This document shows positions 1 through 64,000 of a stretch of DNA of 64,000 bases, piece by piece. This stretch comes from Leptolyngbya sp. SIO1E4 (GTDB lineage Bacteria; Cyanobacteriota; Cyanobacteriia; Phormidesmidales; Phormidesmidaceae), in assembly GCA_010672825.2 (NCBI GenBank), contig JAAHFU020000002.1, positions 1 through 64,000 of the forward strand, given 5' to 3'. Position numbers and translations under genes: made by a program. Each line of letters opens with the position of its first letter. The first letter of the stretch is position 1. The notes beneath the pieces were generated by a model, which was given only the letters and a program-made list of their open reading frames with translations, was not told where the DNA came from and ran no database searches.

Positions 1-221
1 AAAAAATCCTCGGCCTGAAGGGACGAGGATTGCTATCAGGGTGCATCTACCACTCCCCTGTTCTTTGCAATGGTCTGTTATTCCGGATAACTTGATGCAG
101 TCTTTAAATTGCTGATAACAGCTTGATAGAACCTTTAAAGACATACGAAGCTCTCTGCAGATGCCTTTCCTCAGGAACTGCTATGAAACATTTGTCGTGG
201 TGCCTGGAAGGGATTTTAGGC

Positions 222-254
222 AAAAAAAATCCTCGGCCTGAAGGGACGAGGATT
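222..254 (-). terminator. intrinsic terminator, copy 2
   Basis: The inverted repeat AATCCTCG/CGAGGATT (228-254) is followed on the minus strand by eight Ts (222-229). It lies about 130 bp past the end of the DUF2283 remnant. The same structure occurs at 1-31, where the T-run is cut by the window edge. Confidence 0.65.
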
Positions 255-362
255 GCTATCAGGGTGCATCTACCACTCCCCTGTTCTTTGCAATGGCCTA
301 TTATTCCGGATAGCTTGATGCAGTCTTTAAATTGCTGATAACAGCTTGATAGAACCTTTAAA
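222..362 (-). ncRNA. candidate small RNA, one of two tandem copies
   Basis: Read on the minus strand, each repeat unit holds a CAGGG/CCCTG stem, then a long GC-rich hairpin (stem AATCCTCG with one inner mismatch) and then a run of eight Ts (222-229). That is the layout of a short transcript with an intrinsic terminator. The first copy (1-139) has the same layout. No promoter could be recognised with certainty. The alternative is that copy 2 is simply the terminator of the broken gene just upstream (382-689) and was later duplicated. Confidence 0.3.
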
Positions 363-381
363 TATCTAGTTTGAAGCCTCT

Positions 382-689
382 TTAGATTAAGGGCAAGACG
401 ATCGCCTTGGATATGTCTTCATCTGCAATATCTTGCGGTCGAAGATCGCCTTTTGAGTCAAGAGCTATTGATTTGGGCGTCAACATCTCTGTTGGTAAGT
501 TGATCTCAATTGCATTGGAATTCGCGGTTTGGCTATCGTGTTCGAATATTGACCGTGATCTTCTTAGACGATGATTAAACTATCGTTAATAACTTCAGAT
601 TCAGTGCTAAGGCGATCGCTGATGTCAATTTAGAGAGTATCTGTATTAGGAAAGTAGCTCAGCTCGAGTATAGGTTTAAATGCACTCAT
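382..689 (-). pseudogene. broken DUF2283-family gene
   Basis: From an ATG at 687-689 the minus strand reads MSAFKPILELSYFPNTDTL, then a TAA (630-632), IDISDRLSTESEVINDSLII V, a second TAA (564-566), EDHG, and then a shift of frame near 545-553 into SIFEHDSQ. It continues open for more than 50 codons to a TAA at 382-384. The pattern of Y-x-P-x-x-D-x-L-[Y]-I-x-[IL]-S-x-x-x-S-x-E-S-E followed by an IEHAS-like segment is that of the small DUF2283 proteins, whose function is not known. Both stops replace positions normally held by Tyr or Asp. Two nonsense changes plus one frameshift mean the gene is dead. DUF2283 genes often pair with a DUF4258 gene; none is visible here. Confidence 0.65.
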
Positions 690-703
690 TCATATCACCT
701 AAG

Positions 704-730
704 TGCCAGGGTTTATTGAAAACCCTGGCA
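704..730 (-). terminator. hairpin between clpB and the DUF2283 remnant
   Basis: TGCCAGGGTTT (704-714) pairs perfectly with AAACCCTGGCA (720-730). It lies 18 bp past the clpB stop on the minus strand. There is no T-run after it, so it is either a weak terminator or a stabilising 3' end structure. Confidence 0.5.
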
Positions 731-748
731 TCTTTGACTCCTCATCGA

Positions 749-3367
749 CTATACCGTTGCGAGTTCGGGGGCTAGGCGCTTAAAGACCAAACGCTCGTTC
801 TCCACATCAGCATAGATGCGATCTCCGTTCTGAAATTCGCCCCGTAAGATGCCCTTCGCGATGGGGGTTTCTAGTTCCTTCTGAATGGCTCGCTTCAGTG
901 GACGAGCCCCATAGACAGGGTCGAAGCCTACGTGAGCCACCCAGTCTAGTGCCTCATCAGAGAGGGTGAGAGACATCTTGCGGTCAGAGAGGCGTTGTTC
1001 CAGCCGTTGGATCTGTAGCTTCACGATTTCCCGTAGCTGCTCTTGGCGCAGGCTGTGGAAGATAATTAGCTCATCGACCCGGTTGAGGAATTCAGGGCGG
1101 AAATGAGAGCGCATGGCATCCATGACGCGATCGCGCATGAGGTCGTACTTTTCATCATCCCCCGCCACATCCAGAATGTACTGGGAGCCGATATTGCTAG
1201 TCATGATCACCACCGCATTGCGGAAATCCACCGTACGCCCTTGAGAATCGGTCAGGCGACCATCATCCAGGATTTGCAGCATGATGTTGAACACATCCGG
1301 GTGAGCTTTCTCGATTTCATCGAAGAGGATGACCGCATAAGGTCGACGACGAACGGCTTCTGTAAGCTGGCCCCCCTCCTCAAAGCCCACATATCCAGGC
1401 GGTGCCCCAATCAGGCGAGCAACGGCGTGCTTTTCCATGTATTCCGACATGTCAATACGGACGATCGCCTCTTCCGTATCAAACATGTAAGACGCCAGCG
1501 CCTTGGCCAGTTCCGTCTTACCGACCCCAGTAGGGCCGAGAAAAATGAAGCTGGCGATGGGGCGATTGGGGTCAGCCAGACCAGCCCGCGATCGTTGGAT
1601 GGCATCTGCTACTGCTGTGACCGCTTCATCTTGACCAATCACCCGCTGATGTAGTTCGTCCTCCAGGTGCAGCAGTTTCTCCATTTCTGAAGCCACCAGC
1701 TTGCTAACGGGGATCCCTGTCCATTTGGAGATGATTTCGGCAATATCTTCATCAGTGACCTCTTCTCGCAGAAGCGACTGACCGCTGGTTTGAGCATTTT
1801 CCAGCTTTTCTTCAGCTGTTTCTAGTTGTCGTTGTAGGTCGGTGAGCTTGCCGTACTTGAGTTCAGCGGCTCGATTCAAATCATAGTTACGCTCCGCCTG
1901 CTGAATTTCAATATTGACGCGATCTAGTTCTTCCTTCAGCTTTTGGATGTTGTCAATCAGGTCTTTTTCGGCCTGCCATTGGGCATTGAAACTGGACTGG
2001 GTTTCCTTCAAGTTTGCCAGTTCTTTATCCAATCGCTCTAGCCGTTCTAGAGACGCCGCGTCGGTCTCGTTTTTGAGGGACAGACGCTCCATTTCAAGCT
2101 GCAGGATTTTGCGGTCGATTTCGTCCAACTCCTCAGGTTTAGAGGTGATTTCCATTTTGAGCTTGGCGGCGGCCTCATCTACCAGGTCGATCGCTTTATC
2201 GGGCAAGAAGCGATCGCTGATGTAGCGGGTTGACAGCACCGCTGCAGCAACCAGGGCATTGTCGGCAATCTTGACCCCGTGGTGGACTTCATAACGCTCC
2301 TTGAGCCCTCGCAGAATAGAAATGGTGTCTGCGATGTTGGGCTGATCCACAAATACCTGCTGAAAGCGACGCTCTAAGGCAGCATCTTTTTCCAGATACT
2401 TGCGGTACTCATCCAGGGTAGTAGCCCCAATGCAGCGGAGTTCGCCCCGCGCCAGCATCGGCTTCAGCAAGTTACCGGCATCCATCGCCCCTTGGGTCGC
2501 GCCAGCGCCGACTACCGTGTGAATCTCGTCGATGAACAGCACCCTGAGCCCGTCAGATTCCTGAACTTCTTTGAGAACGGCTTTGAGGCGTTCTTCAAAC
2601 TCACCCCGATACTTGGCACCTGCAATCAGTGCCCCCATGTCCAGGGCAATGATGCGGCGATCTCGTAGAGATTCTGGCACATCTCCGCTAATGATGCGCT
2701 GGGCGAGCCCTTCAGCAATAGCCGTTTTACCGACCCCAGGTTCCCCAATCAGCACCGGGTTGTTCTTCGTTCGCCGAGAGAGAATTTGCACCGTGCGACG
2801 AATCTCATCGTCTCGACCAATCACAGGATCGAGCTTGCCCTGACGTGCGAGTTCGGTTAGGTCGCGGCCATATTTCTCTAAGGCTTCATACTTGCCTTCG
2901 GGGTTCTGATCCGTCACCTTCTGATTGCCTCGCACTTGTTCAATGAGGGTTTGTAGTTTACCTTCATTCAGGCCAAATTCTCTAAACAGGGCTTGCCCAA
3001 AGCGATCATCTTTAGCATAAGCCAGCAGCAGATGCTCGATAGAAATGTACTCATCGCCAAATTCTTTGCGATAGCCATCGGCCCGGTCTAATAGCTGATC
3101 GAGACTGTGACCTAAATACACTGACCCGCCAGAGTTGCTGATTTTAGGCTGTTTGTTGACAAATTCTGCGGTGCGATCGCGCAGATCTTGAACATTCACC
3201 TCTGCTTTGTTGAAGATGGAAGGTGCCAGCCCTTCCTGTTCTAGCAGGGCTTGCATCAAATGTTCACTCTCAATCTGCTGGTGCTTAGCTGCTTTGGCGA
3301 TCTCCGGCGTCCGGACAATGGCTTGCCATGCCTTTTCAGTAAATTGGTTTGGGTTAGTTGGCTGCAT
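749..3367 (-). CDS. clpB: ATP-dependent chaperone ClpB
   Basis: Cytoplasmic Hsp100 disaggregase that threads aggregated proteins through a hexameric pore together with DnaK. At 872 residues it has the full ClpB length. The order is the Clp N domain with two repeats (about 1-150), the first AAA+ domain (Walker A GEPGVGKT at 208-215, Walker B VLFIDEIH), the coiled-coil middle domain (about 410-530) that separates ClpB from ClpC and ClpA, and the second AAA+ domain (Walker A GPTGVGKT at 611-618, Walker [12 protein letters not shown]). No ClpP-binding IGF/L loop was noticed, in keeping with a chaperone rather than a protease partner. The ATG is preceded by GGAGGA at the right distance (3374-3381 on this strand). 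No CIRCE element was found in the 299 bp upstream; only a 10-bp tandem repeat ATCAATGGTT sits at 3469-3488. Confidence 0.97.
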
Positions 3368-3666
3368 TGACTTTCTCCTCCGGCCTGCTTAGAGAATAAC
3401 GATTTGGGTTTAGGGTTCAAATAGTTATATGGGTTAAGGATTTGGAAACTCGCGATTAGAGGGCAGACATCAATGGTTATCAATGGTTAAGCGTTAGGGA
3501 TGAACCTGCTGTCTTCTGACCTCTGATTTCCCGATTCCACTGTTCTACTATGAGGGATCCTACCGGTCTAGCAGGGTAGTAAGTCCGTATGTCTAAGGTG
3601 GCGATCGCCCTACCTTTAGGTGTAAGACGCGACGTAGAGAGTCTGGGATTATGATTCATGCTGTTT

Positions 3667-5061
3667 TTAGCAGCTGCGTCGCCAGTTGAACCAGTTTTCG
3701 GCCCAGTCGCGCCGCCATTTACCCGGTTGCCAGCGATCTCGCTCCCACTGCTGAGTCGTTTGTCGCAGAACCTCGCTGAGGCTGTGGGGCAGGGTGGGAT
3801 AGTGGCAGATGGCAGACCAAGGCACTTTTTGCACCATGAGCAACGCCAGGGTTTGGACCCACTCCGTGGCCTCAGGGCCAACACCGTGTACCCCAAGCAA
3901 TTGACCGTTGCGGTGAGCAATAAGTTTGCAAAACCCGATGGTAGAGTCTAGCCACTGTGCTTTTGGATTGTCATAAAGGGGCTGCCGATGGATCAGGAGT
4001 TCATCTTCTCGATAGCGTTGCCTGGCCTGGGGTTCTGTTAAACCCACTCGGGCCATTTCGGGCTGGGTCAGCAAGCCATAGGGAAGGGTGCAGTAATCAA
4101 TGCGGCGGCGGTTCCAGAACAGGGCATTTTCGACCGCAATGCGAGCTTCTTGCCGGGCGATCGCAACCATCCCTTCTCCCCCGAGTACTGACCCACAGGC
4201 ATAAACGCGAGGATGGCGAGTTTGCAAATATGAGTTGACCGGCAGGGGGCGATCGCGCTCCAGCAGCTTGTTGAGGGTGATCCCAGCAAGATTAGGGGTC
4301 GAGGCTGTGGCAAGGATGAGGGTTTCTGCCGTGACCGTTTCATTGGGCAGATGGAGGGTAATGGCTGAGTCGGTCGCTACGATTTCGTTTACGTCAGCCC
4401 CTAGTCGTAGCTGTGCGCTTTCTGCCTGCAACTGTGCCGTTATCCAGCGCGAGACGTCGGGGTCTTCTTGGCTTAATAAGGGGGCATTAGGGGTCAACAG
4501 AGTGACTGGGATGTCCCAGCGGCAGAGGAGTTGACAGAGCATCAGGGCGATGGGGGTGTTGCCTAAAATAGCCACAGATTGTGGCAAGCTTTCCCGCTGT
4601 AGGAAAGCTTCCGGTGTTTCATGGAGGACTGAATTCAGGCCTGGAATGGCAGGCAAACGGGGGGTACTGCCCGTAGCTAGCACCACGGCTCGGGTTGTTA
4701 AGCGGCGTGAGGATGTTTCCACCTGTAGGGGGCGATCGCTGATTAACTGCCCCGTTTCAGCAATCACATCGACCCCTTGCACCATCAGTTGTTCAGGATC
4801 CTCATTAGCCAGGACATCGGCGATTAAGGTAGCGCGTTGGATAGCCCATTGCCAGCTAGTTTTAGGGCTCTCTGGAGAGGGACATACCAGGTGAGGAGCA
4901 CGGGTTGTCCACAGGGCTCCAAGAGTTTGCAACGGCGATCGCCGTCCGTCTAGGCCGTTAAGGACTAGGGCAACCCTAGCGCCCCGTTGGATAGCCTGCT
5001 GAGCGGCTTCATATCCTTCTTGGGTGCCCCCTAAAATGACCAGATCATAGTCAACAGCCAT
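3667..5061 (-). CDS. FAD/NAD(P)-dependent oxidoreductase, disulfide-less
   Basis: Two-dinucleotide-binding flavoprotein with the fold of dihydrolipoamide dehydrogenase and mercuric reductase. What is seen: an N-terminal FAD motif of unusual form (LVILGGTQEGYEAA), the ATG motif VVLATGSTPRLP, an NAD(P)-domain strand SVAILGNTPIALML, the second FAD motif VYACGSV and a C-terminal dimerisation domain ending in YPTLPHSLSEVL. The redox-active CxxxxC that should follow the first FAD helix is missing: that stretch reads GRRSPLQTLGALW. So it cannot run the usual disulfide chemistry, and its substrate is unknown. A GTG 12 bases upstream (5073) is an alternative start; the ATG at 5061 places the FAD motif at the usual distance. 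It sits alone between a glycosyltransferase and clpB. Confidence 0.8.
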   Translation of the reverse strand: MAVDYDLVILGGTQEGYEAAQQAIQRGARVALVLNGLDGRRSPLQTLGALWTTRAPHLVCPSPESPKTSWQWAIQRATLIADVLANEDPEQLMVQGVDVIAETGQLISDRPLQVETSSRRLTTRAVVLATGSTPRLPAIPGLNSVLHETPEAFLQRESLPQSVAILGNTPIALMLCQLLCRWDIPVTLLTPNAPLLSQEDPDVSRWITAQLQAESAQLRLGADVNEIVATDSAITLHLPNETVTAETLILATASTPNLAGITLNKLLERDRPLPVNSYLQTRHPRVYACGSVLGGEGMVAIARQEARIAVENALFWNRRRIDYCTLPYGLLTQPEMARVGLTEPQARQRYREDELLIHRQPLYDNPKAQWLDSTIGFCKLIAHRNGQLLGVHGVGPEATEWVQTLALLMVQKVPWSAICHYPTLPHSLSEVLRQTTQQWERDRWQPGKWRRDWAENWFNWRRSC

Positions 5062-5124
5062 GCAAATTCCCACGCCTCGATGAACCCGTCATCGAGTGTA
5101 GCGCCTGTGGGAATTTGTCGGGGG

Positions 5125-6018
5125 TTACTGATGTTCCGCCAGCGTCGGGTTGATGGTGGGTAGACCTTGAGGGGGTAACGGTGGTGGGGTGGGTAGCATC
5201 TGCCCCCGTTGATGCTTGAGTTCCTTGACCTTCAACACAATCAGGTATTCGTAAAAGGCTTGGAGGGTGCACCAGGCAAAGCCAGCCTCCCCGTCGCGCC
5301 AGCCTCCCAGAATGAAATACATGTAAAACCAGCGTACGAGAGGGCGCAACGGCAAACGCAGGGACAGGTTTTTCAGGGCGCGGCGACGGGTGACTTCGGT
5401 GTTCCCAAAGAATAGGGTCTTCCATTCAATGCGGCCTGATTCTAACTGGTGTAAGGTTTCTTCCGCTTCATCGGTAGAGTAACGGTTGTGTTTTTCGATC
5501 CAGCGGCTGAGCCCTTTACCACAGGTGTAATGGGGGTACGTCTCTTGCAAAAAGCCCGTTGACCCTTCATAGACTTCGCGCTCAGTATGACCGTAGTCTG
5601 TAAACCAGACTTTGCCCAGCTGTAGCAGACGCAGCTGGTATCGGGGATATTGAGTGCTGTGCTTAATCCACCGCTCCATGAACATGACCCGTTCAGCCGC
5701 GTAGTAGCCGACATGTTCAGGGGCCTGAATGATGTCTAGACATTCTTGGAACAACGCCGGGGTCATCCGCTCATCTGCTTCCAAAATGTAGGCCCAGTCA
5801 TATTTGGCGGGAATGTTTTCGAGCATCCAGGTGCGCTGTTTGCCATGGCTTTCGAAGGCATGCTCAACGACGCGAACAGGATATTGAGAGGCAATTTCAA
5901 CGGTGCGATCGCGACTGCAAGAGTCCACCACGATGACGTCATCGGAGAGTAGGGCTGACTCAATACACGCAGCAATATCCAATTCTTCGTTGTAAGTCAG
6001 GATGTAAATCGAAAACAT
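5125..6018 (-). CDS. family 2 glycosyltransferase (WaaE/KdtX-like)
   Basis: GT-A fold sugar transferase of 297 residues, of the type that adds glucose to lipopolysaccharide cores or to other envelope glycans from a nucleotide sugar. The N-terminus begins directly with the nucleotide-binding strand SIYILTYNEE; VIVVDSCSRDRT follows, and YILEADERM supplies the acidic metal-binding motif. The C-terminal part (LVRWFYMYFILGGWRDGEAGF) matches the amphipathic region usual in WaaE-like enzymes and suggests peripheral membrane attachment. The acceptor cannot be told from sequence. No clear ribosome binding site precedes the ATG. The gene points towards the flavoprotein gene 63 bp away. Confidence 0.85.
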   Translation of the reverse strand: MFSIYILTYNEELDIAACIESALLSDDVIVVDSCSRDRTVEIASQYPVRVVEHAFESHGKQRTWMLENIPAKYDWAYILEADERMTPALFQECLDIIQAPEHVGYYAAERVMFMERWIKHSTQYPRYQLRLLQLGKVWFTDYGHTEREVYEGSTGFLQETYPHYTCGKGLSRWIEKHNRYSTDEAEETLHQLESGRIEWKTLFFGNTEVTRRRALKNLSLRLPLRPLVRWFYMYFILGGWRDGEAGFAWCTLQAFYEYLIVLKVKELKHQRGQMLPTPPPLPPQGLPTINPTLAEHQ

Positions 6019-6324
6019 AAAAAACGCATCTTAAAGGGACGGCGGCGAACAGCGAAGTTAATGGGCAGAGTCAGGAAGCGTTTCTAGTTAAGACACTTTC
6101 GACGGTTCCTTGTCCATATTTCTCAATTCAGTAGAAACTTCAGAACAAACGCTCCAATCAGGCTAACAATCCATAAAAACAAGCATCTTCCGTGAATCCC
6201 CCATGAATTAAGGAATCTACAGAGAAATACCGGGTTCATTCGGGGGCGCAGCTAACGTCCTGTGGTATCCCTTACCCATAATGCACTGTTCTCTAAATCA
6301 GCATCCTGCGAACCTCTGTCAACA
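6019..6324. other. intergenic region, 306 bp
   Basis: This holds the leader of the glycosyltransferase and the 3' side of the oligopeptide-binding gene. An interrupted inverted repeat, CCCCCATGAA (6198-6207) against TTCATTCGGGGG (6235-6246), could fold in transcripts coming from the binding-protein gene, but it lacks a T-run. No gene is seen. Confidence 0.5.
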
Positions 6325-8133
6325 TCATTCTTCTGCTTCGGGCTCGTTTTCGGAAGGGGTGCGTTGCCACTGGGCAATGTCCCAGGTGTTAGCGTCCCAG
6401 GGGGTCGGTTCTATCCCCGTTAAGGTTTTGCTCACCCCATTTGCGATCGCCCGATGGACAATGGGAATGACCGCTACATCTTCGGCTAATAGGGCATCCA
6501 TCTCTTGAAATAAAGCTGCCCGTTTTTCGGGATTGAATGTTTGTTTGGAGGCAGTCCACAATGCGTCGTACTCAGGGTTGCAGTAGCGGGCATTATTGGG
6601 CTTCTGCCACTGGTTAGCCTGACTAGCGATTTGATCGCAGGTCCACCAGCTTAGATAAATGGTGGGGTCGGGATGGTCATTCCCGGTGGTATAGGTTTGC
6701 ATATCTGCGTAAAAGTGATTGATGCTGTTGGTCTGGGTTGGATCAGCCGAGAAAAAATCGTCTACCCGTACCCGTTTAATCTCCACATCAATCCCAATTT
6801 GCTGGAGGCTGTCTTTTACTAATGCTTGGGTCTTTTGGCGGACTGGGTTGACTGAGGTTTGAAACAGGACTTCCATTTCTACCCCGTCGCGATCGCGGAT
6901 ACCGTTGTCATTGGTATCTACCCAACCCGCTTCATCTAACAAGGCATTGGCTTTTTCTAAGTCATATTCGTAAAGGACGGTTCCGGGATTAGCGTAAAAC
7001 TGAGGAGCAACCAGGAGCTGCCCGGTCGGGCGTCCAGTAAAGCCATAGAGTTCTTCAGTTAAGGTGTCGCGATCAATGGCGTAGGCGATCGCCTGCCGGA
7101 CGCGTCTATCACTCAGAAAGGGATGCAGCGCAGCTAAACTAGAGCGTTCTCCGGCGGGGGTTTTTGCAAACGGATTGGTTGGGTTTAGCATGATGCGCTC
7201 GACTAATCCCCCAAAAACGGTCATGACAACGCCTTTGCCCTCAGCTTGCAGTTCCTGCAGATCAGTCACTTTCACCTGCAAGTTATGGGCAAAATCAGCT
7301 TCTCCGGTCCTTAAAACTGCGCGAGCCGCGGCATAAGGAGCCATGCCACCAACCAGTTCAACCCGTTCGAAGGTTGGGGGGCGATCGCGATAGTTAGGAT
7401 TAGGCTCGTACACTATCGTTCCGGGTTGAAATGTCGCCACCTGATAGGGGCCAGTGCCCACAGGCGTCAGGTTGACAGGGGCTTCGCGGGCATCTGCACC
7501 ATTGGCGGATTCAAAAATGTGCTGGGGTAAAATCACCCCAGTTTGCCCGGTAAAAGGAATTTGCCAGGCTGCCATGACTTCTTTAAAAGTGACTTGTATC
7601 GTGTGCTCATCTATGGCTTCAACTGACTCTACTGCGTCGTAATACTGATCCGTTGCGGCTCCAACTTGAGGATTACTGACAAAGGCAAAGGTGAAGACCA
7701 CATCCTCTGCAGTGAAGGGAGTTCCATCAGACCATTGAACATCGGATCGGAGTTTCCAAGTGACAGATTTGCCATCCGGCGCAACCCCGCCATTTTCAGG
7801 GGTAGGGATCTCTGCTGCCAAAATTGGCGTCAGTTCTCCAGCTTCATCGGCAGTTGCCAGGGGTTCTAACACGATGCGCCCGGCTTCAAAGTCTTGTACC
7901 CCGGTCGCTAAATGGGGATTCAAGGTCACCGGTGCCCGGCTGTAAAGCATCCGCAGTGTTGTCTGATCCCGCTCGGCTGTCGCTGCATCTGTGACTTCAG
8001 AGGCCACAGGATCTGTAGACGATTGGCTACAGGCCCCTGCAAGCAGGGTGCAACAAACGAGTCCAGTTCCAAGTAACCAAGGGAAATATTGATGCCGACC
8101 GATCATTCTTGTGCCCATGACTACGGTTCGCAT
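6325..8133 (-). CDS. oligopeptide-type ABC substrate-binding lipoprotein (family 5)
   Basis: Periplasmic solute-binding protein of the OppA/DppA class, 602 residues, anchored as a lipoprotein: a basic N-terminus and hydrophobic stretch end in the lipobox LLAGAC with Cys35. The family core is clear: LNPHLATGVQDFEAGRIVLEPL, then WSDGTPFTAEDVVFTF, the VGTGPYQV segment and RRVRQAIAYAIDRDTL. Family members bind peptides, nickel, heme or other solutes, so the ligand is open. No permease or ATPase gene lies beside it, so it must work with subunits encoded elsewhere. A second paralogue is encoded at 11477-13165. Other in-frame ATGs at codons 6 and 10 are possible starts; AGGATAGG abuts the first. Confidence 0.92.
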   Translation of the reverse strand: MRTVVMGTRMIGRHQYFPWLLGTGLVCCTLLAGACSQSSTDPVASEVTDAATAERDQTTLRMLYSRAPVTLNPHLATGVQDFEAGRIVLEPLATADEAGELTPILAAEIPTPENGGVAPDGKSVTWKLRSDVQWSDGTPFTAEDVVFTFAFVSNPQVGAATDQYYDAVESVEAIDEHTIQVTFKEVMAAWQIPFTGQTGVILPQHIFESANGADAREAPVNLTPVGTGPYQVATFQPGTIVYEPNPNYRDRPPTFERVELVGGMAPYAAARAVLRTGEADFAHNLQVKVTDLQELQAEGKGVVMTVFGGLVERIMLNPTNPFAKTPAGERSSLAALHPFLSDRRVRQAIAYAIDRDTLTEELYGFTGRPTGQLLVAPQFYANPGTVLYEYDLEKANALLDEAGWVDTNDNGIRDRDGVEMEVLFQTSVNPVRQKTQALVKDSLQQIGIDVEIKRVRVDDFFSADPTQTNSINHFYADMQTYTTGNDHPDPTIYLSWWTCDQIASQANQWQKPNNARYCNPEYDALWTASKQTFNPEKRAALFQEMDALLAEDVAVIPIVHRAIANGVSKTLTGIEPTPWDANTWDIAQWQRTPSENEPEAEE

Positions 8134-8230
8134 CCTATCCTAGCGATTCCCTTTCTGCCTATTCCGGGCGATTCCCTTTAAAAGAACGCCAAAATTACGT
8201 ATGCGATTAACCTCGCGAAGCGGGAACATT

Positions 8231-8265
8231 AAAAATAGGTTCAAGGGGCGAACCCCCTGAACCTA
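8231..8265 (-). terminator. intrinsic terminator of the RRM gene
   Basis: TAGGTTCA and GGGG pair with CCCC and TGAACCTA around a short CGAA loop (8236-8265). On the minus strand a run of five Ts follows (8231-8235). It lies 67 bp past the stop codon of the RNA-binding protein gene. Confidence 0.85.
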
Positions 8266-8331
8266 CAGACATTCAGTCGAATTGTGCAAACCATGTGGCT
8301 GAAGTTGCAAAGGCCGCTTCAGCATTTTGGT

Positions 8332-8637
8332 TTAGTAGCTGCGAGAGTAGTTATCGCGACGACCACCGCCTCCAAAAGAGGAGTTTCTGTTATTAGTACG
8401 GGGTCTTGCTTTGTTTACCCGCATGTCGCGCCCCATCCAGGAGGCACCATCTAATGCTTCAATGGCACTCTGTTCTTCGGCTTCCGTTTCCATCTCAACA
8501 AAACCAAAGCCGCGCATGCGGCCAGTTTCACGATCAGTAGGAAGTTGGACACGCTTGACAGTACCATGCTCCGAAAAGGCTGCGGTTAGGTCTGCCTCCG
8601 TAACCTCATAGGAAAGGTTACCTACATAAATGGACAT
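8332..8637 (-). CDS. RRM-type RNA-binding protein (cyanobacterial Rbp)
   Basis: Single RNA-recognition-motif protein of 101 residues. RNP2 is IYVGNLSY at residues 3-10 and RNP1 is RGFGFVEM near residue 43, both with the aromatic residues that stack on RNA bases. A short Gly/Arg-rich tail (FGGGGRRDNYSRSY) follows. Cyanobacterial Rbp proteins of this form are often cold-induced and affect mRNA stability or localisation. Start choice is firm: GGAGACAACTT precedes the ATG. The gene is monocistronic with its own terminator (8231-8265). The long AT-rich region upstream leaves room for the long leader known for cold-induced rbp genes, but no transcription start can be assigned here. Confidence 0.95.
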   Translation of the reverse strand: MSIYVGNLSYEVTEADLTAAFSEHGTVKRVQLPTDRETGRMRGFGFVEMETEAEEQSAIEALDGASWMGRDMRVNKARPRTNNRNSSFGGGGRRDNYSRSY

Positions 8638-9348
8638 AAGTTGTCTCCAAAATCAAAGCTGTGTAGAGAGTCAGATTTCGGAGAGAAACTTGCCAATATG
8701 AACCGTGGAAAAACTGTAAATACTGAAAACAATTGCTGCAACCGATACTTCATCCTCTACTTATTGGCCATTATAACCTTCGACTTAGGCTTTCGTGAGA
8801 ACTTTCCACCTCCAGGGTGGTCGCTCTCTGGTAGAACTCTGCCTGATCTCTATATAAGGTTGATACGAAACTCCAATCGTCAATTGGTAGGCCGACTTCT
8901 TCTCCTCAGAGTTAATGAGTGAGGCCGTTCTTAAGGGTCTGCGCTACGGCATTTTTCAGCCTTGCTGTGGGGTGGGCTTGAGCCGTTTCTAGCGTTTGAA
9001 AGCCCGGCTGTGAGAGAGGTTTGTACGATTGTTGGAATCCTTTCTTAGCCGGGTTCTGCCATGGCACTTAGGGGTGTGGGCTGCGCTAGCTACCTCCAGC
9101 GCTAGCTGCTGCCGCCATGTTGGATGACGATGATCTATCAAGAACTCCTTATATTAAGAATGATTATTAACCCGACTTTTTTACCTGACTGCTCAACCCT
9201 AGCCAGCGGTTTCTTGAGTAATGCCCTCAGGAGGTCACGATAGTCTCTTGAGTAATGCCCTCAGGAGGTCACGATAGTCTAAAGACAAAGGCCGCGCGCA
9301 CCGCGTGCCAGGTTACTATTGACTGCTGACTCGCACCTCATATTTGCC
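8638..9348. other. 711-bp intergenic region between divergent rbp and yjbQ
   Basis: Apart from promoters for both flanking genes nothing coding is convincing; the open frame at 8641-8922 has no family features and covers the rbp leader. An AT-rich TTATATAG-like box on the minus strand near 8848-8862 could be a -10 element for rbp. A GCGCTAGCT motif occurs twice near 9080-9110, and a 34-bp tandem repeat lies at 9212-9280. Confidence 0.5.
9212..9280. repeat. 34-bp perfect tandem duplication
   Basis: The unit starting TCTTGAGTAATGCCCTCAGG and ending CACGATAGTC is present at 9212-9245 and again at 9246-9279 with no mismatch. It lies 70-140 bp upstream of the yjbQ start. Each unit contains the small inverted repeat CCTC-AG-GAGG. 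Confidence 0.95.
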
Positions 9349-9783
9349 ATGACTGCTACTGCCATCACCCGGCATTATCAAAAAGTTCTTGACCTCCAGA
9401 CTCGAGGAAAATCACTGCAACGCTTTACGCAGCAAGTTCAAGGGGCCGTGAGTGAATCGGGTATCACCACGGGTCTCTGTACCGTGTTTATCCGTCACAC
9501 CTCGGCGAGTCTCATCATTCAAGAGAACGCAGATCCAGATGTACTGGTTGATTTGGAGTCATTTTTGGCCAAGCTGGTGCCGGAGCAGGCCTATTACGTG
9601 CACAGCACTGAAGGGCCAGATGATATGCCCGCGCATATTCGGTCTGTTCTGACCAGCACCTCTGAAAATATCCCGGTGGTTAACGGTCGATTGGCATTGG
9701 GTACTTGGCAAGGCATTTATCTGTGGGAGCACAGATCGCGGGGGCACCATCGCGAAGTCGTTATACATGTGATGGGCAGCTAG
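9349..9783 (+). CDS. YjbQ family protein (UPF0047)
   Basis: Small conserved protein of 144 residues with the UPF0047 signature: GLCTVFIRHTSASLIIQEN near the N-terminus and a C-terminal LGTWQGIYLWEHRSRGHHREV. His and Glu residues of these motifs are those conserved throughout the family. E. coli YjbQ has been shown to have weak thiamine-phosphate synthase side activity; the physiological role remains unsettled. A TTG at 9319 would add ten residues, but the ATG at 9349 gives the usual family length. The stop codon is followed immediately by the era start, so the two are very probably co-transcribed. Confidence 0.9.
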   Translation: MTATAITRHYQKVLDLQTRGKSLQRFTQQVQGAVSESGITTGLCTVFIRHTSASLIIQENADPDVLVDLESFLAKLVPEQAYYVHSTEGPDDMPAHIRSVLTSTSENIPVVNGRLALGTWQGIYLWEHRSRGHHREVVIHVMGS

Positions 9784-9786
9784 GTG

Positions 9787-10728
9787 ATGATGACTGACGC
9801 ATCTGAATTCTCAGTGATCCCAACCTCACCACCGGGGTTGCGCTCCGGTTTCGTTGGTATTGTCGGGCGGCCCAATGTGGGCAAATCGACTCTGATGAAT
9901 TATCTGATTGGGCAAAAGGTTGCGATTACCTCTCCTACGGCTCAAACTACCCGCAACCGTCTGCGAGGTATTCTCACCACTGATGCAGCCCAAATTATTT
10001 TCGTAGATACCCCAGGTATCCATAAGCCTCACCACGAGCTAGGGAAAGTATTGGTGCATAATGCCCGTACTGCAATTGCTTCTGTTGACCTGGTGCTGTT
10101 TGTGGTGGATGGCTCTGTACCTGCCGGACGAGGGGATCTGTTCATTGCCGATCTCTTAAGCCAGCAAACCCCTCCAGTCTTTTTGGGCCTCAACAAAATT
10201 GATCTGCGATCGCCAGATACCGCCGCAGAAATTACGGCAAGTTATCAAGCGATTGCAGCAGAGCGCGGATGGCCTCTCTGGGAATTCTCGGCAGCCACCG
10301 GCGCGGGCATTGCTGATTTACAGTCTCAACTCATTCAGGGGTTAGAGCCTGGCCCTTACTACTACCCGCCGGATTTGGTGACGGATCAGCCCGAGCGTTT
10401 CATTATGGGGGAACTCATTCGAGAGCAAATTCTCTACCATACGCGCCAAGAAGTTCCCCATTCTGTGGCGATCGCGATCGACCGTGTAGAAGAGGACGTT
10501 GCCATTACCCGTATCCTGGCAACGATCCACGTTGAGCGCGACTCCCAAAAAGGGATTTTGATCGGCAAGCGAGGCACCATGCTGAAGGTGATTGGCAGTG
10601 CTGCCCGTCAGCAGATGCAGAAGCTTATTACCGGCAAAGTGTATCTAGAACTATTCGTCAAGGTAGAGCCTAAATGGCGGCAGTCTCGTACCCGCCTGGC
10701 TGAACTGGGTTATCAGCGAGAAGAATAG
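9787..10728 (+). CDS. era: GTPase Era
   Basis: Essential GTPase that binds the 3' end of 16S rRNA and helps 30S assembly. The G1 motif GRPNVGKST, the switch motif TTRNRLRG, G3 DTPGIH and G4 NKID are in order, followed by a C-terminal KH domain with the ILIGKRGTMLKVIGS loop and the closing LELFVKVEPKWR typical of Era. Length is about 313 residues, usual for the family, with a short extra N-terminal tail (MTDASEF...). Start codons GTG (9784), ATG (9787) and ATG (9790) lie in a row directly after the yjbQ stop, pointing to translational coupling. Confidence 0.97.
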   Translation: MMTDASEFSVIPTSPPGLRSGFVGIVGRPNVGKSTLMNYLIGQKVAITSPTAQTTRNRLRGILTTDAAQIIFVDTPGIHKPHHELGKVLVHNARTAIASVDLVLFVVDGSVPAGRGDLFIADLLSQQTPPVFLGLNKIDLRSPDTAAEITASYQAIAAERGWPLWEFSAATGAGIADLQSQLIQGLEPGPYYYPPDLVTDQPERFIMGELIREQILYHTRQEVPHSVAIAIDRVEEDVAITRILATIHVERDSQKGILIGKRGTMLKVIGSAARQQMQKLITGKVYLELFVKVEPKWRQSRTRLAELGYQREE

Positions 10729-10854
10729 GGGCGAGAATAGCCAGCGTCACTAGGGATTGTTATCTCTCCGGAGGATCTGCAGTTTGCGTTGGTGGCGGCC
10801 TCGTTAGGTGGTGGGTGCTAAACCTGCGATCTCCCCACTCAGCCTGACAGCGTT

Positions 10855-10884
10855 CCTGCTCAACTGTTTCCTGCTCAACTGTTT
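10855..10884. repeat. 15-bp perfect tandem repeat
   Basis: CCTGCTCAACTGTTT is present twice head to tail (10855-10869, 10870-10884), just before the start of the ABA4-like gene. It may alter spacing of the leader; no other function is apparent. Confidence 0.9.
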
Positions 10885-10916
10885 ATAGTGAAGGCGTGTT
10901 GTTATTGCGATCGCCG

Positions 10917-11399
10917 ATGCTTTTGCCCACCGCTGAAGACCTGGATCGGATTTTTCAAGTTGCGAATCTATTTGTATTACCCTTTTGGGCACTGATGGTG
11001 CTGCTGCCCAACTGGCAAGTGACCCGACGGGTGATGCAGTCTTACATTCCGTTTGCAGCCCTGGCTAGTTTGTATGTTTATCTGTTTGCAACCCTGGACG
11101 GCAGCATTTTAGAAGCGTTTTCAGATCCTCAACTCGAGTTGAGCAGTTTGGCTGGAATGTTCGCCAATTCTCAAGTAATGGCAACAGGGTGGGTGCACTT
11201 TTTGGTGATGGATCTGTTTGTCGGGCGCTGGATTTATTTACAGGGTCAAGAAAATGGCGTCTTTACCCGTCATTCTTTAGCATTTTGCTTATTTGCAGGG
11301 CCTCTAGGGTTACTGACCCACTTCATCACCGATGCGATTACCCAGCGCTTTTTTCAATCTGCGCCTGAAAATACCCCGTCAGAAACGACTGCTGTATAA
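10917..11399 (+). CDS. ABA4-like membrane protein (DUF4281)
   Basis: Membrane protein of 160 residues with four predicted hydrophobic segments: FVLPFWALMVLLP, PFAALASLYVYLF, the segment around ATGWVHFLVMDLFVGRWIY, and CLFAGPLGLLTHFI. The motif GWVHFLVMDLFVGRW and the following GPLGLL are characteristic of the ABA4 family. The plant member is needed to make neoxanthin; in cyanobacteria the role is not established. A GTG at 10896 would extend the product by seven residues. The next gene on the same strand, a solute-binding protein, starts 77 bp later, and no functional link is evident. Confidence 0.85.
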   Translation: MLLPTAEDLDRIFQVANLFVLPFWALMVLLPNWQVTRRVMQSYIPFAALASLYVYLFATLDGSILEAFSDPQLELSSLAGMFANSQVMATGWVHFLVMDLFVGRWIYLQGQENGVFTRHSLAFCLFAGPLGLLTHFITDAITQRFFQSAPENTPSETTAV

Positions 11400-11476
11400 G
11401 GGTTGATTGACAGTTAACCCCTACAGAGGGCTTAATATAGCTCATTCTGGATTGTCCCTTCTTCTGGGGTTGCCCT

Positions 11477-13165
11477 ATGGTTTTGTCTGGTCTGTCTCCC
11501 TTTCTGCGTATCCGCCGCGCTTTTTCTCGTCGGCAATGGCGATCGCTCATACAGTTTGGTGCATTGGTGGGCGTCTGCCTAGCTCTGGTTGTGGCCTGTG
11601 GCGGCAGCCCCACCCCAGAGGCCAATCCGACTGGAGAAACGACCAGCGCCAACGGCAACGGGCGCGTCACCATCGGTACGACCCTAACGGCTCGCACTTT
11701 GGATCCTGCTGATGCCTACGAAATTTTTCCGGGAATTTTGTTGCACAATCTGGGGGATCAGCTCTATGCCTACGAACCTGGCACTACTGAGTTGGTTCCC
11801 CAACTTGCGGCAGAGATGCCTACGGTGAGTGACGACGGTCTGACGTATGTGATTCCGCTGCGGGAGGATGTCACCTTCCATGATGGCACCCCCTTTAATG
11901 CGGAAGCGATGGCTTTTTCCATTCAGCGTTTTATGGAAAATGGCGGGCGTCCGGCTTTCTTGCTGGCAGAAAGAATTGAATCTGTGGAAGCGACAGGCGA
12001 TTCTGAGCTGACGATTACCCTCAATACCCCCTTTGCTGCGTTCACGGCTTTGATGACCTTTTGGGGGGTGACCCCCGTGCTGCCGGATGCCTACGAAATT
12101 GCTGAAGGCAGTTTTGTCCCAGACAGTTTTATTGGCACGGGTCCTTACAAGTTGGCCTCTTTTAGCAGCGATGCCATCAAGCTAGATGTCAACGAAGACT
12201 ATTGGGGCGAAACGCCTGCAAACGAGGGCATTGACATTCAAATCTTCACCAGTCCGGCCAACCTCTACAACACCTTTCAAACGGGTGGGATTGATGTCGC
12301 CTATCAGACTTTAGACCCTGACCAAATTGCAGCCCTGGAGCGGGATGCTGACTCGGGTGGTTGGCAGGTGATTGAAGCCGGAACCACCGTGGTCAATTAT
12401 ATGAGTCTCAACCAGAAAATTGAGCCGTTGAATGACGTCCGGGTACGGCAGGCGATCGCGGCCATGATTGATCGCAACCTGGTCAACGAGCGCGTCTTTC
12501 AAGGGCAGGCAGAGCCGCTCTATAGTCTTATTCCCACCAGCTTTGATGTCTACGAGCCTGTGTTGCAACAAGCCTACGGCGATGGCGATTTTGCAATGGC
12601 AGAGGAACTGCTGCGAGAAGCGGGCTTCTCTGAAAGTAACCCCTTTACGTTTGAGATCTGGTATCCCTCAGCGTCAACCACTCGGGAAATTGTGGCCAGT
12701 ACGCTGAAAGAGTCCTTTGAAACAGGGCTACCTGGACTGGTCACCGTCACGGTACAAACCGCTGAAAGTGCCACCCTCTGGGGCAATATCGATAAAGGAG
12801 TTTATCCGGCTGTCCTTGCGAACTGGTATCCCGATTACTACGACGTGGATACCTTTGTGCAGCCCTTCATGAGTTGTGATGAAGGCTCCGAAGAAACCCT
12901 CTGCGAAGAAGGTGCGAGCCAGGGAAATGGATCTTTCTACTACAGCGATAAAGCCAACGACCTGATTGTTGCCCAAAGTACAGAACAAGATCCTGAAGCC
13001 CGCAAACAAATCTTCAAAGAGATTCAGACCTTACTTAAGGAAGACGTTCCCTACATTCCGCTTTGGCAAAATAAGGACTACGTTTTTGCCCAATCTGGGG
13101 TTGCAGGGGTTGCCATTCAACCCACTCAGCAGTTTTTGCTATGGCAAATTAGTAAAGAAAGCTAG
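11477..13165 (+). CDS. oligopeptide-type ABC substrate-binding lipoprotein (family 5), second copy
   Basis: Periplasmic solute-binding protein of 562 residues. A highly basic N-terminus and a hydrophobic stretch end in LALVVAC with the lipid-modified Cys41. The body carries the family pattern: TIGTTLTARTLDPADAYEIF, FHDGTPFNAEAMAFSIQRF, the FIGTGPYKL segment and RVRQAIAAMIDRNLV. It differs clearly from the paralogue at 6325-8133: the ligand pocket region and the C-terminal part (NWYPDYYDVDTF, then YIPLWQNKDYVFA) match the branch with an NWYPDY motif. Again there is no permease or ATPase gene nearby. The ligand is unknown. Confidence 0.92.
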   Translation: MVLSGLSPFLRIRRAFSRRQWRSLIQFGALVGVCLALVVACGGSPTPEANPTGETTSANGNGRVTIGTTLTARTLDPADAYEIFPGILLHNLGDQLYAYEPGTTELVPQLAAEMPTVSDDGLTYVIPLREDVTFHDGTPFNAEAMAFSIQRFMENGGRPAFLLAERIESVEATGDSELTITLNTPFAAFTALMTFWGVTPVLPDAYEIAEGSFVPDSFIGTGPYKLASFSSDAIKLDVNEDYWGETPANEGIDIQIFTSPANLYNTFQTGGIDVAYQTLDPDQIAALERDADSGGWQVIEAGTTVVNYMSLNQKIEPLNDVRVRQAIAAMIDRNLVNERVFQGQAEPLYSLIPTSFDVYEPVLQQAYGDGDFAMAEELLREAGFSESNPFTFEIWYPSASTTREIVASTLKESFETGLPGLVTVTVQTAESATLWGNIDKGVYPAVLANWYPDYYDVDTFVQPFMSCDEGSEETLCEEGASQGNGSFYYSDKANDLIVAQSTEQDPEARKQIFKEIQTLLKEDVPYIPLWQNKDYVFAQSGVAGVAIQPTQQFLLWQISKES

Positions 13166-13205
13166 CGTCTCTGGGTTGGCCTCTCCGTAGTTGTTGGTGA
13201 GATTG

Positions 13206-13256
13206 AGTAAACTTTGTCAATTTGTATCTGCGCTACTGAAGTAAACTAGTCAATAC
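13206..13256. promoter_or_regulatory. repeated AGTAAACT boxes upstream of the TetR gene
   Basis: AGTAAACTTTGTCAAT (from 13206) and AGTAAACTAGTCAATA (from 13241) are two copies of one motif 35 bp apart, 33-83 bp before the TetR start. The spacing and place are what an autoregulatory operator or an overlapping promoter would show. This is inference from position only. Confidence 0.35.
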
Positions 13257-13288
13257 AATCAAAGCGGGCAATTGAGTCCTATTTATCT

Positions 13289-13897
13289 ATGACCGTCGCT
13301 TTGAATAAAACTGACAAAGCTACCCAGATACTTAATGGTGCACTCCAAGAGTTTTTGGCGCGGGGATATGCAGGCACCAGTATGGATCGGGTGGCAGCCA
13401 CGGCAGGGGTGTCAAAGCCGACGGTTTACAACCATTTCCAAGATAAGGAGGGGTTGTTTCGGGCGTTGGTGCAAAAGATCGCGCGGGAGCGATTTCAGCT
13501 GAAATTTAATCCAGAGTCTTTGAGCCGACCGCCGGAAGAGTCTTTGCCTTACTTGCTAGAGTCGCTGCTGGAAACGATCGCAGGGGATGATGAGTATCAC
13601 GATTTTTTTCGGCTCGTCATTGGAGAATCAGGGCGCTTCCCAGAACTCGCGAGAACCTTTATCACGTATCTCAGTAAGCCCGGATTGGAAATGATGCAGT
13701 GCTATTTCGACAATCATCCCGAATTCGGATTTACCGATTCTCGGCCCATCTCACAAATCGTCATTGGCTCTGTCGTACACATGATGCTGACTCAATACAT
13801 TTTGCATGGTCGAGACATCATGCCTTTGAGTCGAGACCGGTTCATTGAAACTCTGACAAATCTGTTGATTAGCTCACCTAATTCGCTCCAGTTTTAG
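13289..13897 (+). CDS. TetR/AcrR family transcriptional regulator
   Basis: Dimeric repressor type of 202 residues. The N-terminal three-helix DNA-binding unit is clear (AATAGVSKPTVYNHFQDKEGLFRAL at about residues 37-61), followed by an all-helical ligand domain with the TetR_C features of the AefR/AcrR-like branch (HDFFRLVIGESGRFPELARTF). Its ligand and targets are unknown. The intergenic region ahead holds two AGTAAACT boxes that may be its own operator. No efflux pump lies next to it; the closest genes are a solute-binding protein and RNase III. Confidence 0.92.
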   Translation: MTVALNKTDKATQILNGALQEFLARGYAGTSMDRVAATAGVSKPTVYNHFQDKEGLFRALVQKIARERFQLKFNPESLSRPPEESLPYLLESLLETIAGDDEYHDFFRLVIGESGRFPELARTFITYLSKPGLEMMQCYFDNHPEFGFTDSRPISQIVIGSVVHMMLTQYILHGRDIMPLSRDRFIETLTNLLISSPNSLQF

Positions 13898-14088
13898 CCA
13901 AGTTCTTATAATGGTTGTGATTCCAACGGGTTAACTCCCAATGGGGCAAGCAACTGAACCCTTGCTGTCTGAAAATGAGATCGTTGGAGTCCCTCAGCAG
14001 AGTTAGAGGGGCCTGCTAGAGCTTCGCCAATGCTACGTCAGAATATTCCTGAGCGTGTCGCTACAGGTTGATTAATCTGCACCTTGTC

Positions 14089-14760
14089 ATGAGCAGCTCG
14101 CCATCTTTTAAGAACCCGGCACTTTTTCTGCAAGCAATGACGCATAAGTCTTATGGTCGGGAGCATCCAGGCGTTGGAAGTGATAACGAACGCCTAGAGT
14201 TTTTAGGGGATGCTATCTTGACCTTCCTCTGTGGCGAATTTTTGTTTCAGCGATATCCCACGAAGGCCGAGGGAGAATTGACTGCGTTGCGGGCTTCCTT
14301 AGTCGATGCAACCCAGCTAGGCAAGTTTGCTGAACAGCTGCGGCTAAATCAGCATCTCCGCCTAGGCCGGGGGGTTGAGGGGAGTGGGGGCCGTCGAAAT
14401 GTGCGATTGCTGAGCAGTGCGTTTGAAGCGTTGGTCGGCGCGTATTTTCTGGATCAGCAAGCGACGGTAGAGCCTGTCCGGGACTTTGTATTTCCTCTGT
14501 TTGAGTCGGTGGTAGACGTGCTGGCGGATCCGACTCGTAATGTGAATGAGAAAAGTCGTCTGCAAGAATGGTCGCTGGCGAACACAGGCACTATCCCCAA
14601 TTACGCCATCATTGCCGAATCTGGGCCGGATCACGCCAAGCTCTTTACTGCAGAGGTTTGTATTGGGGCACAGGCCTATGGGCAGGGAACCGGACGGCGG
14701 AAGCAAGATGCTGAAAAAGCAGCTGCTCGAGATGGGCTCAAGCGACTGGGGTTACTGTAA
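14089..14760 (+). CDS. rnc: ribonuclease III
   Basis: Double-strand-specific endoribonuclease that processes rRNA precursors and structured RNAs. The family signature NERLEFLGD is at residues 33-41 (Glu37 and Asp41 match E. coli Glu41 and Asp45). The second acidic pair is LLSSAFEAL, where Glu113 matches Glu117 but Ser110 stands where E. coli has Asp114. A dsRNA-binding domain follows (about 150-222, closing with KQDAEKAAARDGLKRL). At 223 residues it has the normal length. A TTG at 14068 would add seven residues; the ATG is preferred. Cyanobacteria commonly carry more than one RNase III type, so another copy elsewhere is likely. Confidence 0.95.
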   Translation: MSSSPSFKNPALFLQAMTHKSYGREHPGVGSDNERLEFLGDAILTFLCGEFLFQRYPTKAEGELTALRASLVDATQLGKFAEQLRLNQHLRLGRGVEGSGGRRNVRLLSSAFEALVGAYFLDQQATVEPVRDFVFPLFESVVDVLADPTRNVNEKSRLQEWSLANTGTIPNYAIIAESGPDHAKLFTAEVCIGAQAYGQGTGRRKQDAEKAAARDGLKRLGLL

Positions 14761-14781
14761 TGTCAACAATTTCAGCTGCAG

Positions 14782-14802
14782 GCTTTCTAGAAGCTTTTTA
14801 TT
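14782..14802 (+). terminator. weak terminator after rnc
   Basis: A short GCTT/AAGC stem is followed directly by TTTTTATT. It falls 22 bp after the rnc stop and touches the 3' end of the convergent TPR gene. Confidence 0.4.
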
Positions 14803-16981
14803 AGAGCTTACGCCAAATGTCAGGGAGCCAGTCTGCCGGAATCTGACTCAGCGATCGCTGCTGCTCTTCGATGCCTAAATATTGGGCCTGTAAGTGTAGG
14901 TTTCTGACGATGGCCTGAAAAGCCGTCTCTACCGTGGCTGCTTCTAATGCCTGCCATCCCGTCAGAGCCTGTACATAATGATTGAGTGCTTGGGTTAAGG
15001 CGGTGTGTTGGGCTGCGGTATCAGGGGCCAGGGTGATGGCTAGCTGGTCATACACGACCCCAACGCTGTGGTGGGTGGCCCATAAGTCAAATCCTAGGGT
15101 TCCAGGGGACACCTGGGCTGCTGCAGATAACGCTGCTTCATAGGCTGCGATCGCCCGCTGCCAGGCTTGGATTTGTTCTGACGATGGCGCCGGGCAATAG
15201 CCGCCTAAATCCCAGTAAGCCGTGCCCAAATTGTTGTGGGTGGCGGCGCAGCCTGCAGGGTCAGTGTCTAGGGTGCGATAGGCGAGGGCATTTTGGTAAG
15301 CGGTCACCGCCTGCTCTAACAAAAAGACTGGACGTTCGTGGCGAGAGAGGCTCCACAGAGCAATGCCCAGATTGTTTTGGAGTTGCGCATAGGTTTGGGG
15401 TACTTGCTGGGGAGGAGACTTACATAAAGCCTCTTGGTAGGCCGCGATCGCCCGGTGTAGATGGGCCGCTTCATGGGTGTGTTGGGCCAAACTCCAATAG
15501 GCAGTTCCCAGATGAGTTTGGAGGGTGGCATACTCCATGGGCAAGATTTCTGCTGGAGTATATTGCAACGCTCGATGGAAAGCCCGCACCGCTTTACCCA
15601 GGTATTGGGCGGGCGATTGGAGAACTGCCAGCAGACTGTAGGCACTGCCCAGGTTGCTATGTAAACGAGTCAAGATTTCAGCCCCGGTACCAGGACTAAT
15701 CGGGGAAAGTGCTGCCTCATATAGCCCGCAACTATGGAGCAGACGCTGGTGGTAGGTTTCGACATCGGGGGTTTGTTGTGCCCATAGCCAGTAGAGGCTC
15801 CCCAAGTCGTTTAAGACTTCAGTCCGGTGGGGCGTGCTCGGGGCATCGACGGGTAGATTTTCGTATTGCTGGATAGCGGCCTGTAACGTCTCAGGGCTGC
15901 AGTCCCCTGCTTGGACGCGATCGCGTAATGCATAGGCCATTGCCCACCGCGTGCGATCGCTTAGCTGTGTCTCTGATTGCTGCTCTGGCTGCGTTTCTGA
16001 TGCAGGAAAGTCTGCGACGGGCGGGTACGACATCTCGGTCACTGCCGGATGACCCTCTTGGTCGGTGGCAGGAGCCGCTGTTGGCATCTCGGTTTCTGAG
16101 GCGTCAGCGGAGTCAAGGGCGGGGGGTAACGCCTCTGAGTGCGTGGCTGAAGGCGGCAGCAAGAAAGGAGAGTCTGGATTCTCTAACTGAGTCAGGTCTG
16201 CTTGCAGGTGATGCCATAATTCTTCAGAAAAGGTCGGGGTTCCTGCCTCTGCTGCCTCTGCTTCTGCTGTCTCGGGCTCGACTGCCTCGGGCTCTGCTGT
16301 CTCGGGCTCGGCTGCGGCCGGAATAACGGGAATGGTTGTTGACTGTGCGGGCGCTGCTGAGGGCTTCACGTCAGGTTCAGCTTCAGAACTGTCAGCCTCA
16401 GGGCGTTCCCAAAACTGCCACTGGCGGATGGGTGTAAAGGTTGCCTGGTGCGGCTGATCGGGGCCAATGACCGACAGCGGGGTGGGTTCCCCCATAAACT
16501 CGAACACTGTTTTACACAGCGTTGGCACGACTCGTTTAACCTGCTTTAACCAGGGTCGGGGCAGCCAGATCAGCAGACTGCATCCTAACTGTTGCCAGAC
16601 AGGCAGTAGGCCGCTTAACGACCTCAAAAACTGATATTGCTGATCAGCTCCCCGGTAAGTAAGTTGCTCAATCCCCAAAATTTGGAGTAACTGGAGATTT
16701 CTATAGGGAGATGTGGAGGCCCAATCTTGAAGTTGCTGAACCAGATCAGGCTCGTCAGCTGCGAAGATTAGTTGTGCTGAGGCGATCGCGCCTTGAGCCT
16801 GCAAGCTCGCTTCTAAGGTTGCTGCGAGTTGTCGCTGCAACGGTAAATCATCGCAGACTGCGACCCACAATTGATAAGGCGGCGTTGTCTGCAATGCGCT
16901 TTGCAACCGTTGATAGGTTTCCTGATTGTGGCCTGGCAGGATTTGAGAATGAATAGGAAGCACAGGAGATAAAGTGACCAC
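14801..16981 (-). CDS. TPR-repeat protein with N-terminal NTPase-like domain
   Basis: Soluble protein of 726 residues starting at a GTG. The first 200 or so residues (QLWVAVCDDLPLQRQLAATLEA ... GCSLLIWLPRPWLKQVKRVVP) look like the alternating strand-helix pattern of a nucleotide-binding fold, but no Walker A motif is present. A low-complexity linker of Ala/Glu/Pro (around 205-245) follows, then an acidic stretch, then six or more tetratricopeptide repeats (about 340-700) with the usual LGxAYWxLA and A-F-x-P spacing. TPR repeats serve protein binding; the partner is unknown. It resembles the TPR arm of STAND-type signalling proteins without a working P-loop. It is transcribed divergently from pcyA. 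Confidence 0.7.
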   Translation of the reverse strand: MVTLSPVLPIHSQILPGHNQETYQRLQSALQTTPPYQLWVAVCDDLPLQRQLAATLEASLQAQGAIASAQLIFAADEPDLVQQLQDWASTSPYRNLQLLQILGIEQLTYRGADQQYQFLRSLSGLLPVWQQLGCSLLIWLPRPWLKQVKRVVPTLCKTVFEFMGEPTPLSVIGPDQPHQATFTPIRQWQFWERPEADSSEAEPDVKPSAAPAQSTTIPVIPAAAEPETAEPEAVEPETAEAEAAEAGTPTFSEELWHHLQADLTQLENPDSPFLLPPSATHSEALPPALDSADASETEMPTAAPATDQEGHPAVTEMSYPPVADFPASETQPEQQSETQLSDRTRWAMAYALRDRVQAGDCSPETLQAAIQQYENLPVDAPSTPHRTEVLNDLGSLYWLWAQQTPDVETYHQRLLHSCGLYEAALSPISPGTGAEILTRLHSNLGSAYSLLAVLQSPAQYLGKAVRAFHRALQYTPAEILPMEYATLQTHLGTAYWSLAQHTHEAAHLHRAIAAYQEALCKSPPQQVPQTYAQLQNNLGIALWSLSRHERPVFLLEQAVTAYQNALAYRTLDTDPAGCAATHNNLGTAYWDLGGYCPAPSSEQIQAWQRAIAAYEAALSAAAQVSPGTLGFDLWATHHSVGVVYDQLAITLAPDTAAQHTALTQALNHYVQALTGWQALEAATVETAFQAIVRNLHLQAQYLGIEEQQRSLSQIPADWLPDIWRKL

Positions 16982-17324
16982 AGGAACTTTCAGCGATACG
17001 ACTGTACTTTAATTCTCGCGAATTAGTAGGATGGCTCAGGACAGAACTGTGGCAATTTTAAGACTGCCTTTGAAATATCTGAGGGAACGCCCTAGCTCCA
17101 GTCCTGCTCAGAAGCTATCCCAGCAAGCTGATATGCTGAAAACCAGTCGGTCATTTCAATAAATGAGTAGTTTTGATTCAGGGAACAGACATTATTGCGA
17201 CAGCATAACCCATGGCATCTGATTAAGCGGTGTCTCAGAGTCTGCTGCGACCCGCCCCCTTGCTCATCTCGACCTCACTCAAATGTCTCCGACTGGCCTC
17301 TCCGTTCATTAAGCCCTCTACCCT
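16982..17324. other. divergent promoter region, 343 bp
   Basis: This region lies between the TPR gene (minus) and pcyA (plus). A short palindrome TAATTC-TCGC-GAATTA sits at 17010-17025, close to the TPR gene start, and could be an operator. Nothing else is recognised. Confidence 0.45.
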
Positions 17325-18062
17325 ATGACAGCGTCTTCCTCTCCGTCGCTGCGGCAACAGCAGCATCCGATGATTCGTCAGTTGGCGGACATCATTGAAA
17401 CCGTCTGGCAACGTCACCTGACATTGTCGCCCTACCAGTTGCCGGAGGATTTGGGCTATATCGAAGGTCGCCTAGAAGGCGAAAAATTGGTCATTGAGAA
17501 TGCCTGTTACCAGACGCCTCAATTCCGCAAGCTGCATTTAGAACTGGCGCGGGTAGGGCAGACGTTGGATATTTTGCACTGTGTGATGTTTCCCCGGCCT
17601 GATTATGGACTGCCCATGTTTGGCTGTGATCTTGTCGGAGGGCGAGGGCAGGTGAGCGCTGCCATCGTAGACCTCTCGCCGGTAAGCCCCGATCGCGCCC
17701 TACCGGAAACCTATCTAAAAGCGCTGGCTGCATTACCGGCTGTAGCCTTCAGCCAACCCCGGGACATTCCCACCTGGGGAGACATTTTTTCAGATGTCTG
17801 CCTGTTTATCCGCCCCACCTCTGCAGAAGAAGAGCAGCAGTTTCTGAGACAGGTAGAAGCCTATCTGACAATTCACTGCCAGCAGGCGGTTGCCCTGCAG
17901 CCCACCCCAGAGCGCCGGGCTGAAATTTTGACCGGGCAGAACCGCTACTGTACTCAACAGCAGCAAAATGACAAAACCCGTCGGGTGCTCGAAAAGGCTT
18001 TTGGGAAAGCTTGGGCAGAGCGGTACATGACCACTGTTCTATTTGATCAGGCTTCTGGGTAG
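17325..18062 (+). CDS. pcyA: phycocyanobilin:ferredoxin oxidoreductase
   Basis: Ferredoxin-dependent bilin reductase that converts biliverdin IX-alpha to phycocyanobilin, the chromophore of phycocyanin, allophycocyanin and phytochromes. At 245 residues it has the standard length. The catalytic residues known from Synechocystis PcyA (Glu76, His88, Asp105) are present at Glu73 ([10 protein letters not shown]), His85 ([10 protein letters not shown]) and Asp102 ([10 protein letters not shown]). It acts in the cytoplasm after heme oxygenase, which is not encoded nearby. A perfect hairpin at 18189-18213 may end its transcript. Confidence 0.97.
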
Positions 18063-18188
18063 GGGCAACCCCTGAGGGATGACTGCTATCCTGTAGCCAA
18101 TAAAACGTTAGCGTTAACCCCAGCTAGCAGTCTCTCCGAATCCCTGATCCCATGGATTCCCTAGCCCCACTTTTCTGAAATCATGGGC

Positions 18189-18213
18189 GCGCTCAAACAA
18201 AGTGTTTGAGCGC
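18189..18213 (+). terminator. hairpin between pcyA and gmk
   Basis: GCGCTCAAACA (18189-18199) pairs perfectly with TGTTTGAGCGC (18203-18213) around a three-base loop. The sequence after it is only partly T-rich (GGGTTTATGTTT), so termination is likely but not certain. Confidence 0.55.
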
Positions 18214-18279
18214 AGGGTTTATGTTTCGAGATTGAATCCATTTCTCTGTCCGTTTGCTGGTGCTACTTACTGAATTCCT

Positions 18280-18921
18280 ATGACCCATACCCTCACTTCC
18301 GATGCTTCCGTGTCTTTCTGTCCATCGTTGGAGCAAACGGCTGCGGCGAACAGCTTCCAGGAGAACACGCCTGTACCTGGCAGATTAGTGGTGTTCACAG
18401 GGCCGAGTGGGGTCGGCAAAGGAACCCTCCTGCGTCAATTACGGCAACGGCATCCCGAATTGTATCTTTCTACATCGGCGACGACTCGGTCTCCCCGCCC
18501 GGGTGAAATAGACGGCAAACATTATTATTTTGTCAGCCCAGAAACCTTCCAGCAGATGATTGAAAAGGGTGAACTGTTGGAATGGGCTAAATTTGCAGGT
18601 AACTGCTACGGCACTCCACGTCAGTCAGTGGAGATTCAAATTGAGCGGGGCAACCAAGTAATTCTCGAAATTGAGCTGGAAGGGGCGCGTCAGGTGGCCC
18701 AATCTTTCCCCGATGCCCTTAAGATTTTTGTTCTACCCCCGTCCTATGAAGAGCTAGAACGACGTATCCGGAGTCGTGGGCAAGATGATGAAGCGGCGAT
18801 CGCCCGCCGTCTGAAAAGGGCCAAAATTGAACTGGAGGCGGCTAGTGAGTTTGACGTCCAGGTCGTGAACGACAATCTTGATGAGGCTCTAGCCACCTTG
18901 GAAGCCGCCCTATTTGACTGA
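18280..18921 (+). CDS. gmk: guanylate kinase
   Basis: Phosphorylates GMP to GDP with ATP, in the cytoplasm, for nucleotide supply. The P-loop GPSGVGKGT (about residues 41-49), the GMP-binding [18 protein letters not shown] and [13 protein letters not shown], and the lid [16 protein letters not shown] are all present. The first 33 residues before GRLVVFTGP form an extra tail not present in E. coli Gmk; a start further inside cannot be excluded, but no internal ATG precedes the P-loop strand. It is convergent with txlA, 8 bp apart. Confidence 0.96.
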
Positions 18922-18929
18922 AACGGCTG

Positions 18930-19541
18930 CTAATTTGCAGCTTGGGCACCATGGCTGCGGGGATCATCGCTACGACTGTTGACCTCAGCATTGGGAGTGC
19001 GCGCGTCGTCTAGATCAGATGTCCGACCTACTGTCTGCGGATAAGGCAGTTCAGTGTCTGCTAGTAGTGCCTCTAGATTACTAGCAATGACGGCTTTGGG
19101 CTGTTCCCCGATCGCCATGGCTGTGGTTTCACCAGTTTTGTCGAGATATACAAAATGGGGAATGCCATCTACGCGGTAGTGCAGCATCTCTGGCAGCCAC
19201 TTAGTGTTGTCTACGTTCAACATCACAAAGTTGACCTGGTCACTATAAGTGGCCCGCAGGTCAGTCATATCCCCTGCCATGGCTTGGCAGGACGTGCACC
19301 AGTTCGCATAAAACTCCATTAGCGAGGGTTTGCCGTTAACCAATGCTGTTTCTAAGGGCGTGGCCTCAGCAGCTAGGCTTTCTAAAGAGGCCGATGGCGT
19401 TTGGGTCTGAATGCCCAGCACCACTAACACTGACAACACCACGGCAACACTCACCACAATGAGATTACGAACCTTTACGGCTATCCCTGAAGGGGCCGGT
19501 GTTGCCGTCTTTAAGGAAGCAGGATCAGAAGAATGCGTCAT
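18930..19541 (-). CDS. txlA: membrane-anchored thioredoxin-like protein TxlA/HCF164
   Basis: Thiol:disulfide oxidoreductase of 203 residues anchored by one N-terminal membrane segment (about residues 27-45), with the thioredoxin domain facing the thylakoid lumen or periplasm. The active site reads YANWCTSCQAM, and the cis-proline loop is GIPHFVY. In chloroplasts the homologue HCF164 passes reducing power from CcdA to apocytochromes for cytochrome b6f assembly; cyanobacterial TxlA is thought to do the same. GAAGG precedes the ATG. The tail past residue 175 (DLDDARTPNAE) is polar and not conserved. Confidence 0.92.
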   Translation of the reverse strand: MTHSSDPASLKTATPAPSGIAVKVRNLIVVSVAVVLSVLVVLGIQTQTPSASLESLAAEATPLETALVNGKPSLMEFYANWCTSCQAMAGDMTDLRATYSDQVNFVMLNVDNTKWLPEMLHYRVDGIPHFVYLDKTGETTAMAIGEQPKAVIASNLEALLADTELPYPQTVGRTSDLDDARTPNAEVNSRSDDPRSHGAQAAN

Positions 19542-19689
19542 CGTGGAAACCTTCGCTATGCTCTCGTGAAATGTATCTTGGCCACATCCAGATCCCTAGC
19601 TTTTCCCTAAGGAAACCCTCTAGTTTCTAAATCGGATGTGGTTTAGATGTCTATCTTTTAAGATAACGGACGCCTCTGGAGTCTTTTCT

Positions 19690-20094
19690 ATGAAAAAGCG
19701 AGTAACGCTGACTTTTCCCAAGCGATCAATTCATCAACCCATTACCTATCAGTTGGCAAAAGACTTTAATGTGGCTGCTAATATCATTCGCGCTCAGGTC
19801 GCCCCGAATCAGATTGGCAAACTGGTCGTCGAACTCTCAGGTGATATTGATCAACTAGATGAGGCGATCGCCTGGCTACAAGAGCAGGAGATTGGGGTTT
19901 CCCAAGCCAGTCGCGAGATCTTGATTGACGAAGACAGCTGTGTCCACTGCGGGCTGTGTACAGGGGTGTGTCCATCAGAGGCCCTAACCCTGGCACCGGA
20001 CACCTTTAAGCTGACCTTTGCGCGATCGCGCTGCATCGTGTGCGAACAATGTATTCCGACCTGCCCCGTGCAGGCAATCTCGACGAATCTCTGA
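19690..20094 (+). CDS. NIL domain-containing 4Fe-4S ferredoxin
   Basis: Protein of 134 residues with an N-terminal NIL domain (about 1-75, a small ACT-like ligand-binding domain) and a C-terminal bis-[4Fe-4S] ferredoxin domain. The two cluster motifs are CVHCGLCTGVCP and CIVCEQCIPTCP, each with four ligands. In methionine transporters the NIL domain binds methionine; the role of this fusion in cyanobacteria is not settled, though a link to sulfur amino acid metabolism is often proposed. GGAG stands 8 bases before the chosen ATG; the longer frame from 19636 has no binding site. A hairpin follows at 20103-20122. Confidence 0.93.
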   Translation: MKKRVTLTFPKRSIHQPITYQLAKDFNVAANIIRAQVAPNQIGKLVVELSGDIDQLDEAIAWLQEQEIGVSQASREILIDEDSCVHCGLCTGVCPSEALTLAPDTFKLTFARSRCIVCEQCIPTCPVQAISTNL

Positions 20095-20102
20095 AATGCA
20101 TT

Positions 20103-20122
20103 CAGGGTAAACTCATACCCTG
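20103..20122 (+). terminator. hairpin after the NIL ferredoxin gene
   Basis: CAGGGTA and TACCCTG pair perfectly around a six-base loop, 8 bp past the stop codon, with only a weak T content after it. It probably marks the transcript end. Confidence 0.5.
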
Positions 20123-20153
20123 TTAGCGTTGAGGCATCCCCTCAAGGGCACCC

Positions 20154-20591
20154 ATGATGAAGAGCCACTGGCTATCTTGGATCTTATTGTTGCTGGCCTA
20201 TGCAACCTTTGGTCGATTACTCCATAGTAACGAGGTCAGCAATCTGGTTTGGGGCTCAACGCTAGCGTTTGTGGTTGTGAAAGCAAGTGTCTTAACCCTT
20301 GCGTGGACGCCCATTCGCAAGTTTGTGTTGCTAGGGTTTCAGTCTGATGTCGGCTATTCCATCATGGTGCTAGTTCTGGCATCCTTAGCAGTCTTGGCTG
20401 TAGTGCAGTTTCGGGCCTTTGCCTACGTGATCGTGCTGGTGGCCGCCTCAATTTTGGTGCGTGTAGATTGTCTCGTCGATGGTATGGGCGATCGAATTTC
20501 TTTCCTAATACTGATCTTGTTGCCGCTAATGGGTTTAGGCGTAAGTTGGTTGCCGCAGTTGCTTTATCGTGGGTCGGAGTTGGGGGGATAG
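20154..20591 (+). CDS. small integral membrane protein, unknown function
   Basis: Very hydrophobic protein of 145 residues with four likely membrane spans: SWILLLLAYATF, STLAFVVVKASVLTLAW, MVLVLASLAVLAV with VIVLVAASILV, and LILILLPLMGLGV. A charged stretch VRVDCLVDGMGDR lies before the last span. I do not recognise a named family, and no catalytic pattern is visible. It starts 59 bp after the ferredoxin gene on the same strand but beyond a hairpin. The coding signal is good: long hydrophobic frame, normal codon use. Confidence 0.75.
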   Translation: MMKSHWLSWILLLLAYATFGRLLHSNEVSNLVWGSTLAFVVVKASVLTLAWTPIRKFVLLGFQSDVGYSIMVLVLASLAVLAVVQFRAFAYVIVLVAASILVRVDCLVDGMGDRISFLILILLPLMGLGVSWLPQLLYRGSELGG

Positions 20592-20702
20592 GGGAATAGG
20601 GGTTTGGGGGAATAGGGGAATGTGTTCTTACTCACTCTCTTACTGCCTCACCCCCTTACTCTCCTACTTCCTTTACTGCCTTACTTGCTTACTCCCTCCC
20701 CC
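20581..20702. repeat. low-complexity degenerate short repeats
   Basis: GGGGAATAGGGG units (20583-20620) are followed by a pyrimidine-rich stretch of CTTACT-like words up to 20702. Such degenerate short repeats are common between cyanobacterial genes. It separates the convergent membrane-protein and yraN genes. Confidence 0.8.
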
Positions 20703-21137
20703 TCAGCTCAACTGAAAGGCGTTTGCAATATAGTCGATTAAAGCCAGGGACGGTGACGTATCAGAATTTGCCTCAATACTTAAAACTGGCTGATCACGAG
20801 AGACGCTGTGCGCTACCAGGGCGACATCAAACCGGCAAGGCAGCTCTCTATACTGGGGATGCTGGCTGAGGAAGCGCTCGGCACTGCGCCATAATTTTCG
20901 CTGCTTTTGAGGGGTGATGGCGAGGCGACCGTCATGGTCAAGGCTGCCTCGCCGCCGGGTTTTGACTTCTACAAAGGCCAGGCACGACTGAGGGGGGCCA
21001 TGATGGGCGACGATATCCAGCTCGCCCCAGCGACAATGCCACTGTTGGGCAATGATCTTCCACCCTTTTTGCTGAAGCCAGTTGACGACAAGGGCTTCGC
21101 CGCTATCGCCCAATTGCTTTTTCGAGGATTGGGGCAT
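20703..21137 (-). CDS. YraN family nuclease-like protein (UPF0102)
   Basis: Protein of 144 residues with the restriction endonuclease-like fold of the UPF0102 family. The conserved features are LGDSGEALVVNWLQQKG at the N-terminus, the catalytic-type ELDIVAHHG with Glu and Asp, and FVEVKTRR with the E-x-K motif. These match the PD-(D/E)XK nuclease core, but no defined biological role is established. A longer frame would need a TTG at 21200; the ATG at 21137 matches the family start. The dnaG stop lies about 90 bp upstream on the same strand. Confidence 0.9.
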   Translation of the reverse strand: MPQSSKKQLGDSGEALVVNWLQQKGWKIIAQQWHCRWGELDIVAHHGPPQSCLAFVEVKTRRRGSLDHDGRLAITPQKQRKLWRSAERFLSQHPQYRELPCRFDVALVAHSVSRDQPVLSIEANSDTSPSLALIDYIANAFQLS

Positions 21138-21226
21138 AAAACGGGCGAGTCTCCTGGCAGGAATGAAGGGCTGGGTGTGGGAGAACAGGGGGGAGGCCAA
21201 AATCTACCGACTGTATCTGTTGGTCG

Positions 21227-23167
21227 TTAGCTCTGGGTCTGATAGCTTTGCCCTACCCAAGGTAGCTTAGCCAGATCTTCAAAGGTCGTCTGCCGTTCTC
21301 GATCTAATTCTGCGATGCGGCGCTTTTCGGCATAAACCTGGTTTTGGTAATAGCGCTGCTGCTCGGAGGGGTGGGTGCAATCGCCCTCGCTCCAGAGTTG
21401 CAGAAAATGGCGATAGCGCTTTTCGCAGAGGGCTTGTTCGATGCAGGCAGCGGCGGCCCGGACGACAAGGGGCGCCCGCAAGACGTCTCGATGGGTCTTT
21501 TCGTCGAGATAGAACAGGTGCTGGGTCTGGGCTAGGGTGAGGGATTCTACGGCTCGATCGCGCAGCCAGTCTACGAGGGTGGTCGGGTCGGCGGCAGAGT
21601 TGGCCTGGGTTTGGGCGCGGAGGGTTTGCCAAAGGGCCCGATGGTGGGAATAGCTGAACTGGAGATCGCGGTTTTCGAGCGTTTCCAAGACGGTGGTGCG
21701 ATGATCAGCGCTGTGAATGAAAATGCGCAGAAGGGCAGCTTCGGCCTCTTCCAGGGTGCTGGTTTGGGTGAAGGAGAGGGTCGGGCGCGTGGGCTGGCCT
21801 TTGGGCGATCGCCGGGCCCGGCGCACTTGCACCATCAGATTTTCAGCCATCAGGGGCATAAGGCGAGCATCCCCATGGCTGAAGAGTTCCGCACACTGTC
21901 GTACATAGTGGGTGCGGGTGTCAGCATTGGCAATTTCACTCAGCAGGGCAACAATTTCTTGGGATGTCTGCTGAAACTGATCGGCCTGCTGCAGGTCTCG
22001 GTCTTTGACAATTTGTTGAATTTGCCAATCGAGCCACAAGGGGGCTACTGCCAGCAGCGACTGGTAGTCAGCCACCGCGTGGTTGCGAAGATACTCGTCT
22101 GGGTCTTTACCGGCGGGCGTATTCAAAATCCGCAGCTGCACGTCTCCCCGATAGGCCATCACTGCGACCTCGCCAATGGCCCGTTGGGCAGCCTTTACCC
22201 CGGCAGCATCGGCGTCAAAGTTAAGTACCACCTGCTTGGATTCGGTGTAGCGTAGCAGTTGACGAACCTGGTTGGCATTTAGCGCAGTTCCCAACGCTGC
22301 AACGGCGTTGGAGAGCCCTGCGCTATGGAGGGCCATCACGTCGAAGTAGCCTTCGACCACAAGGGCGCGATCATCTTTGGCGATCGCGCTGCGAGCTTTG
22401 TCCAGACCAAAGAGGGTTTGACCTTTGTCGAAAAGTTCAGTGTCGGGGGAGTTCAGATATTTAGGCTTATCTTCGTCAGTTAGGGCCCGCCCGCCAAAGC
22501 CGATCACCCGCCCCCGGATGTCATGGATTGGGATCATTAATCGGTTGCGAAAGCGATCGTAGTAACCGCTGCCAGAGGTGCGGGGGACAATTAACCCGGC
22601 TTGCTCAACCAGGGCAACGGGATAGCGTTTTTGATCCACTAGATAGCCGTAGAGGGTCTGCCATCCTCCCGGTGCATAGCCTAGCTGAAACTGCTGGATG
22701 GTTTCGTCGGTTAGCTGCCGCTGTGTTTGCAAATAGGTCAGGGCCTCAGCCCCATCTGGACGCCGCAAGGCATGCTCAAAAAAGCTGGTGGTGACGGCTA
22801 AGATTTCGAAGAGCTGTTCTCGGAGGGTTAACTGTCGCTGTAGTTCCTGGCGTTTTTCAGGCTCTAGGGTTTTGACAGGTACCTGGTAACGCTTGGCTAA
22901 ATCGAGCACCACGTCGGAGAACGATCGCTGCTCCAACTCCATGACAAATTTAAAGGCGTTGCCCCCAGCCCCACAGGAAAAGCAATAGTAAAACTGCTTG
23001 CTGGGGCTGACGCTAAAGCTGGGGGATTTATCGTCATGGAACGGACACAGGCCGACATAATCTTTCCCTTGCTTTTTGAGCACGACCCGCTCAGAGACAA
23101 TGTCCACGATGTCGGCGCGATCTCGAACGGCAGCAATAGTATCGGGGTGGAGGCGGGGGGTACTCAT
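21227..23167 (-). CDS. dnaG: DNA primase
   Basis: Makes RNA primers for lagging-strand synthesis with the replicative helicase. The N-terminal CHC2 zinc finger is intact (Cys41, His44, Cys62, Cys65), followed by the catalytic core with ALVVEGYFDVMAL of the Toprim fold and the metal-binding NFDADAAG. The C-terminal part (about 460-640) is the helicase-binding region, with TLEEAEAALLRIFIHS at its start. At 646 residues it has a typical length. It lies upstream of yraN on the same strand. It is divergent from the DUF554 gene. Confidence 0.97.
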   Translation of the reverse strand: MSTPRLHPDTIAAVRDRADIVDIVSERVVLKKQGKDYVGLCPFHDDKSPSFSVSPSKQFYYCFSCGAGGNAFKFVMELEQRSFSDVVLDLAKRYQVPVKTLEPEKRQELQRQLTLREQLFEILAVTTSFFEHALRRPDGAEALTYLQTQRQLTDETIQQFQLGYAPGGWQTLYGYLVDQKRYPVALVEQAGLIVPRTSGSGYYDRFRNRLMIPIHDIRGRVIGFGGRALTDEDKPKYLNSPDTELFDKGQTLFGLDKARSAIAKDDRALVVEGYFDVMALHSAGLSNAVAALGTALNANQVRQLLRYTESKQVVLNFDADAAGVKAAQRAIGEVAVMAYRGDVQLRILNTPAGKDPDEYLRNHAVADYQSLLAVAPLWLDWQIQQIVKDRDLQQADQFQQTSQEIVALLSEIANADTRTHYVRQCAELFSHGDARLMPLMAENLMVQVRRARRSPKGQPTRPTLSFTQTSTLEEAEAALLRIFIHSADHRTTVLETLENRDLQFSYSHHRALWQTLRAQTQANSAADPTTLVDWLRDRAVESLTLAQTQHLFYLDEKTHRDVLRAPLVVRAAAACIEQALCEKRYRHFLQLWSEGDCTHPSEQQRYYQNQVYAEKRRIAELDRERQTTFEDLAKLPWVGQSYQTQS

Positions 23168-23474
23168 AAGGGCAAGGGGAGGAACCGCTAGGGGCAGCGC
23201 TAACTATCATAGCCAAACGCTAGTCGTAGAGATCGCCTGGAGAAACTTTTAGCAACGCAATGGCGCGAACGCTTCACTTAAGGGCGTAAAAACAGGTCGT
23301 TTTTGAGATAGTTCATTTGAATTATAGGTAACGCTGATTCTTTTCAGGTTCTCTTGAGCCATAGACCGCAACATTTTTGCTGTGCCTCTGCTTGCCTGAA
23401 AAGAGGGAGCCTGACACGATGAAGACGGCCTCCAACGCTTAGGGGGAAACCGCATTTAGGATGAAGGTGCATCT
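23168..23474. other. divergent intergenic region, 307 bp
   Basis: Promoters for dnaG (minus) and the DUF554 gene (plus) must lie here. A small AAAAAC/GTTTTT stem sits at 23288-23304. No gene or strong regulatory motif is seen. Confidence 0.4.
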
Positions 23475-24218
23475 ATGCTGAGCTTTTGGGCCCGTACAAG
23501 TGGTACCTGGATCAATGTCGCCACAGTTTTGATCGGGTCAGGGGTCGGGCTACTGTTGCGTCATCGCCTTCCCACTGCCATGCAGCAAATCATTACCCAG
23601 GCGGTGGGCTTGTTGACCCTTGTGATTGGGTTTGCCATGGCGCAGAGTTTATTTGAGGTAGAGGCTGGCCCCATTGATGGTGTGATTCTAGGGCTGTTAG
23701 CGATCGTGATGGGTGGCTTACTCGGGGAATGGTGGCAATTGGAGGCAAAGCTCATGGCCCTGGGAGATGCCCTCAAAGCCCGCGTCAAAGGTGGAGGTCG
23801 CTTCACAGAGGGGTTTGTCAGCGCTAGCCTGTTGTTTTGTGTGGGCCCCATGACCGTCATTGGCAGTTTAGAGAACGGGTTATCGGGGGACAATACGCTG
23901 CTCACCCTAAAAGCCACAATGGACGGGTTGGCCACGATCGCCCTGACCGGGACATATGGTGTCGGGGTTAGCTTTTCGGCGCTGACGGTGTGGGTAATAC
24001 AGGGGGGTCTCTCGCTGCTGGCGGGGAGTTTGGCGACGGTGATTCGTGACCCCGCGACCGATCCCCACATTCTGCTGTCAACGGGTATCGGCGGCATGAT
24101 GATTATTGGTTTGGGGTTTGGGCTACTGGATATGGCCAAAATTCGAGTGGCGTCGTTTTTACCCGCGCTGGTGGTAGGCCCGATTTTGGTGGTGATCGCT
24201 CGATTTTGGGTCAGCTAA
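23475..24218 (+). CDS. DUF554 family membrane protein
   Basis: Integral membrane protein of 247 residues in the YdfK/YqgA-like DUF554 family. It has about seven hydrophobic spans, with GTWINVATVLIGSGVGLLL at the N-terminus, then VGLLTLVIGFAMA, ILGLLAIVMGGLLGEW and the conserved LFCVGPMTVIGSLENGL motif in the middle. The function is unknown. The Gly-rich spans and the LLGEWWQLE loop are standard for the family. It is a single gene followed by the TerB-like gene 101 bp later. Confidence 0.9.
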   Translation: MLSFWARTSGTWINVATVLIGSGVGLLLRHRLPTAMQQIITQAVGLLTLVIGFAMAQSLFEVEAGPIDGVILGLLAIVMGGLLGEWWQLEAKLMALGDALKARVKGGGRFTEGFVSASLLFCVGPMTVIGSLENGLSGDNTLLTLKATMDGLATIALTGTYGVGVSFSALTVWVIQGGLSLLAGSLATVIRDPATDPHILLSTGIGGMMIIGLGFGLLDMAKIRVASFLPALVVGPILVVIARFWVS

Positions 24219-24319
24219 GGGCAAAAATGCTGTAAAGACTCCGCAAAGACCTAAGGGCCTGTGAGAAATCTGGGCCATTATGGTAAAGCATCCACAGCAG
24301 GAAGCATGAGGCGAGTCAG

Positions 24320-24769
24320 ATGGGGTTGTTTGACAGTGTATTTAATGCCGAAAAAGGCATCACCGAAACCGATTTAACGCCCGCAGAAGCGTTTGCAGCA
24401 GTGGCGCTAGTGGCGATCGCAGCGGATGGGTATCTCTCAGACCAAGAAGGACGCGACATGACGATGCTATTGTCGCGAATGCAGCTCTTCCGGAGCTTTT
24501 CCAATGATGTCATGCACCGGATGTTCGACAAGTTACTGGCAATGCTAAAGCGTCAAGGCCCAGGGGAGCTGATTGGCTTATCCAAAAGCTGTCTGCCCCA
24601 AGATTTGCGCGAAACAGCCTTTGCCGTGGCTACGGATTTGGTGCTCTCCGATGGTACGGTCACGTCTCAAGAGCAAGCCTTTTTGGATGATCTCTATCGC
24701 ATCCTGGAGATTCCAGGCGACACCGCTTTGCAAATCGTACAGGTGATGACCATCAAAAATCGAGGCTAG
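24320..24769 (+). CDS. TerB-like protein
   Basis: Helical cytoplasmic protein of 149 residues in the tellurite-resistance TerB superfamily. The acidic metal-binding helix pairs are seen as VAIAADGYLSDQEGRDM and VLSDGTVTSQEQAFLDDLYRIL, which carry the Asp/Glu pattern of the fold. No ter operon partner (TerC, TerD) is nearby, so tellurite resistance should not be assumed. In cyanobacteria single TerB proteins are widespread and uncharacterised. AGGCGAG lies shortly before the ATG. Confidence 0.88.
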   Translation: MGLFDSVFNAEKGITETDLTPAEAFAAVALVAIAADGYLSDQEGRDMTMLLSRMQLFRSFSNDVMHRMFDKLLAMLKRQGPGELIGLSKSCLPQDLRETAFAVATDLVLSDGTVTSQEQAFLDDLYRILEIPGDTALQIVQVMTIKNRG

Positions 24770-24937
24770 TCCCTGGTTAGCCGCTGACCGATTGTGTCTG
24801 TCGCTGACCAAATTGTGTTCTCGTTTGGGCGGCTGCTCATCTTTAGCCTGAAGACGGCTTAAGTTCTGACAACGCCTGGCTGCAACAACCCCTGAATCGT
24901 TCTGGAACCCGATACACGTGTTAAGGGGGGAACTGAC

Positions 24938-27900
24938 ATGCAGCAGCGAGATAAGGTGTGGGCTGGGCTGATGGCATTGGTAATGCTAAGCATGGGGGTG
25001 CCTGAGAAGGCGAGAGCTGTCTCGAACAGTCCAATACGGGGGGAGCCCTCTCTCTCACCCTTCTGGTTAATAATGCCTGGGTTGTCCGCATCAACAGGCG
25101 TTGAGCGGTCCCTTGTCGCCTCAACCAATGATCGCAGGGCTGAGGCAGATCAGTGGCTGCAGCAGGGTATCGAGCATTCCCGTCGCAGCCAGCTACAGGC
25201 GGCACAAACGTCTTTCGAAGCGGCCTTAGCCCGCTATCGAGAACTGGGCGATCGCCCCTCAGAAGTTACAGCACTCATCCACTTGGCAGATACCCATACT
25301 GCCTTAGGTCAATATCGTCAGGCCTTGGCGCTGCTAGAACAGGCGTTAGCGATCGCTCAGGAAATTCAAGATCCTAACTATGAAGCCAATGCCCTTAATG
25401 GCTTGAGCTGGGTTCATGTACTCCTCAACGACGCTCACCTCTCACGGACTTATGCCGAGCAGGCCCTCAGGCTGCATCAACAACTCCAAGATGTTGGCGG
25501 AGAGGCGCAAGCCCTGAATCATTTGGGGCTGGCTTATTATTCGCTAAACGATTACTCCAAGGCGACTGCCTACTACCAGCAAGCTCTCCCTCGGTTTCGA
25601 CAGGTCGAAGACCCTTCTGGGGAAGGCAACGTGCTGATGAATCAAGGGGTTGCCTACTTTGCCCTGAATGACTATTGGCAAGCAATCACCTACTACGAGC
25701 AAGCTTTATCTCGGGTGCGACAGGCTGGAGACCGTCAGGGCGAAGCCAATGTTTTCACGAATCTGGGCAATGTTTACAGCGCTTTGAACAACTATCAACA
25801 AGCCATCGCCTATTACGAGCAAGCACTGCCGCTGTTTCAGGACATGGGTAACCGTCAGGGCGAAGCCAATGTCCTGATGAATCTAGGGCTGGTTGCATGG
25901 TCGCTCAGCAACTACCGGGAGGCAATTGCCTACTACGAGCAAGCGCTGCCGCTGTTTCAGCAAATTGAAAACTCGGAAAGAGAAGCCAATACTTTCATGA
26001 GTTTGGGAAATGCGTACGGTGCCCTCAGCGATTATCAGGCCGCTATTGTGCACTATGAGCAGGCGTTGCCACTCTTTCAACAAATGGCAGACCTCTCTGG
26101 GCAGGCCAATACCCTGAACAATCTAGGCGTTGCCTACACGGCCTTGAGTGATTATCGCCTGGCGATCGCTTACTTAGAACAGGCCCAACCGCTCTTTCAA
26201 CAAGTCGAAGATCCCCAAGGCACGGCCAATGCGCTTGCAAATCTTGGCAATGCCTACAATCGCCTGAGTGATTACCCATCTGCGATCGCCGACTATGACC
26301 AGGCCCTCAGGCTATTTCGACAAATTGAAGACCGCCAAGGCGCAGCCAATGCTTTGAATAACCTGGGTCTGGTCTATCAATCTCTGGGGTCGCATCAAGA
26401 CGCGATCGTCTATTACGAAGATGCCCTCTCCCTGTTTCAGCAAATTGAAAATCGGGATGGGGAAGCGTTAGTGCTGGGAAACTTAGGCCTGCTCTACTGG
26501 TTGCTTGAGGATTACAGTCAGGCGCTGTCCTATCTTGAGCAGTCACTCGCACTCTATCAAGCCATTGAAAATCCCAATGGTGAGGCTAGAGTATTCGCTG
26601 CTTTAGGGATTGGCTATCTTGCCCGGGGGGAGTATGACCAGGCGGTTTCATACCTTGAGCAAAGCTTGCCACTATTTCAATCGGTAGGGGATGTTCTAGG
26701 CCATGCCCATACCCTGACTTATCTGGGCAAGACCTACACAGCGCTCAATGACTACGACCGAGCAAGTGCCTACTACGAGCAGGCGCTGCCGCTGTTTCAG
26801 CAAATTGAGAATCGAGCTGGAGAGGGGTTCTTACTCAGCAGTCTGGGGGAGCTGTTTGCCCGCCAAGACCAGACAGAACTGGCCATTACTTTTTATAAGT
26901 CCTCCGTCAACGTACGGGAATCCATTCGAGGCGATTTACAGAGGCTTTCACAAGACCTGCAGCAAACCTATACCGCATCCATTGCCACCGATTATCGTGC
27001 TTTAGCCGATTTGTTGCTGCAACAAGACCGCATCATGGAGGCTCAGCGGGTGCTTGACCTCCTGAAAGTGCAAGAACTCGACGAATATTTGCGGGGGGTA
27101 CAGCGCACAGGGGCCACGCAAGAAGGCATAGACTACCTGCGTCCAGAAGCAACCATTCTGGCTCAGTATGATGATCTGCAGCAATCTGCCGTAGCTGCAG
27201 GGCAAGAACTTGCCGATCTCAAAGCCATTGCTGAAGCAGAGCGGACTGCTGCCCAAACCCAGCGCATTGCTGCCCTGACCGCTCTACTCGATGACATTAA
27301 CCGCGACTTCCGCAATTTTGCCCGTAGCCCTGAAGTGCAGGCTCTGGTAGATCAGCTCAGCTACGATGCCCAAGAAGCCAGCCTCAGTCTCAACCAACTT
27401 GATCGCCTGCGCGATGAACTGAAACAACTCAATGCCGTCATCTTCTATCCCTTAATCCTGGAAGACCGCATTGAGTTAGTGATTACCACCCCTGACTCAC
27501 CCCCGCTGCGGCGTACTGTCCCCGTGCCCCGTGCCGAGTTGAACCGCACCATCCTGGCCTTTCGTGATGCCCTGACAACGGCTGACCCGGCTATTGAAGA
27601 CCCCGCCCAACAGCTTTATGACTGGCTGATCCGTCCCCTAGAAGCCGACCTTGCTGAAGCGGGTGTAGAGACTATCATCTACTCCCCGGATGGGCAGCTG
27701 CGCTACATTCCCCTGGCGGCGCTGCACGATGGTGAAGACTGGCTGATTCAGCGCTACCAGGTTAATAACATTACCGCAGCCTCACTCACTGACTTGACTG
27801 AAACCGATGTTGCTAACCCGCGTATCTTGGCCGGGGCATATGCGGATGAAACCCTGGTGCATACCGCTGAAGTGAACGGCAAAACCTACACTTTCCAAGG

Positions 27901-28507
27901 CTTACCCGGTGCAGGTCTGGAGATTGACAGTTTGCCGACTGACATGAAGCTCTTAGATGAGGCCTTTAGCTTAGACGCGGTGCGGCCCATCATGGACGAA
28001 TACACCGTACTTCATTTCGCAACCCATGCGGCGTTTGTGCCGGGTGTTCCTGAAGATTCGTTTATTCTCTTTGGCAATGGCGACACCCCCACTCTGCGAG
28101 ATGTTGCTGGCTGGTCGCTCAATGGAGTTGACTTGGTGGTGCTCAGCGCCTGTGAAACAGGCGTGGGGGGGCTGGGCAATGGGGAAGAAATCCTCGGGTT
28201 GGGATATCAGTTTCAACTCAGTGGTGCTAAGGCTGTCATGTCATCCCTGTGGCAAGTGAGCGATCAGGGAACCCAAATGCTGATGACCGCTTTTTATGAT
28301 GCGCTGGGGCAAGGGATGACAAAAGCAGCAGCTCTACAAGCGGCTCAGATTGCTGTGATGACAGGTGATCTGGACAGTGCTGTAGAAGGCGATGAGCGGT
28401 CAGCGATTCAACCCATCCTGCGTGAAGGTGCAGGAGCTATAGACGTCGATGACTACAGCCACCCTTACTACTGGGCCTCCTTCATTCTCATTGGCAATGG
28501 CCAGTAG
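24938..28507 (+). CDS. exported TPR-CHAT protein
   Basis: Large protein of 1189 residues. A signal peptide with cleavage after EKARA (about residue 27) is likely, so it should act outside the cytoplasm. About fourteen 40-residue tetratricopeptide repeats (about 65-640) follow, then a helical linker (660-850) and a C-terminal CHAT domain (about 855-1185). The caspase-like catalytic dyad is present: His1030 in HFATHAAF and Cys1072 in LSACETGVGG. CHAT proteases of this clan are cysteine peptidases activated by partner proteins; the target here is unknown. AGGGGGGAA precedes the ATG. Several repeats are nearly identical at the DNA level, which points to recent internal duplication. The convergent neighbour encodes an exported PPC-domain protein. 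Confidence 0.9.
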   Translation: MQQRDKVWAGLMALVMLSMGVPEKARAVSNSPIRGEPSLSPFWLIMPGLSASTGVERSLVASTNDRRAEADQWLQQGIEHSRRSQLQAAQTSFEAALARYRELGDRPSEVTALIHLADTHTALGQYRQALALLEQALAIAQEIQDPNYEANALNGLSWVHVLLNDAHLSRTYAEQALRLHQQLQDVGGEAQALNHLGLAYYSLNDYSKATAYYQQALPRFRQVEDPSGEGNVLMNQGVAYFALNDYWQAITYYEQALSRVRQAGDRQGEANVFTNLGNVYSALNNYQQAIAYYEQALPLFQDMGNRQGEANVLMNLGLVAWSLSNYREAIAYYEQALPLFQQIENSEREANTFMSLGNAYGALSDYQAAIVHYEQALPLFQQMADLSGQANTLNNLGVAYTALSDYRLAIAYLEQAQPLFQQVEDPQGTANALANLGNAYNRLSDYPSAIADYDQALRLFRQIEDRQGAANALNNLGLVYQSLGSHQDAIVYYEDALSLFQQIENRDGEALVLGNLGLLYWLLEDYSQALSYLEQSLALYQAIENPNGEARVFAALGIGYLARGEYDQAVSYLEQSLPLFQSVGDVLGHAHTLTYLGKTYTALNDYDRASAYYEQALPLFQQIENRAGEGFLLSSLGELFARQDQTELAITFYKSSVNVRESIRGDLQRLSQDLQQTYTASIATDYRALADLLLQQDRIMEAQRVLDLLKVQELDEYLRGVQRTGATQEGIDYLRPEATILAQYDDLQQSAVAAGQELADLKAIAEAERTAAQTQRIAALTALLDDINRDFRNFARSPEVQALVDQLSYDAQEASLSLNQLDRLRDELKQLNAVIFYPLILEDRIELVITTPDSPPLRRTVPVPRAELNRTILAFRDALTTADPAIEDPAQQLYDWLIRPLEADLAEAGVETIIYSPDGQLRYIPLAALHDGEDWLIQRYQVNNITAASLTDLTETDVANPRILAGAYADETLVHTAEVNGKTYTFQGLPGAGLEIDSLPTDMKLLDEAFSLDAVRPIMDEYTVLHFATHAAFVPGVPEDSFILFGNGDTPTLRDVAGWSLNGVDLVVLSACETGVGGLGNGEEILGLGYQFQLSGAKAVMSSLWQVSDQGTQMLMTAFYDALGQGMTKAAALQAAQIAVMTGDLDSAVEGDERSAIQPILREGAGAIDVDDYSHPYYWASFILIGNGQ

Positions 28508-28749
28508 CCCCTCTGAGATGGCGTTGAAAGGGAACTGACAGCCACTGACAGCCTTGGAAGCGACACCCAAAGAATGGCCTAGCCATCGGGTCGCTAAGGC
28601 GAGTGCAATAAAAGTTGAGGCTGATTGTTGCGAGTGTCACAGCGATCGCCGTCATTAGTCCCGATGAGGATGAGACTATGAGCCACTTTGATGCTGTGCT
28701 AAACGTCAGAGTGACAGTCGGCCTGCTCAAAAATGGCCAACGCTATGGT

Positions 28750-29247
28750 TTAGGGGGTGGTAGCGCCCTGAACTACCAGGGTATAGCTGCCCTGCTCGCC
28801 CATCCAAAAGCTGTTGACGATCACTTGGTAAGTGCCAGTTTCAGGCAAGGCGATGCTAATGGCTGAGTTGGTTGTCGTAAAGTCTCTATCATCATCTGCA
28901 GCCAGGAGATTCTCTGAGCCGTCCAGCAGTTCTAAGTACGTGTCAAACTCTTCGCTGTCCAGGGTAATGGTGACGAATTGGCCAGCTTGGCCTTCAAACG
29001 TGTAGCGATCAAACAGGCTGCCGTCTGAGGCGATTTCATCTCCGGCTTCCAAACGGCCTTGCTGTTGCAGAACATAGCCTCCCCCTTGTGTGCTTGCCTG
29101 CTCAGCGCTGCTGCTGTCGCTGTCTGGCATTGCCGTAGCGGGCTGACATAGGTAGTCCATGTTAACGATTTGTCCGTTGGCAGTTTCCATCCAACAGGGA
29201 TAGTCTGCAGTTGAAACAGCCTGGGCGATTAAAAGGGGAATCAACAT
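28750..29247 (-). CDS. exported PPC-domain protein
   Basis: Protein of 165 residues with a short hydrophobic N-terminus (MLIPLLIAQAVSTA) that reads as a signal peptide, a Ser/Gln-rich linker, and one pre-peptidase C-terminal (PPC) beta-sandwich domain (about 60-162: FDRYTFEGQAGQFVTITLD, then YLELLDGSENLLAADDD and GTYQVIVNS). PPC domains usually sit at the end of secreted peptidases; here the domain stands alone, which suggests a binding or accessory role. It converges on the TPR-CHAT gene, and the 242-bp gap holds no clear terminator. Confidence 0.85.
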   Translation of the reverse strand: MLIPLLIAQAVSTADYPCWMETANGQIVNMDYLCQPATAMPDSDSSSAEQASTQGGGYVLQQQGRLEAGDEIASDGSLFDRYTFEGQAGQFVTITLDSEEFDTYLELLDGSENLLAADDDRDFTTTNSAISIALPETGTYQVIVNSFWMGEQGSYTLVVQGATTP

Positions 29248-29435
29248 TTTAGGAATATCAATATTTTCTCACCTATACCCAGACTACCCTGTCTTGATAA
29301 GCACTTAACATAGAGCCCGAGATCGTAAAGCTTAACGTTGGCTGAAATCACTTCTAAAACGCGGATTCAGCGCGGAATTTGGCGTTGAAAAGCTGGGGTT
29401 GAATCAGTGCTGAAATCTTCAGGTAGGTATTTTTT

Positions 29436-29485
29436 GTTATGTAATTAATACTATAAATTTGTTATGTAATTAATACTATAAATTT
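29436..29485. repeat. 25-bp perfect tandem repeat, AT-rich
   Basis: GTTATGTAATTAATACTATA plus AATTT occurs at 29436-29460 and again, without change, at 29461-29485. Confidence 0.95.
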
Positions 29486-29502
29486 GATGATTCCCTGGGG
29501 CA

Positions 29503-29534
29503 CAAAAATAGGGATACGTGATGATGTATCCCTA
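29503..29534 (-). terminator. intrinsic terminator of the 29596-30544 genes
   Basis: TAGGGATAC (29509-29517) pairs with GTATCCCTA (29526-29534). On the minus strand the stem is followed by TTTTTG. It lies 62 bp past the stop of the helical-protein gene. Confidence 0.85.
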
Positions 29535-29595
29535 GCACGGTCATCGTTTGAGACCCTGCGGTTGTATCTCAGAGAGACTATGGGGCTGTCTTTCC

Positions 29596-30195
29596 TTAAG
29601 AATCAGCCCCCAGCTGATCTACATTTTTATCAGTGTCGAGGCCAGTGTCTGTTTCATCTATCACTTCAACGGTGACGGGTGTTGCTGTTTGCTTTTGGGA
29701 TCTTTGAGCTGCGGTCTCTTTAGCAGATGCTAACCAGGAGATGAGCCGCTGGAAGACCGTTTTAGCTTTGAGGTAGCGATCTCCGTGCTCGTGGGTCATG
29801 TCGGCATCAAACTTAGTCGTTTGTTGCGTCCAGTGATCGAGTAGTTGTTGTAGCCAATCGCCTTTGCGATCGCGCACAATCTCCAGGGACTGCATTAACA
29901 ATTCGCGCCAGTTGGGGATCGTGGGCTCAGATGTCTCTGCCGATTGAGGGGTGTCTGCGTCGGCAGTGGCCTTTTCCGTCTCAACCTCTGCGGATGTTGT
30001 CTTTATTTCTTCGAGCCATTCTGCAACAGATTTACGGGTCAAGTCATTCAGTTCAGCAGATCCGGTTTTAAGCTCTGAAAAGGTTTCAGAGGCCGCCATC
30101 TTCAGGATCTTACGAATACGTTCTGCCCGTTGCTGATTGTCTTGCTTGGCTTGTGTCCAATCGGATTTGACACTTTCTTTTGTGGTTGTAGTCAT
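29596..30195 (-). CDS. helical hypothetical protein
   Basis: Soluble, strongly charged protein of 199 residues, rich in Lys, Glu, Gln and Thr and predicted mainly helical. No membrane span or signal peptide is seen. A conserved-looking helix ILKMAASETFSELKTGSAEL near the N-terminus and a segment WRELLMQSLEIVRDRKGDWLQ in the middle are separated by a Thr/Glu-rich linker. I do not recognise the family. CTAAGGAGAG precedes the ATG, so expression is likely strong. It follows the DUF1232 gene by 46 bp on the same strand and shares its terminator, so the two probably form one transcript. Confidence 0.75.
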   Translation of the reverse strand: MTTTTKESVKSDWTQAKQDNQQRAERIRKILKMAASETFSELKTGSAELNDLTRKSVAEWLEEIKTTSAEVETEKATADADTPQSAETSEPTIPNWRELLMQSLEIVRDRKGDWLQQLLDHWTQQTTKFDADMTHEHGDRYLKAKTVFQRLISWLASAKETAAQRSQKQTATPVTVEVIDETDTGLDTDKNVDQLGADS

Positions 30196-30241
30196 GGATG
30201 CTCTCCTTAGATGAATTGGGATTAGAACTGGAAATTTCTGA

Positions 30242-30544
30242 TTAGCCTACGGTGACTGACTCAACATCAATCACAGCATCAGCATTCTTGTTGGAGCGAG
30301 ACTGATGCACGACACCTGCTTTTTCGCGGCGTTTTTCCAGCACTATTTGAGTCAACTCAGTTACGACAATGCTGGCTAGTAATCCATCATCAATCCAACC
30401 GATGACTGGAAGAATGTCCGGGGAAATATCTAAAGGGCTAATCAGATAAATGAGAGATCCTAAGATGACTGCCCAACGATATTTTGAATTGCGAATTAGG
30501 TTGATAAACCATTTGTAAATTGGCCCGCCCAGTAAGCGTTTCAT
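30242..30544 (-). CDS. DUF1232 (YkvA-like) small membrane protein
   Basis: Protein of 100 residues with the DUF1232 signature YLISPLDISPDILPVIGWIDD near residues 37-57, flanked by a hydrophobic stretch (WAVILGSLIYLI) and a second hydrophobic helix (GLLASIVVTELTQIV). The family is widespread and its function unknown. GAGGAGG lies 5 bases before the ATG. It is the first gene of a probable two-gene transcript with the helical protein at 29596-30195. Confidence 0.9.
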   Translation of the reverse strand: MKRLLGGPIYKWFINLIRNSKYRWAVILGSLIYLISPLDISPDILPVIGWIDDGLLASIVVTELTQIVLEKRREKAGVVHQSRSNKNADAVIDVESVTVG

Positions 30545-30785
30545 CGAATCCTCCTCTCGTGTTCACGATTATTTTGTCAGGTTGCTCAACCGTTTGCAGG
30601 TGTTGTTTCCCCAAGAAAAGCAGGGGTTTTTACACCGAACTGACCGTACCGTGGTGTCCGCAGCTGGGCTGATAGCGAAAGGCGGAGGCAGTTTGTGACA
30701 GCGCGATCAGAAGAGTCTGTGGCTGCAGATCTGGCTCCGTACCCCAGCCCTATAACCGACGGACATCTTTAGCCTCTGAAGGCAA

Positions 30786-32447
30786 TCAAACATCTCCTCG
30801 ACGAAGCTTTTCGGCGATGCGATCGCACGCTCGGGCTGTAATTGCCATCTCCGTCAGGGTCGGGCTCTGCCACCCTGACGATACCCAGCAAGCCCCATCT
30901 GTCACCAGCACATTCAGTGCTTCCCAGCACTGATTGTCGACATTGACCACCGATGTGTTGGGGGTAGTGCCCATACGGGCTCCTCCCACTTCGTGGATGT
31001 AGTAGCCGGGAGGTGCTGCCGGTGTCAGGGTCTTTTCCAGGTGGCGCACCCAACCTGCCACCAACGGCATATGGAAGAGTTCAGTCAGAGACAGACAGTT
31101 GCCGCCTACTGCCTCCACCGTGGCCTGAATTTGCTGCCGCATGTGGGCAACCATTTGATGTTCGTTGTCTGACCAGGCACAGTCAATGTGAGCTGCCGGA
31201 ATGCCCCAGGCATCTACCGTCTCGAGGCTAAGGCTGACCCGGTTCTCTGGGCGGGGCAGCACCTCCCCATGACCGATCAAAAACCCGATTGCCCCGGCCT
31301 CTCCCTTTCGCAATACTGAGGGCACACTAAATCGCTGAATGCCTCCCCACAAACCGTAGCCCCTCAGAAAAGACTCCTGTGATCCGGTCAAATTACAGAA
31401 GCGAGGGATGAAAAAACTCTCGCTGCCCGATAGGGGAAACGTCTCTGATGACTCCGGCACCCCTGGCACCCTAAAAAACTGTGTGGTGGAAACATGATCC
31501 ATTAAGTGGCGTCCTAGCACCCCCGACTCGTTGGTTAATCCGTGGGGCTGATAGGTTTCCGTAGAGTGCAGCAAAATCCGGACAGATTCAATGGCCGAAG
31601 CGCACAATACAATAATTCGCCCCCGGACTTCGTGGGCCGTCTTGTGGAGGCGATCTACAAAGGCTACGCCACGGGCTGTATGACTGTCTGGATCAAAGCA
31701 AAGGTGACTGACAACCGCATTCGGCTGTAACACGACATTGCCTGTCGCCAGCGCTGCTTTCAGCGAAGATCCCGGACTGGCTGCCCGCGACCAGGGCTGC
31801 TCTGGACTAGGGCTGTGCAGCGAAAATCCACGAGAATGAATCAGCCGTCGTTGCGGCCACGTTGCCTCTACAACTTCCCGTAAGGTGTGTTCTGCGGGGG
31901 TCAAGGGTGAAGGGGGTAAATATTGTCCATCGGGCAGCTGAGACAGGCCATCTTGGGCGCCTCGCACCTGAAAGAAGCGCTCTAACTGGTCGTAATAAGG
32001 GGCCAAATCGGCATAGGCGATGGGCCAGTTATCGCCATAGCCATCCTGTTGGGCTGCCTTAAATTCATAGTCAGACAGACGCAGGGTAATGCCTCCCCAG
32101 GTATGGCTGCGGCCGCCGACTTGCCGCCCACGCACCCAATAAAAAGGTTTGTGCTCTGGGGTGGTATAGGGATTTTCCTGCTCATCCACAAAAAATGTGG
32201 GATTGGTCTTCCAGTACCCTGGATGGGCTGCCTGATAGGTTTGTCGTCGAGATATCAGATTATACGCGCGCTGTAATAGGTTTCTTGCAGGATGGCCTAC
32301 ATCTCGTTGGGGATCGACATCTCGTCCAGCTTCCAGCACCAATACCTTCAGGCCCTGCTGTCCTAATGCTTTAGCTGCCACGCCCCCCGTTGCCCCAGAG
32401 CCCACAACAATGGCATCGTATGGCTCTGGTGCGGTATAGATGTGCAT
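30786..32447 (-). CDS. GMC family FAD-dependent oxidoreductase
   Basis: Glucose-methanol-choline type flavoenzyme of 553 residues that oxidises an alcohol group. The FAD motif VVGSGATGGVAAKAL starts at about residue 15, the substrate-side motif RGRQVGGRSHTWGG follows, and the C-terminal GMC domain shows IHEVGGARMG, then VTDGACWVSSGWQSPTLTEMA. The substrate is not predictable; some bacterial relatives act on sugars or sterols with a cytochrome partner, absent here. A GTG at 32480 would add eleven residues, but GGGAGA before the ATG at 32447 decides the start. No signal peptide is seen. Confidence 0.93.
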   Translation of the reverse strand: MHIYTAPEPYDAIVVGSGATGGVAAKALGQQGLKVLVLEAGRDVDPQRDVGHPARNLLQRAYNLISRRQTYQAAHPGYWKTNPTFFVDEQENPYTTPEHKPFYWVRGRQVGGRSHTWGGITLRLSDYEFKAAQQDGYGDNWPIAYADLAPYYDQLERFFQVRGAQDGLSQLPDGQYLPPSPLTPAEHTLREVVEATWPQRRLIHSRGFSLHSPSPEQPWSRAASPGSSLKAALATGNVVLQPNAVVSHLCFDPDSHTARGVAFVDRLHKTAHEVRGRIIVLCASAIESVRILLHSTETYQPHGLTNESGVLGRHLMDHVSTTQFFRVPGVPESSETFPLSGSESFFIPRFCNLTGSQESFLRGYGLWGGIQRFSVPSVLRKGEAGAIGFLIGHGEVLPRPENRVSLSLETVDAWGIPAAHIDCAWSDNEHQMVAHMRQQIQATVEAVGGNCLSLTELFHMPLVAGWVRHLEKTLTPAAPPGYYIHEVGGARMGTTPNTSVVNVDNQCWEALNVLVTDGACWVSSGWQSPTLTEMAITARACDRIAEKLRRGDV

Positions 32448-32661
32448 CCCAACTCTCCCTGTTTTGACGAAACTCTCCACCGTCAGGCGGCGGCATCCCA
32501 GGAGATCTATATATCACTCCTTATCGCCATAAGCGGGATATTGGGGGCGCCTAGCTGTGAACTGACAGGCGTTTGCCTGGAGACCTTCAATCGTCAGCAA
32601 GCTGTACGCACTTGTTTTTGCAACGAATATGCTTGCACCCTTGGAGAAGGTATAAAACAAC

Positions 32662-32690
32662 GGTAGAGACGTCGGTTTGACGTCTCTACC
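32662..32690 (-). terminator. palindrome GGTAGAGACGTC / GACGTCTCTACC
   Basis: A perfect 12-bp stem with a five-base loop, 30 bp past the SRPBCC gene stop on the minus strand and followed there by GTTGTTTTATAC. GTAGAGACGT palindromes of this kind are dispersed in many cyanobacterial genomes, so it may be both a repeat element and a terminator. Confidence 0.65.
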
Positions 32691-32719
32691 AAAAGGGATA
32701 TGTGAACCAGACTGCGTAT

Positions 32720-33292
32720 TTACTGGCAAAGGATGCGGCGCATATGTGCCATGTTGTCAGGCAGATCTTGCCGCATGCCTTGTTCAACCAGAAAACCTGG
32801 CATTGGGATCAGAGGAGTCGCTTGCACGGTGTAGGTGAGCAAAGTTCCCTCGTGCCAGTCTTGAAGGGTCAGGTCGGCACCAAAGTCTTTGAAGGTTCCC
32901 TTCTCTAAGCGGAATTGAATGCTTTGCAGGGCTCGCTCGTAGACTTTAAGGTTAATTTCGACTTGAGCGGCAAGGGCCAGAAAAGCTTTGCGCCCGACCT
33001 GATATAGCCGATGGACATTGTGATTAGAGGAAATAACCTCGCTACGGACAATGTTGGGAAAATACTCAACCCACCGCGAGTAGTTAGTGAGTTTTGGCCA
33101 CAACTCAGTCCGTGATGCTGTGAGATACATTTTAGCCGTGACAGATCCGCCAGATAAGCCGTGGGGTCGGGTGTCTATCAAGACTTGACCCTGTTGTAGT
33201 GCATCGGCTTCTTGCCAGGTGTACGATCGCTCAGAAATCTTAAAAAGGCTTGGGGGGGTGTCTTTTTGAAAAAGTAGTCCGCTGCTAACCAT
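32720..33292 (-). CDS. SRPBCC/START-like protein
   Basis: Protein of 190 residues with the polyketide cyclase/coenzyme Q-binding (COG2867-like) fold, a helix-grip barrel that binds hydrophobic ligands. Key segments are MYLTASRTELWPKLTNYSRWVEYFPNIVRSEVI near the start and FKDFGADLTLQDWHEGTLLTYTV later. The ligand is unknown. The ATG at 33292 is preceded by GGAG; a TTG at 33301 is less likely. It is a single gene followed by a strong palindrome. Confidence 0.85.
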   Translation of the reverse strand: MVSSGLLFQKDTPPSLFKISERSYTWQEADALQQGQVLIDTRPHGLSGGSVTAKMYLTASRTELWPKLTNYSRWVEYFPNIVRSEVISSNHNVHRLYQVGRKAFLALAAQVEINLKVYERALQSIQFRLEKGTFKDFGADLTLQDWHEGTLLTYTVQATPLIPMPGFLVEQGMRQDLPDNMAHMRRILCQ

Positions 33293-33604
33293 TAAGGCCA
33301 AGCTCCAACGATTGGATAGTGCCAGCTATAAGGTCTACTAGCTTCTTCTGTAGTATCCCCTAAACGGCATTAAATTTATCAGATGTTACCCTTCAAAAGA
33401 TGAAGGTTTTGCGAAGAAAGGTCGCTAAGTTTACCCCTGAGTGACAGTCCTTATCAGAACCTAACTGAGTCAGACGCAAACCTAAAATAAAAGTTGCTGA
33501 ATAGGGCCATGCTCCCCACAAACCTGGCACCCTTCGGTATCTTCTTGAGAAGCGTTTGCTAAAGTGTCAAGGCATATCTTTCTGATCGCTCTGATCTGAG
33601 CATT
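33293..33604. other. divergent intergenic region, 312 bp
   Basis: Promoters of the SRPBCC gene (minus) and the DUF3352 gene (plus) lie here. No structure or motif stands out. Confidence 0.4.
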
Positions 33605-35419
33605 ATGGTGCTAGCGAAAAAACCGCCTCTGCTGGTGACGATAGGAACGGCGCTTCTGCTGATGGGCGGCGGGGCCATCGCTTATTGGGGGTTGCAGTGG
33701 CGAGCCGCCAAAACTCGGGGGCTGCCTGCAGGGGTGAGGGCAGTACCTGAAGAAGCCATTGCAGCACTCAGCCTCTCTACTAACCCGGAGCAATGGCAGC
33801 GCCTGAGACAGTTTGGCACTCCGGAAACTCAACTGTCTTTTGATCAGTATCTCGCTAATTGGCGCGATCGCTGGTTGACTAACTATGACATCTCCTTTAA
33901 TCAGGATGTGCAGCCCTGGGTCGGCCCAGAAGTCACGCTGGCCTGGCTTCCCGACCCTGAAACGAATACAGAAGACGATGCTGATGTCGTCGTCCTCGGT
34001 AATCAGCGTCGACTACTCCTGTTGCCGATTGCTGATCCTGAGGCAGCCCAAGTGTCCGCTGAATCACTGCCCCTCACCGCTGAGTCTGGCGACCAAATTG
34101 AGTATCGGGGCGTTACGCTGAGTTCCTATCCGGCGACGTCTGGAGACGGGAATGCAGCCCTATGGGTGGGGGTGTTAGGGACTCAGTTGATCTTAGTGGC
34201 AGAGGACGAAGCCACCGCTCAGCAAGCGATTGATGCTTATAAAGGGGGAAAATCTCTCGCTGACATGCCGGGTTATCGTCGCTCCTTTGAGCATATTGGG
34301 GTTCCTCAAGCCTTTGGCAAGCTCTATCTCAACGTACCGGCGGTCACCCAAATGTTGGCTCAAGCATCGCAGCCACCCTTACCCTCTGCGCTGTTAGATA
34401 GCTTTCAAGACAGCCGTGGTATCGCGGCAACGCTCGGGCTGGCCTCTCAAGGGGTGCAGATCAAGAGCACAAGCTGGTTAGGACCAGGCAGCGATCTCGC
34501 CTACAGAGATACCAACGGGGTGGCTCAGCTGCCCGAATATTTGCCGCGCGACACGTTAGTGATGGCCTCGGGTGGTAATTTTCAGCAGTTCTGGCAAGAT
34601 TTCAGTGAACGGCGTACCTGGGGCGCGCTGGCTGCCTTTGACCCTGATAATCTTGCGCTGGCCTTGCAAGGCAGTACGGGGTTAACCCTAGAAACGGATC
34701 TGTTGCCCTGGATGTCAGGGGAGTTTGCGCTGGCACTCGTGCCTCCCCAAGCAGCATCCCCTGACGCCAACGAAGCGGCTTTGCCCAACCCTGGACTGGT
34801 GGCGTTAATGCAGGTGAGCGATCGCTCCCAGGCCGAAAAATCCTTTGCTCGGCTAGATGAGGTGGTCAAAAATCGATATCGCTTCGGCATTGTCAATGAG
34901 CCCGTCGGCCAGATTGATCTGGTGAAATGGATATCCCCATTCCAGGCCATCACATTGTCTCGGGGGTGGCTCGACAGCAGTGTGGCCTTTTTGACCGTTG
35001 GCACATCTACAGAAGCTGCGATCATACCGCCTCCTAGACGCTCCTTGGCGACAGCCCCCCTGTTTCAGCTCACGACAGCAGATGCCCCTCGACCGAACAA
35101 TGGCTACTTTTATCTCAACCTAGAGGCCCTCAGTCAAACAGACGATAATCTTTTTCTGCCGTCAACGTTGCCGGTTGAAAATCCAGGCGCTTTACGGGCC
35201 ATCCAAGCCGTCGGAATTGCTGCCACCGTTGTGGATGAGCAACGTCTGCGTTACGACCTCTACGTAGCCCTGCAGCGGGGTAACCGTCCTGGGCCACTGC
35301 CCCCCAGCGATGCTAACGCTTCACCATCTGAATCTAATCAGACCCCTCCTGCCGCAGAAACCTCACCCTCAGAAGACTCATCCTCTACACCTGAAGCAAC
35401 TCAGGAGCAGGGAGAATAA
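33605..35419 (+). CDS. DUF3352 domain-containing protein
   Basis: Cyanobacterial protein of 604 residues with one N-terminal membrane anchor (PLLVTIGTALLLMGGGAIAYWGL, about 8-30) and a large domain facing the periplasm or lumen. The DUF3352 region covers residues 40-560, with SLSTNPEQWQRLRQFGTPE and WRDRWLTNYDISFNQDVQPWVG close to the start. The last 45 residues are Pro/Ser/Glu-rich and disordered. The function of the family is not known. It is convergent with fur, and the gap has short tandem repeats. Confidence 0.9.
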   Translation: MVLAKKPPLLVTIGTALLLMGGGAIAYWGLQWRAAKTRGLPAGVRAVPEEAIAALSLSTNPEQWQRLRQFGTPETQLSFDQYLANWRDRWLTNYDISFNQDVQPWVGPEVTLAWLPDPETNTEDDADVVVLGNQRRLLLLPIADPEAAQVSAESLPLTAESGDQIEYRGVTLSSYPATSGDGNAALWVGVLGTQLILVAEDEATAQQAIDAYKGGKSLADMPGYRRSFEHIGVPQAFGKLYLNVPAVTQMLAQASQPPLPSALLDSFQDSRGIAATLGLASQGVQIKSTSWLGPGSDLAYRDTNGVAQLPEYLPRDTLVMASGGNFQQFWQDFSERRTWGALAAFDPDNLALALQGSTGLTLETDLLPWMSGEFALALVPPQAASPDANEAALPNPGLVALMQVSDRSQAEKSFARLDEVVKNRYRFGIVNEPVGQIDLVKWISPFQAITLSRGWLDSSVAFLTVGTSTEAAIIPPPRRSLATAPLFQLTTADAPRPNNGYFYLNLEALSQTDDNLFLPSTLPVENPGALRAIQAVGIAATVVDEQRLRYDLYVALQRGNRPGPLPPSDANASPSESNQTPPAAETSPSEDSSSTPEATQEQGE

Positions 35420-35536
35420 AAGTATCGCTTTACAGCCTTTTTTAGCTGAGTGAGGTGCATCCTGGACGCAATAGGGGCTAGGGTCTGGGGTCTAAGGCTA
35501 GTATTTCATCAGAGTGAGAAACGCTGTGTGGATCAC

Positions 35537-35573
35537 CAGGATCATGGGTCACAGGATCATGGGTCATAGGATC
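35537..35573. repeat. 15-bp tandem repeat overlapping the fur stop
   Basis: CAGGATCATGGGTCA occurs twice (35537-35551, 35552-35566) with a partial third copy to 35573. The fur stop codon (35557-35559) lies inside copy 2, so the last codons of fur are themselves part of the repeat. Confidence 0.9.
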
Positions 35574-36033
35574 GCTGACAAGTGGGACACAGCCCATAAA
35601 CCGTGAACTGACAGTTCAGCAACGAAAACCCTCGGGTGTCTGCTTCAGTATTGCCTACTTCACTGATTGAAGATTCTTCAAATTCTTGAACGGTTCCACA
35701 TTGCACACAAACTAAGTGATGATGCTGGTGAATAAAGGGATTACTCAGCTCATAATATTTTCTGTTTTCAGCAAGTTCTAACTCTCTTAAAAGCCCCAAA
35801 TTAACCATGACATGTAAAGCCCGATAAATTGTAGAAAATCCAATATTTTCCCCTTTATCTGAAAGCTTTTGGTAAATATCTTCAGCACTAATGTGATGCC
35901 CTTCAGGTGTATCCTTGAAAATCTCTAATATCTTTTGACGTTGATTTGTCAAACGAAGTCCTTCTTGATTGAGCAGGACTTTGAGCTTGTCAGGATACTG
36001 AACGGAATTCAATTCGAACTGATTAAATGCCAT
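35557..36033 (-). CDS. fur: Fur family metalloregulator (FurA/PerR-like)
   Basis: Dimeric metal-dependent repressor of 158 residues. The winged helix (about 20-85: LRLTNQRQKILEIF, then GFSTIYRALHVMVNLGL) is followed by a metal-binding and dimerisation domain with HQHHHLVCVQCG and a structural CPTC near the C-terminus, so both cysteine pairs for zinc are present. It resembles cyanobacterial FurA more than Zur, but PerR cannot be excluded from sequence. A Fur-box-like site lies 73 bp upstream of its ATG (36106-36119), which suggests autoregulation, and the divergent neighbour is a Dps protein, a classic Fur/PerR target. The last codons lie in a tandem repeat. Confidence 0.92.
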   Translation of the reverse strand: MAFNQFELNSVQYPDKLKVLLNQEGLRLTNQRQKILEIFKDTPEGHHISAEDIYQKLSDKGENIGFSTIYRALHVMVNLGLLRELELAENRKYYELSNPFIHQHHHLVCVQCGTVQEFEESSISEVGNTEADTRGFSLLNCQFTVYGLCPTCQRSYDP

Positions 36034-36430
36034 GGCCTCGCCATCTAGGGATTAGGAGAGAAGACTATTGAAAATCGGTTTCAATACGAGCTTAAAGCGC
36101 TTTGTTGATAATCATTTTCGGTATGAGGAGAAAATTTTAAGAATTCATTATTTTTGCGCTTTGATGGTTTCTGAAAAACTCAACAAACATGAAAAATGGC
36201 TGTAGACTCAGTACAAGTAACTTAACTAGGCATTTCAGGGAAATAGCTTGTGGGAAAAGCTGGTAAGACTGGCAGAGTCTATGTTTGAGTTGATTACACC
36301 GCCAATTCAGCAGCCTTTCTATAATTAGGAACTTAAGCATTCCTCAACGCAAACTCCCTGGAATTCTCCATGGCACCTGAAGATCGCCCGTTTTGAGGTG
36401 ATCTGCTCTACTGACATCAAGGACAAAATC
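36034..36430. other. fur-dps divergent regulatory region, 397 bp
   Basis: AT-rich region between the two divergent starts. The Fur-box-like site (36106-36119) lies nearer to fur. AAGGA at about 36419-36423 is the probable ribosome binding site of dps. No further gene is credible. Confidence 0.6.
36106..36119. promoter_or_regulatory. Fur-box-like site
   Basis: TGATAATCATTTTC matches 13 of 14 positions of the right part of the classic 19-bp Fur consensus, which ends TGATAATCATTATC. It lies 73 bp before the fur ATG and about 312 bp before the dps ATG, in the fur-dps intergenic region. Confidence 0.6.
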
Positions 36431-36967
36431 ATGACGACGACTGAAACACTTTTGCAAACCTATGGTGAGGTTGCTGAGAACCCGATTTTGCTCGAAAAGT
36501 CGGTAACGGAACCAATCGTTGAGGGCTTGAGTGCTGTCTATGCCAGCTTTACAGGTCTCTACTTGCAATACCAAAAGCATCATTTTGTGGTTGAGGGATC
36601 TGAGTACTACATGCTCCACGAATATTTCTCAGAGAGCTATGAAGCGGTTCAAGAACATGCTCATGACGTTGGAGAACGATTGCATGGGTTAGGCGGTATT
36701 CCAGCATTGAGCTTTGGTAAATTGGCTGAACTTTGCTGCTTTGAGCAAGAGTCGGACGATACCTATCGCTGTCGTTTAATGATTGAGCATGATCTCAAAG
36801 CAGAACAGGCCCTAATTGAAATGATTCGCCGTTTGGCGGGTCAGGCAGAAAGCTTGGGCGATCGCGCTACTCGATATCTCTATGAGCAGATCCTGCTGAA
36901 AACAGAAGAGAGAGCCTATCATCTTGAGCATTTCTTGACGCGAGATAGCCTCAAGTTGAACTGGTAG
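36431..36967 (+). CDS. dps: Dps family ferritin-like protein, histidine-type centre
   Basis: Dodecameric mini-ferritin of 178 residues that oxidises and stores iron and protects DNA from peroxide. The ferroxidase region reads [10 protein letters not shown] (His50/51), YYMLHEYF (His63) and [15 protein letters not shown]. Aligned with Listeria and E. coli Dps, the usual Asp58 position is His78, while Glu62 is kept as Glu82. This matches the histidine-rich ferroxidase centre described for DpsA of Thermosynechococcus elongatus. AAGGA precedes the ATG; the longer frame from 36398 has no support. A terminator lies at 36996-37023. Divergent fur and a Fur-box suggest iron control. Confidence 0.9.
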
Positions 36968-36995
36968 ACGCCATTGGCAGATTTCCAGCCTGTTG

Positions 36996-37032
36996 CCCCG
37001 TATCTTCTACAGAAGGTGCGGGGTTTGTTGTT
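36996..37032 (+). terminator. intrinsic terminator of dps
   Basis: CCCCG-TA-TCTTC pairs with GAAGG-TG-CGGGG (36996-37023, two wobble pairs), followed by TTTGTTGTT. It starts 29 bp past the dps stop. Confidence 0.75.
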
Positions 37033-37232
37033 GAAATGACAGCTTGACTGTACTGAATTAGAACAGACATTGATAGCACTCCCTTTAAAGGAAATTACAC
37101 TCACCTACTGAAACCTTGTCAAACGACCCAGTGTGACAATTTCAAAAGCAGCTAACCCTAAACGTCCGTGACTGTAGTCCTCATTTCTGCCTTTGGCGAT
37201 GTCACTGGGATCAGCTCCTAATCTGCCAGCTA

Positions 37233-37838
37233 TTACTGGTGATTCGATAAGACTCTGAGAGCATTGCTGGCATTAACATGACTCAACAGTTTGCCAGAAG
37301 GCAAAACGCGAAGGTTAGGGCCTTTCTTGCAGGCCTTCAGACATCCGGTTGCTTCTATCGAAACATGCTGCAAGTCTGGGTTGGCCTCTACCTCCGCCTG
37401 GAGCATCTGCCAAATATGTTTGCTGCCTTGCTTAAAGCATTTGCCTTTGCGGCAAACCTGAATGCACACTTCAGCAGTCTTAGGCGCTGGCTTAGAAGCT
37501 TGAGGTTGCGAGGGTTGGGAAGACTCCCTCACCTGCGCGCGCAACGCCGCCGCTTCGGCTTCTGGCAAAGGCAGAACATTAACGGCCCGCCAAATTCCAT
37601 CATCTGGGTAGGCCCAAACCTGAATAAAGCTTTCAGGGGTTAACTCTCGAACCAAAATAGGTCGCAGATACTTTGGCAGTTTGATCGTGTACTCTTCACT
37701 ACCCGATCGCAACAAGAGCCCTTTCAACTTTCCCTTACTCGAACGGAAAGCACCGACATACTCGCCTTTCAGAACACATCCCTGAGAGCGTACGCCTTGG
37801 GCCTCAGGAACAGATAGAACTTGGGGGGCTTTTGACAT
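37233..37838 (-). CDS. [2Fe-2S] ferredoxin-domain protein
   Basis: Protein of 201 residues in two parts. The first (about 15-105) is an uncharacterised beta-rich domain (GEYVGAFRSSKGKLKGLLLRSG). After a Gln/Pro/Ser linker, the last 75 residues form a thioredoxin-like [2Fe-2S] ferredoxin domain with the ligands in VCIQVCRKGKCFKQG and EATGCLKACKKGPN. Domains of this kind occur in the NuoE-like family and as small ferredoxins in cyanobacteria. The ATG overlaps the stop of the upstream gene (TGATG), so translation is coupled. Electron partner and role are unknown; the place beside fur/dps hints at iron or redox homeostasis. Confidence 0.85.
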   Translation of the reverse strand: MSKAPQVLSVPEAQGVRSQGCVLKGEYVGAFRSSKGKLKGLLLRSGSEEYTIKLPKYLRPILVRELTPESFIQVWAYPDDGIWRAVNVLPLPEAEAAALRAQVRESSQPSQPQASKPAPKTAEVCIQVCRKGKCFKQGSKHIWQMLQAEVEANPDLQHVSIEATGCLKACKKGPNLRVLPSGKLLSHVNASNALRVLSNHQ

Positions 37839-38116
37839 CACTTTACCTTTTGTTTCCAGCAACGTTCTAGGTGTTTGATCGAAACATTACGAGGAGCGGT
37901 AAATTGCTGAACAACACTCCACACTTGAATAGCTGCTGTTGCCGTTTCAATATTGACCTGTAGAGGTTGCCCGCAAGCGCATTGACAAGGGATCGAGAGT
38001 TCTTTCAGACGTTTAAAGACATTCCATCGTTCAATGCGATCAAGATCAAGCGCCGTGCCTGATGTAGGAGTTACAGCATCCATTGGTTGTATCCGTTCAT
38101 TTGGCGTCACAGTCAT
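37838..38116 (-). CDS. small hypothetical protein, coupled to the ferredoxin-domain gene
   Basis: Protein of 92 residues without membrane span. The sequence carries three cysteines in IPCQCACGQP and one near the end (LERCWKQKVK), and a helix ALDLDRIERWNVFKRLKEL. I do not recognise the family. The stop codon overlaps the next ATG by one base (TGATG), so the two products are probably made in fixed ratio and may act together. A metal or Fe-S role for the CQCAC cluster is only a guess. Confidence 0.75.
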   Translation of the reverse strand: MTVTPNERIQPMDAVTPTSGTALDLDRIERWNVFKRLKELSIPCQCACGQPLQVNIETATAAIQVWSVVQQFTAPRNVSIKHLERCWKQKVK

Positions 38117-39023
38117 GCAGAGGGCTTTCTGAAAATTATTCTGAATTAGAGATAACTAGATACGCTGAACCTTAAAGGACAGCACTCTTATATAGGGGGC
38201 AAAAACCTTATAAAACAAGGGATGAAACTACTTAAAGGAGATCGCGATCAAATCGCAGTGTTCTCTAATTGAGTATCAATGACAACAAGATAGCTGATTC
38301 CGAAAATTAATGCAATACATTTTCAATAAGGAAAGCGTGTTGCTATCGCTGGGAAAATTGACATATATCAATCCTAGTTGTGCCGTGGTGCGCTGAAATA
38401 TTTTGTTGGGGTCACGAAGGTTCGACGGCTGCTCTCGACAGCAGCCGTTCAATCAGCATTGCCTTGAAAAGAGTCTGTCTGAATATCCTCGGTTTCTGTC
38501 GAGTCGGGTTGGCAGTATTCCAGACTTCTCCAAGAAACGGGGCTGATCACCTTTGAATTCTTTGAATCCTTTGATGTGCTTGAACTTCAGGCTGAACGAT
38601 CGCTTTGATAATTACAAATGTAGGGATCCCGGTCTCTACTGGGTAAGTTCGAAATCTCCTGAGTTTCCTAAGCAAGCTGGGAGGCTGGTCTTTGATCTTT
38701 TGGTGTGTTAACGGGAGAGCATAGAGGGGTGTACGGCGGTTCTGCTCAATAGAGGAGCTGATCAAGGGATGATTAACAGGCGGTAGCTTGGTTAAACCAG
38801 CACGTGAGTATACTTGATAAGCCTTCCCATCTGGGCGAGATCAGGGATTAAGCGCTTTCTTGAGAATGGTTCATAAACGAATTGCTGATATGGCGGGGTT
38901 TGAACGTATTGCTTGGTGATGCGCGCTGGCTTTTGGCCGAGCCTGCCCCAACGAGATCGGTATTTTTTTCTCAGAAATCCCCTTAAACACTAAACACTGA
39001 AAGAGGCTTGGGGCTGCCTCGGG
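38117..39023. other. 907-bp gene-free region
   Basis: The largest gap in the window. The left part should hold the promoter of the coupled pair, with TATATAAGA on the minus strand near 38185-38200. GAAAAT and ATTTTC form an interrupted inverted repeat at 38302-38324. A perfect 9-bp hairpin, ACGGCTGCT/AGCAGCCGT, sits at 38425-38448. Open frames on both strands (for example 38547-38765) show no family features or binding sites. No tRNA-like fold was found. It may contain an untranslated RNA or gene debris that I cannot identify. Confidence 0.5.
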
Positions 39024-39896
39024 TTAACCAGGCTCAATCTCAAATCCATCTAAAGCTGTGATGAGCGTTTGGTGTATCTCTGGGGAGGTTGCGATCGCTA
39101 AGCCTGGCCACTGGTAATTTTCACACTGATCGAGTTGCGGCAAGGCTCGCCCGTGATGGTTGGTCACAATGCAGCCAGCCTCTTGGGCTAAAAACGCCAG
39201 CGCCGCACCATCAATAAATTTACCTGCTGCCAGAATGACACCGGCCAGTTCTCCCTTGAGAATGCCATTGACATTGGGGATGCAACTATCCTGAGAGTAG
39301 TCTTCAGAGACGCTGATAATATCGTAGCGATCGCTTAACCGCGGCTTGAGTGGGGCGATGCGAGTGCCCAAAAGTACTGTGTTGTTGGGGCTGATCTTTA
39401 ATGGCTGAGCGGCCTCTAAGTTTTGACCAAGGGGGCAAATGAAGGTTCCTTGGCCGCGCAAGGCATAGTAATAGCAATCCTCGGCAGGGCTAATTGCCAA
39501 CACCGCTTCAAAACCATCGGCATTCAGCACCGTCAGAATAATCTGATAGTTGGGGAAGCCATCCATATAGAACCGGGTGCCGTCGATGGGGTCGAGGGTG
39601 ACCAGATAGTCTCCCGTTGCGCCTAAGTCGATGGCCCGAAAATATTTGGTGTTGTAGGATTGCTCGAACTCTTCACCATAGAAGCGAATATTTGGGAAGC
39701 TACCTAGCAGCGCGACTTCTACAAAGGTTTGTACAGATAAATCTGCATCTGTGAGCGCCGTAGAGAATGGATTGGGACCTTCTTTGGCCGGTTGGGCTGC
39801 GATCTTAGCTTGAATATGGCGCGCGTAACCTGCTGCTAGACGAAGCGGTGGCAGCAGCGTTTCCAAGATTTGGCGGGGGGTAGGGGTTGCTAACAT
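39024..39896 (-). CDS. inositol monophosphatase family protein
   Basis: Mg-dependent sugar or nucleotide phosphatase of 290 residues. The metal-binding signatures are in order: FYGEEFE, then LDPIDGTRFY (the family hallmark), and the C-terminal KFIDGAALAFLAQEAGC. Relatives act on inositol phosphate, fructose 1,6-bisphosphate or 3'-phosphoadenosine 5'-phosphate, and the substrate cannot be chosen here. The next gene upstream on this strand encodes a sulfotransferase-like protein, which would release 3'-phosphoadenosine 5'-phosphate, so a PAP phosphatase role would fit. That is inference only. The spacing of 120 bp does not prove an operon. Confidence 0.88.
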   Translation of the reverse strand: MLATPTPRQILETLLPPLRLAAGYARHIQAKIAAQPAKEGPNPFSTALTDADLSVQTFVEVALLGSFPNIRFYGEEFEQSYNTKYFRAIDLGATGDYLVTLDPIDGTRFYMDGFPNYQIILTVLNADGFEAVLAISPAEDCYYYALRGQGTFICPLGQNLEAAQPLKISPNNTVLLGTRIAPLKPRLSDRYDIISVSEDYSQDSCIPNVNGILKGELAGVILAAGKFIDGAALAFLAQEAGCIVTNHHGRALPQLDQCENYQWPGLAIATSPEIHQTLITALDGFEIEPG

Positions 39897-40018
39897 GGGT
39901 TCAGTCAGTGGGCAGCGTCCCTATTATCTGAGGAAATTGGCGTCTGGAGAGTGTGACACGTTGATGGCGTGCTAGCAGCGGCAGCATGAACGATCGCTCT
40001 GCTTTGGCGCGTTTGAAG

Positions 40019-40864
40019 CTAGAGAATGGGGCCAAAGATTTCGTTGGCTAGTTCATTAAGCTCTGCGTGGGCGAGCACTTTCAGCATCACTGGATGCTCT
40101 AAATAAGACTTATATCTAGAAAGAACCGGCATCTGGCTAGCTTGACCATCGTATGCTCCTTTGTCGAAGGAACTGCCCTCACCGACAAAAGGAACGGTGT
40201 CAATACCTGCATCTGTGAATGGCAGCCCCAACTTTTTGGCAAGTTCCTGGCGATAGCTTTGATCGGTGAACCAGAAATTGTAGTTAATGCCCACCGGATG
40301 CTTGAAGTGTTTAGACATGCCTAAATATTCTTTGGCATGTTCTATCCACTTGTTAATGATTGACTGCGGGTTTGCAAGGGTTTCTCCCTTTCTGATTAGG
40401 CTCGCAAAAGTGTTGTACGGGTCTCTCAAAATGATGACGTCGAAGCGTTCTTGACTCTTGCCCAAGTATTCTGTCCGTTTAGCTTCGAAGGAGTTGCCAA
40501 TCACGTGACCGAGGTCATAATGCTCATAACTGTGAATTAGCAATGGTTTAACGCTGTAGCGTCTGAGCCTTTCTCGGTCGAGTTCTGGACGATCGCCTCC
40601 ATATCTATATTCAACCTGGCGGTTGATTAGATATTTGGTGAATCTCCGCGCCTTGAGTATTCCTTTGTGATACACAAGGGGGTTGATTCTGCCGATATTG
40701 GCCTCTGCGAAGCTTTGATAGGGATCTCGGTTGGAATAGAGTTTAATGTTGTTTAAATGAACGAATGCGTCATCATTTTGACGGATAATCCAGTTGATGA
40801 TGCCATGATTGCCACTACGCCGTAACCCGAAACAGCTCATTTCTCGAATATTAGTAATATTCAC
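40019..40864 (-). CDS. sulfotransferase-like protein
   Basis: Protein of about 281 residues with the PAPS-dependent sulfotransferase fold. The 5'-phosphosulfate loop is GLRRSGNHGIINW right at the N-terminus and the 3'-phosphate-binding motif is LRDPYNTFASLI near residue 150. Acceptor is unknown; in cyanobacteria such enzymes often sulfate exopolysaccharide or are of undefined role. Start is uncertain: GTG at 40864 or ATG at 40840, which would begin MSCFGLRRSG. The latter leaves very little before the loop. The divergent OB-fold gene starts about 104 bp away. Confidence 0.8.
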   Translation of the reverse strand: MNITNIREMSCFGLRRSGNHGIINWIIRQNDDAFVHLNNIKLYSNRDPYQSFAEANIGRINPLVYHKGILKARRFTKYLINRQVEYRYGGDRPELDRERLRRYSVKPLLIHSYEHYDLGHVIGNSFEAKRTEYLGKSQERFDVIILRDPYNTFASLIRKGETLANPQSIINKWIEHAKEYLGMSKHFKHPVGINYNFWFTDQSYRQELAKKLGLPFTDAGIDTVPFVGEGSSFDKGAYDGQASQMPVLSRYKSYLEHPVMLKVLAHAELNELANEIFGPIL

Positions 40865-40967
40865 GGTGGCTCATCTCTCAACTGTGACTTTAATCTCAGC
40901 TTTCCCGGTCTCTAGAAGAGAGGAACATTCTCCGACTGGAAGAAGAGGGCTCGACCCAGGGAGTAAC

Positions 40968-41723
40968 ATGAGAAGTCTTGTCGATCTTTGGTTGGTTGGA
41001 GTTGTGGCTTTCTTCTCAAGACTGTTGCGTGTTGTGGGCTGGAGTAATCTGGTGGCATCGATGCGATGGCTGCTCACATTGGCAGTTCTATGTTCCGCCT
41101 TAGGGAGTGTGTTGCTAGGCGCGGCGATCGCCGCGCCTCTAGCGTTGCCGATTGATCAGGCCCGACAGCAACCCGACAGCGTTGAGGTGGTGGTTGTAGG
41201 GCGGGTGACGGTGCCTAGCGGATGGTTTGAATCGGCCAATCTGGATAGGGGGTTTGCCCTTCAAGATCAAAGTGGGGGGATTTTTGTCAGCGCCGATCGT
41301 GATGTTGGACTGCAAACCGGCGAAGTGGTCGAGGTGATTGGGCCCCTGCAAGATGACGGGCACGGTCAGCGGGTCGTTCGCCTAAAGGCCTGGAATCTGC
41401 GTGATCTCACGCTTCCGAAGATTGCCCCTCAAGTGGCGTCGGTGCACACAGCTGCGACTGAACTAGAGGGGCAATTGGTGACAGTGCAGGGGACGATTGC
41501 TCGTCCGCTTGTGGAAGATGCCCCCTATGGCGATCGCCTATGGATTGAGGACGATACTGGAATCATGCAAATCTATATCCCTCGCTCAACCGGTATTTCC
41601 CCACAAGACCTGCCATTTTTGCAGTCAGGACACATGATTCGGGTAACGGGGCTGAGCAGCCAGTACGATCTCATTGATGAGGTGATGCCCCGTCAGGTTG
41701 AGGATATTCGTCCGGTAGGGTAG
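40968..41723 (+). CDS. exported protein with two OB-fold-like domains
   Basis: Protein of 251 residues. The ATG is preceded by AGGGAG. A hydrophobic N-terminal region with two segments (LWLVGVVAFFSRLL and LLTLAVLCSALGSVLLGAAIAAP) acts as membrane anchor or long signal peptide. Two domains of OB-fold type follow: residues 72-140 (VEVVVVGRVTVPSG, then RGFALQDQSGGIFVS) and residues 160-250 (GQLVTVQGTIARPLV, then RLWIEDDTGIMQIYI). Similar nucleic acid-binding-like OB domains occur in secreted proteins of unknown role. The Rid-family gene starts 41 bp later on the same strand. Confidence 0.75.
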   Translation: MRSLVDLWLVGVVAFFSRLLRVVGWSNLVASMRWLLTLAVLCSALGSVLLGAAIAAPLALPIDQARQQPDSVEVVVVGRVTVPSGWFESANLDRGFALQDQSGGIFVSADRDVGLQTGEVVEVIGPLQDDGHGQRVVRLKAWNLRDLTLPKIAPQVASVHTAATELEGQLVTVQGTIARPLVEDAPYGDRLWIEDDTGIMQIYIPRSTGISPQDLPFLQSGHMIRVTGLSSQYDLIDEVMPRQVEDIRPVG

Positions 41724-41764
41724 AGAATCCATACAGACCATTTTTTACCTCAGGAGTCGAGCGT

Positions 41765-42160
41765 ATGCAGTGGCAGCGGGTTTCATCTGGGAGTGCCTGG
41801 GAAGCCAAAGTCGGCTATTGTCGGGCGGTGAAAGTAGGATCGCAGATTTTTGTGTCCGGTACGGCTCCGTCTGATGGCCAGGGGGGAACCTACGCACCCG
41901 GGGATGCCTATGCGCAGACCAAACGATGTTTTGAGATCATCCAGGCAGCTTTGCAAGAATTAGGAGCCGATTTGTCGGATATTGTGCGGACGCGGCTCTA
42001 TATCACCGATTTTGGGTACTGGGAAGACTATGCCCGGGCCCATCAAGAGCTGTTCGGAGCGCATCCTCCCGCGAGTGCCATGGTAGAGATTAAGGGATTG
42101 ATTAATCCAGATATGCTCATTGAGGTAGAGGCAGACGCGATCGCGCCAGGGGCTCAATAG
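41765..42160 (+). CDS. Rid family protein (YjgF/YER057c/UK114)
   Basis: Trimeric small protein of 131 residues. Core features are VGSQIFVSGTAPSDGQGG, the conserved QTKRCFEIIQAALQELGADLSDIVRTRLY and IEVEADAI. The arginine needed by true RidA imine deaminases (E. coli Arg105, in PARS) is absent: the segment reads PPASAMVEI. So deamination of enamines and imines is not expected, and it belongs to one of the other Rid subfamilies. AGGAG precedes the ATG by 8 bases. It overlaps the convergent PEP-synthase-like gene by seven bases. Confidence 0.9.
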   Translation: MQWQRVSSGSAWEAKVGYCRAVKVGSQIFVSGTAPSDGQGGTYAPGDAYAQTKRCFEIIQAALQELGADLSDIVRTRLYITDFGYWEDYARAHQELFGAHPPASAMVEIKGLINPDMLIEVEADAIAPGAQ

Positions 42161-44433
42161 GATGCCTCTGCTTGCTGAATGGCCCTAATTGTTGCTTCCA
42201 TGGCTGCTGCGTCGAGCGAAATCCCGGTCACCCCCTGCTGCACAAGAAAGGTCACGAAATCGGCATAGTGAGCGGGGGCGACGCCGCAGAGAATACAGGG
42301 AATTTCCAGCGTTTGGGCTTGGTGAATCAATTGGGCGATCGCAGCTTGCATGGCGGGGTGATGGGCATCAAAGCGAGCGGATAATAGCGCCTGATTTCGA
42401 TCAACCCCCAACACTAATTGAGTTAAGTCATTGGTGCCAATGGCAATCCCCTGAATGCCTGCAGCGACATACTGAGGCATCAAAAACAACACCGAGGGGA
42501 CTTCAGCCATCATCCACAGTTCAAAGCCGGGGCTCTGGTCTACACCCCCTGCTTGAATAAGCTGCTGGCAATATTGAACTTCCTCAACGGTTCGAACGAA
42601 GGGCAATAACAGTTGCAGATTGGTATATCCCTCAGACTGGAGCTGTTTCAGAACAGCCAACTCTAACTGAAAAAACTCGGGGTGCTGCTGGTAGCTAAAC
42701 GTTCCCCGTACCCCCAGCATTGGGTTAGATTCCACTGGTGGCGCCCCGTTTAATTGAGCAAATTCATTAGAACGGATATCTAAACTGCGGTACCGCACAG
42801 GGCGTGGGAAAAATGCCTCTGCGATCGGGCGTAGCTGAGCCGCTAAGCGTTCTAGTAAGATTTCTCGCTGCTTGTCGCTGTCTAGCCACTGATAGGGGTG
42901 CTGGCGATCTAAAACCGTCAACATCAGCCATTCCGATCTGAGTAACCCTACCCCCATCACGGGCAATGAGGCCATGGCTGCGGCCAACTCTGGCTGACTG
43001 AGGTTCAGCCAAATCTCGGTCCGGCAGTCAATCTCAGATACCTGGGGCAGCGGTGACGATGAGGGGATCGTTGCTGGCTGGGTCTGCAAGGGTTCGATTA
43101 AACCGAGATCGCCATCTAAGCGCAAAATATCTCCTGTCTGGAGGCGATGGGTGGCATCTGCCAAGCCCACCACGGCAGGTAACTGCAGTTCCCGAGCCAA
43201 AATTGCGGCGTGGCAGGTTAATCCTCCTTTTTCTGACACCACGGCCGTGGCTGTTTTTAGGAGGGGTAACCAGTCTGGCTCGACTTCGGCAGCAACAATA
43301 ATGTGCTGGTTAGCCGATGCTGGCAAAGGGTCACCCGGTTTAATGACTAAGGCCAGACCTACGACCTGACCCGGCGATGCCGGATAGCCCAATAGTTCAT
43401 GGGATGGATGATGCGCAGTGGCTAACGGCTGGCTGGCTGTCGATTCCAGAGGCCAGCCAAGGGCCTGGGCAAGGTGTAAAGAAGGGGTGGGTGCCAGTGG
43501 CCACAACCACTCTATTTTCAGGGACTTTGATGCCCAGGTCTGAAGGTGTTTGGCTAGCTTGAGCAAAGCCTTTTCTGCGTCTGCAGACACGATCTCTCGC
43601 GCTGTCGTGGGGGTTAGGGTCGCGGTCAAACAGTCTTCTATTAGGCGGTTGGGGAGGCTGTTTCCTGCAGGCTGGTAACTGTGCTCTTGATAGCCCTGCT
43701 GCCACGTGAATGGGTGAGTTGTGGGCAAATGCCCGTGGTAGCTGTCTGGAAAGGATTCTGAAATTGCTTTGGGCAGCCCCTGAACGGCCTGAATCGCAAT
43801 GCTGTCTGAGCGAACCGTGAGCGTGCCAGATAATTGCACGGGCTCGACCGCTTGAATGATGATGGCAACGCCAATGTCTTGGGGATACGGGCGTGATCGC
43901 CCAGCAACGTCTCTTTGCCAGTGTTGCCAGTAAGCTAAACTGCGGGCGCTGACCATTTCTGCCCAGAGCTGTTTGATGGCGGTTTCTACTGCCCCCACAT
44001 CTGCCCAACACATCTGAGCCGCTATCATCTCCACAAACTCTGCACTCGCCTCCGTTTCCCCGAACCATAGGGAAGGGAGTAAGCGCACGACAGGTGTCTT
44101 AAGCGCTGCCAGTAGCGGCTCTAAGGGCCAATTGAGCGGTAGCCCTAGTATGGGACGGCGCAACCGTTGAGCGAAGTTTTGCCCTGCATAGCCAGTAACA
44201 CTAGGGGTTTGCCAGAGGAGTTGAGGCCAATCTGCCAAAACCGGTTCTCGAGCCACCAGCTTTTGCAGCGCTTGCTGAAAACACTCTGCTGGAATAATCC
44301 AACTTTCAGGAATGGTTTGCCCTGTCTGCTGAAGTTGATGCAGTAACTGGGCCATTTCCCCCACTTGCCAGGGCTGAATGTGCGTAATGTCCTTCAGGGA
44401 ATAAAACACAGGCATGGAATTGCAAGGACTCAT
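42154..44433 (-). CDS. PEP synthase-like protein with degenerate ATP-grasp domain
   Basis: Protein of about 759 residues with the three-part layout of PEP synthase. The central phosphohistidine domain is intact: GGLTCHAAILARELQLPAVVG holds the swivelling His. The C-terminal PEP/pyruvate barrel also looks intact (GVGLLRSEWL, NPMLGVRG, IGTNDLTQLVLGVDR and the Cys-Gly of CILCGVAP). The N-terminal ATP-grasp region is strongly diverged: the VRSSATAED segment is replaced by VVRLLPSLWFGETEASAE, and other nucleotide contacts are not apparent. It may have lost ATP-dependent activity and act in phosphotransfer with a partner, or use another donor. AGGAAG precedes the ATG at 44433. Confidence 0.8.
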   Translation of the reverse strand: MSPCNSMPVFYSLKDITHIQPWQVGEMAQLLHQLQQTGQTIPESWIIPAECFQQALQKLVAREPVLADWPQLLWQTPSVTGYAGQNFAQRLRRPILGLPLNWPLEPLLAALKTPVVRLLPSLWFGETEASAEFVEMIAAQMCWADVGAVETAIKQLWAEMVSARSLAYWQHWQRDVAGRSRPYPQDIGVAIIIQAVEPVQLSGTLTVRSDSIAIQAVQGLPKAISESFPDSYHGHLPTTHPFTWQQGYQEHSYQPAGNSLPNRLIEDCLTATLTPTTAREIVSADAEKALLKLAKHLQTWASKSLKIEWLWPLAPTPSLHLAQALGWPLESTASQPLATAHHPSHELLGYPASPGQVVGLALVIKPGDPLPASANQHIIVAAEVEPDWLPLLKTATAVVSEKGGLTCHAAILARELQLPAVVGLADATHRLQTGDILRLDGDLGLIEPLQTQPATIPSSSPLPQVSEIDCRTEIWLNLSQPELAAAMASLPVMGVGLLRSEWLMLTVLDRQHPYQWLDSDKQREILLERLAAQLRPIAEAFFPRPVRYRSLDIRSNEFAQLNGAPPVESNPMLGVRGTFSYQQHPEFFQLELAVLKQLQSEGYTNLQLLLPFVRTVEEVQYCQQLIQAGGVDQSPGFELWMMAEVPSVLFLMPQYVAAGIQGIAIGTNDLTQLVLGVDRNQALLSARFDAHHPAMQAAIAQLIHQAQTLEIPCILCGVAPAHYADFVTFLVQQGVTGISLDAAAMEATIRAIQQAEASY

Positions 44434-44687
44434 CAACTTCCTGGCACACCATCAAGAAAACCTTGCATAGGAGCGTGCCAAAGCAAGGTCATTATTGGTG
44501 GCTTTTACCAGCCAGCTTTATGGAGGAAAGCTTTCTCAGTCTAAGAGATGACTGCTGAGAACTCGGCTTTGCTTCTCATTATTTTCACCCTATTCGATGG
44601 GACAGGGCCGTGACAAAAATAAGTAAAGATTCAATTCAGAGCGCTGAATGTGACTGAATCTATCCATTTCAAGGGGGGGCTAAAGCC
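44434..44687. other. comF/PEP-synthase-like divergent region
   Basis: Contains promoters for both genes. A bulged hairpin GATTCA-ATTCAG-AGCG-CTGAAT-gtgac-TGAATC lies at 44628-44660, 28 bp upstream of the comF start, inside its likely leader. Confidence 0.5.
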
Positions 44688-45371
44688 ATGTGGGCTCAGT
44701 CTTTACGGGCAGTGACGACGCTTTTTCTTCAACAAACTTGTCCCTTATGCGATCGCCCGGCACCTGAAGATTTTTGCCGAGATTGCTGGCGTCAACTGCA
44801 AGGGTGTGCCTGTTGTGAGCCAGCCACCCCTGCTACAGATGCCTTGCCAGTGCTGGCTTGGGGGATATATCAGCGTCATCTCAAACAGGCGATCGCGGCC
44901 CTCAAATACGACCGTCATCGTCACCTGGCCCGACCCTTGGGAAAAGTGCTGGGCCAATGCTGGCAAACGTTTCCTTTGGTGACCCGCAAGCCCCCATTGG
45001 TCGTTCCGATTCCGCTCCATGCTCAGAAATTACGGGAGCGGGGGTTTAACCAGGCGGCGCTGTTAGCCGATGCTTTTTGTCAATATACGGGGCTGCGCCT
45101 TGTGCGTCAGGGGCTAGTGCGTCGGCGGGCAACGACTCCTCAATTTGGCCTGAATATCGAAAATCGTCAGAAAAACTTAGCCGATGCGTTTGCCATCGGA
45201 ACGGCTTTTCAGCGGGCTCGACCCCAGGTGCCTGTTTTACTCCTGGACGACATCTACACTACGGGGACAACGGTGAGGATGGCAGCGGCTGTACTCCGAC
45301 GTCAGGGAATTTCGGTCTGCGGTGTTGTGGCGATCGCCAAGGCAACCCTCAACGCTCCCAACGTCTCATAG
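44688..45371 (+). CDS. comF: ComF family phosphoribosyltransferase-like protein
   Basis: Protein of 227 residues with an N-terminal zinc-ribbon (CPLCDRPAPEDFCRDC) and a type I phosphoribosyltransferase domain. The PRPP loop LLLDDIYTTGTTV is complete. In naturally transformable bacteria ComF works in DNA uptake past the inner membrane; other members are of unclear substrate. KLRERGFNQAALLADAF is the conserved family block. Ribosome binding site: GGGGGGG about 10 bases ahead of the ATG. No other competence gene is near. Confidence 0.93.
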   Translation: MWAQSLRAVTTLFLQQTCPLCDRPAPEDFCRDCWRQLQGCACCEPATPATDALPVLAWGIYQRHLKQAIAALKYDRHRHLARPLGKVLGQCWQTFPLVTRKPPLVVPIPLHAQKLRERGFNQAALLADAFCQYTGLRLVRQGLVRRRATTPQFGLNIENRQKNLADAFAIGTAFQRARPQVPVLLLDDIYTTGTTVRMAAAVLRRQGISVCGVVAIAKATLNAPNVS

Positions 45372-45443
45372 GAAGCTGCAGTTGCAGTCAATTAAGGCGT
45401 GACTAGACAACTCCATGCGCAATCAGGCGCCAAACGTCAGTTA

Positions 45444-45884
45444 TCAAGTGGAGGGTGAATTCTGGGGTTTAAATCCTGAGGAGGGGTGCCCTTCTCGTCG
45501 TGTGTTCTGGTGCTGATTGGAGGGGGGATTTTCCACTTTGAGGGGAGGCTCTGCAGCGTGTAGCATGGCCGAGCCCTGAGGCGTTAATCCAGTGATTTGC
45601 TCAAATTGCTCTGGTGTTACCCCACTAGAGACCATGGCAGCTTCTTGCCATGCCTGCAAACGGTCTCGAACTTGCTCTAAAAAAAGCAGGCCGCGCGGCA
45701 TCGGATATCTCAGCCAGTTCTGAACCAAGACCTCTACCAGGGCTAGCTCAATCAGAAACCCAGGATAGTCTTTGACGAGTAAATCTAGCTTGGGGGCAAA
45801 CGTTTCCAACTCTTCTCCTGCTAGAGAATAACTCTCCACAATATGGTGTAAACGTTGCTGCTGTATAAGAGCATCCATTGGCAT
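45444..45884 (-). CDS. conserved hypothetical protein
   Basis: Soluble protein of 146 residues, helical in the first 100 residues (LDLLVKDYPGFLIELALVEVLVQNWL, then LLFLEQVRDRLQAWQEAAM), with a disordered Asn/Pro/Ser tail. No family recognised; the fold suggests a small helical domain. Alternative start two codons inside. It is convergent with comF and divergent from codA. Confidence 0.65.
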   Translation of the reverse strand: MPMDALIQQQRLHHIVESYSLAGEELETFAPKLDLLVKDYPGFLIELALVEVLVQNWLRYPMPRGLLFLEQVRDRLQAWQEAAMVSSGVTPEQFEQITGLTPQGSAMLHAAEPPLKVENPPSNQHQNTRREGHPSSGFKPQNSPST

Positions 45885-46075
45885 GAGCTTGAGTAATGAA
45901 GGGAAATAAAGAGATGCGTAAAAATATTCGACTTCTTACCCTTCTTTAGATCGTAATTCATTCCTCGATTGATTGTTGCGTGTTTCTGAAATTCACATGC
46001 GGTTAAACTCGCCACTTTACTAAAAATCACAGTTTGGTCTGATAGGGTAAGCCTGCTGAATCAGCTGAAATTCTG

Positions 46076-47329
46076 ATGTCAAAAGCGTGTTCCTTACTAT
46101 TGCGTCAAGGGCGATTAGTGGATGATCCTGATCGCCGCGTTGATATTGCCATTCGTGACGGCATCATTGCCGAGATAGCGCCTTCTCTGGACCTGGTGGC
46201 TAACACCGTTTTGGACTTAGACGGTCTATTAGTGAGTCCCCCGTTTGTGGAATCGCACATTCATTTAGACTCTGTGTTGACGGCGGGGCAGCCGCGTTGG
46301 AATCAGAGCGGCACCTTGTTTGAAGGCATTGAGATTTGGCGCGATCGCAAACAGTCTCTCACCGTTGCCGATGTCAAAGAACGGGCGATCGCGGCTCTCA
46401 AACTCCAGGCCAGTCAGGGGGTCTTGTTTGTGCGCAGCCATGCGGATGTCAGCGAGCCTAGTCTGACTCCCCTGAAAGGGCTGTTAGAGGTGCGGGAAGC
46501 GGTTAAAGACTGGATGACGCTGCAGGTAGTAGCCTTTCCCCAAGATGGCCTCTACAGTGCCCCGGGGAATGTTGAGCGACTGGAGGAAGCCCTGAAGTTG
46601 GGGGCCGATGCGGTGGGGGGCATTCCCCATTACGAACTGACGCGAGAGGATGGCGTTAAATCTGTCCACACTATTTTTGAGTTGGCTGAGAAATACGATC
46701 GCCTCATTGATATCCACTGTGACGAGATTGATGACGACCAGTCTCGTTTTCTGGAGGTGTTGGTGGCAGAATCCATTCGCCGCGATATGGGAAGTCGAGT
46801 AACGGCTAGCCATACAACCGCCTTTGGTTCCTATAACAATGCCTATGCTTTCAAGCTAATGGGCTTTTTGCAGCGATCGCTCATTAACTTTGTTGCCAAT
46901 CCCCTTATTAACCTCACCCTTCAGGGCAGAACCGATACCTATCCTAAACGGCGCGGGCTCACGCGAGTTAAAGAACTCTGGCAAAACGGGCTGAACGTGA
47001 GTTTGGGCCACGACTGCATTCAAGACCCCTGGTATAGCTTAGGCACTGGGAATTTGTTAGAGGTGGCATCCATGGCAGTGCATGCCTGCCAAATGACCGG
47101 ACGAGACGAATTAATCGCCAGCTATGCCATGGTGACCACCCATGGAGCGACCACCCTGAAGCTGTCAGATCGCTATGGCATCGCTGTCGGTAAACCCGCT
47201 AACCTGATTGCCTTAGAGGCCCAAGATGCGATCGCAGCTATTCAGAAACGGGCTACAGTTTGTCATGTCATCGCCCAGGGTAGGCACTTAGTCAGTACAA
47301 CGCCTCCCCAGGTCATTTGGCAGGGCTGA
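46076..47329 (+). CDS. codA: cytosine deaminase
   Basis: Amidohydrolase of 417 residues that deaminates cytosine to uracil in pyrimidine salvage (isocytosine and related rings may also serve). The catalytic residues fall at the same numbers as in E. coli CodA: His61 and His63 (SHIHLD), Gln156 (AFPQDG), His214 and Glu217 (HCDEIDDDQS), His246 (SHTTAF) and Asp313 (GHDCIQDPW). So the metal site and the substrate pocket are complete. No permease codB is adjacent. No strong ribosome binding site is seen before the ATG. Confidence 0.94.
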   Translation: MSKACSLLLRQGRLVDDPDRRVDIAIRDGIIAEIAPSLDLVANTVLDLDGLLVSPPFVESHIHLDSVLTAGQPRWNQSGTLFEGIEIWRDRKQSLTVADVKERAIAALKLQASQGVLFVRSHADVSEPSLTPLKGLLEVREAVKDWMTLQVVAFPQDGLYSAPGNVERLEEALKLGADAVGGIPHYELTREDGVKSVHTIFELAEKYDRLIDIHCDEIDDDQSRFLEVLVAESIRRDMGSRVTASHTTAFGSYNNAYAFKLMGFLQRSLINFVANPLINLTLQGRTDTYPKRRGLTRVKELWQNGLNVSLGHDCIQDPWYSLGTGNLLEVASMAVHACQMTGRDELIASYAMVTTHGATTLKLSDRYGIAVGKPANLIALEAQDAIAAIQKRATVCHVIAQGRHLVSTTPPQVIWQG

Positions 47330-47660
47330 CTGTGAAATTCACCTAGTCAACTTGTAAATATCCGGTGAAGGTGTGCCTGATTCTGCCCGAGTTGGAGGCT
47401 TCATGGACACAATGAGGATGAGCGGGATTTTTGTCAGGGCTCAGCCTCTGTCTCTCTGAAGATTAAGACTTTGGGAGACGAGTCTACAGCCTTTAGATAA
47501 GCCTAAAACACGCTGGCTATAGGAGTTCTGAAAGTCCCCCTAAACCATTCCGACATAGGAACTGTTAGGGCCTCATCAAGTCAGTACGACGATTAAAGTC
47601 GTCAGCCTGATGAAGATCTAGTAGAGATGCTGGTTTAAGGGTTGTTGTCGATTAGCGTTC
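47330..47660. other. intergenic region, 331 bp, before the kinase gene
   Basis: Probable promoter and leader of the kinase. A two-step hairpin (CATCA 47574-47578 with TGATG 47608-47612, and ACGAC with GTCGT inside) lies about 50 bp before the start and could affect translation. Nothing else is recognised. Confidence 0.45.
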
Positions 47661-49469
47661 ATGGATTGCGATCTCATGTCCATGCAAATTTTGGGTGGCC
47701 GATATCATGTTCTTAGGCACCTGGGTGGAGGTGGCTTTGGGCAGACGTTTTTAGCGCAAGATCGGCATTTGCCGGGCGACCCTTGCTGTGTTGTTAAGCG
47801 TTTGCAGCCTCGTACTTCCGATCAACCCTCGTTGGAGTCGGCCCGACGGCTCTTTCATACTGAGGCGGAAGCACTCTATGACTTAGGAAACCATGATCGC
47901 ATTCCTCGCCTATTGGCTCACTTTGAAGAGGACGAACAGTTTTACCTGGTTCAGGAATATATTGAAGGGTCTCTCTTAACGGAGGAAATTCATCCAGGGA
48001 ACCAATTATCTGAGCAGCAAGCGATTGAATTGCTCCAGGATCTCTTGGAAACCCTCTGTACTGTTCACAATCACAAGGTGATTCACCGAGACATCAAGCC
48101 CTCTAACCTGATTCGCCGCAACCGTGACGGCAGAATAGTTCTGATTGATTTTGGCTCGGTCAAACAAATCAGCAGCCAAGCCATCGAACAGCAGGGGCAG
48201 GTCAGTATGACAGTGGCGATTGGGTCACTGGGGTACATGCCAAATGAACAATTGGCTGGGCAACCCTACCTGAGCAGTGACATCTATGCCGTGGGTATCT
48301 TGGCGCTGCAAGGGCTGACTGGGTTAGAGCCCAGACGCTTACCTAAAGACCCGCGCACGAGCGAGTTAATGTGGCGTGAGTTAGTTTCGATCAAGCCTGC
48401 GTTTGCCGATGTCCTAGATTTGATGGTGCGTTACGACTTTCGGCAGCGCTATCCCTCAGCCAGAGAAGCCCTGGCAGCCCTTAACCGAGCCGTCATGCCG
48501 CCGGGGGCTACCCTGGTGCCTGTGGATCTCAGTTCTGAAGCGCTAGAAGCCCATGTGGCTTGGTTAGAGCGGGCGGATGAACTCTTTCAGAAAAATCGCT
48601 TTGAAGAGGCTGGCCGTTGCTATGAAAAAGTCACTCAGGTGCAGCCCAAGGCGACCACCGCTTGGTTTAAGCTCGGTATTTCCTTAGAAAATCTAGAGAA
48701 GTACGAAGAGGCGATCAGTGCTTATCAGCAGGTGACCCAGCAACAGCCGCAGGACTATTTGGCCTGGCTCAAACAGGCAAAAGCCCTAGAACAGCTGGAG
48801 CGCTATGAAGAAGCCCTGGCAGCTTATGAGGAAGTGTTAGGGTTGCAGCCCCAAAACTATTGGGCTTGGGCGGATCAGGGTCAGCTATTAGAGCGCCTAG
48901 AGCGCATCGACGATGCGCTGGCAGCCTATGACCGGGCTGTACAGCTGAAACCTGATTTTCAATTTGCTCAAGATAAGCGGAAGCATCTGCTGATTGCGCT
49001 GCAGCGAGTTGATCAGCTGTACACGTTGCAGCATTACGATGATGCGATCGCAGCCTGTGATCGAACTCTCCAAGAGAACCCTGAAGATGCGATGGCCTGG
49101 CTCATGCGAGGTATGGCCTTAGAAAATCAGCAGGAACTGGAAGAGTCTGCCATTGCTTACAACCATGTTGTGCGTTTGCAACCAGATGATCATATGGCGT
49201 GGTTCCGCTTGGGGACAGTTCTAGAATCGTTAGGGCACCTCGAACGAGCAGAGAAAGCCTATGGCAACGTGACGCGCCTGCAGCCCCAAAATCATTGGGC
49301 GTGGCACCAGCGCGGTCGCATATTAGAAAAATTAGAAGACTATCGAGAGGCGATCGTGGCCTATCAGCGGGTTACCCAAATCCAGCCGAGTTTTCAGCCT
49401 GCTCAAGAAGCCCACCAGCGCCTCTTGAACGAAACATTGGCCCCGGTGGTTTCTCAATCTTGCCAATAG
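47661..49469 (+). CDS. Ser/Thr protein kinase with TPR repeats
   Basis: Hanks-type kinase of 602 residues. The glycine loop LGGGGFGQTF is at 21-30, Lys46 (VVKRL), the catalytic loop HRDIKPSN at 142-149 and DFG at 163-165, so it should be active. About residues 290-590 hold eight tetratricopeptide repeats (EEALAAYEEVLGLQPQNYWAW type). There is no membrane span, so it is a soluble kinase that finds its targets through the repeats. Such kinase-TPR proteins are common in filamentous cyanobacteria. Three ATGs (47661, 47676, 47682) are possible starts. Confidence 0.93.
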   Translation: MDCDLMSMQILGGRYHVLRHLGGGGFGQTFLAQDRHLPGDPCCVVKRLQPRTSDQPSLESARRLFHTEAEALYDLGNHDRIPRLLAHFEEDEQFYLVQEYIEGSLLTEEIHPGNQLSEQQAIELLQDLLETLCTVHNHKVIHRDIKPSNLIRRNRDGRIVLIDFGSVKQISSQAIEQQGQVSMTVAIGSLGYMPNEQLAGQPYLSSDIYAVGILALQGLTGLEPRRLPKDPRTSELMWRELVSIKPAFADVLDLMVRYDFRQRYPSAREALAALNRAVMPPGATLVPVDLSSEALEAHVAWLERADELFQKNRFEEAGRCYEKVTQVQPKATTAWFKLGISLENLEKYEEAISAYQQVTQQQPQDYLAWLKQAKALEQLERYEEALAAYEEVLGLQPQNYWAWADQGQLLERLERIDDALAAYDRAVQLKPDFQFAQDKRKHLLIALQRVDQLYTLQHYDDAIAACDRTLQENPEDAMAWLMRGMALENQQELEESAIAYNHVVRLQPDDHMAWFRLGTVLESLGHLERAEKAYGNVTRLQPQNHWAWHQRGRILEKLEDYREAIVAYQRVTQIQPSFQPAQEAHQRLLNETLAPVVSQSCQ

Positions 49470-49569
49470 AGATTCTGCGGAACTTCCATGCGGGACTTGA
49501 GGCCAGGCGTTAGTATTGTTAAGAACTGTTTTAGGCCATGACAGTTCATGATGTGCCTGGTTTTGCACT

Positions 49570-52500
49570 ATGCCCCAGCCTGCTCCTTCTGCTGAGCCCC
49601 CTCTTTCGGAAACGCCGAACCATCAAAACGGTCATCGGCCTGCGGTGACTGCTCAAGATGACAACATTATTCGGGTGCGAGGCGCACGGCAGCACAACCT
49701 GAAAAACATTGACCTGGAGTTTCCTCGCAATCAGCTCATTGTCTTTACTGGGGTGTCTGGATCGGGCAAATCCTCCCTAGCCTTTGACACTATCTTTGCG
49801 GAGGGGCAACGGCGCTATGTAGAATCTCTCAGCGCCTATGCCCGTCAGTTTTTAGGGCAAGTTGATAAGCCGGATGTAGATGCCATTGAAGGCTTAAGTC
49901 CGGCTATTTCTATTGACCAAAAATCCACCTCCCATAATCCGCGTTCTACGGTGGGGACGGTGACCGAAATCTATGACTATCTGCGGCTGCTGTTTGGTCG
50001 GGCTGGGGAACCCCATTGCCCCCACTGCGATCGCTCCATCTCACCTCAAACCCTAGATCAGATGATTGATCAGGTGATGCAGTTACCCGATAGAACCCGA
50101 TTTCAGATCTTGGCGCCAGTGGTGCGGGGCAAGAAAGGGACCCATAAGAAACTGCTGTCGGCGCTGGCTGCAGAAGGCTTTGTGCGGGTGCGGGTGAATG
50201 GGGAAATCCGCGACCTAAACGATAATATCGAACTCGATAAAAACCATGCCCACACGATTGAGGTGGTGGTAGATCGTCTCGTGAAAAAAGATGATTTACA
50301 AGAACGCTTAGCAGACTCTCTCACCACCTGTCTTAAACGCTCTGAAGGCATTGCTGTGATTGATATCCTGGCTGAGCGTTCTGAAAAGCCGGGGGTTTCT
50401 GCAGAGTCGGGGACAAAAGTTGTTCCCTTGGCCCCCGCTGCCCTATCAGATCGCCTACCCATGGCGGCAGAAAAAGGGGCCGCTTATGGCCCTGGGGATG
50501 CGCTGCCTGAGGAGATGGTATTTTCCGAAAACTTTGCCTGCCCTGAGCATGGGGCGGTGATGGAAGAATTGTCGCCCCGCCTATTTTCCTTTAACTCGCC
50601 CTATGGGGCCTGCCCCCATTGCCATGGGCTGGGCAACCTGCGGACGTTTACTGCTGACCTGGTGGTTCCTGACCCCACCCTGCCCGTTTATGCGGCGATC
50701 GCCCCTTGGTCTGAAAAAGACAATACCTACTACTTCTCATTGCTATACAGTGTTGGTCAGGCCTTTGGGTTTGAGATTCAAGATCGTTGGGAAACCCTGA
50801 CGCCAGAACAGCAGCACGTAGTGCTTTACGGGTCTGACGAGAAAATTTACATCGAAACAGACTCGCGATATCGCGATAAAAAAGGCTATCACCGGATTTA
50901 TGAAGGGGTGTTGCCCATTCTGGAACGCCAATATCGGGAAAGTACCTCAGAAGCCTATAAGCAGAAGCTGGAGAAATACCTGATTGATCAGCCCTGTGAA
51001 GTGTGTCACGGTGCGCGCCTGAAGCCTGAAGCGCTGGCAGTGGTGATGGGGCCTTATAGCATCAATGACCTCACTGATGTCTCGATTCGAGAATGCCTGA
51101 GCCGGATTAAAAAGTTGGTAGGCGAAGAAGGGGAAGCGCCGTTGCTCTCTCCTCGGCAGCGGCAAATTGGGGACCTCGTGCTGCGGGAGATTCGAGCGAG
51201 GTTACAGTTCATGTTGGATGTCGGGCTAGACTATCTGACTCTGCATCGCACTGCCATGACCCTTTCTGGGGGCGAGGCCCAGCGTATTCGCCTGGCCACC
51301 CAAATCGGGTCTGGGTTGACGGGGGTTCTCTACGTGCTGGATGAACCCAGTATTGGTCTGCATCAGCGGGATAATGATCGTCTCCTTAGCACCCTGCAGC
51401 GGCTACGCGATTTGGGCAATACGCTGATTGTGGTGGAGCACGACGAAGACACCATTCGAGCTGCGGATCACTTGGTGGATATTGGCCCCGGAGCCGGTAT
51501 CCATGGGGGCCGCATTGTGGCCCAGGGAAATCTGCAAACCCTGATGGAGGCTACCGATTCGCTCACGGGTGCCTATCTGTCAGGACGTCAGGTAATTCCT
51601 ACCCCGGCCACCCGGCGAGAGGGCAATGGGCGATCGCTGAAGCTGATCAACGCCTGGCGCAACAATCTCAAGAACATTAATGTTGAGATTCCCCTGGGCA
51701 AGCTGGTGTGTGTAACGGGGGTCTCGGGCTCCGGCAAATCGACGCTGGTGAATGAGCTACTCTATTCAGCACTGCGACAACACTTTGGCAGCAAAATTCC
51801 TTTTCCAAAGCAGCTAGATAAGGTGTCAGGCTTAAAGTCTTTGGATAAGGCGATCGTGATTGATCAGTCGCCGATTGGACGCACCCCTCGCTCTAACCCC
51901 GCTACCTATACCGGGGTTTTTGATGTAATTCGGGAACTATACGCCTCTACCGTGGAAGCTAAGGCCCGGGGCTATAAAGCTGGGCAGTTCTCCTTCAATG
52001 TCAAAGGTGGCCGCTGTGAAGCCTGCAGTGGTCAAGGCGTTAACGTCATTGAGATGAACTTCTTGCCCGATGTGTATGTGCAGTGCGAGGTGTGTAAAGG
52101 GGCTCGCTATAACCGGGAAACCCTGCAGGTGAAGTATAAAGGCAAAACCATTGCCGATGTGCTGAACATGACGGCTGAAGAAGCCCTGGATTTCTTTCAA
52201 AACATTCCAAAGGCCGCGACCCGACTCCAAACCATGGTGGACGTAGGGTTGGGATATGTGCGTCTGGGGCAGACGGCTCCGACCCTGTCTGGGGGGGAGG
52301 CCCAACGGATGAAGCTGGCCTCGGAATTGGCTCGACGTGCCACTGGCAAGACCCTATATCTGATCGATGAACCCACGACAGGGCTCTCTTTCTACGATGT
52401 CCATAAGCTACTAGACGTGGTGCAGCGCCTAGTGGACAAGGGGAACTCAGTCTTGATGATTGAACACAACCTGGATGTGATTCGCTGTGCCGATTGGGTG

Positions 52501-52656
52501 ATTGATTTAGGGCCAGAGGGGGGCGATCGCGGCGGCGAACTCATCGCCACAGGTACCCCTGAGCAAGTCGCACAAAATCCCACCTCCTACACCGGGTATT
52601 ACCTGGCTAAAGTTCTTAAACAGCATCCTCCCCAACCAGCAGATCATGAGCCATGA
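49570..52656 (+). CDS. uvrA: excinuclease ABC subunit A
   Basis: DNA damage sensor of nucleotide excision repair, working with UvrB. The two ABC modules are clear: Walker [10 protein letters not shown] (61-69) with signature LSGGEAQRI, and GVSGSGKST with LSGGEAQRM further on. The zinc-binding segments include [10 protein letters not shown] and [10 protein letters not shown]. In the first module the usual CxxC reads ACPEHG, one Cys being replaced by His. At 1028 residues it exceeds the usual 940 or so through an N-terminal tail of about 30 residues and an insert of some 45 residues before [12 protein letters not shown] single gene with no repair partners adjacent. Confidence 0.97.
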
Positions 52657-52879
52657 GCTATAGCGCTGGCCATTTTGATTAATACCAGTTCTCAGTTTTG
52701 AGTGCTGAGTTTTGAGTCGTAGAATTCCCGTACAGCGGGGCCTGTGGGGATTTCATCTGTAGTCGATATTGAGAGATTTGGTATAAGACGCCGAGTATCG
52801 CTCTTGTGCTCAGCACAGCATCAACATGGCTCGCAGTCTTGTCTACTTATAGGAACGATATCAAATTGCAGAAACGACA
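52657..52879. other. convergent uvrA-hlyD spacer with AGTTTTGAGT repeats
   Basis: CAGTTTTGAGTGC-TGAGTTTTGAGT (near 52692-52718) repeats a ten-base word that is common in cyanobacterial spacers. A CCCG/CGGG stem follows (52727-52739). No gene. Confidence 0.55.
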
Positions 52880-54427
52880 TTAACTGCCTGAACGCAGACT
52901 ATCGATTTTGCGCACAAAGAGATCGCTGAGAATGGTAATGACACGGCGCTCTCGCAATTTGATGTTAGCCGTTACCGCCATGCCAGATTGTAGGGTCAAC
53001 GCATCACCCAGGGTTTGAGATTCGAGGTCAATTTCTGTGGGAAACCGATAGACCGGATTTACCTGATCAGGGGGTAAGGCATCGGAGCCGATGTGAGTGA
53101 CTGTACCATCAACATCCCCAAATTCGCTAAAGGGGAAAGAATCAATGCGCACATCCACAGTCAAGGGGGTGTCCTCTTGGTCAAACTGCTGTCTCACAAA
53201 CCCAATATCGCGGTTGGTGATGAACACCCGAGCCACCAGGGTATCATCGGGCACAATTTCTAAAATCGGCTCGGTTGCGTTGGCTACGTATCCGGGTTGG
53301 TTAGCCCTCAGATTAAAGACCTGACCTGCTAAGGGCGCGCGGAGTTCCTGGTTCTCGATGGCATACTCAAGGCGACTGATTTGGCCGTCTAGCTCCTCTA
53401 GCTGCTTATCGTTTTCGACAATGATTTTGGTGAGCTGGCTATCAATGTTGGCGATTTGAGTATCGTTGGCAGCAATCCGATCTAACAACTCCTCGTCAGA
53501 CACAACAGCCGTGCGACGTAACTGCTCCTCAGCTTGGGTGATGGCTAGCAGGATGCGCTCTTCTTCTTGTCTGAGGCTATTGACTTCTGTTTGGCTGTTA
53601 TTGACCTCTTGTTCCTGCTGCCAATACTGCAAATCCGCGATCGCCCCAGCTTCTACCAAGGGTTCAAGACGATCTAAGATCGTTCGCTGAAGCCCAAGCC
53701 CCTGGATGGCATTGGCTAGCTGAATACGGGTTTGAGCAAGCTGCTCAATGAGTTGATCAGCTTCCAGCTGGTTAATGGCAATTTCAGAACTGAGACCACC
53801 CAACGATGCCCGCAAGCGTTCTCGTTGCTCGGGTGATAGGTTGTCAGCCGTGACATTGCCTTGCAGAATCGCCCGATAGAGCTGATTTTCTTCAATGAGG
53901 GTGACTCGGTTGCTGGTAAGACGAGCCATTTCTGGTGAGACGGTCGTAGGGATGCCGTCTACCGCGAGATCATCGGTTGGTTCAGAGGTCTCATTCAACT
54001 GAACCCGATAATATTCATTCTCTTCGACCAGGCTCTTGCGCACCTCTTTCAAGGAGGCAAGTTCGGCTTGGGAAGCCCTAGGATCTAGCGTGACGAGTAC
54101 TTGCCCTTGTTCAACCCTTTCTCCTTCATTCACCCGAATTTCATCGACTACCCCCCCAACGGGGGCTTGTACCGGCTGCACAACACCCCTGGGCTCAAGC
54201 TTGCCTTGGGCTGGAATCGCTTCTTCGATTTTTGCGAGGCAGGCCCAGGTGACGGTGGCGACGCTAACCCCGACAATGCCCCACACGACGTAGCGCGCCC
54301 AGCGGGGAGATTGCCGGAGGATGACGGAGCGATCAAAAGCGCTCTGTACATGAGTGGGTTCTGGTTTTGAGGGTACCTGGCCATTCTGTACTTGACCGTT
54401 TTGGGAAATCCGAGGGGTAGGAGTCAT
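52880..54427 (-). CDS. HlyD family membrane fusion protein
   Basis: Periplasmic adaptor of a type I secretion system, 515 residues. A single membrane span lies near residues 40-62 (YVVWGIVGVSVATVTWACL), the split biotinyl-lipoyl halves are VQAPVGGVVDEIRVNEG and LRAPLAGQVFNLRANQPGYV, and a long coiled-coil hairpin stretches over about 120-345 (Gln/Glu/Leu-rich). The beta-barrel domain follows. AGGAA stands before the ATG. It begins 13 bp after the ABC transporter gene, so both are one operon. The outer membrane channel must be encoded elsewhere, as is usual in cyanobacteria. Confidence 0.93.
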   Translation of the reverse strand: MTPTPRISQNGQVQNGQVPSKPEPTHVQSAFDRSVILRQSPRWARYVVWGIVGVSVATVTWACLAKIEEAIPAQGKLEPRGVVQPVQAPVGGVVDEIRVNEGERVEQGQVLVTLDPRASQAELASLKEVRKSLVEENEYYRVQLNETSEPTDDLAVDGIPTTVSPEMARLTSNRVTLIEENQLYRAILQGNVTADNLSPEQRERLRASLGGLSSEIAINQLEADQLIEQLAQTRIQLANAIQGLGLQRTILDRLEPLVEAGAIADLQYWQQEQEVNNSQTEVNSLRQEEERILLAITQAEEQLRRTAVVSDEELLDRIAANDTQIANIDSQLTKIIVENDKQLEELDGQISRLEYAIENQELRAPLAGQVFNLRANQPGYVANATEPILEIVPDDTLVARVFITNRDIGFVRQQFDQEDTPLTVDVRIDSFPFSEFGDVDGTVTHIGSDALPPDQVNPVYRFPTEIDLESQTLGDALTLQSGMAVTANIKLRERRVITILSDLFVRKIDSLRSGS

Positions 54428-54440
54428 GGTTCCTCAATGG

Positions 54441-57434
54441 TTACTCAGGAGTGCTCAATTGTTGTTGAAAGAGGGTACAGTAACGGCCTTTGAGTTCCAT
54501 TAAGACTTCATGAGTCCCCTGCTCAACTGCAGCCCCTTTATCCATCACCAAGATTTTGTCAGAGTTTTGAATTGTGCTGAGACGATGGGTAATAAAGAAG
54601 ACCGTTCGTCCCTTAGCCCAAGCCTTGAGGTTGTTACATACTTGTTTTTCAGTGTCGTAATCTAGGGCGCTGGTCGCTTCGTCCAGGATGAGAAGACGCG
54701 GGTTGTGCAGAATTGTGCGGGCGATCGCGACCCGTTGCCGCTGTCCCCCCGACAAAGAAGCGCCGCGCTCCCCAACGCGGGTGTTGTAACCCAGGGGCAA
54801 ATCCATAATGAATTCGTGGGCGCAGGCAATTTTGGCAGCTTCAATAATGGCCTCTGTGTCGGCATCGGGGCGTGTCAGCGAGATGTTTTCTTGGACAGTG
54901 CCTTCAAACAGCAGGCTATCTTGAGGCACAATGCCGACTTGCTGGCGCAGGGAGTACAGCTCTACTTTGCCGATGTCGTACTTGTCGATGAGGATGCGAC
55001 CCGATTCCACTTCGTAGAGGCGGGGTAGCAGTTTCATCAAGGTGCTTTTGCCCGATCCACTCTGCCCCACAATGCCGACAAATTCCCCCGCTGGAAACTC
55101 CAGCGAAATATTGGCGAGCTGCAAAGGGCCTGATGGCGCAAACCGGAAAGCGACATTTTCGTAGCGAACGTGCCCTTGAATATCCGGCATTTGAATCTGA
55201 TTCCGTCCCTGTTCTTCCGCTTCACGGGGATGATCCAAAATGTCGCTTAAACGCTCTAGAGACAGCGCCGTCTCTTGGAAGTTTTGCCACAGTTGAGCTA
55301 ATCGCAGGAGCGGTGCCGTGACATACCCTGAAATGATGCGAAAGGCGATGAGCTGACCCAAACTCAACTCACCCTGTAAGACCAAATAGGCCCCCACCCA
55401 CAGCACTAGCAGGGCAGACAGTTTATTGAGGAAGTTGCTGGCGGCACCTGCCGTGGTGGACGTCAGCACTGTATTAAACCCAGCGCTGACATAGCTGGCA
55501 TAGCGCTCTTGCCATTGCCAGCGGGTACGCAGCTCAATATTCTGCGCTTTCACAGTTTGGATGCCAGAGAGCGCCTCCACTAAGTAAGACTGGGTAGCAG
55601 CGTTGCGCTCGGCCTTCACCCGTAGCTGGCGACGCACAATGGGAGACACCAAAACCGTTAAGCCGACAAACAAGGGAATAGCTGCCAAGGCGACCAGGGT
55701 CAGCAGCCAACTGTAGACAAACATGACGACAATGTAGAGCACGGAAAATATTGCGTCTAACACCACGGTTAGGGCAGTGCCAGTTAGGAACTGGCGAATA
55801 TTTTCGAGCTCATTGACCCGGCTAGACAGCTCTCCTACGGGACGGCGATCAAAATATCGCAGAGGGAGCCGCAAGAGATGATCGATAATTTCTGAACCCA
55901 GGGCCATATCGATGCGGTTTGTGGTGTCTACGAACAGGTACGTTCGCAAGGCACTCAAAACCGCTTCGAAAATCGCCACAATAATCAGGAAAACTCCTAG
56001 AACCTGAAGCGTGTCGATACTGTTTTGAACAATGACTCGGTCGATGATGACCTGCACCATCAATGGGTTAGCCAGGCCAAATAGCTGCACGAAAAAGGAG
56101 GCCAGCAGAACCTCAAACAGGACCCAGCGATATTTCTTGAGAGAAGGAATAAACCAGCTCAGCCCAAACCGCTGCTGGGGGGTTTCTCGGGTCTTCTCCA
56201 GGAGCAGAACTTCTCCTTCTGAGCCCCAGGTTTCTTCGAATGCAAGGGGCGTTCGCTGGATAATCCCCGTCTCTGGGACGGCGAGAATACGCGTTTTAGC
56301 ATTGGTCTCATAGAGAACGGCGAACCCCTCTTGCCAGGCAATCAGAGCGGGGGTGGGGAGGCGACCGATGGCACTGGCAGGTACTTTGGTCATCTGGGTT
56401 TTGAGGCCCATGAATTCTGCCACCTTACCCGCTAGTGGTAGCGACAACTGCCCTAAGCGATCGCGCTGGTTGGTCAGAATGCGGCGGATAATGTCTCGCC
56501 GGAACGGCATGCTAAAGTGCTGGCTGACCATTTCCAGACAGGCCAGCATCCCCTCCACATCTCCCCGCCCTCGCACAAAAGGATAGTCATCGGTGGGTTC
56601 CGTGGTTTCGGGTTCTGGCTCGGGCAGATGTTCTGGCGCGTAGGGAATATTGGCTTGTTCGGTCACAACCGGGGCAGCAGGCCCATCTTGCTCAACAGAG
56701 GGTTCCGCCGCAGGCAGTGCTGGGAGGTCTGGCAGATTGGTGAGCCCAATCAAGCGAGCGCCCTGGGGGCTAATAACTTCGACCTCATCTCCTGCCCACT
56801 CTAAATTGAGGCGACTGCCCATCGGTTGATTAATGATGGTGCCGCTGCTAACAAACCAGGTCAGCGGCCCCGTAGTTCGGCTTTTCTGAGGCAGGTCTAA
56901 GCGTTTTTTGCCGTAGGGGAGATAGCGGACAACCCCGGTTTCATAAGCTTGACGGGTGAGCTGAGCTAAATCCCCGAAATCAACGGCCTGATCCTTGACT
57001 TGACGAGCGAGTAAATCAAACACCTCTGCCAGGTAAAGCTGATCGCGCACGCTTTTACCAAAGGCTGGATGCTCATCTAAGGCTTGCTGGAAAGCAATGC
57101 TGGAGAGTTGCAGGCCAACGACCTCAGTCGAGGCGATCGCAATTTCACAGGGGGCCCCTCGTAATAACCCGACCAGGCCCAACAAAGCCCCTTCTTCTAC
57201 CAGGCTGAGGGTAATTGCTTTGGCGGTGCGGGGGTCTTCTCCCAACAGACGCGCTTGCCCCTCTAAAATGACGACCAGTTGGGGCAACGCTTCAGGGCGC
57301 ACAATCGGTTGCCCAATGCGATACCTCAAGAATTGGCTGCCTTGGGTGAGTGTTGCCAGCGTCGACGCAGGGAGCTGGTCAAACGGGGCTATGTGTGCCA
57401 GTGACGTCTTTGGGGACTGGAAAGATGCCGTCAT
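54441..57434 (-). CDS. type I secretion ABC transporter with N-terminal cyclic nucleotide-type domain and dead C39 domain
   Basis: Exporter of 997 residues. Residues about 15-140 resemble a cyclic nucleotide-binding domain (FDQLPASTLATLTQGSQFLRYRIGQPI). After an acidic Pro-rich linker (240-285) comes a C39-like domain (288-415), in which the catalytic cysteine position is Gly295 (DVEGMLACLEM where peptidases have DCGxACLAM). So leader cleavage is not expected and the domain should only bind substrate. Then follow six membrane spans (about 435-720) and the ATPase with [17 protein letters not shown] and LILDEATSALD. The layout recalls HetC and related cyanobacterial exporters. A start at 57578 is possible but the ATG at 57434 gives the better N-terminus. 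HlyD partner follows in 13 bp. Confidence 0.92.
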   Translation of the reverse strand: MTASFQSPKTSLAHIAPFDQLPASTLATLTQGSQFLRYRIGQPIVRPEALPQLVVILEGQARLLGEDPRTAKAITLSLVEEGALLGLVGLLRGAPCEIAIASTEVVGLQLSSIAFQQALDEHPAFGKSVRDQLYLAEVFDLLARQVKDQAVDFGDLAQLTRQAYETGVVRYLPYGKKRLDLPQKSRTTGPLTWFVSSGTIINQPMGSRLNLEWAGDEVEVISPQGARLIGLTNLPDLPALPAAEPSVEQDGPAAPVVTEQANIPYAPEHLPEPEPETTEPTDDYPFVRGRGDVEGMLACLEMVSQHFSMPFRRDIIRRILTNQRDRLGQLSLPLAGKVAEFMGLKTQMTKVPASAIGRLPTPALIAWQEGFAVLYETNAKTRILAVPETGIIQRTPLAFEETWGSEGEVLLLEKTRETPQQRFGLSWFIPSLKKYRWVLFEVLLASFFVQLFGLANPLMVQVIIDRVIVQNSIDTLQVLGVFLIIVAIFEAVLSALRTYLFVDTTNRIDMALGSEIIDHLLRLPLRYFDRRPVGELSSRVNELENIRQFLTGTALTVVLDAIFSVLYIVVMFVYSWLLTLVALAAIPLFVGLTVLVSPIVRRQLRVKAERNAATQSYLVEALSGIQTVKAQNIELRTRWQWQERYASYVSAGFNTVLTSTTAGAASNFLNKLSALLVLWVGAYLVLQGELSLGQLIAFRIISGYVTAPLLRLAQLWQNFQETALSLERLSDILDHPREAEEQGRNQIQMPDIQGHVRYENVAFRFAPSGPLQLANISLEFPAGEFVGIVGQSGSGKSTLMKLLPRLYEVESGRILIDKYDIGKVELYSLRQQVGIVPQDSLLFEGTVQENISLTRPDADTEAIIEAAKIACAHEFIMDLPLGYNTRVGERGASLSGGQRQRVAIARTILHNPRLLILDEATSALDYDTEKQVCNNLKAWAKGRTVFFITHRLSTIQNSDKILVMDKGAAVEQGTHEVLMELKGRYCTLFQQQLSTPE

Positions 57435-57814
57435 ACCCTTGCTTTCCGTTATTTTATTTGGCTTCTGACAGTAGAGTTTGCCCAAATTAATGCGCTTCTG
57501 CAGCGCATTAACCAACCCTGAAACAATTTGCTGGTCGATAATGGCCCATACAGGTCGCTGCCGCCTGTATGGACACAACTAACCCTGGCTAACAGAGGAT
57601 TGAAAGATAGCGGCTGTTAGCCTGACGCCCGACACAGGTCAAATCTTTCTCAGTGTAGTTCAAGACCTCAGGTATCTCGAAGGGAGCCAGGGCACTGTGG
57701 CAAGACTTCAAATAAATTTAACTGTTCGTGATGAACGGTCTGGGAATTCATGTGCGCCCAGCAAATTCTAGATGTATCCTTAGTCGAACAACACGTTTCA
57801 GGGTTAAATCTGCA
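57435..57814. other. divergent promoter region between exporter and GUN4 genes
   Basis: Holds promoters on both strands. CCATACAGG (57546-57554) and CCTGTATGG (57564-57572) form a perfect 9-bp inverted repeat, a possible operator for either unit. In-frame starts for the GUN4 gene occur at 57728 (GTG) and 57731 (ATG). Confidence 0.5.
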
Positions 57815-59335
57815 ATGGCTGAGGAGAGTCTGTCCCCGGTAATCGCTGTTAAGCCTGTCAGCATCATCCTGCAAGTGGTTGAGGGTAGCTTGAGCGTCGA
57901 AGATCGCGATCGCGCCGTCCAAGGATTGTGGGATCGTCTGATTCAGTTAGAGATTACTCCAACCGCTAATATGACGCCTTTGGTGGACAGTCGTCATTCA
58001 GATCACCATGCGGGACTGCAAGTCTTGTTGCGTGAGCCAGAACGGGTTTCAACCTTGGTGCAGGGGGTGAGCGATCGCCTCGCGGAAGCTCCGGTTGAGA
58101 TCCGACTGCTGATTGCCTTAGGCCAAATACAGGTGCAAATTCAGACCAAATATGCGGAGCGGCTGCTGGGCCTGTTGCCAGCCTTAGATACCTTGCTTCC
58201 AGCCCGTCAGCTGTTTCAAGCGAGGGCTGAAACCTATGCGCTGCGGGGGGGAGAACTATCGCCTGTAGAGCAGGCCAATTTAGAGCTATTGCGCCATCGC
58301 TTGAATCTGTCTCCCGAAATGGCTGAAAGCATTATTGCCCGTGCTTTAGGACCCTATTTAGACCGTCAGGCCAAGCTGCAGAAATATCGGGAAGTGCTGA
58401 ATGCGGAGCTAGACCGCCAATCGCCCTTGAGCGATATGACTTGGGCAGAGTTGCGGAAACTGTATCAGGCCCTCGGGTTGGCCTACGAAGATGTTGCCCC
58501 CATTGATCAAGAATACATTGCTCGGATTCAAGCAGAAGTCACTCGCCTACAGCAGCAAGAGGAGATGACCCGCTTACAGGAAGCGACTCGCCTGCAGGAA
58601 GAGGAGGTTCAGCGGGAAATCGAAGTTCAGCAAGATAAGGCTGACAATTACCGTCAAGAATTTCGTACCGCGATTGCCAAGACCCTTTACCCCAGTGAGT
58701 TTGACCGAGGCCGGTTAGAACAGGCCCGCCGCCTCTGGGAGTTAGACCCAGACGAGGTACGGGCGATCGAGCGCGAAGTGACGGATGAGCGCTATGGCCC
58801 CATTGAGTCGAAATCTCGGCTGGACTATTCACGGCTGAGACAGTTGCTCTGGCTTAACCAATGGGAACCTGCAGATCAAGAAACTGAGCGCTTAATTCTG
58901 ACGGCTTTGAGCCATGACATGCATCCCTTAGATGGCAATGCCATTCTGCGGTTGAACTGTGTAGATATCCAGACTATTGATGCCCTGTGGGCACTATACA
59001 GTCGGAGAAAGTTTGGATTTAGAGCCCAACAGCAGGTATATCTGCAGCGCGACAACCGTGCCGATGACTTTCTAGTTGCTGTTGGCTGGCAAGATTCTGT
59101 GGGGCTGGGCAACGTTAACCTGTTAACCCGGCGCAAACCCTACCGTGACCTGCAGTTTAGTCTGGACGCTCCAGCCGGGCATCTACCAACCTGGCGATGG
59201 GCCGCTGACACCTTAGAAGGTGCCTATGTTGTCGATGAAGAGATTGTAGATACCGTTTTTTTGCATCTAGAAAAATGCATGCCTACCCCGGGGCTCGGCA
59301 CTGCCCTGGGAACGCCAGATGGAGGGACACGGTAA
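57815..59335 (+). CDS. GUN4-domain protein with N-terminal helical repeats
   Basis: Protein of 506 residues. The C-terminal GUN4 domain (about 350-475) shows YSRLRQLLWLNQWEPADQET and the tetrapyrrole-binding loop region WALYSRRKFGFRAQQQVYL. The region before is helical with three degenerate copies of an L-x-L-x-x-x-x-A-x-x-I-x-x-x-x-x-x-P-Y-like unit (for example NLSPEMAESIIARALGPYL and WELDPDEVRAIEREV), separated by a Glu/Gln-rich coiled coil. True GUN4 binds protoporphyrin IX and stimulates Mg-chelatase; multi-domain GUN4 proteins may bind other ligands or sense them. The ATG at 57815 is the preferred start. The next GUN4 gene begins three bases after the stop. Confidence 0.85.
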   Translation: MAEESLSPVIAVKPVSIILQVVEGSLSVEDRDRAVQGLWDRLIQLEITPTANMTPLVDSRHSDHHAGLQVLLREPERVSTLVQGVSDRLAEAPVEIRLLIALGQIQVQIQTKYAERLLGLLPALDTLLPARQLFQARAETYALRGGELSPVEQANLELLRHRLNLSPEMAESIIARALGPYLDRQAKLQKYREVLNAELDRQSPLSDMTWAELRKLYQALGLAYEDVAPIDQEYIARIQAEVTRLQQQEEMTRLQEATRLQEEEVQREIEVQQDKADNYRQEFRTAIAKTLYPSEFDRGRLEQARRLWELDPDEVRAIEREVTDERYGPIESKSRLDYSRLRQLLWLNQWEPADQETERLILTALSHDMHPLDGNAILRLNCVDIQTIDALWALYSRRKFGFRAQQQVYLQRDNRADDFLVAVGWQDSVGLGNVNLLTRRKPYRDLQFSLDAPAGHLPTWRWAADTLEGAYVVDEEIVDTVFLHLEKCMPTPGLGTALGTPDGGTR

Positions 59336-59338
59336 GCC

Positions 59339-59860
59339 ATGACTACGACAATCGCACAGGCCAACTATCAAGAGCTGGATGAAGTTCTCAGCCAAGAAGA
59401 GTGGCAAGAAGCCGATGAAGTGACGCTGCAAATCATGTTGGAAGCCGCCGATCGCCGCCAAGAAGGATGGTTAGATCAAGCCGCGATCGCCCGCTTTCCC
59501 TGTGAAGTGCTGCATCAACTTGACCAACGATGGCTGCGCTACAGCAGCGGACGGTTTGGGTTTAGCAGTCAGTTGCAAATCTATACCCAAGAAGTTGACC
59601 GCATGGCATTTGCGTTTAGCCGCCAGGCCGGATGGACGATTTCGACCTGGCGCCCCATGGGCTTCTTTAAATTCTATGATCGGCTAACGTTTTCCCTCGA
59701 CGCCCCGCGAGGGCATTTACCCGCGCTGTGGTTTTGGGAGATGCCCTGGTATATGTCCTTGCAGATGGGGGGCTTTGGTACGGGACGAGGGGCTGGTTTT
59801 GGCGACGCCAGCTTGTTTGATGCTGTGATGCTGCGGTTAGAGCGATGCCAGCAGATTTAA
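59339..59860 (+). CDS. GUN4-domain protein, short
   Basis: Protein of 173 residues made almost only of one GUN4 domain: YQELDEVLSQEEWQEADEVT, then LDQRWLRYSSGRFGFSSQLQIY and FYDRLTFSLDAPRGHLPALWFW. These are the family landmarks, with the flexible binding loops between. It starts three bases after the stop of the longer GUN4 gene (ATG at 59339), so both are co-translated. It differs from the Mg-chelatase cofactor GUN4 in lacking the N-terminal helical bundle; its own function is unknown. The next gene is convergent. Confidence 0.88.
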   Translation: MTTTIAQANYQELDEVLSQEEWQEADEVTLQIMLEAADRRQEGWLDQAAIARFPCEVLHQLDQRWLRYSSGRFGFSSQLQIYTQEVDRMAFAFSRQAGWTISTWRPMGFFKFYDRLTFSLDAPRGHLPALWFWEMPWYMSLQMGGFGTGRGAGFGDASLFDAVMLRLERCQQI

Positions 59861-59926
59861 GGGCAGAAACACCCGCCTTAAACCCCTAGGCAATCTTTTG
59901 GGAGATCTGCATGACTGGCACCATGG

Positions 59927-61036
59927 TCAAGACATGAGCGTCTTTTCCGTCGCCGCGTCGAAGAGATGGCAGGATGCGGTGTCCATTGACAAGGCAACGG
60001 TTTCTCCCGTTTTTAGGGATGATCGACGGTCTACCCTGGCCACTAGAGGATGGGCGCCTGATAGGGTTGTCAGGTGCAAAATCACCTCATTACCCATATG
60101 TTCAACGACGGAAACGTTTGCTTTCACCGGGGCAGGGGTAATTCCAGGGGCAGGATAGCTGGGATCATGGACATCCTCCGGGCGAATGCCGAGAATGAGG
60201 TCGAGATCGCGGTGGGCTGCATACTGGGCCGCGCGATCGCGGGGCAGAGGCAGCTGAAAGTCTTCGGCCTGAAACAGCCATGTTTGGTCTTGTTCTACCA
60301 ACCGTCCAGGAAAGAAGTTCATCGCGGGGCTGCCGATGAATCCAGCCACAAACATATTGATAGGCTGCTTATAAAGCCGTTTGGGCGTGTCTACTTGCTG
60401 TAAAAGCCCGTTGTTTAAAATGGCGATGCGAGTGCCCATGGTCATTGCTTCAACCTGATCATGGGTGACGTAGATAAACGTGGTTCCAAGTTCCTGATGT
60501 AGCTTGCTAATCTCTGTGCGGGCCTGCACCCGCAGCTTAGCGTCCAGATTAGACAGCGGTTCATCCATCAGAAATGCCGCGGGTTCCCGCACTAGGGCGC
60601 GGCACACCGCAACCCGTTGTCGCTGCCCGCCCGACAACTCCCGTGGTTTTCGGTGGAGCAAATTTTCGATGCCCATCTGTTGGGCTGCACGATTCACGCT
60701 GGCCTTGATAGTTGCCCGGCTTTTGCCTTGCAGTTCCAGGCTGAAGGCCATGTTTTCAAACACGGTCATGTGAGGATACAGCGCGTAGGACTGAAACACC
60801 ATAGCGATGTCTCGATCCTTAGGAGGAACGTCATTCACTCGGCGATCGCCGATATAGATATGTCCTTCTGTCACCGACTCTAAACCGGCCAGCATGCGCA
60901 ATGAAGTGGTTTTGCCACAGCCTGATGGGCCGACAAATACCAGAAATTCCTGGTCTTGAATCTCAATATTGAGATCATTAACCGCAGCGAAATCCCCAAA
61001 TCGCTTGGTGACGTATTGAAAGGTAACACTTGCCAT
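59927..61036 (-). CDS. ABC transporter ATP-binding protein (UgpC/MalK type)
   Basis: Energising subunit of a carbohydrate or polyol importer, 369 residues. Walker A GPSGCGKTT is at 36-44, the Q-loop is VFQSYALYP, the signature LSGGQRQRV, Walker B FLMDEPLSNLDAKLR and the switch THDQVEAMTMG. A C-terminal TOBE-type regulatory domain (about 240-369) follows. Substrate is not predictable; it may serve several importers, as orphan UgpC/MsmK-type ATPases do. No permease or binding protein of the sugar class is encoded nearby. Confidence 0.93.
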   Translation of the reverse strand: MASVTFQYVTKRFGDFAAVNDLNIEIQDQEFLVFVGPSGCGKTTSLRMLAGLESVTEGHIYIGDRRVNDVPPKDRDIAMVFQSYALYPHMTVFENMAFSLELQGKSRATIKASVNRAAQQMGIENLLHRKPRELSGGQRQRVAVCRALVREPAAFLMDEPLSNLDAKLRVQARTEISKLHQELGTTFIYVTHDQVEAMTMGTRIAILNNGLLQQVDTPKRLYKQPINMFVAGFIGSPAMNFFPGRLVEQDQTWLFQAEDFQLPLPRDRAAQYAAHRDLDLILGIRPEDVHDPSYPAPGITPAPVKANVSVVEHMGNEVILHLTTLSGAHPLVARVDRRSSLKTGETVALSMDTASCHLFDAATEKTLMS

Positions 61037-61497
61037 CTCTAAAGACGGTGAATTGGACTAGGTGCCCTTACCTTAGCAGGCTCTCTTGTATAAAAGTTGG
61101 CGGATTCTGACGCTAACTCCTGTAGAAAGGAAAATCCAAAGGTGTTGTCGCAAGACCGCTCTCCCCATTGGGGATGATTGTCCAACTTGAACAACATAAT
61201 CGGATAATCTGATTTAATATTACTTTCAGTATCTAGCTTTAATAACTATTCTGGAAGCCCTTAATGACGCGCACTGTAACTAATTGGTTCTTTCAATAGA
61301 AAATCAGTGCATTGAGGGTTCGTAGGGTGCAGATTGACAACATAGACAAACTTAATGGACAGAGTCTAGTTGACGAACGTTTTGTCTAGCGCACGTTTTG
61401 TCTAACTGAGTTTGCTGAGACCTGCCGTGCAGTTTATTGCTCGGCAGTGCTTTAAGTAGCCGTTGACGAATCCAGGAATGACAAAGCTTATGGTGGC
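61037..61497. other. 461-bp region upstream of the Amt-histidine kinase gene
   Basis: Contains ACGTTTTGTCTA twice (61377-61388, 61393-61404, 16 bp apart) and the reverse word TAGACAAA at 61343-61350, so three TTTGTCTA boxes lie 94-155 bp before the start. No GTA-N8-TAC site for NtcA was found. Nothing coding is seen. Confidence 0.6.
61377..61404. promoter_or_regulatory. ACGTTTTGTCTA direct repeat
   Basis: Two perfect 12-base copies, one and a half helix turns apart, with an inverted TAGACAAA at 61343-61350. Spacing suits a dimeric regulator, but no known site matches. Confidence 0.35.
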
Positions 61498-64000
61498 ATG
61501 GATCGATCATTAACTGACATGCTTTGGGTGATTTTAAGTGCCAGCCTGGTGTTTCTGATGCAGGCTGGATTTTTATGCCTTGAAGCTGGTTCCACCCGTA
61601 GCAAAAACACGATTAATGTTGTTATTAAAAACATTTCAGATTTTGGAATGTCAGTGCTGTGTTTTTGGCTGTTTGGCTATGGCTTAATGTTTGGCCACAG
61701 CCAATATGGCTGGCTTGGTATGAGTGCTTTTGCCCCAGAGGTTGGGCAAGGAGAGGTCTGGACAAGTGTGTTTTTCTTGTTTCAGGCCATGTTTTGCAGC
61801 ACCGCTGTCACGATTGTGTCAGGGGCTGTGGCAGAACGAATGCGTTTCAAAGGCTACTTGGCGATCGCGCTTTTCATTTCTGGCATCGTTTATCCCATCT
61901 TTGGCCACTGGGTCTGGAATGGCCTGGATCAGGGCAAAAATTTAGGATGGTTGGGGAAACTGGGATTTATTGATTTTGCCGGATCAACGGTTGTTCATAG
62001 TATTGGCGGCTGGGTGGCCTTGGCGGCTGTGATAGTCATTGGCCCTCGGATGGGGCGTTTTTCCAGCAAACGGCGGCGTCCGTTTCTGATGGGCTATGAC
62101 TTGCCATTGGCCTTGTTGGGGACGCTGCTGCTGTGGCTTGGCTGGTTTGGTTTCAACGGTGGCAGCGTCTTGGCGCTGAATGATCAGGTGCCCGGCATCA
62201 TTGTCAATACGGTGTTGGCCGGGTCGGCTGGGCTGGTGACGCCCATTGTGCTCAGCCTTGTTCGAGGCAGGCAACTGCGGGTAGATGCAGTCATGAATGG
62301 CTCGTTGGCTGGGCTGGTGGCCATTACCGCCAGCTGTCATGTGGTCACCGCAGGGGCGGCGATCGCCATTGGTGCGATCGGGGGTATCGGCATGTTGATG
62401 ACTGAGCGTTACCTAGAGCGTTTGCAAATAGACGATGTCGTCGGCGCTATCCCTGTACATTTGGGGGCAGGTATCTGGGGGACGTTGGCTGTTGCTTTGT
62501 TTGGGGATTTGGCCCTAATTGGTACCGGGCTCAGCCGCATGGCCCAACTGGGGGTGCAGCTTTTGGGCATTGCGGTGGCTGGGGGATGGGCTTTTGGGTT
62601 AGCGCTGTTGATTTTCTGGGGGATAAACCGCCGCTGGCCGTTGCGCGTGCGCCGCAAAGATGAGCACATTGGGCTCAATGTGTCAGAACATGGTGCCGTC
62701 AGTGACCTTGTGGATCTCTTCACCATCATGCGTCGACAGGAGCGAACTGGCGATTTACAGCTGCGGGCTCCGGTAGAACTGTTTACCCCGGTAGGGCAAA
62801 TTGCGGCTCGATACAATCGCGTGATCAGTAGCTTAGAACAGGCGCTAGCCCATACTGATGCCATTGTTGAAACGGCGATCGAGGCGATTTTAACGGTTTC
62901 TCATCGAGAACTCCTCATTCGAACTGCGAACCCTGCTGTCCAAAAAATTTTTGGCCTATCTGAAAAACAGCTGGAAGGAAAACCGCTCGGGATTCTCTTG
63001 TCCTGCTCTGAGACAGAGATGCAGCTGAGTATCAATGGAAATTTCCACGAACCGAGAAACCATCAGTGCTTGCAGATGCTTGGCAACGTGCTGATGAAGG
63101 CCAGCGTAGAAGGAACCCCGTATCAGCTGATAGGACGTCGCCGTAGTGGGGGAGCTTTTCCTGTGGAAATTACAGTGGCATCTCTCAAAACCCGCCGGGA
63201 GCATTGCTACACCCTCATCGTTCGGGATATTACGCTCCGTAAGCAAGCGGAAGAAGCGATTCAAGCTGCTGAGGCTAAAGACCTGAAAACCCGTCAACTC
63301 GAAAAGACTCTGAAAGAGCTACAACAAGCACAAATTCAGCTCATTCACAGCGAAAAGATGTCAAGTTTAGGGCAATTGGTTGCGGGAGTAGCCCATGAAA
63401 TCAACAACCCGATCAACTTTATCTATGCCAACTTGACCTATGTAGAAGATTATTTTCGGGATCTGCTAGACCTGATTAACTGCTACCATGCAGAGCCCGT
63501 AACGGCAACATCCGATGGAATTCGTCGCAAAATCAAGGCAATTGATCTGGATTACCTGATTCAAGATTTGCCCAAAATTCTAGGATCAATGCGAGGAGGG
63601 GCTGAGCGCATCGCGGAAATAGTGCGATCGCTGCGAGATTTTTCGCACTTAGGCGGGGCCAACCTCAAATGGGTCGATATTCATCAAGGGCTAGAAAGCA
63701 CCCTCACAATTTTGGGCAACAAACTCAAGGGGAAAGGCTCAAGACCCTCGATTCAAGTACTGCGTGACTATGGTGATTTTCCTAAAGTCGAGTGCTATCC
63801 CAGCCAGCTCAACCAGGTATTCATGAATCTGCTGACGAATGCCATTGATGCCATCGACGAAAAGTGGGAATTAGAGCCAACCCGATCTTGGCCAGAAAAC
63901 CCTGGGTTTGTGCCCCAGATTATTGTCCGCACCCAAGTCACCAACCGCGATCGCATTCAAATTCACGTGAGTGATAACGGCATTGGCATTCCAGAACCGG
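61498..64000 (+). CDS. ammonium transporter fused to PAS-histidine kinase, cut by window end
   Basis: The open frame runs past the window, giving at least 834 residues. Residues 1-400 form an Amt domain with about eleven membrane spans, beginning MDRSLTDMLWVILSA and containing LCLEAGSTRSKN; the two pore histidines fall at His167 (VVHSIGG) and His321 (PVHLGAG), against His168 and His318 in E. coli AmtB. A short HAMP-like helix, a PAS domain (about 455-580), a coiled coil and a histidine kinase follow, with the phosphorylated His633 in VAHEINNP, the N-box LLTNAIDAI and DNGIGIPEP. So ammonium transport or binding may be read directly by the kinase. The start is set at the ATG 61498; 61519 is the alternative. 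No response regulator is visible before the window ends. Confidence 0.9.
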   Translation, partial: MDRSLTDMLWVILSASLVFLMQAGFLCLEAGSTRSKNTINVVIKNISDFGMSVLCFWLFGYGLMFGHSQYGWLGMSAFAPEVGQGEVWTSVFFLFQAMFCSTAVTIVSGAVAERMRFKGYLAIALFISGIVYPIFGHWVWNGLDQGKNLGWLGKLGFIDFAGSTVVHSIGGWVALAAVIVIGPRMGRFSSKRRRPFLMGYDLPLALLGTLLLWLGWFGFNGGSVLALNDQVPGIIVNTVLAGSAGLVTPIVLSLVRGRQLRVDAVMNGSLAGLVAITASCHVVTAGAAIAIGAIGGIGMLMTERYLERLQIDDVVGAIPVHLGAGIWGTLAVALFGDLALIGTGLSRMAQLGVQLLGIAVAGGWAFGLALLIFWGINRRWPLRVRRKDEHIGLNVSEHGAVSDLVDLFTIMRRQERTGDLQLRAPVELFTPVGQIAARYNRVISSLEQALAHTDAIVETAIEAILTVSHRELLIRTANPAVQKIFGLSEKQLEGKPLGILLSCSETEMQLSINGNFHEPRNHQCLQMLGNVLMKASVEGTPYQLIGRRRSGGAFPVEITVASLKTRREHCYTLIVRDITLRKQAEEAIQAAEAKDLKTRQLEKTLKELQQAQIQLIHSEKMSSLGQLVAGVAHEINNPINFIYANLTYVEDYFRDLLDLINCYHAEPVTATSDGIRRKIKAIDLDYLIQDLPKILGSMRGGAERIAEIVRSLRDFSHLGGANLKWVDIHQGLESTLTILGNKLKGKGSRPSIQVLRDYGDFPKVECYPSQLNQVFMNLLTNAIDAIDEKWELEPTRSWPENPGFVPQIIVRTQVTNRDRIQIHVSDNGIGIPEP

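Follow-up and report, generated by a model that had tools for sequence, protein, structure and literature searches.

Two genes that each encode a GUN4 domain, here called ORF1 and ORF2, lie in tandem in the window, the whole stretch of 64,000 nucleotides that was analysed (Table 1). They are read from the same strand with three bases (GCC) between them, and the tandem arrangement given in a first-pass annotation of this DNA is thereby borne out. The reading frame of ORF1 is open from a GTG at 57728, and the alignment of its homologues begins near 57815. As that annotation had also stated, the pair is divergent from a type I exporter, whose HlyB-like and HlyD genes are both on the minus strand. 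The gene downstream of the pair is an ABC ATPase on the opposite strand.

Table 1. Features of the locus, with positions counted in the window and residues in the respective protein.
Feature	Position	Strand	Basis
HlyD-type adaptor of the exporter	52880..54427	-	
Type I exporter ATPase/permease, HlyB-like: cNMP-binding-like + C39-like + ABC	54441..57437	-	Pfam
Intergenic region shared with the exporter	57438..57814	.	
9-bp inverted repeat	57546..57572	.	
ORF1, 506 aa: predicted EACC1-like domain + helical module + GUN4 domain	57815..59335	+	
Predicted EACC1-like alpha/beta (ferredoxin-like) domain, ORF1 aa ~10-130	57842..58204	+	hhalign, structure model
Helical module, ORF1 aa 114-327; aa ~158-268 common to caspase-domain proteins	58154..58795	+	
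Long helix (predicted coiled coil), ORF1 aa 224-286	58484..58672	+	structure model
GUN4 domain of ORF1, aa 332-460; then C-terminal helix aa 475-488	58808..59194	+	
ORF2, 173 aa, stand-alone GUN4 protein with conserved C-terminal tail	59339..59860	+	
GUN4 domain of ORF2, aa 7-139	59357..59755	+	

Both proteins matched the Pfam GUN4 family (PF05419, curated cut-off 29.2): ORF1 over aa 332-460 with E 6.4e-25 and 88.4 bits, and ORF2 over aa 7-139 with E 4e-32 and 111.7 bits. The family was also matched by all 36 of the ORF1 rows examined (Pfam, E<=1). A search of the PDB by sequence gave five matches for ORF1 at E<=1, all of them GUN4, and the same five for ORF2 together with AcrIIA5 at E 0.17. 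Similarly, GUN4 structures were the top structural matches of both predicted models (mean pLDDT 84.6 for ORF1 and 83.2 for ORF2), the ORF1 model aligning with 4xkc at VIA Z 21.0 and rmsd 1.7 over 148 residues. Pfam (E<=1) returned no caspase match, Peptidase_C14 included, in ORF1 or ORF2. A match of ORF1 to GDPD (E 0.038) was below cut-off and was regarded as chance.

The front part of ORF1 had been described as repeat and coiled coil. This description is fair, as aa 114-327 are helical in the model with a single long helix at aa 224-286, but an alpha/beta domain at aa 15-111, modelled as strand-helix-strand-strand-helix-strand-strand, had been overlooked. This N-terminal domain resembles ferredoxin-like chains (Z 7-9), perhaps by a common arrangement only. 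The arrangement of the ORF1 domains is unsure because the pTM of the model is 0.52. ORF1 has no transmembrane helix, its highest 19-residue hydropathy being 1.51.

We then examined how widely the two genes occur and how constantly they are paired. Strong ORF1 matches (E 2.7e-77 or better) were found in 37 of 57 genomes of the family, the next genome standing at 1.1e-17 among the matches listed. Strong ORF2 matches (E 1.3e-36 or better; next genome 5.9e-26) were found in the same 37, which span 8 of the 14 genera sampled. The genes were adjacent and co-directional in 36/36 genomes read, window included, with a spacing of -79 to +92 bases when counted from the first possible ORF2 start; G024, in which both genes are on separate contig pieces, stands outside these 36. 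When 84,980 species genomes were scanned by pattern for two conserved ORF1 peptides, 34 loci were recovered, and their record titles name Leptolyngbya, Leptolyngbyaceae, Nodosilinea, Halomicronema, Phormidium, Oscillatoria, Tildeniella, Shackletoniella and other cyanobacteria. Orthologues of the pair are present in Leptolyngbya sp. PCC 6406 (L278) and Nodosilinea nodulosa PCC 7104 (L302). Identity to 35 relatives was 35-61% for ORF1 and 44-71% for ORF2. Comparison of the window with four relatives gave pN of 0.20-0.33 and pS of 0.70-0.78, silent sites being near saturation; pN is well under pS in all four, and the pair is therefore under purifying selection. By these identities and rates, the two frames are genuine genes and no product of chance. 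Among the 20 loci read from genus g12, 15 (L090-L104) carry, directly upstream of ORF1, an ORF1 paralogue of 352-398 aa that has no GUN4 domain. It matches the front and helical part of ORF1 over its length (100%, profile comparison).

The constancy of the pair did not extend to the exporter. An exporter match (E<=1e-100, some partial) was present in 35/36 pair-bearing genomes searched. It adjoins the pair in 6/36, namely the window and L070, L071, L077, L078 and L079 (genera g1, g2 and g11), a count in which L075 (G017) is unreadable since it begins at its contig end. Elsewhere, in 29 of the 35 readable loci (the window counted among the 35), the exporter does not adjoin the pair. The divergent layout, whose conservation the first-pass annotation had named as a check, is thus limited to these six among the genomes read. 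The 9-bp inverted repeat that had been noted in the intergenic region is present and perfect. First-order resampling puts the probability that the 378 bp contain one or more such repeats (loop 3-20) at 0.026, but the whole window holds 20 matches of such inverted repeats, or 0.12 per 378 bp. No such repeat (arms 8 or more, loop 3-20) was found in any of the five relatives with the exporter layout. Joint control with the exporter, which had been proposed from this repeat and the shared promoter region, is accordingly not supported, and co-control through the repeat as a conserved feature was dropped. The genome has one copy of the stretch 57470-57640, which is therefore no repeat element. Two more perfect inverted repeats were seen at window positions 57487-57511 (arms TTAATGCG(C)) and 57587-57622 (GGCTAACAG); these are likewise missing from the five exporter-linked relatives.

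Two other blocks do recur upstream of ORF1. The first, TATCCTTAG (window 57775-57783), has a single occurrence in the whole window on both strands; it is found in 6/6 exporter-linked loci and once in L075. The second, AGTNTAGTNCAAG (window 57652-57664), is found in the window, L070, L078 and L079, in L077 by alignment and in L071 in a variant form. A pattern scan detected neither block in 29/35 loci, all of them lacking the exporter layout. Given the recurrence of the two blocks in exporter-linked loci, a shared promoter logic may exist in that subclade. We also observed, among other members of the class, an ORF2-type GUN4 protein after an ABC-ATPase-like gene of ~245-280 aa in 8 of 20 loci (L154-L159, L163 and L173); in L154, the only one of these run through Pfam, the neighbours are a DUF4079 protein before and a HAD-like hydrolase after. 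The six divergent loci, the recurring blocks and these ATPase-linked relatives could all be read as signs that the pair is a regulator of, or an accessory to, the divergent exporter. We consider such a role very unlikely, with the exporter present in almost every pair-bearing genome yet mostly away from the pair, and with the 9-bp repeat missing from the relatives. Since the two genes are adjacent in every genome read, while the exporter adjoins them in six and the repeat is not shared, it is the pair that forms the conserved unit, the exporter being its neighbour within a subclade.

The relation of both domains to canonical GUN4 was examined by phylogeny and by the bilin-binding motif. The genome of the window has nine GUN4 places, and the best of them is the canonical gun4 (G000:C2:1561873, E 4.6e-61). 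Maximum-likelihood analysis of 90 domains gathered the canonical, ORF1 and ORF2 rows each on one side of a branch, with support of 100/99, 100/99 and 100/96, respectively. ORF1, ORF2 and the GUN4 domains of larger proteins from other families shared a branch side at 94/89, slightly short of the program's mark of 95/80. These clade statements concern the domains used for the tree. The 90 domains were drawn from 151 GUN4 domain rows (every third ORF1 and ORF2 row and every second canonical row), taking rows of >=70 bits that reach profile position 110, with 110 residues; one EACC1-linked caspase-GUN4 protein passed, the loci extending 1.5 kb beyond the EACC1 match. The motif LxNxLR is tied to bilin binding (Rockwell and Lagarias 2023, PMC10156173). 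Its Asn is kept in 31/31 canonical rows and in none of the others: 0/36 ORF1, 0/36 ORF2, 0/20 larger proteins and 0/27 other paralogues. Downstream of the common GHLP, the window reads TWRW in ORF1 and ALWFW in ORF2, and ORF2 carries at the place of the bilin motif an aromatic stretch in which W131 and W133 are invariant (36/36). An Arg aligned to the last LxNxLR position is retained in 21/36 ORF2 rows and in 20/20 larger proteins, therefore some anionic ligand contact may persist. The missing motif may mean that tetrapyrrole binding has been lost in the pair.

Phylogeny, motif loss and the canonical gun4 elsewhere in the genome together back the earlier statement that these domains are unlikely to be the Mg-chelatase cofactor. 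Additional cofactors of the chelatase would share the fold and the domain family, as ORF1 and ORF2 do, but with separate clades, the motif lost in every row of both proteins and a canonical gene in place, we find this hardly credible; ORF1 and ORF2 as true GUN4 duplicates were rejected on the basis of clade and motif. Another explanation would make the pair chaperones of a tetrapyrrole, or of another pigment or lipid, that sequester a photoreactive compound, the front of ORF1 only docking and no signalling being involved. The intact GUN4 fold seen in the comparison with 4xkc and the two invariant ORF2 tryptophans are in line with this, but the bilin motif is lost and the EACC1-like and orthocaspase-type helical parts described below indicate signalling systems, and we regard a pure chaperone function as unlikely.

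Other GUN4 proteins were seen in the same genome. A 757-aa protein (L118:1643-3916, G000:C5:521156) carries a GUN4 domain and two stretches of OAA-family lectin sugar-binding domains, and another (L119:2438-4666, G000:C7:150554) combines a NACHT NTPase with a GUN4 domain. At L123 (G000:C1:1141330), a frame that by eye is TIR-like (836-1804) precedes a GUN4 match that contains an inner TAA, so the gene may have decayed.

The N-terminal domain of ORF1 was compared with EACC1. In the account of the EACC1 system by Kaur et al. 2020 (PMC7159879; PMC8195603 is also relevant), EACC1 is encoded by the 5′ gene and the following gene often has a caspase domain; the description of the system names actinobacteria and proteobacteria. 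A search of 116 genomes with Pfam EACC1 (PF19953) gave two cyanobacterial matches, one above the cut-off, and the one below it sits directly 5′ of a caspase-helix-GUN4 gene. Relatives of this EACC1-like protein were found in 70 of 242 class genomes. Among 30 of their loci, a caspase gene lies directly 3′ on the same strand in 26, and GUN4 was found within the 1.5-kb flank in at least 13. EACC1-like genes 5′ of caspase or caspase-GUN4 genes are now seen in cyanobacteria, where they may have been reported before. The 30 loci gave a set of 25 EACC1-like proteins, from which the truncated or frame-broken L233, L234, L235, L240 and L250 were omitted; PF19953 matched 10/25 at E<=0.1 (best 1.1e-5).

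Aligned with this set by hhalign, the ORF1 N-terminus (~125 residues) matched end to end with 93.4%, E 2.4e-7, over 112 columns. With 28 of the 30 loci, it gave 93.3% and a score of 44.9, to be compared with 18.1 for the best of 200 column shuffles and 13.6 for the reversed set; ORF2, used as a control against the EACC1-like set, gave 0.4%. Searched against 987 ORFs, the ORF1 N-terminal profile found ORF1, the upstream paralogue and otherwise only EACC1-like proteins of six loci. The best of these scored 53.4 bits (114.9 bits for the same protein as EACC1-like), and 5/25 proteins of the set were reached, three at 30.0-43.5 bits and two at 14.5-16.5. In the opposite direction, the EACC1-like profile gave 20.5 bits at best for ORF1 relatives, the window ORF1 not being among the best 12 rows. 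PF19953 itself had no match at E<=1 in the window ORF1, and at most one of the 36 ORF1 rows could match it at that level among the matches listed (38 families). Hydropathy was over 1.6 in 1/36 ORF1 rows and in 0/25 of the cyanobacterial EACC1-like set. The N-terminus of the upstream ORF1 paralogue did not match the EACC1-like profiles (0.2-0.3%), which, for that paralogue, tells against a plain EACC1 explanation. For ORF1, an architecture of EACC1-like domain, helical module and GUN4 domain appears fairly well supported.

The window's genome has an EACC1-like gene with a caspase gene behind it (G000:C1:1578024-1578377 and 1578609-1579268). Elsewhere, at G000:C1:941763-942059, lies an EACC1-like fragment that is broken by an in-frame TGA and downstream of which no caspase was found. 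At L308:4270-4653 (minus strand; this is L229, minus strand), a second EACC1-like gene lies beside a caspase gene split in two frames and is opposite in strand to another EACC1-caspase pair; none of the other proteins searched comes closer to the ORF1 N-terminus (53.3 bits).

The helical segment of ORF1 (aa ~158-268) was found again in other proteins. Ten of them, a part of those matched, were scanned with Pfam: a caspase domain was found in six (L105, L108, L110, L112, L113 and L115), two of which (L105 and L113) also have GUN4. A TIR-GUN4 protein (L117) matches ORF1 aa 215-487. In L313 and L314, an EACC1 gene stands before caspase, then the helical segment (ORF1 profile ~120-250) and GUN4 (ORF1 profile 331-455). 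ORF1 is colinear with this order, the caspase excepted. This colinearity, together with the EACC1-like and caspase genes of the window's own genome, which has 10 caspase-domain places, could suit a trans-acting modulator or decoy: ORF1 would compete for the EACC1/helical partner and keep orthocaspases off. We hold this to be quite unlikely, as 17 of the 37 pair-bearing genomes have no EACC1-like gene at E<=1e-5 and the caspase protein linked to EACC1 in the window's genome carries the helical segment without a GUN4 match. EACC1-like genes are not enriched with the pair either (20/37 genomes versus 12/20 without it), and on these counts a partnership of the pair with EACC1-caspase genes of the same genome was dropped.

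We propose that ORF1 and ORF2 form a non-proteolytic two-subunit sensor/adaptor module related to EACC1-orthocaspase-GUN4 systems, and we give this model an even chance of being right. A presumed single operon would yield both proteins as putative subunits of a soluble, non-catalytic signalling module. ORF1 would be the caspase-less counterpart of an EACC1 / orthocaspase-GUN4 two-gene system with its halves fused, and ORF2, a GUN4 protein that stands alone, would belong to the same GUN4 supergroup. The GUN4 domains would detect a small molecule, with a tetrapyrrole as the likeliest candidate, through a pocket that has been remodelled relative to canonical GUN4, and the EACC1-like/helical part would relay this state to a candidate partner by binding.

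The fusion, the lack of a caspase and the constant pairing within the clade would be easier to reconcile with a settled regulatory role than with a defence gene that changes fast. A more specific scenario, which we put forward tentatively and think rather less than probable, is that of a domesticated programmed-death or anti-invader system: an EACC1 / orthocaspase-GUN4 pair would have been deprived of its protease, its halves fused and a second GUN4 subunit gained, and would now be fixed as a housekeeping sensor of tetrapyrroles (pigment state) among Leptolyngbya/Nodosilinea-like filamentous cyanobacteria. The caspase may have been lost or gained in the descent that links the pair to the caspase systems; the reverse case is equally conceivable, in which the caspase-less sensor would be the older and the protease systems may have derived from it. 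Both the role and the sensed ligand of cyanobacterial GUN4-domain proteins, those with caspase domains included, are questions here. The small paired caspase-free form is a direct way to ask whether the GUN4 module still binds tetrapyrroles, and it also poses what the EACC1-like domain does without a protease.

Compared with GUN4 itself (Synechocystis Sll0558; PF05419; PDB 1y6i, 4xkc and 7e2t), the pair largely keeps the fold and the core residues (W, FG, Q and AP.GHLP), but it has no LxNxLR, another C-terminal tail and other N-termini, and falls in separate clades. With the cyanobacterial GUN4 paralogues of sll1380 type the pair shares one trait: according to the part of PMC10156173 that treats this clade, no member has the LxNxLR Asn, which is missing from the pair too. 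Unlike these paralogues, ORF1 and ORF2 are paired and ORF1 has an EACC1-like front; the words 'tandem', 'fused', 'operon', 'neighbor' and 'domain architecture' do not occur in the main text of that paper. With the EACC1 two-gene conflict system (System 4 of PMC7159879; PF19953), as outlined there, the similarity probably concerns both halves of ORF1: its N-terminus would be a divergent EACC1-like domain, and the helical/GUN4 part of some second genes equals the rest of it. ORF1 differs from that outline in being one fused gene, in having no caspase (or cyclase) 3′ gene and in lacking a transmembrane helix, whereas a conserved transmembrane helix with a small-residue patch is given there as a trait of EACC1. 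Orthocaspases with GUN4 domains share the helical module and GUN4 with ORF1; their caspase domain is missing from ORF1 and ORF2. In the counts given by a survey of such proteins (n=473 orthocaspases, PMC8283722), GUN4 is an accessory domain 29 times. For GUN4 in cyanobacterial conflict systems, Kaur et al. suggest in their discussion of these systems (PMC7159879) a response to tetrapyrroles and hence to the photosynthetic state.
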